Shown: one piece after another, positions 1 to 64,000 of the stretch
How positions within the stretch are numbered: position 1 is the first letter of the stretch
How the letters are laid out: each line of letters opens with the position of its first letter
Origin: Corynespora cassiicola
Taxonomy: Eukaryota; Ascomycota; Dothideomycetes; Pleosporales; Corynesporascaceae
Direction: 5' to 3'
DNA: 64,000 nucleotides
Assembly (NCBI GenBank): GCA_022059125.1
Contig: JAEUWY010000023.1
Coordinates: 868,001 to 932,000 of the forward strand
The notes under the pieces: generated by a model
The model's input: the letters and a program-made list of their open reading frames with translations, nothing else
Databases searched by the model: none
What the model was told of the DNA's origin: nothing
Position numbers and translations under genes: made by a program

Positions 1-1295
1 AGCCATGACAGGGCGTGGATGCAGTAGATGACCTTGGGGACGTTCTTCTTCTCGTACAAATCGATAAGCTCGAAGCGGAAGAGATCCGGTAGTTCGACTT
101 GATCGAGGAATTGGAAGAAGTGCGCGTAGTTATTCGAGTGGCGGTACTGGAGCTTCGGGTGTGAGAAGATCTTGAGTGGGCGTCCTTGAATAGCCTGCAC
201 GACTTCGGCCAAGGTAACACCGTCCCTGAGGGCTTCCTCCAACTGCACAACAGGCGGGATGTCCTTGCTGATGATGTCTTCAATCCATTCCTTCGCCTCT
301 CCGATGTGGCAGAGGTATTCGTAAGCCTGCAGGAACTGCCGCTGTTGGTCCATCCAATTTCTACTCGCCCATCCTGACCCTAATGTGCTCTTCTCCCGCG
401 CGGAGTCGGTACGTCGCAAGCGCCTACGTCCGTGTAGTCCGACCACCTCCTGATCGGGCGATTTGATTGCGAAATCATCATCAGATGCGGATGCGGCAAA
501 CTTGGAGAGGGTGCGCAAGTGGCTCGTAGACGATTTCTGGAAGACTTGCAGGTCAGGGCGCTCGAGATGGGTCGCGGTGTGGGGCCGGGACGAGTGGTCG
601 CGCGTGGGGGCCCGTATCGAGTCCGAACGCGATATGGCCAAGGAGAGCGGGCGGGGTTTGGCGGTAGGAGATGTGGATCCATCGTAGCTAGGTCGTCGGG
701 TGGGATCGGCTCTCGAGGTCGGCGAGAGCGAGCCATCGTAACTAGGGTAACGTGCGTGGTCCACGGGACGCGCTTTTGATGAAGGTGATGTGGATCCATC
801 GTAGCTAGGAAATCGACCGGTGTCAGCCTTTGATGTGGGAGATACGGAGCCGCCAAAGCTGGCATATCGAGCGGGATCGATAGTACTCTGCGACCGAGCG
901 TGCTTTGGGCTTTGGGTTGGACTGCCTGAGGGGCGCGTCGGCTTCTCTGCTGGCGGAGGCGAGCTCTGCGGCACCTGCTGCAGCGGGCGCAGGGCTTTGC
1001 GCATACTGGCGTATGTATTTCCTGGGTCTGTATCCTCGGAGCCAAAATAGCTCTCTGTCCGCGTGTGGGTTAGCGACGTGCCTTCGCTCAGTCCGCGACG
1101 GTGGCCAGCGCCTGGCGGCGGATAGCCATTGGAGGCATTGCTCGAAAGCGTACTCGATCTGCTGGGCGGATACTGATTGGAGCCACTGGAGTAGGTCGAC
1201 GAGCCATTGGAGGCGGTAGAGGTTTGACGCAGCGGCGAGGGCGACGCAGTGGTGTGCGCGCGCAGTGTTCGCGGGGCGTATGGGTAGCTGCTCAT
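1..1295 (-). CDS. IQGAP-family cytokinesis scaffold, 5' part (runs off the left edge)
   Basis: This encodes the first 431 residues of a Ras-GAP-like IQGAP protein (Rng2/Iqg1 type), which organises the contractile actin ring at septation. The frame is open from the ATG at 1295 to the window edge, with a stop just upstream at 1422-1424, so 1295 is the first usable ATG. Residues 1 to about 310 are Ser/Pro/Arg-rich and look disordered. They carry repeats of the type PSYDGSTSP around residues 148-213. From about residue 315 a calponin-homology domain begins (motifs LCHIGEAKEWIEDI, LRDGVTLAEVVQ and FFQFLDQVELPDLFRFELID), as in Iqg1/Rng2 proteins. The IQ motifs and GAP-related domain must lie beyond the window. 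No intron is needed in this part. Confidence 0.9.
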   Translation of the reverse strand, partial: MSSYPYAPRTLRAHTTASPSPLRQTSTASNGSSTYSSGSNQYPPSRSSTLSSNASNGYPPPGAGHRRGLSEGTSLTHTRTESYFGSEDTDPGNTYASMRKALRPLQQVPQSSPPPAEKPTRPSGSPTQSPKHARSQSTIDPARYASFGGSVSPTSKADTGRFPSYDGSTSPSSKARPVDHARYPSYDGSLSPTSRADPTRRPSYDGSTSPTAKPRPLSLAISRSDSIRAPTRDHSSRPHTATHLERPDLQVFQKSSTSHLRTLSKFAASASDDDFAIKSPDQEVVGLHGRRRLRRTDSAREKSTLGSGWASRNWMDQQRQFLQAYEYLCHIGEAKEWIEDIISKDIPPVVQLEEALRDGVTLAEVVQAIQGRPLKIFSHPKLQYRHSNNYAHFFQFLDQVELPDLFRFELIDLYEKKNVPKVIYCIHALSW

Positions 1296-3173
1296 GGCGT
1301 GAATGAGGGGGGACAGCGGTCCGCGGTCGAGGGGCGGTGCAGCATGCGTCGTCGAGCAGGAGGGAGACGGTCGGCTGTCGTGGAGGAATGAGGCTCGTCG
1401 GCGGATGTTGAGGGCGCGATATTACAAGATCAGCGGAGGCGCCTGCCTGCGGAGAATGGACCCGAATTAAGTCTATAAAGTTTGGGCAAAAGGGTCGATG
1501 CGACCGAGCCTCGCAGAGACAAGCGCGCGCAGGCCACGAAGGTATCGAAGAATGTGGGATGGCAGAGAGGGATGAGGTCGCGGCGGGCACCGAGATTGAA
1601 TTGAGGCTTCGGCTGTTGAGCGATCTTGTTTACGGCGGCAGGGATGGTGACGGCGGCCGTGTTGCCCGTGACAACGGCCTCCAGCCGCCCCCCGCGCGCG
1701 CCAGGCTCAGGCCGCTCCCGCTGGACCTCGACGACACGCGAATCAAGGCCAGCCAGCCAGCCAAACCAAGGTCGCAAAGCGCCGAACTCTTGCTGCCCAA
1801 GGTGTCTGGCTCCACAAGACCATTCTCGGCCAGCCTCTGCACTGTGGGCTGTCACCTGCGCCTGCGCCCAGCACTCGGAGATATTCGCACGAGCCTCGCG
1901 CCTGAGAGACCGGGTGGCCAGCTGCCCGCCGCGAACCACTCGCCCTCACGTGACGGCGCTACCAGCCCGTGCCACCCAACCAGCACGCCCGGGGAGAGTC
2001 CTTCGATGCCTCGCCTGTCTTCACGTCCTGCACCGCAGCAATGCTGACAAGGCCAATTTTTGCTTCGACAACAGCAACAACAACAACAACAACAACAACA
2101 GCCCTGGCATGCGCGTCGCAGAGGTCGGACAGCGGCCTGGTCAGGTCAAGCGAAAGACGAATGCATTAGCCCGCCGCTCAGCCCTGCTAACACGCGCATC
2201 TCGACCGCGCCCGGACAGCGTGCTTCCGGTGCCGACGCTCCACTACCCTCTCATCGGCAATCGGCGGGATGGGCGTTGTTGATGTACCTACAGTTCACCC
2301 CAGCTGGGACGTCTAGCGCAACGCGGGCCTTTCAAGTCGGGAGAGTTGATTGTGGAACCGACAGACCATTAAGCGGCTGTTGTAAAAATAATACCACCAG
2401 GCAACTCTCGTCGGTACATCAGCCATCTCTGTGCCTACGGGGTGCGGTACATCAAGCCAGGCGCTATGGATACTGCTCATCCTTTCATTTCAACCATCTC
2501 CAGAACCCTTTGATCGCCATCAATCAAGCCGTCTTGAATCGCGCGGGATCAGCACTCTGCATGGCAAGCTCAGCTGCAACGTCCGACGTACCGCCGTCGA
2601 TATACACGACTCTTCCTCTGTTGACTTGCTGCAACCGAATTGGACCTGCACAACACAGCAGGTTCCGTGGTTCTTCCACCCCAGATCGACAATGACGTCT
2701 GGTCCAGAAAGTTGAATTGCCGTCACACTCAACGGATGAAGGCTCGAGATAGAAAGAGCTCTATGATGCCATAGCCCACAGAGCACAGAACACCATATTG
2801 ACATATGCCGGGCACAAGTAATAGAACTACGCGGCAACTGGTCGTCGACGTAAACAAAACCCCGAGCATCGCGCTAGTGGCGCCAGCAGTTCCTGCGTGC
2901 TGCATCCTCTCCACGCAGGGTCAGCGCGGTCTCGGCCTTTCTCCCGAGCACCGTGGTTCGATAAGCGACACTATCACCACGTGACATGTGCTCGGACCAC
3001 CTTCTCCGCCCACAAAAAACTTCTGAGGGGCGCGAACTTTTTGCTCTTGGGAAAAGCCTTCAACTTTTTCCCGGCCATAGTTCCAGTTCAGAACTGTGGT
3101 CTTTCTCGTCCAGTCAAGCCTCAAAAACCTCTTCTCCGTTCTTAGAGAAGCTTCTCTTTGCTTTTTCCTCGCT
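1296..3173. other. Intergenic region between the IQGAP and IMPDH genes (shared promoter region)
   Basis: About 1.9 kb lies between the two divergent starts. It is GC-rich and open in several frames on both strands, but none of those frames gives a recognisable protein. It contains a CAA/AAC trinucleotide run near 2069-2101. A pyrimidine-rich stretch precedes the IMPDH start. Confidence 0.6.
2069..2101. repeat. (AAC)n microsatellite
   Basis: An almost pure trinucleotide run of about eleven units, one of them AGC, in the IQGAP/IMPDH intergenic region. It makes the overlapping frames look glutamine- or asparagine-rich, but I do not think it is coding. Confidence 0.9.
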
Positions 3174-5046
<1,873 letters not shown>

Positions 5047-5389
5047 ACGGGATCACGGATCCACACATGCATCTAGAGAGGCGTTTGGAGGCTTGGTTCT
5101 TGGGGAATGATTGATGGTTATGGATAATGGTTAGGCATAAAAGCAATGATACCATGAAATGTGCCTCTGCACATGTGCTCTACAATTTGTTCCCATTCTA
5201 GAAAGCTCTGTGGTGATGGTTGCTGTCGGATTTCGGCGATGACGAAGACGCGGTTCGTCGCGTCACGCCCTACGCCATAGGAGACATGTTCCAACCTCGG
5301 CATCTCCAAGCTCCCCGCGCTTCCTCGTCCACAACGACACATCATGGCAGCTCCTAGTCGCATAGCAAATACGACGCTTCGGGCTGACC
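5047..5389. other. Intergenic, IMPDH 3' end to Nudix gene
   Basis: 343 bases holding the IMPDH 3' untranslated region and the Nudix promoter. No additional gene or clear element is seen. Confidence 0.6.
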
Positions 5390-6769
5390 ATGTCACGCCC
5401 AAATTCCTCCACCATCCATCTTGTTGCCGAAATAATCAAACCTAGGTACCTTGAGGCCTGCAGAGTGCATCCTCGCATTTTCACAGCACCTCCTCTGAGT
5501 CCAATCGCGACGAGACGACCGCATATCTCGACCGGAACACGCCCGCCCATCTACAGATTCAAGTTTCAATCACAAAGGCGCAGCATGTCCTCGCCGGCAG
5601 ACCACAAACCGCTCAATCATGCGCCAAAAGAGCCTCCAGTCCCTAAACCGAGCGCCAGGTACGCCCATCTTCCACCACCTCCATCGCATGCGCTAACCCA
5701 CCCCCCCAGCGTCCTCCTCATCTCCCCCTCGAACCAAATCCTCCTCCTCCACCGCGTCTCCTCCAGCAGCTCCTTCGCCTCCGCCCATGTCTTCCCGGGC
5801 GGCGCCCTCTCCACCACGCACGACGGGCCCCTCCCCTCCCCCACCTCGCCGCTCCGCCACCAAGACGGCCCCGCCTACCGCCTAGCCGCCATCCGCGAGA
5901 CGTTCGAGGAGAGCGGCATCCTGCTGGCCAGGTCGCGCAAGACGGGCAAGCTCTTCACCGAGGTGAGCGACGCGGAGCGCGAGAAAGCGCGCAAGGCAGT
6001 GCATGCAGGGACGCGGACGTTTGGCGAGGTGCTCGAGGGGTGGGGGGCGGTGCCGGATACGGAGGGCTTGGTGCCGTTTACGCGGTGGGTTACGCCGGGG
6101 AATGTGAGGAAGAGGTTCAGCACGCAAATGTACATCTACTTCCTTCCCCTGGGCAGTGGCAGTGGCAGTGGCGGGGCAAAGGGTGCGGGAGCGGCGCCCC
6201 CGAGCTCGGGCCTGGACGACGAGGCCGAGATTGTGATTCCGCACCCGACGCACGATGGCGGGATCGAGCACACGGCCGCGCGCTTCCTGCCGCCGAACAA
6301 GTGGATCGATCTCGCGCGGCAGAACCGCGTCATCTTGTTTCCGCCGCAGTTCTTTTTGACGTGGCTGTTGGCAAAGTATCTGTCTCCGACGGTTACCTCG
6401 GCGCAGAGCGTGGTGCCTGGCGTTGCGGAGTTGCAGCGCGAGCGCGAGCGCTTGATGGAGTTTTTAGAGGGGCCGAGGGTGTTTGAGGGGGTCGAGGAGG
6501 AGAGCTTTGCTACGGCGTGTATCTCGCCCGTGGTGTTGGGGAAGGGGGAGTATGGGCAGGTGGATCAGGATGGGGTGGGGAAGGGGGTCGATAAGTATAC
6601 GGCGGTTTTGGTATTGGATAAGCCGGGGAAGGAGGCGGAGGAGCAGGGGGTTAAGAGGAGGGGTTTGAGGGAGTGGGTGGTTACGACAAAGTTCAAGGGA
6701 GAGGGACCGAGGGATGTGGATGTTAGGAGGAGGGATGAAGTGCTAGGGAAGGGTTTTGGGAAGTTGTAG
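5390..6769 (+). CDS. Nudix hydrolase, NUDT19-like
   Basis: Nudix enzymes cleave nucleoside diphosphates linked to another moiety; NUDT19 relatives act on CoA or similar compounds. Exons are 5390-5658 and 5710-6769, giving 442 residues. The 51-base intron has a CTAAC branch site and a multiple-of-three length, so it is invisible as a frame break; without it the strand reads PSASVLLISP as in relatives. FPGGAL followed by AAIRETFEESGI is a Nudix box with a long insert, typical of the NUDT19 group. Residues 1-65, before a second ATG at 5585 (start MSSPADHK), are Arg/Ser-rich with few acids and could be a mitochondrial presequence; initiation at 5585 would remove it. The C-terminal GKL is not a canonical peroxisomal signal. 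Substrate is unknown. Confidence 0.85.
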   Translation: MSRPNSSTIHLVAEIIKPRYLEACRVHPRIFTAPPLSPIATRRPHISTGTRPPIYRFKFQSQRRSMSSPADHKPLNHAPKEPPVPKPSARYAHLPPPPSHALTHPPSVLLISPSNQILLLHRVSSSSSFASAHVFPGGALSTTHDGPLPSPTSPLRHQDGPAYRLAAIRETFEESGILLARSRKTGKLFTEVSDAEREKARKAVHAGTRTFGEVLEGWGAVPDTEGLVPFTRWVTPGNVRKRFSTQMYIYFLPLGSGSGSGGAKGAGAAPPSSGLDDEAEIVIPHPTHDGGIEHTAARFLPPNKWIDLARQNRVILFPPQFFLTWLLAKYLSPTVTSAQSVVPGVAELQRERERLMEFLEGPRVFEGVEEESFATACISPVVLGKGEYGQVDQDGVGKGVDKYTAVLVLDKPGKEAEEQGVKRRGLREWVVTTKFKGEGPRDVDVRRRDEVLGKGFGKL

Positions 6770-7045
6770 ATGTTGAATTGGACGTGAATACACCTATGGG
6801 GGTTCTGTGGATGGTATATTTGCTTCCCTCAAGTAAAAGATGATAGAACAGAACAATAGACTATCAAAAAATGTACATCAGCATAAAGAATATCAACGGG
6901 AAGCTTGTCTTATTCGAGATATGGCTACTTTTTAGAGACAAATGATGATTATAATTTTGGTTCATCAGGGTTATCATGCCCCCAAAATATGCGGTCATTC
7001 GTTAGCCTTTTTGTATTATGTCATGTCCTTATTCATTCGGATCCC

Positions 7046-8901
7046 CTAATCAAGCTCCAACAGTTCATATCGTCCGCCATTCTTGTCCAGTGCATCCTCT
7101 ACCCTCTCCATGACAGCGAGAACCTTCTCCTCCTCGAGCCTCCTTCCCACAACCTGCACTGCTACGGGCAGTCCAGCCATCTTATCGGCATCATAGTGCT
7201 TGTATGCACCCTTGGCCACGCCATTGAGCTTCTTGAAGTTGAATCCGGTAGGAAGCTGGTCTTTGGCAGGATCGACATGAGTAACCGGAATGACACCGGC
7301 CGAGTAGTCCAACTGCAGACATGATTAGCCACCAAGTCTCTCTAAAGAAAAAAGATACTCACCAAGTTGAACAAAAACGTGTATCCACAGCTGCTAACCG
7401 CATCATGCATTCCGTCATGGGGAACCGCGGGCGTCGCATTCGGCGCCGTGATCATGACATCCATCTTCGCCTCATCTGACCACCAGTTGAAGAACCGATT
7501 CTTGTACGCCTCGCGCTTCCCGGCAAGCTGCCAGTACTCATACGCCGTCTTGGGGTGCCAATTGCGCAACAGGCCTGCCCACACACTATCCCCCTTCACA
7601 TACTTGACCCACAGATAGTAAAGATACTTGACCGGGCGCGGAAGCTGCATGTAAAACACCATCTGCTTGGCGCCAGGATCATTCCACTCGCCAGTACGGA
7701 AGAAAGACAGGAACGTCGACCCGCCATCGCTAAGAAGCAGGTTTGATGCCAGATACAGCGCCTCGTACGGGTTCGGCGGGTGCACATCGTACACATCATG
7801 CCCTTCTGCCTTGAGCGCAGCAGCGACCTGGTCGAGCGCACGCGCACACGCCGGCGAAGGATCCACCACGCCATCGCTCCGCATAACACCCACGCGCAAC
7901 CTCTTCTTCTCGCGGAACTCTTGCTCGACCTCGGCGCGCCACTCCAGCGGGTGCACCGTGTAATCGTACCGCCAGGGCCGCATCTGAATCACACTCCGCG
8001 TGAAATACGTCAGGTCATTCAGCGTCCTCGCCATGGGCGAGAACACGCTCGGGATAGCCTCCTGGCCCGGCATGCTGGTGTTCATTCCCATCTTGGGCCA
8101 GCGCCCCGTGGAACACCGGATCGAGTAGCAACCGGAAAAGTGCGCGGGGGCGCGGACGGAGCCAGCGACGTCGGATCCGATGCCAATGCGGCTGCCGCCA
8201 AAGGCGAGCAGGGCGGACTCGCCGCCCGTGGAGCCGCCGGGGGAGTACTTGTTGTTGTGGGGGTTGGTGCAGCGGCCCCAGACGTCGTTTGTGGATTCGA
8301 AGGAGAGGAGGGTGGTGGGGAGGTTGGTCTTTACGAAGGGGACGGCGCCTAGGCGGGGGTTAGTTATGTACACGCGTTGAACGGTGGACATGGAGCATAC
8401 CAGCTTCTTTTAGCAGCTTGACCATGGGGCCGTCTTCGGCATACGGCTTGCCAGTGTTGCACGAGTACCCCACCGTGATATCGAAGCCCTTGACCTGTAT
8501 CGAGTCCTTGAGCGACACCGGGATGCCAGCAAGAGGCCCCTTGAGATTGATCTCGTTTTGTGCCCATTCTTCCGCTTCGGGGAATAGTATCTCAGTCACG
8601 CAGTTGGTTGCCTCCTGTGCCTTTATCGCGACCTTGCCGTATGCTCGCAGGATGTCGATGGGGCTCGTGACCTGCTTCTGGACATCCTGAACCAGCTCTT
8701 GTATGGGCTTGCCCAGTATTGTGCGTTCCTGCGGCAGGAGAGGATATCGGTAAGTAGGGGGTAGGTTGGCGATCTTTGAAGCCCTCTCGGCCTGCTTGCG
8801 GTGGCTGCGGTGTATCGGAGTTAGCTATCGGAGCTCTATCTATGTGGGGTGGGAGCTCTGTACCAGTCCCGCCTATGCTGCCTGTACTCTAGAAGACCCA
8901 T
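7046..8901 (-). CDS. Amidase-signature family amidase (intact)
   Basis: An amidase that hydrolyses amides to acid plus ammonia; the substrate cannot be inferred. Exons on the minus strand are 8901-8864, 8804-8401, 8348-7363 and 7312-7046, giving 564 residues, normal for fungal acetamidase-like enzymes. The first exon is only 38 bases (starts MGLLEYRQ) and joins in frame to a conserved N-terminal helix followed by a PPTYRYPLLP-type segment. The Ser-cisSer-Lys triad is visible: Lys in GIPVSLKDSI, cis-Ser in SPGGSTGGESAL and nucleophile Ser in GSDVAGSVRAP. All introns are 50-60 bases with GT/AG ends, and two carry CTAAC branch sites. It is transcribed towards the Nudix gene, with about 280 bases between the two stops. 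Confidence 0.92.
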
Positions 8902-10261
8902 GGTGTGCCAGGAGCAGAGTTGAATTGTTGAAGAAGCTGGGGTGTTGATCGTGTGTCAACAAGACATTGAGATATTGTCCGAAACTGGGGAAATCCGGTC
9001 GTCGGCATGCTCTTGTATGCAGGCACGCATATCTCCGGCCCAAGCTCAACCCGAGGTGCATCGGCTGGACCTGCCGGATAAGGGCTGACGATGACCCTCA
9101 AAGATGGGGGAACACTGCATTCGGCGAACCCTCATCATTCTCCGATAGCAATCACTCCGTCGAAGTCGAGATTCACTCCGATGTAGAATTCCACGTCGGG
9201 GGGACCGGAGAGTACTGGAAAACACGAGCTTCAGGCCGCCTCACGCCAGGACCATGGTACAAGCAGGCACGCGTTGCCCGCCCATGTACCATACACGGCC
9301 GTCGGACCCTCCAGATACAACGGCTAGTCTGGATCCATCTCGCCAGCAGCCTCACGACTCGAAGCCGCGAAACAATGCGCCAATACGGCGTCGTGGCAGC
9401 CCGCTGGGCGAGCAAGCATCAATGTTTGCCTGCAGCTGCCCTCTCATCTGCCTCTGCGTTCCTTGAGCAACGTATGTCTGGGCGACAAGTGGAGCACGCC
9501 AACGGCATCCAGAGCCGCTGATTGAGCCTCATGTCTTTCTAAGCATAGATCCCGCGCGCGATGCTGGTCGGCAAGCTCCTGTGGGACCGCGGAAGCAGAG
9601 CGACGAGCCGCATCGCTCACTGTCAGCCATCGGATTCACGAAGCGACCCAGTGGCCTCCAATCCTTCAGGCCCGCTTCAGCTCTCTTGCTGCTGACTGGC
9701 TCAGCACCGAACTGCAGTTTTCATTTGGCAGGGTCCCGTCATGCTGTAGCCGCCGCGAGCGAGTCTGTGCCCCAGCGCGTCTAGCTCGGACATTTTCTGA
9801 GGCAGCGTGCTTCTCGCCTCTCATTGGCAGGGCCAGCGACTACTCAAGAAGACGATGAAACGAATAGGCTCAAGACAGACAACACCAGGAATAGCATGCA
9901 CTCCAGCCATCTAGAATCTCGAGTGATCTGTTGAGGTACAATCTGGCCATTTGGCTATATAATGTGCTGGCGGCCGCCTTTGGTCGCATCATCATCCGCA
10001 TCCACAATCCACTCAGCAGTTTCCTACTTTACGGGTTTCCTTTTCTCTTTTCTTTATTTCTTTATCTCATTGTCTCTTGGTCACGTCTCATTCATTCGAA
10101 AAAAAACAGTCGTCTGTCAACTAGCATTCTCTTTATCTGCTGGCAGATTGCGATCCAGTCTTTGCTGTACAAAAGCATCCATTCGACCATCACGACATTC
10201 AATCTTTGACGACAGTCTCTACGAGCGTTTCAGTAAATCACACCCCAGTCATACCGTCAAC
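8902..10261. other. Divergent promoter region between amidase and MARVEL genes
   Basis: 1.36 kb without a supported gene. A TATATAA-like box lies near 9955-9962. The last 200 bases before the MARVEL start are T/C-rich and look like a 5' leader. Small frames are open here but none resembles a protein family. Confidence 0.6.
9955..9962 (+). promoter_or_regulatory. Possible TATA box of the MARVEL gene
   Basis: A TATATAAT element about 300 bases upstream of the ATG at 10262, followed by a pyrimidine-rich leader. Assignment is by sequence and position only. Confidence 0.4.
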
Positions 10262-10968
10262 ATGCCTATCCCTACCTATGGAGCTGCTCCCTTGAGCAAG
10301 ATGTTCGCCCTGGTCCGCATTCTCCAGGTGGTTGCCATGATTGTCATCATTGGCATCACTTCCAACTTTGTCTCCATGATTGTGTCGACTGGCATCGAAC
10401 CACCCAAGGAGTTTGTGGGTACGCTCAGCGTGGTATGTACTTGCTCCGACAACAAAACCGGACGTTACTAACAGGATGCCAGACTTGCATTGCCACTCTC
10501 TACATCATGATCAGCATCGCCTTCTTCTGGTCGCAGGCTAATCTGGGCCTCCTGGTCATGGCCGGCGTGGACTCTTTGCTGCTCATTGCCTTCATTGTCG
10601 TCGCGGTGACGGTCGGCAAGCCGCTCTCTTTCCTCAACTGCTATGTCATCGGAAAGGTGTCCAAGGAGGTGGACAGCGCCTACGCCTATGCGTTTACGAC
10701 CTCGGTGGCCAAGAACCTCAACACCATGGGCGCCGATATCCGGTCCATGGGCCACTGGGCCGGCGTAACAAAGAACAACTGCTTCCAGGCCAAGACGGTG
10801 TGGGGCATGAGCATTGCTCTCTGGTGAGTTGCCCCATGATCAATACTACTGTGTCAGCATGAGCTCATCGGCCATAGCATCCTCTTCACGACCTCGTGCA
10901 CCCTCCTCCCCACGCTGTGGTACAAGAACAAGAAGGCCAACACGGCTCCCAAGGAGGTCGAAGCCTAG
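10262..10968 (+). CDS. MARVEL-domain four-helix membrane protein
   Basis: Exons are 10262-10432, 10483-10823 and 10878-10968, giving 200 residues. Four hydrophobic spans fit a MARVEL-like topology: about residues 17-40 (LVRILQVVAMIVIIGITSNF), 58-75, 83-103 and 170-190. The protein ends in a short charged tail (KNKKANTAPKEVEA). MARVEL proteins associate with membrane apposition and cortical domains; in fungi most are uncharacterised. The introns are 50 and 54 bases; the first has the branch sequence TTACTAAC. The loop between helices 3 and 4 contains two cysteines (FLNCYV and NNCFQ). The start is the first ATG after the leader and gives a short cytosolic N-terminus. Confidence 0.85.
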
Positions 10969-12047
10969 GCTAGGGAATAAGCGACGGGAAGTGGTCGCGG
11001 AAGTGGGTTTTCCACCGCAACAGGCGATCGATCAGTCAAGCACGGTCCCGCCAGCCGCCTAATTGCCCAAGCACACAAAAAAGAGAGTTGCATGTTGACA
11101 GAGTTTCTTTGTTTCCTTGTTTTCCGTTGCGTTCCTTCTCCCCGCTGGCGTTGTTTCTGCTTCCGACATTGAGTGTCTCTAATCCTAATGGATGAATAAT
11201 CGGCCTGCTCCGAGGAGCGCCCCCTATAAATCAATCAATCAATCAATGAAAATTTTCAGCATGGGCGAATCCTGTCTCCACCTTGCGGCGGGCAGTGCCA
11301 TAAGTGAACTGGTGGGTTGAGCGTCGTACATGGGCGGCAAGCGAAGATGCGGAGCGTCGGGGGCCAGCCAGCAGCATGGCAAGAAAATTTGAAGCGGATA
11401 TGCACGGTGGCCAGAGCTCCCTGCAGCTCTACCCTTGACTCGCGCGCTGATAAGGTGGGGCCAGCTGTGGCGTTCTGCGAGCGAGATATCAACATTCGGC
11501 CGGCGACGAGAGGGGGGCAGGCCGTGCAGAATCGAGCAGGACGAAGGCGAGCGGACGAGAGGGCTGCTCACCGGGCGCGGCGAGGCGTGCAACAGGAGCA
11601 GCGCGGGCCATGCAAGACGTAATGCCGTGTCTGCTGTCCAGCCAGCGTGATCACGCGGGACGTGGAGCCCAGATCCATCGGCGGACGTCCAGCAGCCGCA
11701 TCCCATGCACCTCTGCTGTCCAGACGGCAGGCCAAGCGCCTTGCCTCGACCACTCCCCCGCTCTATGCAATTCGCCCGTCATGCAAATGTATATAGACCC
11801 TGACGTCCCGGCTGCGCCGAATCGCAGAGCTGCCGTCACCCACTGCTCCCTCTGCCTCTGCCAATTGCACCCTGCGCGTCTTCAACAAGGCGTCATTCGC
11901 CTAAAATATTCCGCTGCCAACCCGGCCAACAACCACCCGCCTGTGCTTTGCTCTCGTCCAGCCCCGGCTTCTCCTCACTCCTGCCTCCCCCAGCCCTAGG
12001 CGCCCTACGGTTTTTCAAAGAGGGGTAGCAGAGAACTCGCCGCCATC
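10969..12047. other. Intergenic, MARVEL to MFS gene
   Basis: 1.08 kb. Contains an ATCA tetranucleotide run at about 11228-11247 in the presumed MARVEL 3' region and a TATATA element near 11790, about 250 bases before the MFS start. No gene is supported. Confidence 0.6.
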
Positions 12048-13969
12048 ATGTCTTTGTCGGAGCGGTTGACGACAATGGAGGAGTATGAGCCGTGGAGCAG
12101 GGAGGCGAGCCCGGACTCGCGCCACCGCAAGATGAGCTTCAACCCCGTCGGAACCTGGACCCCGGCCCCCTACGAGGAACCCGTCGGCGCTTTCGAGGTG
12201 CCCAGGTGGAAGCGACTGGGTGAGTGTTTCCATCATGCAAGCAGCAAGGGCATGCGCTAACACGCTGCAGTCCAGGTCTTTTGCGCTGTGATATACTGCC
12301 TGTTCGCTGCCGGAGTCGTCTTCGGTTACGCTGCGATTAAGCCCGTACTACTCGAAGAGGATGTCTACAGGGAATACTGTACCCAGGAGGAGCTTGACAG
12401 CGACGTGCGCGTGTGCTACCAGCAGGAGTTGAGGTCAGTGTGAAGTGGCTGGGGTATTGCCGGCTGTCGGCTAACGCATCCTAGGCTCAACCTCATGTTC
12501 ACCATCGCCGCCGTGTCCACCAACGTCGTTGCGCTGCCCGTGGGCACCATTCTGGATCGGTGGGGCCCCCGGGTCAGCGGCCTTCTCGGTGCTAGCTTCA
12601 TCACCGTCGGCGCCTTGCTGTTCGCCTTTGCGTGGGAGCTGCCTTTCGATGCCTTCATCCCGGGATACTTGTTCCTCGCGCTGGGCGGACCTTTTATTTT
12701 CATATCGTCCTTCCAGCTCAGCAACACGTTCCCCCAGTCTTCTGGTCTCATCCTGGCGCTGCTCACCGGAGCTTTTGACACGTCCAGTGCCATCTTCCTG
12801 TTCTATAGGTTGATTTACCAGGCCACGGATGGCGGGTTCAAACCCAAGCACTTCTTCCTGCTTTACCTCGTGGTTCCTGTGTACATCTTCATCGTCCAAT
12901 TTGCCGTCATGCCGGCAGTCTCGTACAAGACGGTCGGCGAGCTTGTCAACCAGGTCGAGACCAGCGCCGAGGATGTCATTCACGATTCCGACGACGACAT
13001 TGAGGATGAGGCCATTGTCCAGCGTCTCCAAGATGCACGCCGCGCGCACCGCGAGAGCGTTGTCAGCGAGATCACAGAACTGCTTGGTACCAAGGATGCA
13101 ACCGATCAAACCAAAGAGGAGGCAAAGAAGAGGGATATTTCGGGTGTCTGGGGAGCGCTCCACGGCCGCACGGCAGCCCAGCAGATCCGCACGCCCTGGT
13201 TCATTCTCATCACGCTCTTCACTGTGCTGCAGATGACCAGGATTAACTACTTCGTCGCGACGATCCGATCCCAGTACTTTTACCTTTTCCACGACTACGC
13301 CAAGGCGGTCGAGATCAACAACTTCTTTGACGTGGCACTCCCCTTGGGCGGCGTCATCTCGATCCCCTTCATCGGCCTCGTCCTCGACAACACAAGCACG
13401 ACCTTTTGCATGTCCCTCCTCGTCACCATCGCCACCACCATCGGAGTCCTCGGCGTGATCCCCCAGACCTGGGCCGCCTACGCCAACATTTGCCTATTCG
13501 TCATCTACCGCCCACTCTACTACACAGCCGTCTCGTAAGCCATACCTTCCTCTCCGCCTCCAAACCAATCATTAACCTTTTTGTTAGCGACTACTCGGCC
13601 AAAGTCTTCGGCTTCGCCACCTTCGGCAAAGTCTACGGCCTCATCATCTGCCTCGCCGGCCTGCTAAACTTCTCCCAGTCGGCCCTCGACGCCGCCACCC
13701 ACAAGACGTTCCACAACGATCCCGTGCCCATCAACGTCATCCTGCTCAGTCTCGCGCTGCTCGTCGGCATCGCGCTCGTCGCGTTTGTGTTCAAGAAGAG
13801 CCACAAGATTCATCGCGAGAATATTGAGGAGGAGGCGGAGGGGGCGAGGGAGGTTCTGATGCCTGGCGCGAATGGCGTCGGAGTGTCGGATTATGGGGCC
13901 ATGGCGAATGGGAGTGGGAATGGAAATGGGGCGGCGGCCGAGGAGGAGAGGAGGGGGAGAAGGATGTAG
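12048..13969 (+). CDS. Major facilitator superfamily transporter, Fmp42-like
   Basis: Exons are 12048-12219, 12271-12433, 12485-13534 and 13588-13969, giving 588 residues. The start MSLSERL precedes a cytosolic tail of about 55 residues, then the first helix begins (VQVFCAVIYCLFAAGVVFGY). The conserved MFS loop 2-3 motif appears as LPVGTILDRWGPR. A long acidic central loop (HDSDDDIEDEAIV...) separates the two six-helix halves, as in fungal Fmp42 and SLC43-like carriers. The C-terminus is Gly/Asn-rich and basic and is probably disordered. Yeast Fmp42 was found in mitochondrial preparations; related SLC43 carriers move amino acids. Substrate here is unknown. The small first introns carry CTAAC branch sites. 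Confidence 0.87.
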
Positions 13970-15595
13970 GCTCGAGGTGCCTGTCTGCTTTCAAGAGGAA
14001 ATTCGGTGGGGAAAAAGGGCTGTTGATGACCAAAAAAAGTTTGTGCTTGGATTTCATTTTGGGATCTTCTTTCCCATGGTTTGGACTTTGGATCTAGGCA
14101 TGGCGAGGCGTTTGGTTTCTCTCCATGGGTCGACCTTTTTTGCCTTGCTTTTTCTCTTTCTCAGGATCTATGGGCGTGTTTCTTGCCATGTTCGCGTTGG
14201 GACTTGCTGGGTTCGTTCGGGATTGTTTTGAGCGCCGGCGCTACACCGTGAGCATCGAGATACCTCTCAGCGCGCTTTTCCGGCTTTTGTTTCCTGTTTT
14301 GTCTGCACGCATGGATTTGGGTAGCGGTGGATTGTTGGAGCGGGGTTGGACGGGGGTGGTTGAGATTGATGAAGCTTGATGAACGAGACGAAAAGAGAAA
14401 ATGGCATAAAACGGGGCAATGGAAGTAGGAGAGAGAGTAGATAGTAAAGAAAATGCGTAAATACGAATGCTGCAAACGGGCCGAATCGAATGCATGGCTG
14501 CCATTCCCCCCCCCTCTCTCGTGTCTTGCGGAATGCAGCATCTGCCTCGGGCTTTGTCGATCCAGCGCGGCGAACGACGATGGGATGGCCGAGGGAGTGA
14601 TCGGAAGATCCGAGGTGCCAATCAGACCACAACGACTTCAGCCGATTGACTGATGGTGCGGACGGTGCCTGCAGTGGGAAGGTAGATTAGTAGTTTGGTT
14701 GGTTGTGTAGGTAAATCTCGGCTTGGAATCCGATCGCGATGAGGTATCGTCGCCGGGGCGTGTGCCGACCGCGTCGCAACAGCGCGGAAGCGCATTGCGC
14801 ATACGAACTATACGCACCGTGCAATTGAATCGCACAGCGCACAGTAAGCACCCCGTCCACCACACCAGAAGAAAGAAAAGGCTCAAACACGACGAAGGGG
14901 AGAGAGAGAAAAAAAGTGAGGACGAGCAGATACGCACCCGCGCACCCCAATTCCGACCCCCATTCCGAACCAAAAAAAAAAAGCCCCCGAAGACCCTCCA
15001 TTACACCCACTCCCCGCTCTTTGCCCTCTCCTTCTTGCTCCTACACCACCCGGCTCCCTACCCGCCCAACGCCATCACTTCCCCCAATCTCCAATCCACC
15101 CACCCTCCGGACCCAAAACAGTGCACCTCGCACGAAATCCCTCCGCGCCGTCACATCAGCAGCAGCGGATCCGCAACCCTCGCGCCCCACACCCTCGTCA
15201 CCTCCCCTCTCGGCACCCACGCCCTGGCGCAGAACCCCCGGGGGGGGTGTGGTACGTACCTCCGCCTCGCTCGCAACGCAGGTGGCGACCTCGCCTCTCT
15301 TAAGAAAGAAAAGAAGGGAGGAGGGAATGGCGATTGTAGAATAGAAACTAGCATTCGCCGCAGCCGCCGCCGCGCGCAAAGAGAGTAGTAGTAATTGTAC
15401 GTTTGGGGGTGCGGGACCGAAGGTCCGGATCGGGAAATGCGACGCCAGAGTGACGAGCGAGGGCGCGCGCAAGGGCCCGGAGCTCGCAATCGGTGGAGAC
15501 GGAGGGCTGGACGTCGTTTCCGGAAGAGGGGTGCATGTGCACCAGGGAAATGAGGCTAGAATGGGTGTGCGGTGCCGTTTTTTTTCGCGGGGCTT

Positions 15596-15611
15596 GGGGG
15601 GGGGGGGGGGG
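15596..15611. repeat. Poly-G tract, 16 bases
   Basis: An uninterrupted run of sixteen G about 75 bases upstream of the TATA box of the GFA gene, flanked by other G-rich blocks. Its length is likely to vary between isolates and to be prone to sequencing error. Confidence 0.9.
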
Positions 15612-15685
15612 TTCCCATCGGTGGGAGGGATGGTGGTGGATGCGTGTTGGGGCGTGCCTGCCCGCCCGCCCGCCGCAGGGCTCCT

Positions 15686-15694
15686 TATATAAAG
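15686..15694 (+). promoter_or_regulatory. TATA box of the GFA-family gene
   Basis: TATATAAAG about 165 bases before the ATG at 15859, downstream of the G-tract. Confidence 0.55.
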
Positions 15695-15858
15695 GGTCGT
15701 GTCCCGGCTTGAGGACCTTGATGTCTTTTGGTTACCTTTTGAATTACTGATCTGGGATACTAATCGCGAGCGAGACTTGAGATTTTATTGGTTGACACGG
15801 GTTACGAACGTTACGGGATTACTACCACATCTATACACGAGACACGCATACAGACACC

Positions 15859-16786
15859 ATGACGACTTTCAAGGCCCATTGCCATTGCAAGCAGACCGAG
15901 TGGGAGGCGGTCCTCACCCCCGAGCAGCAGGGACACATTCTTTGGTGAGTTGCTGCCGCCCGCCCAAATTGGCTGCGGATTTCGCAAGCTGACCAGCGTC
16001 GTCCCATCTAGCCATTGCGACACGTGCAAGTACCTCTCGGGCTCGACCTTCACCCTCAACCAAATCATCCCCACATCCGCCCTCACCATCACAAAGGGCA
16101 AGGACAAGCTCGGAAAGTACACCTACTATGGCGAATCTGGTAAACTCCTCTCCAATCCTTCAATCAACTCGCGTCAGACCTTTTCCATTGGCTAACCTAA
16201 ACCCCCCCACCCCCAGGCAAGGGCGTCCACTGCTACTTCTGCGCCAACTGCACGGCGCACGTCTACCACCAGCAAGAGGTCATGGGCCCCGACTCCATCG
16301 TCCTGCGCACCGGCCTCCTGACCGAGGGAATCAAGAACTTCAAGCCCGCGGCTGAGATCTTCGGCAAGGCCAAGCTGCCCTGGGAGAAGGAGGTGGCCAC
16401 CACTTTCGACACCATGCCCCCATCGTAAGTGCCCGCTGCTCCCCTGCCTCCCTTCGTCGGGCTGGCGAATGAAAGAAAAAAAAAAACGACCGGTACCTTT
16501 CGGGAAACGAAAAAAAGCCACGACTTTTTTTGTCATAGCGGACACCATGTTATTTCCTTTGTTGGCCTGATGGTGCGGAATATCATGTACCTTTCCCCTC
16601 GCTTCTTTTTGTAAGGCCTTAATGCAATTGTAATGGCTGTCTGCCCAGAAAAGCTAAATGGTCGATGCCCGCCTACCTCCGCCCACATGTCATGTGTGCG
16701 ATAACCTTTTTTTTATTCCTCGTTTCGGGACGTTATGCTGATATTTGACGTGCTTCAGAGAGCCAGAGCCCAAGTCTAAGCTCTAA
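15859..16786 (+). CDS. GFA/CENP-V-fold zinc protein (DUF636) with alternative C-terminus
   Basis: The GFA family binds zinc through cysteine pairs and includes a glutathione-dependent formaldehyde-activating enzyme; most fungal members have no assigned substrate. Common exons are 15859-15944, 16012-16139 and 16217-16424. Zinc ligands are visible as HCHCKQTEW, CHCDTCKYLSG and CYFCANCTAHVYH. Without further splicing the frame ends at TCG TAA (16423-16428), giving 141 residues. That TAA lies inside a perfect GTAAGT donor. Splicing 16425-16758 out keeps the same serine and adds EPEPKSKL before a stop at 16784-16786, giving 149 residues with a canonical SKL peroxisomal signal. The intron would be 334 bases, far longer than its neighbours. 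I list the long span; the short form is 15859-16428. Confidence 0.85.
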
Positions 16787-17097
16787 AGTCTTGCGATTGC
16801 GACCGCGTTTGCCCTCCTCTCACCCCCCTGTGGCCCCAATTGCCTAGCGCCCGGCCACCACACTACTGCTGCTGCCTCGACTCGGAATCGCCCGTCGGAA
16901 AGGTGGTCTTTCTTTGCAGTTGAATGATAGATGTATTTAGGGGTTCATGACCTAACAGATAGAGAATATGGATCGATTGCCATATAGCTATGTTGAATGT
17001 TGGTATCTACGTGCATGCTCGCTCTTCTCGGGGTTCAAATCGTACAGCACCGTCTCTCTTTTTCTCGTTTACACTCTCGTTCCTCTCAGACTACGGC
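16787..17097. other. Convergent 3' region between GFA and msrA genes
   Basis: About 310 bases holding the two facing 3' ends. It is T-rich in part; no gene is seen. Confidence 0.6.
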
Positions 17098-17812
17098 CTA
17101 CTCGGAGAGCGGGGGAAAGTTGCGCAGGAAATGCGAGGGGCATTCGTAGCCTGCGGGGTCTGTCGTCGCGTTAGCATGGCCTTGTCGCGGCGCCCGCGGA
17201 AGAGCTTGGGCAGGTGACTCACTCTTGTCCAGGTACAGCTGGTGGTACGTCTCAGCATCCCACCACTGTCCGGCGGGGAGCACCTCGGTCTTGACGCCGC
17301 CCTTCCACCACTCCTTGTCCACCTTGGACGTGATGTCCTTGGCAATCTTCTGCTGCTCATCGTCGTGGTAGAAGATGGCGCTGCGGTACTGGCTCCCGAC
17401 GTCGGGGCCCTGCCGGTTCGCCGTGGTGGGGTCGTGCATCTTGTAGAAGAATTCGAGGAGGGTGCGGTACGAGACCTGCGACGGGTCGTAGACGACCTGG
17501 AGGGCTTCGGCATCTGCGTCTTCTGTCAGCTTCGAGTGCGCGCGTGTGGGTTGGAGCGTGGCGCATCCACATACGTCCAGTGCTGCCGCTGCAGACAGCT
17601 CGGTAGCTCGGGCTGTCTGTGTCGCCGCCAATGTATCCCACGCGCGCGTCCAGCAGGCCCTTTGTGCCGAAGTGCTTCCTGTACAGGTGCTCGACGCCCC
17701 AGAAGCAGCCCGCGGCCACCGTCGCCTTTTGCGCGCCGTCCGGGACGGACATGGGAGGTGCGGGGGCGGTGCTCATACTGAAAGATCGAATTATGCGGTT
17801 CAGAAAGGACAT
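17098..17812 (-). CDS. msrA: Peptide-methionine (S)-S-oxide reductase MsrA
   Basis: MsrA reduces methionine S-sulfoxide in oxidised proteins back to methionine. Minus-strand exons are 17812-17575, 17522-17223 and 17159-17098, giving 199 residues, the usual size. The catalytic site AAGCFWGVEHLY puts the nucleophile at about C36. DVGSQYRSAIFYH and the C-terminal NPAGYECPSHF complete the signature. Both introns are short (52 and 63 bases) and the split codons restore conserved residues. The first ATG gives MSFLNRIIRSFS, a short basic and hydrophobic leader resembling a mitochondrial signal; a second ATG twelve codons on (MSTAPAPP) would give the cytosolic form. Upstream frame continues only from a GTG, so 17812 is the first ATG. 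Confidence 0.94.
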
Positions 17813-18085
17813 AGAGGTGTAGGAGCAGACGAGTATGCAGATGAGAGTGAGGAGCTTCACTTTGAATAAGTGGCGCGTGTGTGTGGGAGCTTGAGGGGTT
17901 AATTAAGTGGGGGATTGAGGCCGCAGTGGAGACTGCTTTATGTGGAATGGGTATTTGAGATTCGGCGCCATTGAGCCCGTCTCTGACGCCATGATTTGTG
18001 ATCCAGATCCGTGCATGCGCCACACGCCACAGAAGCGGACCCCCGCGGCGACGCTGATTCCATATCATGCAGAAGCGCGGTGCCA

Positions 18086-19201
18086 TCATCCTTTGGTGCC
18101 ATCGCCATGTTCCAGATACCATCGGACGCCCTCTTCTAGGACCTCGTCGTAATGCTGCTGCGGCACAAAGCCGAGCCTCGTCCTAGCCTTGTCGATATTG
18201 TAGGTATTCGTAAAGCAGCAGTATTCGACCTGCTGCCTGCCCAGAAGGCCCGGCCGCTTCGTGCCAAACGTGAAGACCCAGTACAGAAACTCGAGGACGT
18301 TTGCGAGGGCCAGTGCGAACCATGCAGGTATATTGGATGAATGGTCACGCTTGTCTTGGTGCCCCGCGATCCTCCAACAGTCTCGCGGGAACCCCCAGAA
18401 CAAGTGCGGCTCGCCATCGTTGATGTTAAACGCTTCTCCTGCGATGCCCTCCCACTTGTCAGGGTTGAGCAGGGCGCGTGCGAGGACCAGATGCGATTCT
18501 GCGGCGTTGCGCGAGCTGCAATAGCTCCACAGATTGTTTCCGTCACCGATGACCACCTTGGTCTGCTTGTTCAGCAGGGCATCCATGCATCCAGCAATGG
18601 TTATGGCGTTGTGGCTTCCGTACACCATGGGGAATCGCAGAGCACCGGTAGCAAGGTATCCAGCCCAGCCACCGGGTCCGACCGAGTCTGTGGGGGTGTT
18701 GTTGGCGCCCAGCACCATGTCCTCTGCGTCGGCTTTGGCTCGTGCATAGAGGGCAGCTTTGGGGTCCTTGTTCGCCAGAAGACAGTCCTCCCTTGCGTCC
18801 AAGTGCTCGAGCCCTGCATTGACCATGCTGGAAGATGTGTACACAAAGACTTGCACATGCTTCGATTCCAGGGCCAGCTCGACGAGATTCTTGGTGCCAT
18901 CTACCGTGACGCTCTTGAATTCTTTCGCACTGCCCGTGGTGGGTGGCGCAGAGGAGGCGTGGATAATGACTGTTGGTGCGAGTGCTTCTAGAGCCTGCTG
19001 GATAGACGCGCGATCGGTGATGTCTCCGTCGAAGTATTTTGCGCCGTCCACGTGGTACTGCTTGCTGCGGGTCGCGAAACGGCTCAGTGCAGCCACAGAG
19101 GAGAAGGTAAAGTCTTGGACCAGGTGTCGCACAATGTGGAAACCGACGAATCCACACCCTCCGACAACTAGGACAGACGGCTGGTTTGGTGGCGAAGACA
19201 T
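18086..19201 (-). CDS. 3-beta-hydroxysteroid dehydrogenase/Erg26-like NAD(P)-dependent dehydrogenase
   Basis: A single-exon extended SDR of 371 residues. The N-terminal nucleotide-binding motif is VLVVGGCGFVGFHIV. Downstream are the catalytic serine region (VYTSSSMVN) and YARAK, the Y-x3-K pair. The C-terminal half contains a hydrophobic segment (WFALALANVLEFLYWVF) that could anchor it to membranes, as in sterol-4-alpha-carboxylate 3-dehydrogenase (Erg26). Erg26 removes the C-4 carboxyl during ergosterol synthesis. The family has paralogues in secondary metabolism and I cannot say which this is. It lies about 270 bases upstream of msrA on the same strand. Confidence 0.82.
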   Translation of the reverse strand: MSSPPNQPSVLVVGGCGFVGFHIVRHLVQDFTFSSVAALSRFATRSKQYHVDGAKYFDGDITDRASIQQALEALAPTVIIHASSAPPTTGSAKEFKSVTVDGTKNLVELALESKHVQVFVYTSSSMVNAGLEHLDAREDCLLANKDPKAALYARAKADAEDMVLGANNTPTDSVGPGGWAGYLATGALRFPMVYGSHNAITIAGCMDALLNKQTKVVIGDGNNLWSYCSSRNAAESHLVLARALLNPDKWEGIAGEAFNINDGEPHLFWGFPRDCWRIAGHQDKRDHSSNIPAWFALALANVLEFLYWVFTFGTKRPGLLGRQQVEYCCFTNTYNIDKARTRLGFVPQQHYDEVLEEGVRWYLEHGDGTKG

Positions 19202-21563
19202 TGGAGCGGGGGCAAAATGCGGCGTGGAAGAAAGCAGGTGACTTCAGATATCTGACGAGAAGCTATAGGGCTTAGGTGGCGTAGTCGACCTGTTTTGGTG
19301 TAGCACCGTTTTTGGACGAGTCCTTTCCGACGTAGTCCTCTGGATGCAATGCATCTGCACGACTGCAAAGGCGAGAGGGAAAAAGTAAAAAGTGACGATA
19401 GAGAACCAATCGACTTAATCAAGTAATTCGTAGCATAAGAAGCCGTTCGAACATTACATTCTCAAGCCAGGTAGAGTCACCATCTTCCACGCGCAGTGTA
19501 AGTGTTCCTCCCTCTCTATTGTTTTGAAGTATGGACTACATTGTGATCTAGTTTAAGATGGAAGTTCTGGAGTCGGAAATGCAGCGGTTACTCTGGCTTG
19601 GGTTCCATACTGATGTGAGCGTCGGATCCAGAAGATGCGAGGCACAATGGCGCCTTCCTTCGCACAATTGTTGAGGGTTTCTACACCATGGCAAGCCCCA
19701 TCTCTGTCATCCTCAACGTCGCCTTCCAGCCTCCCTTCCGGACAGCTCCGCCAGTTTGCATCTCTTTCCTTTCTCGTTCTTCTCTTGATTCGGTTTCGGA
19801 CGCTTTCCGAGATGTTGCATCAGCAGATGCTTGGGAGCCTCTTTACCCGGAGCCGACTAACAAGTCTTCGCCCGTTCCGTCTTCACCAAGGGAACGCGGC
19901 TTCGGTCATTCGATCGCCGCAAGTGCATCTTCGCGATTATGAGAGCAACAGGCTGAAACTCGTTGCCTTCGCATCGACCTGTGTTATCGTGCTGTCGTAC
20001 GCATCGGTTGTGCAGAAAGAAGGCGAGCCGGAAAAAGCTGTCCTTTTCTCTTCCAAGCGACCGTCCCTTCGTACCTCATGCATTATTCCTTCTTCCTTTC
20101 ACTTTTCAGATCATCCTTGAATTCTGCAAGTTTCCCTGCCCCTAACCTCCATGTCGTACCATTGCCAAGTCGACGGCCGGCATGCTGCGCTCTGCGCGCC
20201 TTCGTGAAGAAGTACCTGCAATCAAATTTCATATATCGTACCCAGAGTTTCGACGGCGGCTGTATTGTGGGCATTCGTTTACCGGAAAAAGCCAGGTCTG
20301 GAAGCATCACGATACCCTTTTGGAGTCTCTTGTCGTCCCAATCGCTGCACATGCCAAACGGCTTTGGGTCCAGAAGCTGGCTTCAGCAAAAGGCTATTTT
20401 TATCGTTTCCCTTCAGATCCAGTAGGTGGCCCTGCAGTACCCAGCATTCGCCAAGTTGGATGCATGCTGGGGTTCGGTCTGCAGTGGGGTGACAAGCATT
20501 AATTTAAGGTTAATCTACAGATCATTTCTGCCACCCGTTTCGAGATCTGCGACATGGGTCCCATTCGAGCGGCCATGCTCACCGCAGTGCTTCAAGAAAG
20601 CTCAAGATTATTTTCAGTGCTCGATACCAGCATCATATGCCGCCATGTTGCCATACGAGTCTCGTAGATGAGTTTCCCTGACTCTGTGGAGCCGCTTCTG
20701 CTCAATCCTGCTCGTCTATGCACGAGATCCAGTCCATTTGTTCTATTTCAGGACCATCATCCTAGGATTGCATATTCATTCAATTCAGCTTCAATATCCA
20801 GGCACCGTGCGCCCCTTGCCGCGTCTCGAATCCTGAGCCGTTGGGCGAGAATACTCCCGGTGGCTGGGTATCCGAAGTCATATGATGTGGAAATGTCCAT
20901 GTCTTGTGGCAGACCGGGAGCTCTGGTGCTCGTATTTCCTTATTATTCCTTTTATCACATCGCTCACAAGCGTGTCCGAGATTACTTTGAGCCCGTCAAT
21001 CAAAGTATTTCCTGGTTAGCTTGATGACAAACGAGGAGCTTGCCGGCATGCAGCAGCCTTAGGCCGGGATCACGTCGGCCCTCGACCGGGACAGTCGATA
21101 TGAAAAGCCTTGCTTTTGGTGGAAAAGGTGTAGTGCAATGCCGAGAGTCAAAATCGCCTGCTCTTTCCGCTAGTTTTTCGTGTTCCTAGAGATTACCCCT
21201 CAGAAGCGGGCCACCTTCGAGACCTTCTTGACTATGTCACATCAGACCTCATGGACAACACGAACTCACCTGAGAAGATACGATTCCTGGCCTATGAGCA
21301 GTCTCAAAAGGCCGCGCCATGCGAGGGTAATATTGAACGTGTATCTTGGCGTCAGTTATCTGCTTCTGGTCGCGTGGTTACATCAGTAAAAATCCTGGCG
21401 TTGTAGGTGCGGGTACGGTCCAGAGGTGCCGAAAGACTGGTATATAACTCCAGCCATATCCCCCCAGATTGATCTTCATCCACTTACCTTTGATAATTCT
21501 TTCAGTACCACGCTCTATAAACAGCACGCTGCATATTGCGATCCTTGCTCCATTGCAATCAAT
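19202..21563. other. Long region without a supported gene
   Basis: 2.36 kb between the dehydrogenase and the DUF4360 gene. Several frames are open for 60-160 codons on the plus strand (for example 19635-20120 and 20668-21024), but none shows a recognisable domain. At about 21170-21397 one frame reads like a coding remnant. A TATATAA box at 21441 belongs to the DUF4360 gene. Confidence 0.55.
21441..21448 (+). promoter_or_regulatory. TATA box of the DUF4360 gene
   Basis: TATATAAC about 120 bases before the ATG at 21564. A second TATAA lies nearer, at about 21516. Confidence 0.5.
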
Positions 21564-22288
21564 ATGAAGTGGCTTCTCGCTCTCGTCCCCTTGGTCGCTG
21601 CCGCCCCAGCTCTGCCCAACGTCGAGCTCGGCGATGCTCCCCCGCCAGGACAGGTATGTTGATATTCACTTCAAGGTGACATCTTGTGTTGAGTAGTCGT
21701 AGGTCAAGATCCGAGGCATCACCTACGGAGGAACTGGTTGCCCACAGGGTACTCTAAGCTCTCAGCTCTCGTCTGATCGAACCCTCGTCACCCTCATCTT
21801 TGACTCCTACATTGCCTCAATTGGCCCTGGCGTTACCGTTACCGAGAACCGCAAGAATTGTCAGATCAATGTTGCCCTGGAATACCCGGGAGGTTTCCAG
21901 TACTCCATCATGAGCGCTGACTACCGAGGATATGCTGCTATCCAAAAGGGCGTTACCGGAACCTTGAAGTCGACCTACTACTTCTCTGGACAGACTGAGC
22001 AGGTATACTTGTCCTTCCTAGGAAACATGTCAATTTCTAATGCCCATGCAGTCTTCCACGGAATACAACTTCGTTGGTCCACTGAATGGAGACTACCTTA
22101 AGCATGATGAAGCCGACAGCACCTCGATTGTCTGGTCGCCCTGCGGTGCGGAAGGCATGCTCAACATCAACTCCCAAGTCCGCATGACTACCTCCAACAC
22201 GTCTGCCAATGGCCTCCTCACCACGGACTCGACCGATCTCAAGTTCACCCAAGTCGTGTACGTACAATGGCAGAAGTGCAACAAGTAA
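21564..22288 (+). CDS. Secreted DUF4360-family protein
   Basis: Exons are 21564-21653, 21703-22002 and 22052-22288, giving 208 residues. The N-terminus MKWLLALVPLVAAAPA is a clear signal peptide with a likely cut after AAA or APA. The mature part matches the DUF4360 pattern: KIRGITYGGTGCPQGT, then a beta-rich core with CQINVALEYPGGFQYS, and a Cys-containing end (SPCGAEGMLNIN and VVYVQWQKC). Members are extracellular proteins of fungi with no assigned activity. The stop TAA at 22286-22288 overlaps a GTAAGT. A splice from 22285 to the AG at 22337 would replace the last residue with a 22-residue tail, but the unspliced end agrees better with the family's usual Trp-x-x-Cys end. Confidence 0.88.
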
Positions 22289-23288
22289 GTCCAGCGCGAC
22301 TGATCCTACCAGTCCCGACAAGGAACTCCACTCCAGTGCTCTGGCTATTACCTACTGGAGAGTGCCCCTCGACTACTCTCTGCTCAGGTGGAGACCCTGC
22401 TAGGATGCATGATAGCTTTGTCGTTTGATTTGGTCCTTTTTGGATACTGGAATGCAAATTTGGCTTTAGACATTGTGCCGCTTTGAAGTGATGTTCTTTT
22501 TGAGTGCTATCCGGGCGCTCGGCTCCGTGCATGCAAGACGTTCTACGTGATCCCACGGATCTGGTAAGCTGCATATCCGAGTTTTTTATGCGCGAGAAGA
22601 TCATGCTCAAAAGGGTATTGGCGCCAACTTTGATGGTGTAGTAGCTTCCAGTTCTATTTGTCCATCGGAGAGGAAGGTTAGTAGCGAGCGAATACGACCG
22701 TTGGCCTTCCCCGTGCGGGAGGCATTACAGGTGTAGGCCTGACAGTGCAATGGCATACGTGTTGTGCAACCTGGCGAGGCATGGTCGGAACGAATGCGCA
22801 TCAGAAGCATGATGTCATTCAGCTGAAAAGGGGCACAATGAACCGGGTTCGGAGAAGATGTTGGAATGAAGCACCGCGCGTTGCTACGAGCGGAGTGGAG
22901 CCGAGGGGAAGACGGGCAGAGCAGGGTCACAAGGCGCCGGCCGAAGTGGAGAATGCGAAGATCAAGCAGCCCAAGGCCGACGAAGTGAAAAGCGACACGT
23001 CGGGTGACGGCATGGATGCTCGGTGCGGTAGGCCTGGGGAGGCAACGCAGGGCCCTCACGTGCGTTGGCGGCGCATTGGGCGCGGTTGCCAGTCTCACAT
23101 CCCTGTCTGTTTACCGGGGTCCGTGCGTCAACAACAGAAGATTCCGAAGCCGAAGGCTCAAATGCACCACCCCGACAGACCCAACTACCCTCGCTCAGGT
23201 CCCTCTCGCCCAGACTGCAGCACCACCGCAGAGTTGTTGCTCAGCATTCACCTACCCAGTCTATACTAACCAGCAGCGAAGCGCCAGC
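22289..23288. other. Intergenic, DUF4360 to kinesin
   Basis: 1.0 kb holding the DUF4360 3' region and the kinesin promoter. No gene supported on either strand. Confidence 0.6.
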
Positions 23289-26200
23289 ATGGCCGCCGAT
23301 GGCGCGTCCTCGATCAACGTCACCGTGCGAGTCCGCCCCTTCACCATCCGCGAGGCGGCTCAATTGCACCGCAACGATGACCAGGCCCTTTTCCTAGGAG
23401 ATGGCTCGCTAGCTGCGGCACCCGCGCCCAAGCTGCACACCAAGGGCATCCGTTCCGTCATCAAGGTGCTCGACGAGAAGTGCTTGTACGGCATCCCCGC
23501 CATTGTTTTGTCGGCACCGGAGCTAACATGCGAACAGGATCTTCGACCCCCCAGAAGACAACCCCGTCCAGCGCTTCTCACGGTCCGTCGTGCCTCAAGG
23601 CAAGCGGACCAAGGACCAGACATTCGCTTTCGATAAGGTCTTTGACGAAAACACAACGCAGGGAGATGTTTACGAAGCCACGACTAAGCCCCTGCTGGAC
23701 AGTGTGCTTGAGGGATATAATGCGACCGTCTTCGCCTATGGAGCCACAGGCTGTGGAAAGACGCACACAATCACGTATGTTGAATGGACTTGCTCTGTTT
23801 TGATGCCGACTGACTGGTTTTAGGGGAACCGCGCAGCAACCCGGTATCATCTTCATGACTATGCAGGAACTTTTCGAGAGGATCGGCGAGATGCAGGAAC
23901 ACAAGGTGACCGAGATTACACTATCGTATCTCGAGATCTACAACGAGCAGATCCGTGATTTGCTTGTCGAGGGCGGAAGCAAGCAGCAGCTTATGCTTCG
24001 CGAAGATGCCAATCAGGCTGTTTCGGTTGCAGGCCTTTCCAGTCACCGTCCGCAAAACGTATGTATGAGCCTGTTGGATCCGTCAGACTGTGCTAACATC
24101 TCTCTAGGTGCAAGAGGTCATGGACATGATCATTCGCGGCAACGAGTACCGGACAATGTCCCCGACCGAAGCCAACGCTACCTCTTCGCGATCGCACGCT
24201 GTGCTCCAAATCAACGTCTCGACCAAAGACCGCAACGCCGCTGTAAACGAACCTCATACCATGGCAACTCTCAGCATCATCGATCTGGCTGGTAGTGAGC
24301 GAGCGAGTGTGACCAAGAACCGCGGCGAGCGGCTGTTGGAGGGTGCCAATATCAACAAGTCCCTGCTTGCTTTGGGTAGCTGCATCAACGCTCTTTGTGA
24401 CTCGCGGAAGCGGAATCACGTTCCATACCGAAACTCGAAGCTTACTCGTCTTTTGAAGTTCTCCCTAGGAGGTAACTGCCGGACCGTCATGATCGTCTGC
24501 GTTAGTCCGTCTAGCGCCCACTTCGACGAAACCCAAAACACCCTACGATACGCAAATAGGGCAAAGAACATTCAGACCAAGGTCACGCGGAACGTGTTCA
24601 ACGTGAACCGACACGTCAAGGACTACCTCAAGAAGATTGACGAGCAGAGGCAGCTCATCGAAGAGCTTATGAAGAAGCAAAAGGACAACGAGGGAAGTGC
24701 TTTTGTCAAATTCCAGAAGCAGAGTGAGAAAAAGGAGGGCATTCTTCGAGATGCAATTGTCCGACTTCGCCAGGCATGGAGCGATTCGGAGACTGATCGA
24801 CGCGAGAGGGTCGGCACAATGAAGATCCTTAAGCAGGCGGAAAAGCGCATTTCTCTCATCTCGTCTTGGGTCGCTGCATTCGACAACGTCAAGGAAATCC
24901 GAGAAGATGAAGAGTTGCCTCAGCAGATTGTATCCATGAGGGAAACGGCCATTGGAATCCAGGTCGAACTCGAGCAAACCCGCCAGCACTGTCGCCGAAA
25001 GATGGAGCGCCACAACTGGTCGAGCAAGCTGGATACCGCGTTCCAATTCGGCCTCAAGCAGCTCACGGAGGTTGATGGCCAAACCGATAGCAACGATACT
25101 GCCAATCTCACCAGAGAGTACGAACTGCTGAAATCTGGCGCAGAGAGGGAGCTCCTCAACACGCTGCTCGAGCAAGAGAAGGGCGGTGATGCAGCCATCA
25201 TCCAAGTCATGGTGCAAGCACACATAGAGACTGTCGCTATCCTCAACCAAATCACCCACATGGACGAAGAGGAAGCAGTACAAGCTGCTCGCAAGATCCT
25301 CTCCAAGATCATGACTTCTTGCACGAACGCCACATCCCAGGCTATCCGACCCGACGGCGGTCTTCCTGTTACCGAATATTTCGCTCCCACCCACAAAGGC
25401 ACGCCCAAGCGCAGGAAGCCAGTGCACATCATGGATCCTTCGCCCATCAAGCCTCTTCAAATGCCTTCGTTCAACGAGTCTTCACTGCCTGCTCCTTCGC
25501 CTATGAAGGCCTCTCCACGACGGAAGAAGATGGGCGGCGTGAAGGGCGTTCAATTTTCACCCTCGAAGAAGAAGTCGCCGTCCAAAGCCAAACGGGTGGT
25601 ACGATGGCGCGATGATTCTGAGAATGGCACTCTTGCAGATTTCCAAAAGACTCCCGAGCACATCGAGGCAACTCCTATAAGCACTTCGATTGAAATTCCT
25701 GTGCCTACCTTTTCTGCACCTGCTCCCGCTCCCACACCCGCACGGTCGGCTGATTATGGAGGCTCATCCCCGATTCCGACTCCTCCCAAGGCGTCCTTGG
25801 ACATCAGCAAGCCTCGCTCGAGCCGTTTCCAGGCTGGGTTTCTGGCAAAGCAGAAGGAGAACTCTCCCCCGCCATTCTCGTCGGACTCTGAACGTACGTC
25901 GCCGCTGCGTGAAATCGGTGCGAACAGCATACGTCCATCGGCGCTGAACCATGTTGAGACGGCGGACCTTGATGGTGCCCCTTCCGATACCGGAAACTCA
26001 TCTGGTTCAGACGAAGAAAAGTGGACAATGGATGGCTCCGATGCTCGCAAGATTGGTAAGGCAATTAAGCGACGTTCTTCCACGGCAACCGGTTCCATCC
26101 CCATCAACCGAACCCACCGTCGTCGCAGTCCTACCGCGGCAAGCAGCCCACCAAACGAGAACTCAATGTTCTCTGCAAGTGCAGCACGCCGCATGGTCAA

Positions 26201-26390
26201 GGGCGGCGAGGCTGACTGGAAGGCTAGTGTGTTGTCGCCCCGAACGGCTCCTATCATGAAGGCGGCAGTGCGGCGGACGACCATGTCTGTTGATGATGGA
26301 CGCCCGGGACTCAAGAGCGCCCCCGTGCGAGTCGTGAGCAACTCGAGCAGGGGAAGTTACACGGGCCCCAACAAGAGCGCATGGCGCTGA
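23289..26390 (+). CDS. Kinesin-8 motor protein (Kip3/Klp5/KipB type)
   Basis: Kinesin-8 motors walk to microtubule plus ends and promote their disassembly, controlling spindle length and nuclear position. Exons are 23289-23485, 23538-23774, 23824-24058 and 24108-26390, giving 983 residues. The N-terminal motor starts at INVTVRVRPF. The P-loop YGATGCGKTHT is the kinesin-8 form of GQTGSGKT and is split by intron 2 just after it. Switch I is NATSSRSHAVL and switch II is IIDLAGSERAS; the neck follows TLRYANRAKNI. A coiled coil covers about residues 370-560, after which the tail is Ser/Pro/Lys-rich with several S/T-P sites (SPMKASPRRKK and similar), suggesting control by mitotic kinases. All three introns are short and phase-consistent. 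Confidence 0.95.
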
Positions 26391-27343
26391 TTCACTTCTT
26401 TCCAGACGGCTAACATTTAATCGGTGCGCCGGGCTTTTTAATCAGGATCTGATGTTTTTTTCCTTGCGGGACTGGTCCATATTCTCCAGGCGTTGTTCCC
26501 ATTCAGAGCGTTGGCGAAGCGGCGTTCTATCGTATTGGAGGTCGGATCTCATCTTCTTCTGTTCCTGGTCAAATCACTCAGATCATGCAAACCCCCCTTT
26601 TATAGCATTGTCGGTTGGTGTTTTTTGGGTCATGACATGCTGCCAATGGCAGCCTATTGGCGTCTGGATATTCAGACTGAGCTGGGTTTTTTGGGCTCGT
26701 CTCGGTCGCTCAGTCGCTCGGTATCATTGTTTCTATACCGTTTTTGCATTGTCTGTCCAATGGCACTTATTTTCGTTCGTATGATTGATAATGATGCTTT
26801 GGTGATTCGGTATATCGACTTGTTTGCTGTTCCGAGATTTTGTAGCTTTTTGGTGATTCTCGCTGTATCGGCTCGATTGTTGTTCCGAGATTGTTTTGGG
26901 TTTCTGACACTTTCTGACACGGACGAATGATGTGCAGTGGAGCTTGTGCGGGGCGATGGCTCATTCCAGCCCATTCCCACATGCATCCTTCCCGGCCATC
27001 GTTCTACGCGATTCGATTCGGCAATCCCACGTCGCGTTGCCGAAGAGAGATCAAGTTCTCGACTCGACGGTTTTGCCTTTCCAGGGTATGGTTAGTGCTA
27101 TGGAGCGTAACAGATGGTGCAAGACGAGCTACCCCACATTTCCAATTTATAATGGATCCATTACGCCATTTCCCAGGCCAGGTATATAGGACGACTATGC
27201 CACACACACACACACACACACAACTACCGTGCAAGACGCCATTGGACTATATCCCCTCGATCAAATCTTCAATTCACCTATCGAACATACGGCCTACTTT
27301 TACCAAATTGACCCAGTAAAGAGGAAGAGCCAGCTTAGGCAAT
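26391..27343. other. Intergenic, kinesin to MDR reductase
   Basis: About 950 bases. The first half is T-rich, probably the kinesin 3' region. A (CA)11 run lies at 27201-27222, about 120 bases before the next start. Confidence 0.6.
27201..27222. repeat. (CA)11 microsatellite
   Basis: Pure dinucleotide repeat in the promoter or leader of the MDR reductase gene. Confidence 0.95.
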
Positions 27344-28494
27344 ATGAAGGAAGCCATCGTGTACAAAGGACCCAAGGTCCAGATTGTGGACGCTGAGATC
27401 CCAGAGCCGGGCCCTGGTCAGCTAGTCATCCAGGTGGTGGTCAGTGGAAGCAACCCGAAAGACTGGTGAGTTCAATTTCCCATATTTACTTGGGATTGTT
27501 TCCCGCATGGTCTCCACACATGTACCCCGCCTCCATCTTCTCGATACGTACGGACTACTCGAGGCATGTTCGTCATCTGAATCTTAACTGCAGGAAGTTG
27601 CCTGAATGGCTCGGCGATGAGATCAACACTGGCGACGACATTGCCGGCATCGTCCACAGCGTCGGCCCCAACGTCTACGAGTTCAAGCCCGGAGACCGCG
27701 TCGCTAGCTTCCACGAGATGCGCAGCAAGGGCGGCAGCTACGCCGAGTACGCGCTAGGCTGGCAACACACCACCTTCCACCTCCCAAAGCACACGTCCTT
27801 TGAAGATGCGGCAACGGTGCCGCTCGCCGCCATGACGGCCGCCATCGGCCTGCACCACCGCCTGCGCCTCCCCCAGCCCTGGACCCCCGCGACGGAACCC
27901 ATCCCCCTCGTGGTCTACGGAGGTGCATCCGCAGTCGGCGCTTTCGCCATCAAGATCGCTTCCCGCGCGAACATCCACCCCATCATTACCGTCGCGGGCC
28001 GCGGGGCGCCCTACGTGGAGACGCTGATCGACCGCAGCAAAGGCGACGCCATTGTCGACTACCGCGAGGGCGACGAGGCCGTCGTCAAGGGCATCAAGGA
28101 TGCACTCAAGGGCGCCAAGCTGCTCCATGCTTTTGATGCCACCGCGGAGAAGGGCTCCGTCGGCAACATTGTAAAGGCCCTGGATCCCAAGGGTAACCTC
28201 ACGCTCGTACTTCCGCCACCGAAGGATGGGACTATCCCTGAGAGTGTGGAGAACTCTTGGACTGGAGTTGGGGACTCGCACGGTAGCTTGAAGGACTTTG
28301 CGCATGTTTATTATAGATGGATCGCCAAGGGATTGGATGAGGGATGGTTTAAGGCTCATCCTGCAGAGGTGGTGCCTGGAGGGTTGGAGGGAGTGGAGGG
28401 AGCGCTGATTAATTTGAAGGAGGGCAAGGCGAGTGCGGTGAAGTACGTTTTTAGGATTGCTGAGACTCCTGGAGTCAAGGGAGCGCAGCTGTAA
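27344..28494 (+). CDS. Medium-chain dehydrogenase/reductase (quinone or enoyl reductase-like)
   Basis: Exons are 27344-27465 and 27594-28494, giving 340 residues. The N-terminus MKEAIVYKGPKVQIVDAE and the GroES-like fold (GDDIAGIVHSVG, FKPGDRVASFHE) are typical MDR. The nucleotide-binding site is VVYGGASAVGAFAIKIA, with Ala/Gly in place of the usual GxGxxG. No structural-zinc cysteine cluster is seen, so this is a zinc-independent NADPH reductase of the kind acting on quinones, enones or trans-acting polyketide intermediates. The 128-base intron splits Trp41. The stop faces that of the NmrA-like gene 83 bases away. Substrate unknown. Confidence 0.87.
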
Positions 28495-28577
28495 TTGGAA
28501 AAACGTCCTCATGGGGGCTTTCAAGAGGAATATGACCTGACATAGTTCTAATGAAATCCATTCATTCTTATCCTACT

Positions 28578-29719
28578 TCATTTGACGTACTTGAACTTTC
28601 CGTTGTTGACTGCTCCGACAGCGATCTTGGTGTAGTAATCCAAGTCTTCTTGCTCCAACCCAAGCACCTCATTGTGCAGCCCGTGCTTCGATTCAAAATC
28701 CCCCTCACCCCGCGGAGAGAGCAGCCGCGAATACAACTGCCTCAAAAACCCAGATATATCACCCCTCTCCAATCTCTTGCCGCCATCTTCATACCGCTGC
28801 GCCGTACTTTCGTGCGCCATGGTCCAATCCTCATCCGTCGTCCCAGTCACCTTCTTCACACTCTCAAACATCATCTTTTGGCTCGCCCTGAAACTCGACA
28901 CATACACCACCCGATTCCCCAGCGAACTCAACGTCACCTCCTCATCCTCCTCATCCTCAGGCAACACCTTCAAGCCCACCAACCCCGCCACCGCCTTCCC
29001 AACCTGTGGCCACGACGAATGATTAATCACCCTCTCCCCCTCATCCAACCACGTAACCTTCCTCCCCTTGACATCAATCCCATAGCTATCATCCCCAAGC
29101 GTGAGACTGTACTCATACCACAACCCACACGCCAGCATGACCCAGCTACTCACCCCATGCCGCTCCACCTCCGCTGTGAGCCCGCGCACCTCTGGCGCAA
29201 CAGGGATAGCCTGCAGCAGCTCAGCATTCGCGTAGTCGAAGCCGTACCAGTTGGGCATGACGAAGCGGACTCGGGCGGCAGCTGCGGCGGCGATGAGCTT
29301 GGCCTGCGTGTCTGGCGGGGCGGAGAGGGAGAGGGTGATTATCAAAAAGTCGTGGCCGGCGAGGGCCGAGGTGAGGGCCGAGGCGTCGTCGTAGTCGACT
29401 TGAACGACGGAGAGGCCGGAGGGGAAGGTGGAGGTGCTGCCTGGACGGGTTAGGGCGGTGATGGCGTGGCGGTTTGTGGAGAGGAGGGCACGGGTTATGT
29501 GGGTGCCGATTTGGCCGCCTGCCTAGGGGGTGGGTGAGTGGGCTGCTTCGAGGGCCGTTTTTTTTTTGGTTGCGAGTTGGAGGTTTGAGATGCTCTGGAT
29601 TGGATTGTGGGGGGGTTGAAAGGTGCGAGATTTTGTTCTTGACTTACTCCTACGATGGCGATTTTCTCGATGCGGTTCTTGAAGCCCGCAGGCCGGTCTT
29701 TTGCATATGACTGCGCCAT
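28578..29719 (-). CDS. NmrA-like / isoflavone-reductase-like NAD(P)-binding protein
   Basis: Minus-strand exons are 29719-29648 and 29522-28578, giving 338 residues. The 24-residue first exon ends at IAIVG and joins to AGGQIGTHITRALL, completing the dinucleotide motif GxGGxxG exactly at the splice. A 125-base intron lies between. Downstream are the NmrA-family landmarks VVQVDYDDASALTSALAGHD and RFVMPNWYGFDYAN. The family includes redox-sensing regulators (NmrA) and true reductases of phenolic compounds. The usual catalytic Lys is not evident, so either role is possible. It lies tail-to-tail with the MDR reductase, which may suggest shared chemistry but not co-transcription. Confidence 0.83.
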
Positions 29720-30703
29720 GCTTCCACTTCAAAGGCTCTAATGGTCGTCATTGACGCACAGAGTATTTAGTATTAATACACAGAGAACTACCATGACTAA
29801 GTTAGTCGACTAGAGTACCCGCGCTTACAGCGTTGTCTTCATCTGAAAATTGACGGCCCGATGTATGCTTTTAGACACTGTCAGGCTATCCTAGATGCGG
29901 AAATTGTCTGTGCGTGCATACAGGGCCGCCAGAAGCTTTCCCAGGATAGGAACATCATTGGGAGAGAAGCAGCGTGATTCCTTGCCATCATAGGCCGCTT
30001 ATCCGAAATGGCTCTGGAGATACCGGTGGAGAATTGGAGATACCAGTGATTTGCGCTTGGACGAATCCCCAAAAGACCGCTTAGCAGACTGAAATCCGAA
30101 GATTTTCGGGGCCCGCTTTTCTGGGAACTTCCCTGGAACTGTATGTCCTCGATTGAGTACTATGGTGTGTTCCCTGTTGCCAACGCTCTCAGATCGGGGC
30201 GTTTATGTTGGAGAGTATATCAGCACAAGGAGACGAATATTTTGCGATCGTTTGAAATAACCCTTGACCAATCGCTGAGATTGATCACAAGTCTATTCAG
30301 CAATCTCTATCTATCTATCAACAAACCTGGCGACTGCTTGGTTTCTGCATGAACCTAAGATATGGTGTGACAGAGCTGATCCGCGGATGAGAGAAAGGGC
30401 CCGTACGCCGCTGTTGGCACACCTCTTCCCAGAGGCTGCGGAGCGGCTTGCGACGTCACAAGTCCCAATTGGTTTGTTGAAAATACACTTTTACGATGCA
30501 TACTAAGGGGGGATTGGGGTCAATTTCACCGCCTAGAAGTTCAAAGGCCCGAATTGGGGGGAGACTTCCAAGGAATCAGAACAACCGCAGCATATAAAGT
30601 CGTTTCAGCCTATTAATCAGAATTGCTTCCATCTTCACTTTCCAAATCATCCTTTGAACGCAGGTTATATCGCTCTCAGCATCCAAATCAAAAAATAATC
30701 ATC
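29720..30703. other. Divergent promoter region between the NmrA-like and SDR genes
   Basis: About 980 bases, more AT-rich than the left part of the window. A TATAAA lies near 30593-30598, 106 bases before the SDR start. No gene supported. Confidence 0.6.
30593..30598 (+). promoter_or_regulatory. TATA box of the SDR gene
   Basis: TATAAA in CATATAAAGT, about 110 bases upstream of the ATG at 30704. Confidence 0.55.
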
Positions 30704-31746
30704 ATGAAGGTCCTTCTCACTGGTGGTAGCGGTTTCCTCGGCAAGCACTGCCTGGACATTCTGTTGCAACGCGGGTATTTCACTTCTTCCCCTTGTCTAT
30801 GTCTCTGCTAAGATCAAAAAGTCATACTGTAGTTACGACAGTGCGAAGCGATGCCAAGGGAAAGGCATGCCTCGACGATTATCCGAGCTTCTCTGGCAAG
30901 CTTTCATATACAGTCGTGGAAGACATGGCACGTTCGGGTGCCTTTGATGAGGCTGTAAAGTCCGAGCCGCCATTCGAAGCTGTTGTTCATACTGCCAGCC
31001 CCTTCCATTACCATGCAAAGGATCCTAAGCGCGACATGATCGATCCAGCTATAATGGGCACCACCGAGATTCTGCGTGCAGTCAAGAAGGGGGCGCCCTC
31101 CGTAAAGCGAGTCGTCATCACTTCTTCATTTGCATCCGTCATCAACATGGGGGAGAACATCCCAGTCTACACGGCTGACATCTGGAATCCCATCACAATG
31201 GAACAAGCCTTGACAGGCGGTCCAGCTACTTATGTCGGAAGCAAGAAATTTGCAGAGAAAGCCGCGTGGGATTTCATCAGCCAGGAAAAGCCTGGCTTCA
31301 CACTTGCTGTCGTCAACCCAGTCATGATCTTCGGTCCTGTCACCAACCACCTCAAGTCTCTTGATAGCATCAACACCTCCAACCAATCCTTTGCGGATAT
31401 TATCCAGGGCAAGATGAAGTCAGAGATTCCCGAGGGAGGCTTCCAGTGGGTCGACGTCAGGGATGTTGCCCTTGCTCACGTTCGGGCCATGGAGGTCGCG
31501 GAGGCTGCAGGGAAGCGTTTCCTGGCTGCTTCTGGGCCCTTCTCCAATGCTCAGATTGCCAAGATAGTCAAGGAAAATGTACCGGAGTTGAAAGGCCAGC
31601 TTCCAGATACTATTGAGGTTCCAGAGGAGAAACCCGGTTACGTCCTCGATACCACCCCTGCACGCGAAATTTTGGGGATATCCTTCCGATCTCTTCAAGA
31701 GAGTGTCGTAGATACAGTACAATCGTTGATGAAGGTTGGGTCATAG
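30704..31746 (+). CDS. Dihydroflavonol-4-reductase/Gre2-like NADPH ketoreductase
   Basis: An extended SDR with exons 30704-30774 and 30822-31746, giving 331 residues. MKVLLTGGSGFLGKH is the cofactor loop, VVITSSFAS the catalytic serine region and YVGSKKFAEK the Y-x3-K pair. The central signature AVVHTASPFHYH matches the DFR/Gre2 family of aldehyde and ketone reductases. The intron is 47 bases, with a CTAAG branch site, and falls in the Gly24 codon. Relatives in fungi act in detoxification of carbonyls such as methylglyoxal or in secondary metabolism; the context here (reductases and a regulator nearby) allows the second but does not prove it. Confidence 0.88.
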
Positions 31747-31899
31747 ACGCAACTCATCGAGAAAGACTCAATCGCCATAGTTCACGATCAATTGAGTCGT
31801 GATGCGTTTGCAAATCTACTTTGCATTTTATCTTCCAGTAAGTGCAGATATCAGCTTACCCTCCCTGCCTAACCAGTGTATGATCTGGCTACGATAGTC

Positions 31900-34197
31900 A
31901 AGAGCTCTGCGGTTCAGGGTGGATGGAACGGCCCGTAGACAATCTCAATAGTTTATTTCCTCTCTTCATAGCCTTCAATACTGTTTCAATGAGATACAAA
32001 TCGGTCCCTTGACATGCTTGTCAGGTATTATCATGCAAGTTTTTGAGTTACAAAAACTCACCTGGGGACGAGGCTACAGAAACGCTAATGGACATAGGCT
32101 CCTTTCGATTGCTTGAGCGAGAAACATACGTCATTTCTCCGATTGGAGCCGTTACTTCAGGTGTTCCAGATATAGGGGACAGATAGAGGGGCGAGAAACC
32201 ACTGATCAAGCTAAAAGGTGGCGGGGGTGCGTCTCTGTAATTCGGTTCACCATTTTCGATTGGCAACACGACCAATACGCCACCTCCATCGTTAACCCTG
32301 AATATGTGATCGAGAGCCCATGATTTGTATATATGCAGCCTATCCATCAATTTATCTCTCTGATCGTCTGTGACATTCTTTGCAACTTCCCCGTAGTTCG
32401 TTAATTGCCATGGAATGAGTCATACAATCCATATACTTACCACCTCCATTTCGAAGCACAGTACACGAAAGGGGGTTTTCCAAACTTTTCCTTGTACTCG
32501 TTCCGAAACCTCGCCAACTGATCGTATGAATCTCTATAGGATGGGAGAGTCCCAGCCTGACAACCAGTCAAATAAGTATAGCAAGTAGAGAACGTCTCTT
32601 TACCTCTATCAAGTACTTGGCAACGTCATCTTTCTTGACTCCAGGAGGGGGAAATTTCTTCCATTGGTCGGCAAGGCATACTTCTGTGCGCTTCAAACCC
32701 AATTCCTCCTCAAGACTTTTGACGAACGACTCTATTACTTCGGTCTGTGCTGCATTGCTTGTAGGCAGATAGTCTTTAGGGTAAAGTATCATTCTAGGTT
32801 TCTGTATGAGTTAGTAGCGCTTTAGGCAAATCAAATGGTCATCATTACCTCGGCTACCGACTTCAAGAGCGTAGAGTTGCTGTACCATGCTTTGGCAAAA
32901 GTAGGAAAGGTAATGAGGTCACGACTAAAAAAAGCCGGTACATCGAACATTCTACCGTCAGGTCAGTACCTAGCTGTGTCCTACAGGTAGTGTTCTCATA
33001 TGGACAAAATGAAATGACGCCCTTGGTACTCAGCACACCATATGTTGGCCTGATTGCGAAGACGCCGTTCCAGTGAGCAGGTTTCCTACAACTGCCATTG
33101 GTATCGGATCCGATCGCAAAGTCTACCCAGTCATAGGCGCACAGAGCGGCACAGCTCCCACTACTGCTCCCGGATGACGTCTGATAACCATCACCGCGGG
33201 GGTTAAACGGCGCAAGATAGTCTACACATTCCATCTTTTCTTCGCGAACTATCATAGCGTTGAGCTTTGTCTTGCCGATGATGATGGCGCCTTGATCCAA
33301 GAGTGATTGGATTGAAGGTGCATTTTCTTTGCTGGCAGGGTAGAGATCCTTACATGCTCTGTTGCAGAGTGAAGTCTTCGTACCGGCAATGTTGAACATA
33401 TCTTTCACCACGATGCGCAATCCATTGAGGGGCTTGCTAGCAGATTTCTTAAAGTAACAACGCGAGGGAACAGCGGCAGAGAGTGGGTTCCTTTGGTCGA
33501 CTGAACCGTATTCGACTAACCTGTAGCAGAGTCAGTAGGTAGTTATGAGTATATGTACACATTACGCACTCATTGGGTTGTATGTTTTTGGGCCGAAAGG
33601 AAGTTATTAGTGTATCGTGGGTATCATTGTAGATCCTCCATGGCTGCCATGTCATCTTGCGACCCACCACATAGAGTCCAGGAGGTGGCGGATCCTCACG
33701 TACTCTGCCTGGTATAAATAACCATGCTCCAAATTTTCGTGAACTCAAAAACTCAAGGATATCGTTGTCCACGAACACTTTGTCCTGGTTGCTGCCGAAA
33801 AACACAATGTTGTTAAGGAATGATGTGCGATAAACATCATCGATTGCCGAGCAGGTTTCCAAGTACTCTAAGAGGATGTCCTTAGTGATGATATCGCCAG
33901 GAGAAACATGGTAAACGAAAGCCAGCTGGAAGGTGATCTCACAGCCCGTAATGCCAGCGAGGTAGTCCTGTTGGTTTCAGTTATTACCCTAAGGTATCGC
34001 CTTGCTCTGGAAGCTAGATTACTGACCTTTCCCATGGGGACAAGCAATTATCGTACGCCATCTATAGTAATTTTCAGATCGTCGTCGCTGCGGTAGAGTG
34101 CAGTACTCGTTGGAGCTATTGGTTTCCCTGGTAATGAACTCTTGAGCGTACTCGGAGCCAACAGCGTAGCTAGCCGAAAACGAAACCACTTCATCAT
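31900..34197 (-). pseudogene. Decayed amidase-signature gene of a longer, N-terminally extended type
   Basis: Family homology can be followed through nine segments on the minus strand: 34197-34027, 33967-33570, 33520-33002, 32951-32849, 32801-32604, 32556-32441, about 32390-32062 and 32007-31900. Amidase features remain: VVKDMFNIAG (Lys), SSGSSSGSCAAL (cis-Ser) and GSDTNGSCRKPA (nucleophile). The last segment ends STGRSIHPEPQSS. Three lesions are seen. There is an in-frame TAA at 34048-34050; an alternative donor GTACGA at 34055 could splice round it. The donor of the intron 33001-32952 reads AT instead of GT. The acceptor before 32390 reads GG instead of AG, and the only nearby AG leads to an early stop. 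Other introns are canonical, so decay looks recent. Confidence 0.75.
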
Positions 34198-35730
34198 GAC
34201 TTCTGCTTTTGAACTATCCAAGGTGGTAGAAAGTTTCAAAGGCTTCCGGTTCTGGGAATGCGTCAGAGAGCAGCGTTGGGAGAGGGCAACTACCTCTGAT
34301 TGCGAGTTGTGGCAAGCTGTGGGGATTATGTCAGCAAGGTCCGTGATGGGTGGCACAGAAGACAACCAACCTTGGAATGCACCCGTAGCGTCACATGCGC
34401 AATTCGGCCGCGATTATTATTGATGAGTCTCTAGCATTTTTCCTAAGTCTAAGTCTTTGTAGAAGTCATATTCACGTGCATTGGTGGCTGCCATTGTGTA
34501 GAAAGAGGATAAGTTGGATCAACTCGAGTATTGACTATCTGCGATGCAATTGTGCATGTTGGAAGCTGCAATTGAATATCAAAGTCTCAAATAGCTGAAT
34601 AGTGACTTCACTCAGGGCAAGTATTTAAACCTGGGTAGCGTTCGTTCTTGATACAAAACACAAGTGAATAGCCATTCCTGAGGTAGCCTGTGCCCGAAGA
34701 GGCGTGCTTTACCCAACAGATAGCACTTTCAGCAAGCTGAAAACATTAATCAAGGCAAACCAACCCCACAAACAGTCCTGTGAGGATTATTGGCCGTATT
34801 CTACATAAGCTAGACAATTTAATTAAGAGCAAAGTTCTCTTGTTATCACGTGAAGGTAAATTCGCCTGGGCGGAGAAGTCAATGTCCCAAAGCTACTGGT
34901 ATCACAAGCTCTCACTCAATTGGAGTCTTTTTTTTAATGGCTGTGACCACCGAGTCACTGGCCTCTGCCACAAACTACCAGGGCATCATGTCCGTTGGAA
35001 GAACAACGAAAAGGCACAGTGCGTGAGGACTATGAATCTACTGAGAATGACTTTACTGATGCATAGTGGAGAATTGGTCAACCGCGCTCTGAAAATATAG
35101 GGACCATGGTACTGAAATCAGACTGCCCGAAAAAATGTTCTTGAAAGTAATACATCTCATGTCCATCGGAGGCGAAAAAGAGAACGAGGGCAAGATCTGC
35201 ATCGAGGGAGCGAAGGGTATTGGCCGCGCTATATACTTGAGGACGACGATACGGGCGATGGTGACAACTATCGGGAACCTCGAGCGAAGCCTGAGATTGA
35301 TGAAAGATGTTTTGACGATTTGATGGTACTCTGGCCCTGGTAGGGGATATGCCTGGCGAGGAGGGGGGAAGACGGGAGTAGTCTGCAGCGGGGTGTCCTA
35401 ATTTCGCCTCACCCCTACCCAAAGTGGGGCCTCGCAAGATCCTTGTAAGCCTGCTTGAGCCGAGCCTTAAACAACCTAGCACGTGCTCGGACGATGCATC
35501 CCTGCTGTAAAGATGGAAAACATCTACACCCCTATGTCGCTAAGGTCAGATAGGGACGCGGTATCTCCCGGAAACATTAGGTGTCTTGGTTTTCCAATCG
35601 TTCGGTAGCCAAGGCCGAGGTCCAACCGTTAGCGCTTTCTCGAGCGGTTTCGAGAGATCTACTCAAAGCCACCTTTTTATTATATCCACTTCCATCCTCC
35701 AAGATAACTGCGGGTGTTTTTCCGGCAATC
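34198..35730. other. AT-richer intergenic region before the Zn2Cys6 gene
   Basis: 1.5 kb with no frame that resembles a protein family on either strand. It may hold the promoters of the decayed amidase and the regulator. No terminal repeats or transposase remnants were noticed. Confidence 0.5.
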
Positions 35731-37517
35731 ATGGTGTACCGTAAAAATAGCAGAGGTTGCCTCACATGTCGCGAGCGCAAAATCCTTGTGAGTCGTCCCG
35801 TGTGAAAACCAAAACTAACATGCAAGCTCACAACAGCTCTATCTAGTGCGATGAGGGCCGACCTGTATGCAAAAAATGTCAAAAAGCAAAACGCCACTGT
35901 TTAAGCGGGCAGGTGAAACGGAATATTGTTCCTGATAGTAAGCCGAAGGCTGCCTCTCTCCCTAAATGGCCAATCTTGTTGAGTCACAGTGCTCCATTTG
36001 CTTCCAGTCCATTCTGTCATGTAGACGGTATCGGGTATCGGTTTACTGTTTTGGCGCCACATTTGTGCCATTCCGCAACCAGCAATACGGCTATTCTTCG
36101 TGCGTTGTCAATACTTGCTGTTACGGCTCCATGCTCCAAGCTCTTCGACGGCCTTCTGTCACATCTGCCAGATCTGTTCTTGAAGGCGGACTCTCCAGTA
36201 CTTCCTGCCGCTGCACTCACTTGCATACGCTCTCTGAGTGTACGTGCTACTCGGGATCATAGCATATTCATCAAAGCCACAAAGATGCATATAGAGTCAT
36301 TAAACTCTCTGAAAAATGCAATCTGTAAGCCTCGCCGGGCTAGGAATTTAGAAACCCTGATGGCTGCTACACTGCTTTGTCTCAACGAGGTAATAATCAC
36401 CAAGCACTCTTGTTTGCTTTCATCGAATAGGCAAAATGGCTAATGAATCGCGGTCAGATTATTTGTGGGTCAGAAACATCAGTCGCTGAGTGGATAGCTC
36501 ATATCAAAGGTCTCAATGCTCTGATTAATCTTTGGGGTTCTGACCTGCTTCAAAATAACATTGGTCGCACTGTCTTTCGTGTATTTCGAGATCAGTGGGT
36601 GAGTCGCTTTCTTTGACTGTAACGTATCTTACCAGATATCACTCACTTCCACCATCATGCACACGTATCATGACACCTCCATTGAATTACGATGATCATT
36701 TAGCTAAAGTTCATTCTCTCAGATTTTCAGCGGTCTTCTACACTGTAATACGGATATTGAAGCCTTCGATTCTGCGATGCTTGGCGCATGCACTTCTTCT
36801 TTTCTTTCATCGCTAGAGCCTATACCAAGCGAATCAGTCCTTTATACGTTGATATCAAACCTTCTGATACTCGGTAGTCAATTCAGAAAAGCTGATAATC
36901 ACGGTTACCCCATATCAATATCCGAATTATATCGTATGCAAGACGAAATCATGGAGATAGAACACCAATTACACATCTGGGCCCTAGAGACGCCGTTGAA
37001 CTGGCAACCATCGACAATAGTTCCGACCCAAACCACCGTGGTCAACTTACAAAACGACCCTGTAGCTCATTCCTACTGTTCGCTACACGTGGGCAGAGTG
37101 TGGAATTTATACCGCGTCTTCCGAATATTTGCAAACGAACTACTAATCCGGTGCGTTGATCTATGTAAAAACACCGTCCATGGCGGCCTAAAAGCTGTAG
37201 CTGTAGCCGATTCAGCCAAGCAGACTATTGGGAATCAAGCCGATGCTGTCAATGCCTCTACTGTATTCTTTCTGGGAAGCCCTACAGGACACTCTAATAA
37301 TCTTGAGCTGCAATTCCTAAGGCCCGCGGAAGAGGCTGACGCTATTATCTATGCCGGTCACTGCATAATGTGGCCGCTCTTTGTCGTAGCACGCGCCAAT
37401 ACTCTTGATAATAAACGAAGAAGACTAGCTTTGGACAGGCTCAGGTATATTGCCGATGACCTGGGTATCAGACAAGCCCAAGTGCTTTGTCGTATGGTGG
37501 TCGCTTCTTCGATATGA
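35731..37517 (+). CDS. Zn2Cys6 transcription factor with fungal-specific domain
   Basis: Exons are 35731-35787, 35847-36389, 36431-36598 and 36723-37517, giving 520 residues. The binuclear zinc cluster is CLTCRERKIL plus CDEGRPVCKKCQKAKRHC, fitting C-x2-C-x6-C-x6-C-x2-C-x6-C, and is split by intron 1 at the third cysteine. After a short basic linker the rest fits the Fungal_trans_2 type (INLWGSDLLQ, FRVFRDQW). The third intron, 124 bases, is the least certain: it was chosen because it is the only splice that rejoins both frames, and a short exon might lie inside it. Such factors often regulate adjacent metabolic or transporter genes; here the neighbours include two broken genes. Confidence 0.75.
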
Positions 37518-37808
37518 GGGACTTGTTCAGCCTAAGAAGAATCTGCTTCTAGCTGTTATTTTCAGCCTAGTGGCAGCCGAGGGCAAAACTACATTTGTAA
37601 AGTAGAAAGAATTAGCATTGTAGGCGCAAATCATTCGCAGAATTAGTGCTCTTTTCACAAACTGACGCTTCTAAAAAGATAAAGAGGTGTTGTCTCTCTA
37701 TTTCACTGCCCCATAGTCGGCAAAACCTCATGTCATTATAAATATACCTTATTTTTTGATAATGAGGACTTTTAACGGGAGAATAAATAGGCATATCTCG
37801 ACATGGAT

Positions 37809-37855
37809 CTTGCGACATTGTACCGGGTTCTTGCGACATTGTACCGGGTTCTTGC
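37809..37855. repeat. 21-base tandem duplication, about 2.2 copies
   Basis: The unit CTTGCGACATTGTACCGGGT plus T is repeated exactly at 37809 and 37830, with a partial third copy (CTTGC) at 37851. Confidence 0.95.
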
Positions 37856-38160
37856 TGAGCATAATATTCCGTGATTTTCGACCGTCAAGTTAGCGTATAT
37901 ATCCTGTCCTAGCGTCACTTTTCTCATTCCAATATATGCCGAGGGTGGCTGTGGCTCGAATATGTACAGCACAGGGCATGATTAAATGACTATTGGTCAT
38001 GTTCTGGTATGATTGGAATGACTCCACTCCATAGTTTGGCCCTTGCACTTCACAGCTGCTGCCTAGATTCGGCCAAAATTCAGCCATGATTACCGTCCAT
38101 CCGAGCTTGAGGCTATACAAACTAGCTAATAGGGCCGTATGGAAGCATTGAAATCTTGGA

Positions 38161-38169
38161 TATATAAAG
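38161..38169 (+). promoter_or_regulatory. TATA box of the beta-propeller gene
   Basis: TATATAAAG about 100 bases before the ATG at 38262. Confidence 0.55.
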
Positions 38170-38261
38170 CAGTCAAGACGTGTCTGGATCATTCATCAGA
38201 ACTTCATCAGCTTTTCTTCACTGGCCTTCACTTGCTTCTTTCGTCTTTTGAGACCACTACC

Positions 38262-39914
38262 ATGATGCTGAATATCAGAAAAGTAGCTTCAATACTACTG
38301 TTCCTCTCGGTCCACACGGTAATTTGTAACCTTCAATGGCATCTTTTCCACAACTGATGAGAATAGAAAGGATCTAGCGGCGCTGATTCGGGAGCATGGC
38401 AGACTCCAGTTGCTGCTGTCCAGCCGCTCGTCGGGCCACCATTCGAAGGGCACTCAGCACAAGCAAATCCCATAAGACCGAAGACAAAATACAGCCCATT
38501 CTCTTTGACCTTCCATCGAGACTCGGGAAATACGCGTGCCGAAGATTATCCTGGTCCGCTGGGAAGAAACATTCAAGTTTCGTCTGCTGCGAACATCGCA
38601 CCTATGGGCTTGATGTGGGATGATGGAAGGCTTACCACCGGAGCGGTATATAATGAGACTATAGACTGCATCGTCGCATTAGATCCTGAGACATTCGACA
38701 TCAAAGCAAAGTGGACAGGCCCTACGGACAAAGGCACACAAATTTCGGCTGCATTCTTCGCCTACTCTGGCTTCTATCAAGGCCGGTTTGTAACAGCTGC
38801 TGTAGGTCCCCGCATCATAGAGATTGAACGTACCGACATCAACAATCAGACTTCGCTGAAGTTGGTGGCGGACAGAGACCTCTCTGATGCTATCGGCAAT
38901 AACACTCAGATATTCAACACAGGATACGATGGCGATGGCAATCTGTGGTTCACCACAGGCGCATTTGGATTTCCAGACGAATTTGGAGAGCCCGGAGATA
39001 GCAGCGCTACCAGCACAAGTGTCACGATCGGATACATTTCGCCCTCAGAAACGATACGCAAGTTTGAACTCCCCAATACCGCTGTGGAAAATACTATTGC
39101 TATAAGTGGCTCTGTCGTATACGTTGTTACCGGCCCTGCGGGGGAGAGCGACCATGTGGGCGCAGTAGGGCATCTATATGCCTTGGAAGCATGCTCCGAA
39201 GGCAATGGGATTAAGATTCTTTTCAAAGAAGAATATGATGCTGGTGATTTCAGGAAGCCAGGTGGCGTTGCGCGAGGGTCCGGTTCCTCTCCAGGACTCT
39301 TAGGCGACGAATACATCTCCATCACCGACAACGCCAACGGACAAATCAACGCGCTCTTTTTCAAACAGGCGAAAAATCCCTCCAGCGGAAGTAACCTAGC
39401 CTGAAAAGTTCCCCTTTTCACCGCCAACGTCAGTTCGACTGATAATGCCGTTGGTGGATATTTCAATGGAGAGACGTACAGTATCATTGCCACCAACATG
39501 TACAACGGACCAGAAATCATCAGCCCTTGGAACGCTTCAATTAAAGCGGACAGCCCGTCTCAGAAAGTTGAAATCCCAGCTCCAGGCATCGCTCGGGTTG
39601 ACTTCGACCCTAGAGATGGGTCGTGCAAAACCGTGTGGGAAGTTGATGTGCGCGCGACTGGAATTCCTATCTTGTCTACTGCCTCTGGAATTGTTTATCA
39701 GTATGCCCAGGATCATGAGATGGCTCTCACTGGCTCTTACGTATGGTACTTGTCAGCTATCGACTACCGCACAGGCGAGTTACTCTATCGTGTGCGCGTC
39801 GGTGCAGGGGGCTTGTACAACAACAACTACTCGGGACTGTTCTTGGGACCGGATGGTGCCATATATGCTTATGTAATAGGCGGTGTCGTGAAGATCTACG
39901 ATGGAGTGGTGTAG
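38262..39914 (+). pseudogene. Secreted beta-propeller-like protein interrupted by one in-frame TGA
   Basis: Exons are 38262-38318 and 38367-39914, read as one frame of 534 sense codons with a single TGA at 39402-39404. The first exon is a signal peptide (MMLNIRKVASILLFLSVHT) and ends exactly at a GT donor. The rest has repeated blade-like segments such as GYDGDGNLWFTTGAFGF, GAVGHLYALEAC and SGLFLGPDGAIYAYVIG, resembling quinoprotein or SMP-30-like propellers; the family is not recognised precisely. After the TGA the frame continues for 170 codons with equally good protein-like sequence and normal stop. No intron of credible length removes the TGA. If translated only to the TGA, a 363-residue truncated protein would result. 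Confidence 0.75.
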
Positions 39915-40647
39915 AAAGTTACGCATACCGGTCCTTATTCGTAGATATAGTTGAATATGCGAGAGATCGCATAGGCCATCTACCTCTGTGTTGAACTCTC
40001 TAGACATCCTTATCTTCTTACTCTCAGCCAAGGTATTTCCTCCCGAATCACTTCTTTTGTGATCTGAATTTTGTCCTTGGGGATAGCTCGTGTATAGACT
40101 TCGACCGAGATAAATGTCACATTCTACTTCTTGTGCAGTTATTGGCTAAAGTTTATTCATAAACAAACTTAGATTTTAGTATATCACGGATATTAAACGG
40201 GTAATACCTGTATAATCTGCCGTGTTTGCTCTTCGTGTTGTTTTTGTGGGCCTGCTTTCAAGAAAGACCCATGTCCTTCGGCCCGCAGATTCGCCAAATA
40301 TGCCGATTTCGGTACCCTCGCGACCAGACTAAACACAGATTAGCCTCATTGGGGTTATTTTAACTGAGTCTTCCAAAATACAGCCGGGATGTCGAGAGTA
40401 CCGTTGTGAACGATGCGTAGCAGCCAAATACTGCACACAACTTTTGCACCGAACAGTTGTCCGTTCGGAAATGATAGAAAAGAACTATCATGTTAAGTTA
40501 TATGCTAATACGATTTAATGGTGATATAAATATCATCAAGGTCTGGCAGATATGCTATCAACATGCTCATACTGAACCAACGGCGACAAGCAACTTACTG
40601 ATATCTTCTTCACTATAATTTGTCAGACACATCTCTACCTAAACAAC
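39915..40647. other. Intergenic, beta-propeller to orphan gene
   Basis: 733 bases, AT-rich, no supported gene. A TATAAAT lies near 40525, about 120 bases before the next start. Confidence 0.55.
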
Positions 40648-41235
40648 ATGACTTCTATCAAGGGATATGAAATCGGCGAAATCAAAGCAAAAGCTGCGTT
40701 CATTTCTGACATCATTCTCGATGCGAGAATCGATATCTCTTCTTGCGTTAACGAACAAGACTTGGGGCGCCGGGAGATGGATGTTCGAAAAGGTATGTAC
40801 ATCAAGTATGTACCCTATCAGCCGCACCCAGTCACTGGGCAAGTCATGGCTGGTGGGCGCTATCTTTTCGATACTTGGGAAGATGTTCTCAACTACGATC
40901 ATTGGACCACAAACGTTTATGAGTACGGCAACCCTCCGGAGAAGTTTTGGAGCTGGTCTATGATGAAGAAGGTCGACCGATGGAACTGGCGTGTCACTGG
41001 CGCATACCACTTCTCCCACCCCGAAACTCATGGCATGAGCCGATTCCAGCGTTGGAGTTACGACGGAGATGATGCAGAAGAGCAACTTGGCGAGGTTTAC
41101 CCCCGCATCCGCGATGCTGCGCAAGCCAATGGGGCTGCAGGAGTATGGCTCTTGTACCAGCCTGATGCCAAACTCATCGGTCTTTTCACCATCATGGAGA
41201 AAACCAACGGTATTGGACATTGGTTCGGTCTATGA
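40648..41235 (+). CDS. Uncharacterised 195-residue cytosolic protein
   Basis: A single-exon frame starting MTSIKGYEIGEIKAKAAF. It has no signal peptide or membrane span. It is rich in aromatic residues (FWSWSMMKKVDRWNWRVTG, HWTTNVYEYG), and the composition is that of a folded enzyme. The segment GGRYLFDTWEDVLNYDHW followed by a beta strand recalls dimeric alpha/beta-barrel mono-oxygenase-like proteins, but this is only an impression. The C-terminus EKTNGIGHWFGL may be conserved. Function unknown; it sits at the edge of the reductase/regulator neighbourhood. Confidence 0.65.
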   Translation: MTSIKGYEIGEIKAKAAFISDIILDARIDISSCVNEQDLGRREMDVRKGMYIKYVPYQPHPVTGQVMAGGRYLFDTWEDVLNYDHWTTNVYEYGNPPEKFWSWSMMKKVDRWNWRVTGAYHFSHPETHGMSRFQRWSYDGDDAEEQLGEVYPRIRDAAQANGAAGVWLLYQPDAKLIGLFTIMEKTNGIGHWFGL

Positions 41236-41738
41236 TACACTGGAGGGTCTCAAATCTCAGCTTTCTCTCGAATACCTTTTGCCGGGATCTCTCGGTCTGA
41301 AGCCAATCTTCGATCGCTCCAGCCTCAATCTTTCCATGGGGCTTCCAAAGTCCCGTCTAGCCGGAGGTGTTCATCAAGCCACCAATCTAGCTCCTGTACT
41401 CCCTTCAGTCACCGTATAGTCCCGCATACCAGGGTCTACTGGAAGTGACAGTCGTGGAAGAAAGGCCAGACCAATAGTTAGTTGGATAGGTGGAAAAATT
41501 CAATATTTTAGCCGTATTCTCGAGCACGTTTGAGTGTCTACAGTGTTTTCACCTCTAAATGCGTGTAACTGACGCACTTTTCGGTACACTAATGGAGCTT
41601 TACTAACAATCTAAAAATTTGAAGTGCATTGGAAAAGAAAAGCCTAGCAATATAAAGCATCATCCATTACTTCTCAATATGACTGCAACTCGATGAATAG
41701 AAAAGTATATCTTCCAAATCCGAGTTGTTAATTCCTGA
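41236..41738. other. Intergenic, orphan gene to CHAT gene (convergent)
   Basis: 503 bases between two converging stops. A frame open to 41419 overlaps the orphan gene's end but shows no recognisable feature. Confidence 0.55.
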
Positions 41739-44700
41739 CTAAGCACCGAAATGCACGAAATTGGCCCACAACAGCACATCTTCTGACCCTTTAGCCCGTC
41801 CGAACTTTGCACCTCGACAAGCTGATGTAGCAGTATGAAACGCACGTGCTATGCGATCGTCCCTTTCTAGTTCCTGATCATCTTTTGCATGGCTCATCCG
41901 GAACAGCTCTTGATAAAACACTTTCGCGATAAAAGCCGCCGCCTTATCATCAGCCTCCCAGAGCGTTCCATTTACCGCTGGAAACCCCATGAGCTGGAAG
42001 ATGCTGGCGAGATGGATGTTCTCGTCCAAAAGTTTCAGTTCGTACTGCTGGGCCGTGCAACATGCAGAGAGATAGGCGAGTTGCGGCGCTCGGGAGGAGA
42101 GATTAGCATTTCCGTTGAATTTTCTTAGATTCTGTATGGGAAGTGGGTCCGGCGAGTCTGCACTCCGGTCATTACCAAACAGTAGGGCAGTCTTTGACGG
42201 GTCGCTGAGGTCTGGCTCCGCGTGACATGAGAAATGGAGGATGTCAACCTCGCTGCCGCGCACTCGCTCTAGAACTTGTGCTGAGGTGGGCTGACAGAGC
42301 TCGACTAATTTGCTGTCCTCCTCACTAGTTTCAGAAGTTGAGAATGCGTCTCGTACTGCTTGTGCCTCGCCCTCGGTATTCAGGCTAGACCGCGCCGGAG
42401 TATGAGGCATTGTCACCAAGGCCACATTGGGTGGTTGGACCGACACCTTGGATTGACAATCCCTGGCGAACTGCAAAGCCGAACAAGTGGAGGTATAGGA
42501 TGGTAAGACATGGCTCCACGCATTTTGTTTGGGGTATTTGCTGCCTTTCCCAGCTGCGTGCAGCGGCATGAGCCCAAGGTATCCACTTGTAACGAACCAC
42601 AATCTTGGGAGAGTCGACGGTTTTACGTCTTGCAGTAGATCCAAGTGATTGAGCACTGGCTTTACAGCCGTGTCCCAAAGCCATAACAGCAACGCTCTCA
42701 TCTGTTTGTTCGCTGCTGGACGTTTTGACGGTGGCCTGAGGCTCAGCCTGTTGTCGCCGGTGACAAGTGGTATCTTTTTCTGAACTTCTGCAAAATCAAG
42801 CTCAGGGAGCGGCAGGGAATCTATCGCATCTGGCTTTATGACAAGCGCATATGAATTAAACCCGAAAGAGACGCAGAAAGACACAAGAGGTCCTCGATTG
42901 GCGAGTTGGCATATCTGCTTTGCGGACATACTTTGGTTGAAATTTTCCAGTCCTGGAAGCTGTCGAATCTCGTTTTCGATCTCCTCGAATCTTTCCTGGT
43001 CGCGATTAAGCTTTGCCACAAGATCCATCTCTTGTTTCCCCTCCACTGCTAGTGGTTGCGATAGCGAGTGGCGAAGCTCCGTATATTCTGTATGAAGGGC
43101 AGGGCTTTTTTCCTCCAAGATTGGCAGTCGGTCATGTTGCCGTATAGCAATATTTGCCATGATACCGCGCCCAGCTTCCAAGATTGTGGCACCTTCTTCT
43201 GGCTTACCCAGCATAATGAACGACATGCAAGCGTTCATTGACATCCCACTAAGACCACGAAGCTGGCGCTGGCGATCGTTTTCGTCCAATGATAGAGGAC
43301 TGACCTTCTGAAACATACGAATACTTTCGGACAATATCTCACTAGCAGACCCCCAGTCCTTCAAGCTCATGTAGCATCGACCGGCCAGCATGCCGTTGCG
43401 AATTTTGCTGGAAGGCGTCGCGAAGCGATGCTCGAGACCTTTACGATGTGAGGATATGGCAAGGAGGTAGTTTTCCTTCTTCTGCTCCTCGTCATCGTCC
43501 AGCAGCAGCACGTTCAGCAGTGCCTGCCTATAGCCTAGCGTGCAAAGATACCACGCCATGTCGGGATCATTTTCCGGTAGGATAGCAACACAGTCTTTCT
43601 GGATATCCAGAGCTTCATGCAGGTATTTGGATTTCTCTTCCAAGTCCTCCGTGAATTTGGATCTTTCTTGAAGCATACCCCCCAGATTCATCAGCATCCT
43701 TGCTCTCTTATGGTTCGAAGCGGGGCTTTTTTCTGTGTCGAACTCGTCAGCTTGAGTTTCTTGGCCAAAGGCTTGTATTGAGAAGTGATGCAGATAGGAT
43801 CATACTCACCAAGTACGCCACGCATGAGCTCAATAGCTCGGTCAATCTCATTCAAGTCATTCGTAACTTTGAATTTCGATGAGAGTAAAGATGAAAGGGT
43901 TGTTTGATAGAATACCAGGTCACCTTCATCGTGGCCACTACATGATATTGCCTCGGATACGAGCTTGATTGCTCTATCAATGTCGTCTATATTTCCTAGA
44001 CGCGAGAACTTTTCGCTCAGAATGCTGGCCAAAGAGTGAAGTCGCCTCGGATATTGAGCATGTCCTGTCAATAGCAAGTCAGCATCCCCGACAAGACACA
44101 AGTAAGAACGATCTATGTAGTCGAGTGACTCACCCTTGTTTGTACTCGCAAGGACATTTTCTGATGCCGAAAGCGCCTCTTCCATGTCTTCTGAGTTATG
44201 TATGCACTTGAACCTTGCCTGTAGCAGTTGGCTTAACAGATCAAGCATAGAGTATCGAGAAGGATCATCGTTCAAAACAGCCGACAAAGCTTCACGCTCT
44301 ACTTGAATACTCTCTTCCAGAACTTGAATATCCCCTGAACTCTTGAAGACTTCCATGAGTCCATTAGCCAGATTATGCAATCTCAATGACCGCTTTGCGT
44401 GGTCTGCTGGTAGAGCCAAAACAACCTGTCTCAATAGCTCTATGGAAGCGCCCAAATTATCTTCGCCGCCAACAAGGTGATACTTGATTCCAAAGCTAGT
44501 GGAGAGGATGGTGTTTGCTCTCAATGAAGACCCCAGAAGATGACTCTCTTTCACGGCCTCTTTGGCAGTTGCCATTGCGGCATCGATGTCTTCGACTGAA
44601 GCCCGAAGCGTGGCACGACGACAGAGTTGAGTAGCCAAGTTCTCCAAAGCCATTACTCGATGATGTATATTGTTGGTTCTGGGTTTTGCCGCTTCCTTTG

Positions 44701-45673
44701 CTGTCCGAAGTGCTCGATCCAGATCAGCTGGATTGGAGAAATGGTCATATTTCGCTCGAAATAGCATGCTCTTGGTGATTGTAGCGGATACGAAGACATC
44801 GGCCGTGGAATTACGGAGATCAACAGCATTGATGGATCGAAGCGCAAGATCCAGATTCTTGACATCGTTTGTCCTTCTGATGTAGAGAAGTTCACAATCG
44901 GCGACTTGTATTGCGGTTTTGTTGTGGTATTTGTTATCGGGAGGGAACAACGCCAATGCGGCAGAAAAGTTTGAGCGGGCAGACTCGAGGGTTTCCAGAT
45001 CCTGGCACCAATCATATTTGCGCTTGAAGCCTGAAGCTCGCTCGAAAAGATAGACGCCCTTTGCTATCTCAAAGGGCATGTCGATAAGAGTCTTTACATG
45101 CCCAAGCGTTTCCATATCTTGTGGCAGCAATTGAACCTTATCCTTCCACTTTTTCGAAGCCGATAAAGCACTCTCAGCCATTTCAATTGCCTCTTGCTGA
45201 TCACTCTTGTTCTTCTCTCCATGTGCAAAATAGCGATAAGAGTATGCTCTGCCCAAAAAGCAAGCTTCCAAGACGTATGCGTAAGAAGGTTTCGGCGCAA
45301 GTTCGTAAACGGGGCGCATTAGGTTGATAGCTTGGTCGAGGACTTTGGCGTCGTCTGTAGCGAAGAACAAGCGTTGTAGCTTGAGGCATTGCATGATGGT
45401 TGAATCGTGCACGAACTCGCCCAGGGAGTCGTTGCGCTTGAACACATGCATTGAATAACCCTCATTGACCATGTTCATGCCTTTCTGAAGAAGCCTGATG
45501 GCTCCATGGAGACCCTCAACGTCTCCTGTTGCATCATAATGGCTTTCCTGTTGGTTAATCTGACGTTCCAACTGCGTGGCTGTACGGATTCTCTCCTCTG
45601 TGTCCTTGTCCAAAACACCAAAGGCAGAACGCATCGAGCCTCCAATGCGATCTATGACCTTTGAGAAGGGCAT
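41739..45673 (-). CDS. TPR-CHAT protein, putative caspase/separase-like protease
   Basis: Minus-strand exons are 45673-44134, 44064-43810 and 43702-41739, giving 1252 residues. The 69-base intron is a multiple of three and is hidden inside an open frame; the 107-base one joins two frames. The first true ATG gives MPFSKVIDRIGGSMRSAF. About residues 40-850 are helical TPR-like repeats of the form LDQAINLMRPVYELAP, IDRAIKLVSEAI and LEESIQVEREAL. The last 350 residues are a CHAT domain: the His site is LHFSCHAEPD (His about 1092), the Cys site is AYLSACCTAQ (Cys about 1146), and the end is LLWANFVHFGA. CHAT proteases with TPRs cleave partner proteins in bacterial and fungal cell-death systems. 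It is divergent from the gasdermin-like gene 631 bases away, which is the obvious candidate substrate. Confidence 0.88.
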
Positions 45674-46304
45674 GGCAAATCGGCGGGTTGGTGTTTGTAT
45701 TTCGATTAAGAAAAATCCTGAAGCTTCGAAAGTTGAGATGGCTGTTAAATTTGTCGCATTCAAGTAACAAAACGATCAAAGTGGATATAGGTGACGAATC
45801 CTGAGCGTCTATTTTTGTCGTTCCTCGTCAGATTATTTTACAAGGCGGTCGGAAAATTGCCTAGATGGGAGGGATAGCGGATGTGGGGCAGCGAATAAGC
45901 ACTAGGCAGGGTGATAATGCGCTACAATTCCAAAGGAGCACACAGGTTTTGGGGCTGTAATACCACCGAGGATCAAGCAAGGCAGAATCGCATCTACCAC
46001 TGCATCCTCCAGAGCTAAGGAGGAAAAAGGTTCTGGAGGAACATAATTTAACTGGTCCTCTCATCCTTCGGCCAATTTCGGAGTCCTTACGTCGCGTCGT
46101 CTAGAAGGGGACAGTCTATTGAGGCGATGCTAGAAGTGCTCCGAGCGTTTTAGTGTACTTTAATACTACCAGCCACGTTGAGCAGAGCTGTGACAACATT
46201 TATAGGTCGCCATCTCCAATCTCAAGTCACGTTGAAACGAACAATCAGCTCATCACATAAGTACGCACAAAACGATTCTCACTTAGAACTTTTCTCCCGT
46301 TCAA
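45674..46304. other. Shared promoter between the CHAT and gasdermin-like genes
   Basis: 631 bases between the two divergent ATGs. No gene is seen. A short shared control region fits co-regulation of a protease and its target, but no specific site was recognised. Confidence 0.5.
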
Positions 46305-47374
46305 ATGGCGGCCAATCTACTTCTCCTCAACGAATTCTTGCCGGCGTCGGCACTGGGTTTGGGATGGCTCGCCGATTCCCTCAAGGACCCCATGATGGAT
46401 GCATACCAAATGACAAAACCTATTCCTGCCGACTCAGTATTGCGTATGGCAGGGCAAAATTTCGAGAGTCTTGCATCTTCGGCGAGCACAAACTCATTCC
46501 GACTTTCTCTAACGCGCCTCTTGAGCAACTCGGACAGTTTTAAGTCTGCGCAAAATTCAGAGCTCAAATCAGTGCAAGTCAATCGCTACCTACTTCGCCA
46601 GCCGAAGATGCTCTTCAAGCAGCTCGTCAAAGACGAAGAGGCACGAGCTTGGTTGAATGAAACCATCGAAGCTGGCCACAAGAGCTACCTCATCGTTGAG
46701 TTGCAGACTGCCAAGGATCCTTCTCTCTCAAGAAGTGAATCGAAGGAAAACGCCGTCGATGTCGACGTGACTGTACCTGTTAGCACCATCGCTACAGGAG
46801 GTATGGATATTCTAGGTCTGGGTATGTTTTAAACTCCATTCTTGAGTCTTTGAGGGACTGCATACGTGGTTCTACATAGGCCGATGGACATTTCCGCAGC
46901 TAACCAGTCGGAATAGGAGAGCAACTTGACTCTGGAGCCGGTGTTGGGTACTCAAGGTCTGAGGATAACAAGAAAAGCTTCTCGCTTGAAGGAGAGCACA
47001 TCTTTGCAATTGGCTTCAAACGAATTGTATGGCGAAGCTTGGGGTTCAGGCAAGTTCTCTCTCCCGGGATCATCCAACACTGCGACTAACATAGTTTTCA
47101 TAGCAAAAACATCGATAAAGCGAGGCTTGATGATAAGATAACATGGTCTGTGTTCGGAGAGAAGCGCGGCAATAACGAGGAGGAGGTCATCAGTGCCGAC
47201 CTAGCCGATGAGCTTGACGGGAAATACAAGGGCGATGAAGGCGACGAAGGAGAGGAGGATGAAGACGAAGACGAAGATGATGATGACGAAGAAGTAGCAG
47301 AGCTGCTCGAGAAGAGTGTTGCAGTCGGCGATCAAGTGTATATGGTAGCAGGAGAAGACGAGGATGAGGAGTGA
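46305..47374 (+). CDS. Gasdermin-like pore-forming protein (candidate)
   Basis: Exons are 46305-46821, 46917-47049 and 47104-47374, giving 306 residues. The second intron has a GC donor (AG|GCAAGT) and a normal AG. The N-terminal 250 residues follow the pattern I associate with fungal gasdermin-like proteins (HET-Q1/RCD-1 type): an N-terminal helical segment (LGLGWLADSLKDP), a Ser-rich strand region, ARAWLNETIEAGHKSYLIVE followed by an amphipathic Ser/Thr-rich strand, then EGEHIFAIGFKRIVWR and IDKARLDDKITWSVFG. About 50 residues at the C-terminus are almost all Glu/Asp, with EVAELLEKSVAVGDQ in between. In this family a short C-terminal part blocks activity until a linked protease removes it. 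Recognition rests on memory of family patterns, not on alignment. Confidence 0.6.
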
Positions 47375-48907
47375 CAAACCCACTTTGACCAATAATGCTA
47401 CAAAAAATATTCATGAAATCCACCTTTTTGAAAAAATAATGATATACTACAGTTTTGATGGGAATCTTCTGGAAGATTGTCAATATGCATGTCTTCGTCC
47501 TAAACAGGAAATTCTATTTGGAAAAGCCAGCTCCTGTAGACAGGCTCAACCCACACGCGACCAAATTTTAACACACCAAAATGAAGCAAATATAGCCATG
47601 AGAAAGGAAACTCGACTTTTTATGAATAGATAGCTTGCTTTTCGTCATATAAAAGCCCCGAAAACAGCCTTGTATGCACCTATTTAATCTCATGCTGCCT
47701 AGCTGAATCGTAGGCTTAGCACCAAGTCCAAAACTTGGTTTAAAAGAGAAAGAGAAATTCATCTCATTTATCGGTGCGACTCACAAGTACTAACATTACA
47801 TTAACCAACATTACCGTCAACAAAACGCCCAAAAGATCCCAACAAACCAAGAAAAATCCATCAACAATTACTTTTTAAAGAGCTGCCATCACCCCAAAGA
47901 AAACCCAAGGCCCGAATCGAAACAAAACACGGGTGGATAAGATACAGTGGGAGTAGACGGAAACGTGTCTATCCGTATCATAGGCCGACGATGAGTTGCT
48001 ACCAGCAACATGACCTAAGATCAAACAAATTCGAAGAGCCTGTCAAGTGTGCGCGGGCCAGCAAAGCTGATGCAGGATGACTTATACGGTCGTAAAACAA
48101 ATATATCACCATTAGACGAAGCTTCAGTTCAATACAGGTGGGTATAAAGCCCGCCCTCATCCCACCTGCCTTCCACATGTTAGGATGTACCATGCTGACG
48201 ATGATTGAAATGCGAGTTGGAAGAGGGCGGCAGCGTGAGGGATACATGCGGTTCGACGACAACAGGATCTCAGCGGTATCATTAGAGGATCTCAGAAGAA
48301 GATGTTGGAGCAATAAGGTGTAAATATGGGTTAGTGGATAATGGAGTTGTGAAGGTTTTTCGAAGAGCGAGATGAGTTGGAGGGATTTTGAAGCAGACCG
48401 AGCCAGAGTGACATTTAATAATGCGATGCAGGTTCAAGCTATCCTTCCTTTCTAAATCTTTGTTTTCTTCCCGATTCTAGGAGAGGGGTCGGTGTCCAGA
48501 GCATGAAGTTGTTGCTCGACGTGGTCGTAGAAGTTGTGATGTCCTGCGACAGGTAAGGCCACACGAGATCTAGACAGCTGAACCTTCCCCAGAATGAAGC
48601 GTGCCAAAGGCGAGGAACTACATCTAGTATTGGCAAGCAGATTTCGGTACGGTTTGCACCCATTGCTACCCAGCAGTGAAACCAGAAAGCCTGTTGTTCA
48701 TTTTTGGCAGCATTTGATGACTGTAATGCTCGAGCCCATTTCAACTTTTCCAGTACCAGGTAACAAAACCACAAAGACGTATAAAAGACCCAAAGCCATC
48801 CGGCCAAACCCATGAAAATCTACACATCCCCACCATGCACAGGTATCACCCGCAAAAACGCCTCAAAATGCAAACACGCGCTCTCCCAGCAAACAACCCT
48901 CGCCACC
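47375..48907. other. Intergenic after the gasdermin-like gene
   Basis: 1.5 kb, AT-rich on the left and more balanced on the right. Short open frames on both strands (for example 48439-48813 minus) show no family features. Confidence 0.55.
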
Positions 48908-49510
48908 CTATCCCTCAAACTCCCCCCTCCCCCCCACATCCCCCTCATTCTCCACTCCATAACTATCCTCAAAACTCGCCATCTTCACCCCCCACATATC
49001 TACCCCGTCCACATACCCCCCCTCAGGATCAAAGTCGCCCTCCCCTTCATACAGCCCATCCCCCCTCCACCGAAACGCCAACACCGCCCCATCCCTCAAC
49101 CCCACCCCCTTGGGACAATCCCCCGCCGCGGCGACCGCGCTCTTCCCCTTGCTGGCCCCAACCTTGGCCTTCCCTTTACCCTTCACATCCTCTACCGGAG
49201 CCACGTCCTCGTCTTCGCCAAAGGGCGAAGAAGTCTCCCACTCGCCGAGCTGGAATCCCGCCGAGGGTTCGAGCGGGTTGGCCGGGCGGCCAAATTGGAT
49301 GTCTGAGGGAGACGAGGGGAGGGGGAGGGCGGTGGATTCGTGGGTGAGGGGGTCGAGGGTGTGGACGCCGCCTGTTTCCTGTAGGGCTTTGTGGAGGGTG
49401 GCTTTTATGGAGGAGAAGGTTTGCAGCGGGTCGATGTGCAAGAGCACGGTTGTTTTGTGGGATTTTAGGCGGAGGGTCCAGGTTTGTGGGGTGGGAGTTG
49501 TGGAGGACAT
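48908..49510 (-). CDS. Conserved fungal protein of unknown function, possibly ubiquitin-like N-terminus
   Basis: A single-exon gene of 200 residues. Residues 10-75 (TWTLRLKSHKTTVLLHIDPL, then an IKATLHKALQET helix) have the beta-beta-alpha order of a ubiquitin-like fold. A Lys/Gly-rich linker (KGKGKAKVGASKGK) is followed by DGAVLAFRWRGDG and an acidic, Gly-rich tail. I recognise the layout from uncharacterised fungal proteins but cannot name a function. It is divergent from the Tim17-like gene. Codon use is normal for a conserved gene. Confidence 0.65.
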   Translation of the reverse strand: MSSTTPTPQTWTLRLKSHKTTVLLHIDPLQTFSSIKATLHKALQETGGVHTLDPLTHESTALPLPSSPSDIQFGRPANPLEPSAGFQLGEWETSSPFGEDEDVAPVEDVKGKGKAKVGASKGKSAVAAAGDCPKGVGLRDGAVLAFRWRGDGLYEGEGDFDPEGGYVDGVDMWGVKMASFEDSYGVENEGDVGGRGEFEG

Positions 49511-50014
49511 TGCTACTGAGGGTGTACTGGAGAGGGGTTAGTAGGTAGAAAGGGTGAGGAGGGAGGGAGTGGCGTACTGGGACTGTCCTGGGGATTTGAT
49601 GCGGGGAACGCGTCGATTTTGGGCTCTGGAGGGTGGCGGGAGGGTATGTGAGCGGTTGTAATGGCTTAGACGCGTCGAGGGAGAGTGGACGAGAGAAGCC
49701 GCGGGGTCGTCAAAGCCGTGAAGAGGGACGCTGGATCCCTGCCGACCGGCCTTGGCACTAGCTTTCTGGTGTGATCAAAGCTTTCGACAGTCCCTCGGAC
49801 TTTGCATCCATCGAAGCGCAATTGACATTCCCAAAGACGGTCTTTTGCAGCTCGAACAAGCCTCGTCGCTACGATCCACTCATTCCTCCCATCTTGTGTG
49901 CACTCAGCGCCCTCCAAACGCCCACCTCCCGCGCCCACCACCTCCGCATAACCTCCGCACCACCGCACCCCCTCGCCCTCTCCCGCCCACACCACCAAAC
50001 CAACACACCAAACC
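49511..50014. other. Divergent promoter region (unknown protein / Tim17-like)
   Basis: 504 bases, with no gene supported. Confidence 0.55.
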
Positions 50015-50749
50015 ATGGCCTCAATCCCCCTCCCCACCGCAACCTCCCCCGACCTATCCAACGTCAAACCCACCCCGTCAAAACCCGCCCGCCGCCCCCC
50101 CCCCCCCGCCCGCCTCGGCATGACCTTCGACAAGCGCCTCCTCCTCGCCGCCTTCACCTCCTTCGGCTCCGGCTTCACCCTGGGCGCCCTATCCGCCGGC
50201 CACATGGCGTCGATGCGCTTCCGCGCCGAGAACGCGCACCGCCTGCCCGTCTCCCAGCCCGGCTGGTACCTCTACCACAAGTCGAAGAACTACAACAAGG
50301 CCAAGGTGGGCGTGGTCGAGGGCATGCGCAAGGGCGCGTGGGTCGCCACGTGGGTGTCGGTCTTCTTCGTGATTGAGGAGAGTATCGATGTTTTTCGGGG
50401 AACGTGGAGGGCTGGGCGCACGCTAGAGGAGATGGAGGGGGTGGATGAGTTGGAGATTGAGAGGATTGAGAGGGGGGTGGGGAAGAGTAGGGATTGGGTC
50501 AGTACTACCATGGCGGGGATGGTGACGGGCGGGTTGTGGAGTGCGTGGAATACCTTTCCCATGGTTACGGCGGCGAGGACGATCAGGCTGGGGTTAGTGG
50601 TTGGGTTGGGGTATGGGCTTGGCCAGGATGCGTTGAGTTGGGCGAAGAAGAGGTGGGGGCAGCCGGGAGGAGAGACTTCGCAGGGGCAGAGCTGGATTTA
50701 TAAGGGAGCGAGGAATGGCAAAGTCGAGGAGGACGGCGGTCAGAAGTAA
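50015..50749 (+). CDS. Tim17/22/23-fold membrane protein, TIMMDC1-like
   Basis: A single exon of 244 residues. The N-terminus is Pro-rich and includes a 13-base C run (50095-50107) coding Pro. From about residue 35 it has four hydrophobic, Gly-rich helices: FTSFGSGFTLGALSAG, GAWVATWVSVFFVIEES, TTMAGMVTGGLWSAWN and GLVVGLGYGLGQDAL. Between helices 1 and 2 is GWYLYHKSKNYN. This order fits Tim17-like inner-membrane proteins, of which TIMMDC1 is a complex I assembly factor. The assignment to TIMMDC1 is a guess; the Tim17-like fold is better supported. A later ATG (MTFDKRLLL) just before helix 1 is a possible start. Confidence 0.65.
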   Translation: MASIPLPTATSPDLSNVKPTPSKPARRPPPPARLGMTFDKRLLLAAFTSFGSGFTLGALSAGHMASMRFRAENAHRLPVSQPGWYLYHKSKNYNKAKVGVVEGMRKGAWVATWVSVFFVIEESIDVFRGTWRAGRTLEEMEGVDELEIERIERGVGKSRDWVSTTMAGMVTGGLWSAWNTFPMVTAARTIRLGLVVGLGYGLGQDALSWAKKRWGQPGGETSQGQSWIYKGARNGKVEEDGGQK

Positions 50750-51193
50750 GAGGACGGCGCAAGGAACAACAATCTCCACTTCCAAATCCAGGGCCGACTG
50801 TGATTCATACCATTACACTGTGGCTCGCCAAAGTAGCCCCGAAGACAGTTATGGTCAATCAACAAAGGCCCTAGCCACCATATGGAAATCATCACCCCAT
50901 GGAACCACAATCACAGCAGCCTCTAGCCTACATTCACCTTTCGCGTCTTTGAACGCACGGAAATTCGAATAGGGCGGTGGCAATGAAGACTTCACACAGT
51001 AGGATTGTCATCATGGAACGGATTCCTCCTAGGAAACTCTTTTAGTCAAATCTTTGAATATTTTGGATATCATCATCGTTCACATGTCTATCGTGACACA
51101 TCTACTGCCCATGACTTTTCGTTTACCAGGGAATCTGATGCTATGCACTCGCCAATCATGACTGCGTCCACCTCTTTACCCCATAGACGTCAT
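50750..51193. other. Convergent 3' region, Tim17-like and PheRS-alpha genes
   Basis: 444 bases with two facing 3' ends and no gene. Confidence 0.55.
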
Positions 51194-53056
51194 CTAATCC
51201 TTGTCCAGTCTGACTGCTGGCTGCTCCTTGATCCAGTTCAAATCGCACTTGTGGCCGAGCAGTTCACGGATGTTGTTGACGCCGTACTTCATCATGGTAG
51301 GGCGCTCGAGTGAAAGGCCGAAGCCATAGACGCGCATGTCCTTGGGCAGACCCATGGGCTCAAGCATCTCAGGCCTGAACATACCGCTGTTACCGATTTC
51401 AATCCATTTTTTCTATTTACTGGTCAGCGTGGGTCTACAATCATGACAAAGCTTAAATTCAGACGTACCAATCCCTTGTGGTAACCGAAAATCTCCATAC
51501 TGGGCTCGGTGTATGGGTTGTATGCGGGCTTGAAGCGGAGGCCGTCAATGCCCATCTTGGAGAAGAAGTCCTCCAGGAAACGCATCAGACCACCGAGGGT
51601 CAGACCAAAATCTGCAATAACACCCTCGATCTGGTGGAACTCTGCTAAATGGGTGGCGTCCACGGTCTCATTACGGAAGACACGGTCGATGGAGAAATAA
51701 CGGGCAGGGCGAGGATCTTCGGCTAGGCGGTGCAACACCCACGTCGATACAGCAGTGGTGTGTGTTCGAAGGACCAGTCGCAAGCATTCGTCTGCAGACC
51801 AAGGGTATCGGTAACCAATGGAGCCGAAAGCGCCTTCCTTCAAGGGGTCAGTTTGCTATCTTGATCGTACAGCAATCAAGCCTACCTGGTGAACGGCCTT
51901 GATGTTGTTCCAGTAGGCCTCGTAGTCCCGAGGCTTGACTTCCTTCTTTTCTGTACCAGCGAACAGCCGCCTCGATCCGGCCTCCATAGCATCCAATGTA
52001 GCTTCGGTGTCAGGGTCGGACCTGGGCTTATCGGCCTTGACGGGGTCTTTGACAAAGAAGGTGTCCTGGACGTCACGGGCAGGGTGCTGTTGCGGGACGT
52101 ACAGGGCGTCGAAGTTCCAGAAACCAGAGTCGACGAAGCTGATCTTGTTAGAACTGCCGCGTCCAAGTCGATTGCGTGTACTCACTGGCCAGTGGGCATC
52201 TCCGTGAATCCTTGGTTGAAGAACATGGTCCTGCGTAATGTCAGTATTGCGCCAGCTCTGTAGCGAAGGCGACCCGTACCTGAACTCCTGTCGCACCTTG
52301 TTCAGAGGATGCAGCGCACCAACGTTTTGAGTGGCACCGAGCGCATTGAAGTTGTAGCCCTTGAAGTTCGCAGACTCCCACGATCCATTCGCGAGCATAT
52401 CAGCCGTCAGGTCCGTAACCTCGACGGGGATCTCCTTTGCATATTTAGGTCCCTTGTTGACCGTGTAGGTAATGACCTTGGTGACAGTGACGAGCTTGCG
52501 CTTCTTCAGGTCGGTAAGAGTCTTGGAGTCTGATACGGACTTTGTATCCTGGATGCTCTTCAAGAGCTCCCTTGTGTTGTCCTTGACTTCCTCTGCAACC
52601 AGAACGAGGCTGTCGCCATCTTGCTTCACCCACTTGTTCTTGAAAGCGTTGCCCTTGCCAACCTTTGCAGACTCTGCGCCTACGAGATTCTAGAGCGCGT
52701 CAGCTATCTTGTGTCATATAAGCAAGTGTGCTACACACGGCCAATTCCTTAGCGGGGACCTTCCCCGCCTGGCGGACGGCGTCCCACACTTTCCACTCAT
52801 GGCTGCCGTTCTCGACGATTGACTCGGACTCTTTGGTCAAGATGACTTGTTCCGAGTCGTTGGTTTTGTATTCGACCATGGAACGGCTCGCTAGCCTATC
52901 AAGTGCAGCCTTGATTTCTTGTTGCGGGACGGAGGGGAAGTCTTCGGAGGTTTGGAGGGGCTGTTTCGTGTCGAGCAGGTCGAGGACATCTTGGGTGATG
53001 TTGCGGTCTTGCGACTCGACAGGGACGGGCACTGGGCCCCGGGTTCCACCGACCAT
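51194..53056 (-). CDS. Cytosolic phenylalanyl-tRNA synthetase alpha subunit
   Basis: Charges tRNA-Phe as part of an alpha2-beta2 class II synthetase. Minus-strand exons are 53056-52739, 52689-52280, 52230-52186, 52138-51886, 51837-51469 and 51412-51194, giving 537 residues. The third exon is only 45 bases. The N-terminal part (about 1-150) is a winged-helix tRNA-binding region ([14 protein letters not shown]). The catalytic core has motif 1 near [20 protein letters not shown], motif 2 around [18 protein letters not shown], and motif 3 [15 protein letters not shown] near the C-terminus, the last with the invariant Arg. Short canonical introns join every conserved block. The start is the first ATG. 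Confidence 0.94.
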
Positions 53057-56000
53057 GATCGCGAGGTTTGAACAGGTGTGGGAGTTGCGGTATGTGACTG
53101 TGTCCGTAGTTATGAGTCGAACTGAAATTCGAGATTGGCCATGGTTTAGCCGTGGGGTAGTGCCAAGGCTTTGTTTGATTGGTCGCCTACTTCAACATGA
53201 TGGGGGGCCAGTATCGAGTAATGTTGTAGGCTGAAGTCTACTGCAGTCTACCACTGTGAACTTCTGCGTATGGCGTATATTCACTTCTGGATCGAGCGGC
53301 GATTGGAATGCAGCGAAATGAATTGAGCACAGTCATGACATCGATCTCTGCCGACCCCTCAACCTCTACTACCTAGCTACAGGCTTATGACAGCATCTTG
53401 GGACAGCGGCAAGTGCAGATAGGTCAGGTGCCCTTTTTATCATAGACCTGGGACTGATTCCAGAAGTGAGAATCCGCCCCCGTTTGGCCATTGGCATCTG
53501 AACATGTCGTTGGTTCCCCGCATCTGTGAAATAGGATAGATGTCATAATGCGCCAGGGTTCAACCTCATGCCATATAAACGTGAGTAGCAGCAGTGCTGT
53601 AGACAGTACACTTCACCATAACCTACAATGCCAAAGCTTCCCTGAATAGCCGTCACCTTCAAAACTTTCAATAGACTCGACAACGTGTCCAGGTGGGTCA
53701 TGCAGCTGCTTTGTTACCAGACGGTCGCCGTACTGACTCCGTGAAGCCAAACCGAGCATGACGCTCAGATTTCCGGGTCCAAGATCGAGCCTCTACAATC
53801 GTCCCAGAAGTAAAATGCCACGTCGAAAGTAGGCCACGGCACGATTGGCGAGGATCAGGATATTGAACACACGCACGCTCATCCGCTCGGAAGCCATGTA
53901 AAAGGTCTGCCGAACCACGCACGGCCAGCCCACAGGTGGTTAGCCGCCTTCTCGCACGAGGTCCATTTCTCTGAAAGCCATCTCTTTTTTTCCTTGCAGA
54001 AAATCGCTGACGAGGATAAGAATACCACAAGCATGAATGGCCGCAGGGAGAAAGCCAGGGCGTCGTTGGGCGCGAGGAAGTCATCCAGGGCTCCAAGATG
54101 GCGCCCATGGAGGGGGGCGCAAAAGGAAACACGCAGCATACCAAAGGACTAGACGACGAGACACTCGCTCAGCAACGCCTGAATCCGATGGGGGGGCGCC
54201 CGCGACGATGTGGAACTCGGGCAGTAGAGAAGTCGCACGTTTCGGCAGGAAATGAAGTCATCAAAGGCCGATTAGAAGCTGCAATCAAATGCAGGCTGAA
54301 AAGTAAAATGGCAATAGAGGAAGACGACGTGGACTGCAGAGTGCTGCCAATGCTGCCGGTGCGTGCGATGCTGTCGCGGTTTGAAACGACCAATAGCCTC
54401 ATAAAGCACACTTGGCGAAGATCGAGCGTTCTAGAAATTTAGTGGGTGATTTGCCAGGACCGCAATCTCCGGGTGCATTGTAGGAGGTCAATGAGGGCCA
54501 AGCGCGAATTAGCAGTTTCCCATCGAGTTGCGGCCGCGTCGCGCAGCAGCTGTGAGGTGCAAACATGGGCATGGGGCCACAAAAAGTCCGAATTGGACCA
54601 GGTGTCAAGAAATGGCTGATGGGTGACGGGCTTGGCAGCTTGCGCAGACTGGTGTCCCCTATCTGCGGACGAGAGGCGAGGCATGTGTTCGCAACCAGAA
54701 GAGGGTCGCCAAGCAGAAAGTGTTGGGAAGAGGGTGCCTCGCCGTCGAATGCGCGCCTTGAGAGTGCATTCGCTGACCCTTGACCCCGCTTCTCATACAG
54801 AGCAGGTGTGAGAGGGCGTGAAAGCTTGGTTGGTGGTGAGGAGGGTGCCGATTTGCTAGCTGCCGAGGGCCGCTGACAGCCCTGGAGGGAGCGATGACGA
54901 AGCGCGGCTAGGATGCATTAGGGTGCGTGGATTAGCGGATGGATGCACAGTCTGACTATCGATGGTAGTGGCTAAAGTCTGCAAAATATCCCTCACCAGT
55001 TGCACGCAGACGCAGCGAGCGAGGGAAACTCTCCAGTCTGCCTACCCGTGGGTGCGAGCATGCAGCGACAGTCGACGTGTAAGAAACATGTCGTTCCATC
55101 GACGATGCGGGACCTGCTAGCGCAGCTGACGACGCTTTCTACAAGTGCGGTCCGTGGTGTAGCAGATGGGGACATGTAACTTCGGCCTTTGGCACAGATC
55201 TGCAGATCCATCCGTTGCATAGTCCGGGGTACCAACTTGGTTTCGTCACGACAGAGGGCTTGCTCCACGCGACGGAGCTGGAGACCTGGCGACGGGCGGG
55301 GAGGAGGGCGTGCGCGACAGGAAGGCCGTCGCCTCCGTGTCGGATGAGCGTGGGCGGGCGCTGGATGGGATGCGACTGTCGATTGTTACTTGGACGATGT
55401 CGAGCTTGGGCTCGAATGTAACGACCAAGCTCCCACGAGTGCGGGAGACGGCCGTTTCGATGCGGGATCCACTATTGATCAAGGTGGCTCGCCATGCGGG
55501 AACATGCGGCGCTACACCGGCCTGACAGGCTTCGATTCGCCCAGCAGAGACAGGAAAAGTTCCGAGCAGCGGGTCTTGGGTGAAGGATGACCTCAGGCCC
55601 GTACAGAGGCAGAGCCGCAAACGAGCAGCGATGGGCGGGCGAGGGGCACGGCGAGAGGACGGGGCGGAGGGTGGAGAGATATGGGCCCAATATGATGGCG
55701 CGCTGTCCCATGATGGGGAGCTGTGGACACTGTGTATTTTTAGGGCACGGAATGGCTATGCAATCTCATGCAATATTGTGCGGCCAGGCCGGCGACGGAC
55801 CACAGCTGAGAGCCAGTCGGGGCAGCGCACAAGGAGCGACCGAGAGGTGCAAAAGGGTCTCTGGACAAGCCAGCCCGCGGCCAGTCAGCCCGCCACAGGG
55901 GCCGCGGGCCATGGGTGGGTGTACGCACGCGATTTTGCCACGGATGTGCGCTGGGCGCGGGCCCAATCAGTCGCTAGTCGTACTGTAACTTTTGCTGCGA

Positions 56001-56871
56001 ACAGCGCTGGGGGAGGCCTGCCATGCCACCTCAGGCCGGGACAGGGGGCGCGGAGGGCGGCCTTGGGGGTGGTCGAGGTTGCTGGAGGGGGCGCGGAGCA
56101 GGACGGCGAGGGCGAGCGAGGGCGAGGGCGAGGGCCAGGGCGACTGATGGCACCACCGACAGCAGCGGCGGCAGACGGTAGACGACAGACAGACGACAGA
56201 CGGCCGACGGCAGACGGCAGACGGGCAGCCGGCAAGCCCTTCCAGCGCCATCAGGCCCGGCGGCGAGGCGCCTCAGTGAATGGGTGGGATGCTATCGCGG
56301 CGATAACGACGACGGGGCCGCCGCCAGCCATGTCTCGAAGGGTCGGCGGTCGCTGGGCAGGGCGTGGGAGGGCAGGGGATACAGAACGGGCGTAACTTTT
56401 GCCCCCGTGGAGCCCAGCAGGCCTCGCAGGCCTCGCATTAGGCCCCTTTGGCGGTTCAGAAAAATCGGCGCCGTTAGCTCAGCAGCAGCGACGCATACGC
56501 CTGCCCGCCCGACCCAATAATATCCCTGACCCTTTTCCGCCGCCAATCTTCCTCCTGCTATCCACCCGGCGCCCGTCCCTCTCAACTCCTCTCTCCTCGA
56601 CGCCAGCGCCCTGCCTCTCCTCCGCTTCGTCCTCCGGACTCACGCTCGTTTCTTTTGCACGCTGCCCTCTGTCGTCTTTGCCGTCTCGCTGCTGCCTCAG
56701 CCCTCCGCGCGGCCGCGTACCCAGGACGCACTGCTGAAGTAATACTGCTCCCCAGCCCCTAATCAGCCCCCGACCACCACCCACCAGCAGCCTTTTTCTC
56801 GCACGCCTGGCCCGCCGCAGATGCAGTCTTAAGCCGACCGGCATCCTCGCACCACTCCCCCACACCACACC
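53057..56871. other. Long GC-rich region without a supported gene, PheRS to DUF3405
   Basis: 3.8 kb. Frames up to 271 codons are open (for example 55580-56395 plus) but their composition (Arg/Gly/Ala) and lack of motif point to GC-rich non-coding sequence. Purine-rich short repeats occur at 56105-56143 and 56167-56225. The last 350 bases before the DUF3405 start are pyrimidine-rich. Confidence 0.55.
56105..56225. repeat. Imperfect short repeats (GGCGAG and CAGACGG-type)
   Basis: 56105-56143 is a run of GGCGAG/GGGCGA units. 56167-56225 repeats GACAGACG/GGCAGACGG units. These are low-complexity repeats in the long intergenic region. Confidence 0.8.
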
Positions 56872-59085
56872 ATGTCGTCGCGATTCAACCTCAATCCGGG
56901 CAAGCTGTTCGTGCGGACGCGCTTCAACTACGAGAAGCTGCCCGGCGCCGACCTCCAGAACTCCTCGCCCTCGCTCTTCAGTGCAAAGTCGTGGAAGCAC
57001 AGGAATCCGCTGTTCCGCAATGGCCTGCAGCGCCCGCGCCTCTCGCTGGCGCGCGTCATCACCCTCATGGTCACCCTGCTGCTGCTCGGCTCCATGTTGG
57101 GCGGTGGCATCTACCGGAAGCACATGAGGACAGAGCAGCAGAGGAAAGGAGAGGAGCGGAAGCAGTACCACTGGGAGCACTACCCTCGGTAAGCAAACAC
57201 CCCAACCCACACCAGCCGCCCGTTTGTGACTGTCAGCTAACACCTGCCCAGCCTGAGCGGCTTCTTCAACGGCATCCGCACCATTGTGCCCTACGCCGAC
57301 TGGGTCTCGGAGCAGGACTTTGTCAAGTACTCGCAGAGCCCTAACCCCGAGGACAACATCAAGCCCAAGCAGCCCATCCTCTCCAAGGAGCACAAGGAGC
57401 CCCCCATCGACCCCGTGCCCTTCAACCCGTACCCCGACTTCTCCACCGTCGAGTACCTGAAGAACCACGAGAAGGTGGAGACGTGCTACCTCGACGAGGA
57501 AGGCAAGGTCGATCTCCCCGACATCTATGCCTACCCCGGTATTCCTCAGAACCAGACTGCCCCCTTCTTCGGCTCGTACGAGGAGCTTGGCATCAACGAT
57601 AAGGTTTGCTTTGAACGCTTCGGACGCTTCGGACCCTACGGCTACTCGTACTCTCGCGACGAGGGCGGTCTTGACATGGCTGGCAAGGCCGAGAGCGCCG
57701 GTTCGGACAAGATATGGAGCTGGGAGAAGAAGATTGACTACCGCAACGTCGACTGGGGCAACGCTCAGAAGAAGTGCTACGAGAAGAATAAGGCCCGTTT
57801 CACCAAGAGCGAGGAGGAACAGAAGGAGGATGCTCCTCCCCAGAAGCAGAAGCTCAAGCGCCACGCTTACATTCTTCGCACCTGGACTGGCTACAAGTAC
57901 AGCGACTACCAGATCCTGACCATCCGTGCCATGATCAACGAGCTCGCCCTCAAGTCGGGCGGTGAGTACGACGTCCACTTCCTGCTCCACGTCAAGGATG
58001 ACAGCCTGCCCATCTGGTCTTCCCAGGAGATCTACCAGAAGACCATCGAGGACAACCTTCCCAAGGAGTTCTGGGGCATGGCAACCCTCTGGTCGGAGCA
58101 GCAGATGCGCATGTACTACCCTGAGCCGTTCCCCAACAATGTCTACAACCACGCCAAAGCCCCCGTCCACTCCGTCTATCGCAGCGCTCACTTTGCGATG
58201 CAGTGGTTCTCTCAGGTCCACCCCGAGTACGACTTCTACTGGAACTGGGAGATGGATCTCCGTCTCAGTGGTCACTACTGGGAGTTCAACAACAGGATTG
58301 GTGAGTGGGCCAAGAGGCAGCCTCGCAAGGGCATGTGGGAGCGCTCGTCTCGCTACTACATCCCTGAGCTCCACGGTTCGTGGAAGAACTTTACCGAGAT
58401 GGTTGAGGAGGAGACGTACAACAGCGACGAGAAGCCCGTCTGGGGTCCTCCCAAGTTCGAGAACACCGGCATGTTGCCCAGCCCTCCCGAGACTGAGCCT
58501 CCTCGGTCTTATCTCCAGGACAACTACGAGTGGGGTGTTGGCGAAGATGCTGATTTGATCACCTTCAACCCCATCTTCGACCCAGCCAAGACCAACTGGG
58601 TCTTCCGTGACGATGTTTCTGGCTACGATCTTGAGCTCCCCGAACCGCCCCGTCGCTGCGCCATCATCACTGTTTCCCGTTTGTCCAAGCGTCTGCTTGA
58701 TCTGATGCACCGCGAGACCTACCTCATGAAGCACCACATGTTCCCCGAGATGTGGCCTCCGTCTGTTGCTTTCCACCACGGTCTCAAGGCCGTGTACGCG
58801 CCTCACGCCGTCTACTTCGACCACAACTGGCCGCTGGAGAACATTGATGGCACCTTCAACCACCCTCCCAAACCCACCGACAGTGTGTTTGGATGGGGTG
58901 AGCACAACCAGCTGGGCAACAGCTTCTACTACAACGCAGGCTTCTCCTCCGAGTGGTGGCGACGATGGCTCGGCTCCCAGGAGAACGACAAGGGCGGCCC
59001 CGAAGAGGAAGACGCTGGCACTGGCCGACTGTGCATACGGCCAACCCTGTTCCATCCCGTCAAGTACGAGAAGGGAGCCGAGTGA
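56872..59085 (+). CDS. DUF3405 type II membrane protein, probable Golgi/cell-wall glycosylation enzyme
   Basis: Exons are 56872-57188 and 57252-59085, giving 716 residues. A single hydrophobic span around residues 61-82 (VITLMVTLLLLGSMLGGGIY), with basic residues before it, fits a type II signal anchor. The luminal part contains the DUF3405 hallmarks: HAYILRTWTGYKY, a helical stretch ending LPKEFWGMATLWSEQQM, then FYWNWEMDLRLSGHYWEF (a candidate acidic metal/sugar-nucleotide site) and MWERSSRYYIPELHGSW. Members are widespread in filamentous fungi and are thought to be glycosyltransferase-like; the activity is not established. Strong codon bias opens a long antisense frame opposite it, which I reject. 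Confidence 0.87.
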
Positions 59086-61415
59086 CTTTCTTTCATTCTA
59101 CGATGCAGCTTTTTAATCAGCGCTTTTCTCCTCTTCTTTTACAAGCGCCGTCGTGCGCTATAGACTTTTGAGCCTATACCTTCTTTCTTCAGCACTTTGG
59201 CATACTCAGCGTTATATTCCCATACGCTCTCGTCAACCATTGGCTACACATCGGGCGGCGTTCATGGCGTTGGCGACATCACAGCATGTACAGTTGCGGG
59301 GCTTATATCCCTTTCCCATTAGGCTTTGTCTTTCTTTCCTTTTTTTTCCTCGTTCTTCTTCAAACTTTCTCAATAACCCCATTTCTGTCGTTTCTAGGGC
59401 GCTCACACGCTATTGGGAGGTCGATACAAAAAAGTCCCGGGGAGACTCACACGAGGCGATGTAATTAGCCGCATGGCATTCCATTCCTTTTGATGGAACA
59501 TAGGCGCAGGCAGTTCAGTGGAATCTGGATGAAGGAGCGTTTTGGATGGCATTGTACCGAGCAGAGCGGGGGGTGTTCGAGCTGGGTGTCTTGAACTGAA
59601 CTGTACAGGGGCTGTGGAGGGTTCTCCCCGTCTTGTGTCTTGGTTTCATTTGGACCGCCACGGCGCATGGTGATATGTGTAGATGATGGGCTTCCCTTCG
59701 GGTTGTAGATTATGATATCAATTGAGATAATAATACAAGTCTACCTACAAACTTGATTTGAATCGTGCTACTGAGTAGTGTAAGACTTGGAACAAAGACG
59801 GCAAAGGAAGGAAGAAGAAAAGGACATGGACCTTGCATGTCCAGATATTGACCGCCGGCACATTGATGATGACGAATGGGCTAGAGCCTGCTGATAAGCA
59901 AGTCCCAATGGCTGATGTCTCGGATTCCAGCAAGCACTGGCTGCGTCCTTAATCGGAGAACACCATTCAGGACGCATGGCCATCTGCTTCCAGCACGCAC
60001 GCGATCAAAATCCCGCATCACTCACAGCATGGGGAGCCGTCCCAAGGAATACAGTACCTGAAAGCTCACCGCAGCTGAATGAAACACGCTCTACCAGCGT
60101 CCACCCCACGGCACCATGTCCTGTGGTCCATCTTGCCAACGTCACCATCACCCCAACCCATCGTACAACCCGCTCCACAACGGATCGAGGCGTTGTCACC
60201 ATAAAATTTGATAGCCGGTCCAATAGCGCCAAGCAAGGCTTATGTGAGCTTGTCTCCCTTCGCGAGACATTCTCGCGCCCCCAACGCGTCACCAAAAACG
60301 CATTCCCCTGACCATCTTGCTTGGGACCTTTCCCATGGCCTTCGCGTTGCTTCGACCTACCGGATGCATGTCCCGCCCCAAAAAGGACATGCAACGCACA
60401 ACATCGCGATGTGCAACAGCGGGACGGATGCGCAAAATCGCACCGGGCGCTCGGGTACGGACGATCTCGAGATCTCGATTTGGGGTGGCAGACAGCCATG
60501 TGTGTTGACGGCAGGAAGGCGCGTGGCCTGGTCTTTTCAGCTCCGCTCCGAACGATGCCGGGCGAGTGCAACCCCGGATTGCTGACCCACATACCCATCC
60601 ATCCATCCAGCCAGTCCAGTCCAGTCAAAGTCCAGTGCAGCTACGCTCCTTATTCCCAGCGGGAGGATCCCGTCGGCGGTCGGCACGCGTGCCACAACGC
60701 CCCCCCCTCGAGCCACACGATCCCGCGGTGAATTGAGACAAGCCTGTACGAAAACGCCCGTTTTGCACAACGCAAAAGCTTCTTCTTTCCCGGGTAGAGT
60801 GGCTTCAGCCACAGCCCAGCCAAGCAGAGGACGCGACGGGAAAAGGGAAAAAAGGGAAAAATGGCCGCAGGGTGTGGCGCGCGTGAGGCAATCAGTCGGG
60901 ACGAAAGGGCCAGGGGCCTACGTAAGTGCGGTTGCGAATGGTGGAAGAGGGCACTAAAATAGCAAGAATTGGGCGGCCTTTTGCTGCCTTCCCTCCCATC
61001 CATGCCCGCATGGCCCGGAGAAGGCGCGGATCGATACTTAATGAGTGGAGTGTCCCCCCCTCCCTTCCCTGTTGATTTCCAAGGCATCTGCCAGGTGCAA
61101 ATAAAGGCTCACGCGACCGGTCTTTTTTGTGGTGCCTTGTCTTGTGAGATCGGCTGTGTTTCTATATTTTGTTGTCGTTGTTGTTGTTTACTTTTGGGGT
61201 TGCCGAGAGGATCCCTTGCTTTTCTGGGTGCTTCCAAGGCTGTCTGTGTCTGGAGGGTGGGCTCCCGAACTATACCTTTCGACCGGGGGCGGGTGAAGAA
61301 GACGTGTTGGGCCCTCTTTTTGTTCGGAACGCGGCGGTGGGCTGACTGGGGTATGCTGATTGAGTTTTGGTGCTGAGACACACTGGACTGAACGGCAACT
61401 CGAAGAGGGCAGAAG
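59086..61415. other. Intergenic, DUF3405 to LicD-like gene
   Basis: 2.3 kb, with no gene supported. A CATC/AGTCC-type tandem stretch (TCCATCC... then CCAGTCCAGTC) lies at about 60595-60640. Confidence 0.55.
60595..60640. repeat. Short tandem repeats (CATC and CCAGT units)
   Basis: Several copies of CATC followed by copies of CCAGT, in an otherwise unremarkable intergenic region. Confidence 0.8.
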
Positions 61416-62568
61416 ATGCATCTCAATGTGTGCAACCTGCTGGCGCTGTCGACGCTCGTCGCAGCGGCTCCTTCCATGCAGAAACGAGATGCGGATATGG
61501 AGAGCTTGCAAGGGTTGACGCATCTGCGAAATGATCACTCTGGTAAAGAGCTGGATCCGGAGGGCAAGTACTTTCACGAGTCGACGGTATGTTTGCCCCT
61601 CTCCTTTCATGGACTGATTCTGTCCTGACCACCAGTCTACATTGCCATTTGACATGGTGCTGATACAAGTTGCAGTTCCATCCTCATTACGACGGCCGCT
61701 TTGGCTCCATGATTCTCCCCCCGCACATCCGCCAGCGCCATCTCAGAGCCCTGGTCCGAACCTACCTCAGCACCATGGAGGCCATCGGTGCAGAGACCTG
61801 GATCATGCACGGCTCGCTGCTCGGCTGGTGGTGGAATCGCAAGATCATGCCCTGGGACTCGGATATCGATGTTCAAGTCGACAAGCGCTCCATGGACTTT
61901 CTCGCGAGCTATTATAACATGACGGTCCACCACTTCAAGGACGTTCCCGCCGGCATGGACGACAAGGTCGAGGGAGATGATGCCGAGGGAGAGGAGAAGG
62001 AAGAGAAAACGTACCTTCTGGAGGTGAACCCGCATTATCGGAATGCCAGTACGAGGGACTTTTTAAATGTCATTGATGCGAGGTGGATCGATACGTCTAC
62101 CGGCTTGTTCATCGACATCACGACGCTCCATCGGAACCTCACGGCTGAGAGTGAGGGGTTGCAGGGCATGATGATGTGCAAAGACAAGCACTCGTTCCAC
62201 TGGGATCAGATCTTCCCGTTGAGGGACAGCCTTTTTGAGGGCGTGCCGGCCAAGATTCCGTACTCTTACGGGGAACTGTTGGAGGAGGAGTATGGGGCCG
62301 AGTCGCTTACGAGGGCAGACTTTGCGCAGCACCATTTTGATGAGCAGAAAAAGGAGTGGATACCTTGGACGGAATACTTTGGCCAGAGGTATTCTATGGA
62401 ACCCTTGTAGAAGAAAGGGGAGGGCGTTCTGGCTAACTTTATATCCACAGAGTCTTCGATGATTCGGAAGAGGCTCCGAGGAAAGCGCCGAATCGGGCGC
62501 ATAGGCCGTCGAGAGGGAAGTTTAGGCAATTTGCGGATCAGGAGGATGCTGAGGAGGATGAAGATTGA
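61416..62568 (+). CDS. Secretory LicD/MNN4-like phosphotransferase
   Basis: Exons are 61416-61586, 61676-62388 and 62451-62568, giving 333 residues. The last intron matters: unspliced, the frame would stop at 62410, but splicing adds a 39-residue acidic tail ending QEDAEEDED. The N-terminus MHLNVCNLLALSTLVAAAPS is a signal peptide, followed by KR (possible Kex2-like site). The LicD core has WIMHGSLLGWWWNRKIMPWD followed by SDIDVQ (the DxD-like metal site). Further on are DARWIDTSTGLFIDITTLH and WDQIFPLRDSLFEGV. Fungal LicD proteins such as Mnn4 help add mannosylphosphate to cell-wall glycans in the Golgi, so a cell-wall role is likely. Confidence 0.88.
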
Positions 62569-63432
62569 TCCCAGGGGAAAGACACGAGATTCTTTTGGGA
62601 ATAGAGATACCCCTCTTTCTTTTCGACGCGTACGCGTGGTTTGGGTTTGGTAATGGATCAAGGGACATGTACTAGCGGGGAGTTACTCTGAGATTATGCC
62701 ATTGTGGAGTGTTTCGTACTGTACTGTGATACTGTAAATAAAACCTTGCGCATGGCAAAGGTGGATAAGCCACTTAGTTCATCTTAAATCCCAAAGGAGA
62801 TAGGAATAAGGATAAGAAAAGGTTATCCAGCATCTAATGAACAAAACAAATGCTTGACAAAGCGGTACTAGTAATAGAATGCCTGCACATTCTAGCCTGA
62901 GAATGCACGCTCAGGTATTATTGTTGATAAGATATGCGATGCTAGGGAGGACAGACGCATCTTATGCTGTTTTTCTAGAACTATGAAAGTTGATTAGATC
63001 CTCCGAATGGCCTAGCTACACATTTGACAATACCTGCATAGGTAGGCATCTGCGTACCTGAGCAAGTACTGTTTACCTACCTTGGTACCGGGTAGTTGCA
63101 GACACAATCCCCAAGCACACAGTTTTAGGTTTTAGAGTCTAATGGGGGAGTTTGATAACACAAAGTTAAATCTTGTAGATTAACTTACTACACATAGAGC
63201 AGACCGTTCTTTAGAATTTTTCTTTTAATTCAGCCTAGCCTCCCAACCTTGGAAACTTGGCGAGAAGACATGCGACTCAAATTGTCGACTAATACTTTTA
63301 TCGATAAAGCCCAATGCCTACTTACCCCTCTCCCGGACTTCTCCGATACTAAAACATCCATTAAGTGATCCTCCCCAATTGCCTATCTCACTAGCTACTA
63401 TTGTCCGTCTATACCAAGCTCGAATTGCCGCA
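62569..63432. other. AT-rich intergenic region, LicD-like to F-box gene
   Basis: 864 bases of lower GC than the genes either side. No gene or notable repeat. Confidence 0.55.
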
Positions 63433-64000
63433 ATGGATCCTAATGCTGGAGTATCGACACCGCCACCCAAGCGAAAGAAGCCTAATCGACCCAGCCAATG
63501 TAAAAGACGCACCAAACAACGCATAGCGGAGGCATCAATAACACAAAATGACTCCAAGCATAACGCTAGTTCGCCAGCTCACTCATCCCAATCGGCAATT
63601 TCAATTCATTCCGCTCAATCGACAACACCAGCTTGTGCCTCCAGGCCGAGAATGCAGGTCCCTACCACGGATACGACAGTGGCAACTCGTCAAACCCATC
63701 CGACCTCACCACCTAAATCCAACTTGGAAAATATTCCGACCGAGCTGCTTTTGCGCATAATGAACTACGTAGAGATGTTTCGAAGCTTCAAGGCTCTGTC
63801 CGAGACCAGTAGCCGCTTGAATGATGTATCCAATGAGATACTTTACGATACCTACGACTTCTGGCGCGAACCTTACCTCTTCCTGCGAACAATAATGGCC
63901 AATCCAAAGCTGGGAGAGAATGTTCGGACTGTGAGAATCGGTGATTACCTTGAAGGGAGCCAATTTCAGAACGGGTTCAGAAAACATGTAGACGACATGT
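63433..64000 (+). CDS. F-box protein, 5' part (runs off the right edge)
   Basis: The frame is open from the ATG at 63433 to the window end (189 residues seen). Residues 1-95 are Ser/Thr/Pro-rich and start with a basic patch (KRKKPNRPSQCKRR) that may be a nuclear signal. An F-box-like motif spans about 98-140: LENIPTELLLRIMNYVEMFR then ALSETSSRLNDVSNEILY. F-box proteins recruit substrates to SCF ubiquitin ligases through Skp1. The substrate-binding part lies outside the window. Such genes are numerous in filamentous fungi and often lineage-specific. Confidence 0.8.
   Translation, partial: MDPNAGVSTPPPKRKKPNRPSQCKRRTKQRIAEASITQNDSKHNASSPAHSSQSAISIHSAQSTTPACASRPRMQVPTTDTTVATRQTHPTSPPKSNLENIPTELLLRIMNYVEMFRSFKALSETSSRLNDVSNEILYDTYDFWREPYLFLRTIMANPKLGENVRTVRIGDYLEGSQFQNGFRKHVDDM

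Follow-up and report, generated by a model that had tools for sequence, protein, structure and literature searches.

A divergent CHAT protease and gasdermin-like gene pair in Corynespora cassiicola, a probable two-gene cell-death switch

Introduction

According to excerpts of a review (PMC10197012), protease genes cluster with about 80% of the gasdermin genes of fungi, and 19% of the latter lie near a CHAT gene; excerpts of a further source (PMC10989679) put CHAT enzymes at about 17% of the partner proteases. CHAT-controlled fungal gasdermins hence form a minority class. The primary account of a two-gene gasdermin/TPR-CHAT cluster in Podospora anserina is reportedly that of Clave et al. 2022. 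In this cluster, a TPR-bearing CHAT protease activates the gasdermin (excerpts of PMC12881547; see also PMC10989679), and the triggers of such pathways are termed an open question in the same excerpts of PMC12881547. Gasdermins have also been described in other regulatory arrangements. In the HET-Q1/HET-Q2 system of P. anserina, as outlined in review excerpts, a protease removes a short C-terminal inhibitory part of about 5 kDa and 40 residues; that protease, HET-Q2, is a serine protease of the S8 type, and the genes are idiomorphs. RCD-1 of Neurospora crassa (PDB 8jyx, 8jyy, 8jyz) operates through the pairing of two allelic variants, with no cleavage (excerpts of PMC12881547), and bacterial gasdermins with protease partners are also known (PDB 7n50, 7n51, 7n52).

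The locus analyzed here, from a fungus that associates with plants, resembles the P. anserina gasdermin/TPR-CHAT cluster by description, in that a gasdermin-like gene lies beside the gene for a CHAT protease with a probable TPR region; there the protease activates the gasdermin, whereas here cleavage is putative. For the C. cassiicola lineage, we describe an acidic tether followed by a terminal element. The locus shares with HET-Q1/HET-Q2 a short C-terminal part of putative inhibitory function that a protease could remove, but the protease is of the CHAT type and both genes reside in one genome. RCD-1 yielded no sequence match to the small protein in PDB searches with either the single sequence or a profile, and no PADLOC match linked this protein to the bacterial gasdermins. 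A large protein with a CHAT domain is likewise encoded at hetB of Aspergillus fumigatus, a locus of incompatibility-type cell death; this locus differs in that its alleles are idiomorphs and, in the excerpted text, its authors leave gasdermin involvement open (PMC11138114). Since CHAT-gasdermin clusters are described in reviews, the pair does not represent a new kind of system. What is added here is a conserved tether-plus-element tail, the linkage of orthologue pairs from the Pleosporales to Caeruleum and a one-chain form in Phyllosticta. As a CHAT-gasdermin pair from beyond the model genera, the locus is compact and amenable to experiment, and it offers clear candidates for the inhibitory element and the cut stretch.

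Literature searches on acidic inhibitory tails returned nothing on point among the matches listed, judged by title. By the same measure, those joining gasdermin with Corynespora and with Phyllosticta returned work on CARD9 and on a food plant, respectively, and the search joining fungal gasdermin with Dothideomycetes returned work on het-B of Podospora.

Organization of the C. cassiicola locus

The window, the whole stretch of 64,000 bases that was analyzed, corresponds to positions 868001-932000 of contig C23 in an assembly that comprises 23 contigs and 44.35 Mb. It contains a divergent gene pair, with a gene encoding a fungal gasdermin-like (fGSDM-like) protein on the forward strand and a TPR-CHAT gene on the reverse strand. 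Their start codons are separated by 631 bases (45674..46304), in agreement with the head-to-head arrangement and spacing given in the first-pass annotation. The fGSDM-like gene comprises three exons. Exon 1 (46305..46821, +) covers codons 1-172 plus one base of codon 173, and is followed by a GT-AG intron of 95 bases (46822..46916), exon 2 (46917..47049), a GC-AG intron of 54 bases (47050..47103), across which the protein agrees with homologue P0001, and exon 3 (47104..47374), with the stop codon at 47372-47374. The spliced product has 306 residues, the length originally assigned to it.

The TPR-CHAT gene, on the reverse strand, is likewise composed of three exons (44134..45673, 43810..44064 and 41739..43732, the last including the stop codon), and its spliced product has 1262 residues, correcting the 1252 first reported. 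Both gene models match proteins of equal length from C. cassiicola Philippines at 99% identity: the fGSDM-like protein is identical to P0001 at 302 of 306 positions (4 differ), and the CHAT protein differs from P0040 at 18 of 1262.

The CHAT protease domain and the repeat region

A Pfam search identified a CHAT domain (PF12770) at residues 945-1261 of the large protein (41745..42695, -), with an E-value of 2.4e-30 and 106.4 bits (cut-off 24), confirming the C-terminal location originally proposed for it. Both CHAT motifs quoted in the first-pass annotation are present. On the basis of the CHAT/caspase clan, we take His1102 (42224-42222, -) and Cys1156 (42062-42060, -) to be the putative catalytic pair. 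The search for homologues returned 189 CHAT proteins, and residue counts were obtained from the 120 listed. Among these 120 listed matches, His occupies the His1102 column in 119, with one gap, and Cys occupies the Cys1156 column in all 120, so the putative dyad is conserved.

The region upstream of the protease domain had been described as a TPR array. The Pfam match to TPR_10, at 19.8 bits, fell below the threshold of 27.5. In precomputed annotation, the nine nearest CHAT homologues (P0040-P0048) are assigned CHAT alone, and TPR families are assigned to many more distant homologues. The repeat region is divergent and probably of the TPR type. The Csx29 family of Craspase (NCBIfam NF041237) did not reach its cut-off, with P0040 scoring 23.2 bits against 300.

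The two parts of the protein differ in their conservation. Between C. cassiicola and Aaosphaeria arxii, identity is 73% in the protease domain and 54% in the repeat part, and the corresponding values for Caeruleum heppii are 46% and 26%. The fGSDM-like proteins of C. cassiicola and A. arxii are 80% identical. A sensor and an executioner would be expected to behave in this way, the repeat part diverging faster than the protease domain and the gasdermin being preserved.

Predicted gasdermin fold of the small protein

The predicted fold of the 306-residue protein, in a model of medium confidence, matches gasdermins, RCD-1 among them, which is the outcome anticipated for a structural comparison with gasdermin N-domains. 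The TM-scores are low, with query-normalized values of 0.16-0.35 in rows 1-35 and of 0.26-0.35 in the RCD-1 rows. The first model, built from 10 sequences, reached a pLDDT of 41 and a pTM of 0.38 and serves as a weak consistency check only; the second had a pLDDT of 66, with 98 of 306 residues below 50. Searches with Pfam, PADLOC and NCBIfam returned no match above cut-off for this protein, to gasdermins or to any other family, and PDB sequence searches with the single sequence and with a 10-row profile returned no gasdermin chain, giving weak matches to other proteins only.

The gasdermin motifs quoted in the first-pass annotation are present in the protein. Its length of 306 residues, with a short C-terminal extension, fits the small size typical of fungal gasdermins, RCD-1 and HET-Q1 having 244-257 and 278 residues, respectively, in review excerpts. 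The tendency of these genes to cluster with a protease gene of the S8 or CHAT type is also apparent, a CHAT gene lying 631 bases away. The predicted fold thus supports the identification of the 306-residue protein as a fungal gasdermin.

A conserved tether and terminal element

The first-pass annotation had the small protein end in a long Glu/Asp tail. The acidic stretch is present, but about 20 of the residues behind it make up a conserved element. The putative tether spans residues 256-277 (47219..47284, +), with 15 of 22 positions occupied by Asp or Glu, and its residues 256-276 have pLDDT values below 50 and are predicted to be disordered. The conserved C-terminal element (residues 278-298; 47285..47347, +) is predicted to form a helix at residues 279-286 and strands at 288-291 and 294-298, and the two ten-residue blocks within 281-300 present mean pLDDT values of 80 and 83.

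Tail statistics were compiled from alignment A3, which contains 35 rows, 25 of them with at least 275 residues. The acidic stretch and the terminal element are present in all 25, each of which has a net charge between -12 and -24 over its last 50 residues. The column of Tyr296 contains Tyr in 21 and Phe in four of the 25, and the next residue is Leu, Met or Ile. The tail is also found in two of the 10 shorter rows (P0030 and P0034); seven others are N-terminal pieces, and P0010 (266 residues), left out of the tail count, stops ahead of the acidic stretch. The mean frequency of the commonest residue is 0.64 for residues 1-255, 0.59 for residues 278-298 and 0.46 for the tether, in which 18 of 22 positions were scored.

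The best reading of this tail is that of a tethered inhibitory element. The N-domain is not net basic, with a net charge of -8 for residues 1-255 and of -1 for residues 1-240, so net charge gives no support to simple charge-masking by the tether. It is more likely that the inhibitory part is the conserved element after the acidic stretch, rather than the acidic stretch alone, and the confidence of the model in this segment suggests that the element may dock on the N-domain. Loss of residues 256-306 would remove a computed 5.67 kDa, against about 5 kDa (40 residues) for HET-Q1 on cleavage by HET-Q2 in review excerpts.

Linkage of the two genes across fungi

Homologues of both genes were considered to share a contig when they were located on contigs of exactly equal length within one source. 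Both genes were found on one contig in seven sources: C. cassiicola Philippines, A. arxii, Viridothelium virens, Polyplosphaeria fusca, Rhizodiscina lignyota, C. heppii and one metagenome contig of 22,010 bases. Gene numbers are consecutive in three of the seven (A. arxii, R. lignyota and C. heppii), pointing to adjacency; for V. virens and P. fusca the evidence extends to co-location on one contig. All of the six named species except C. heppii, which is placed in leotiomyceta incertae sedis, belong to the Dothideomycetes, and Corynespora itself to the Pleosporales. The Philippines source represents another strain of the window's own species, or one next to it.

Linked copies make up seven of the 39 fGSDM homologues, seven of the 20 on contigs of at least 20 kb, and seven of the best 11 CHAT homologues. 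Also among these best 11 are P0042, P0043 and P0049, for which no partner was seen. The remaining 32 fGSDM homologues, including 13 from contigs of at least 20 kb, have no same-contig partner among the CHAT matches listed (120 of 189). The distances of the partners were correlated (r 0.82 for six of the seven pairs, the partial metagenome pair being omitted), a value set aside as evidence because species history alone would yield it.

A one-chain form in Phyllosticta

Another of the best 11 CHAT homologues, P0044 from Phyllosticta capitalensis (1465 residues; a cluster of seven sequences), combines a gasdermin N-domain and a TPR-CHAT region in one chain, without the acidic tail. Its gasdermin part is 53% identical to P0003 over 256 residues, its TPR-CHAT part is 50% identical to P0042 over 1183 residues, and its CHAT match ends at profile position 229 of 289. 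P0044 could be a genuine fusion protein; alternatively, two tandem genes may have been merged in the annotation.

These observations admit a further, tentative proposal, which we put forward as a possibility of rather low probability. A mostly Dothideomycete lineage would have its own catch, a disordered Asp/Glu tether with a docked, conserved helix-hairpin that is removed by the partner CHAT protease, and in at least one fungus, P. capitalensis (P0044), the sensor-protease itself would have taken the place of this catch, yielding a one-chain gasdermin-TPR-CHAT protein that would need self-cleavage to fire.

Proposed mechanism and alternative explanations

The locus is very probably a two-gene fungal cell-death switch, composed of a putatively self-inhibited gasdermin and the TPR-CHAT protease that would cut it. 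Every step beyond the gene arrangement is modeled on published fungal and bacterial systems. A sensor-protease and an executioner would be produced from the divergent genes, and the pore domain of the latter (about residues 1-255) would be kept inactive by the 278-298 element, docked via the flexible tether at 256-277. The 1262-residue protein would act as the sensor, through its divergent, probably TPR, repeat region and its terminal CHAT cysteine protease. A trigger would activate the CHAT domain, which would then cleave the gasdermin in or close to the tether and remove about 5-6 kDa, and the freed pore domain could assemble and insert in the plasma membrane, leading to cell death. The putative purpose of such a switch would be defence or recognition of non-self. 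The cell-death-module reading of the first-pass annotation is supported by these analyses: the gasdermin match, the His/Cys pair and the recurrence of the gene pair in other fungi were each found when sought.

A different possibility is that the small protein is a fungal gasdermin that the neighbouring CHAT protein does not cut, the linkage reflecting co-regulation and activation proceeding otherwise, for instance through allele pairing as in RCD-1. Such control is documented for RCD-1, which is not governed by cleavage (excerpts of PMC12881547), and would fit both the 32 of 39 homologues with no same-contig partner among the CHAT matches listed and two tentative fGSDM-like genes on contig C4, described below, with no CHAT or S8 match close by. 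We nonetheless consider it unlikely, given the linkage in seven sources and the chain that holds both parts, the conserved His and Cys, a conserved tail that such a cut would take off, and the published activation of a gasdermin by its TPR-CHAT neighbour (excerpts of PMC12881547).

It is less probable still, and in our estimate quite improbable, that the small protein is of some other, acidic-tailed kind that regulates the CHAT protein or serves as its substrate, with fold matches arising from a weak model; the sequence-family searches (Pfam, PADLOC, NCBIfam and PDB), the pLDDT of 41 in the first model and the low TM-scores accompanying the pLDDT of 66 in the second are in its favour. That two unrelated genes simply lie side by side would accord with the single adjacent pair found among the at least two CHAT matches and the at least one clear and two tentative fGSDM-like genes of the genome. 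A rough estimate of about 1e-3 that at least one of these 2 x 3 combinations would fall within 1 kb in 44.35 Mb, together with the linkage in other genera, renders this explanation extremely improbable. We retain the two-gene switch as the preferred reading of the locus.

Related genes and genomic context

The C. cassiicola genome contains at least two CHAT matches, at least one besides that of the window being located on contig C1, and at least one clear and two tentative fGSDM-like genes; the pair in the window is the only CHAT-fGSDM pair found among them. The tentative genes were detected on contig C4 as weak matches to a distant relative, P0036 (E-values of 0.002 and 0.013), in open frames of 298 and 260 residues from the first Met. 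Neither had a Pfam match, PDB sequence searches returned no gasdermin for them (the best match being a centrosomal protein, for the second gene, with an E-value of 0.0077), and no CHAT or S8 match was detected near them. The genome contains at least 26 S8 protease matches, none of them on C23, the contig of the window, and the closest on C4 to either tentative gene lies about 529 kb away.

A third gene of the cluster was also sought with Pfam in 10 neighbouring open reading frames, and no NLR or HET domain was detected in them. Five had no match, Tim17 and Fungal_trans_2 matches fell below the cut-off, and it was exceeded by matches to an epimerase, a kinesin and an alcohol dehydrogenase.

Gene structure and sequence context of the gasdermin-like/TPR-CHAT pair

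The gasdermin-like gene of the window is interrupted by an intron of the GC-AG type (47050-47103), the removal of which yields a 306-residue protein matching its homolog from the C. cassiicola Philippines strain at the intron site. The divergent pair formed by this gene and the TPR-CHAT gene sits inside a stretch of lower GC content (window 30001-48000), in which each 2-kb bin presents 45-50% GC; the remaining bins of the window range from 51 to 63%, save the last one (47%). In Phyllosticta capitalensis, the CHAT homolog P0044 (1465 aa), which belongs to a cluster of seven sequences, encompasses a gasdermin N-domain and a TPR-CHAT region in a single chain, with its CHAT match ending at position 229 of the 289 in the profile.

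Related loci elsewhere in the genome

Searches with P0036, a distant relative, identified two tentative gasdermin-like open frames on the minus strand of contig C4 of the source genome (G000:C4:2327332-2326415, E 0.002; G000:C4:3550091-3549264, E 0.013). Neither frame returned a gasdermin match in Pfam or PDB, and no CHAT or S8 match was found near either of them among the matches listed in the genome searches.

At least one CHAT match was detected beyond that of the window, corresponding to a second TPR-CHAT gene on contig C1 (L003:4832-7774, plus strand). As in the window pair, this gene lies head to head with its neighbor, here an open frame whose 715-residue product bears a caspase domain (L003:4138-1994, minus strand; Peptidase_C14, E 2.6e-19). 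The two frames, separated by 693 bases between their first Met codons, span approximately 2,771,994-2,777,774 of the contig, and this divergent CHAT-caspase pair constitutes a separate lead in its own right. The C1 CHAT gene is also adjoined by a beta-lactamase-family open frame (L003:8264-7722, minus strand; PF00144, E 8.3e-14).
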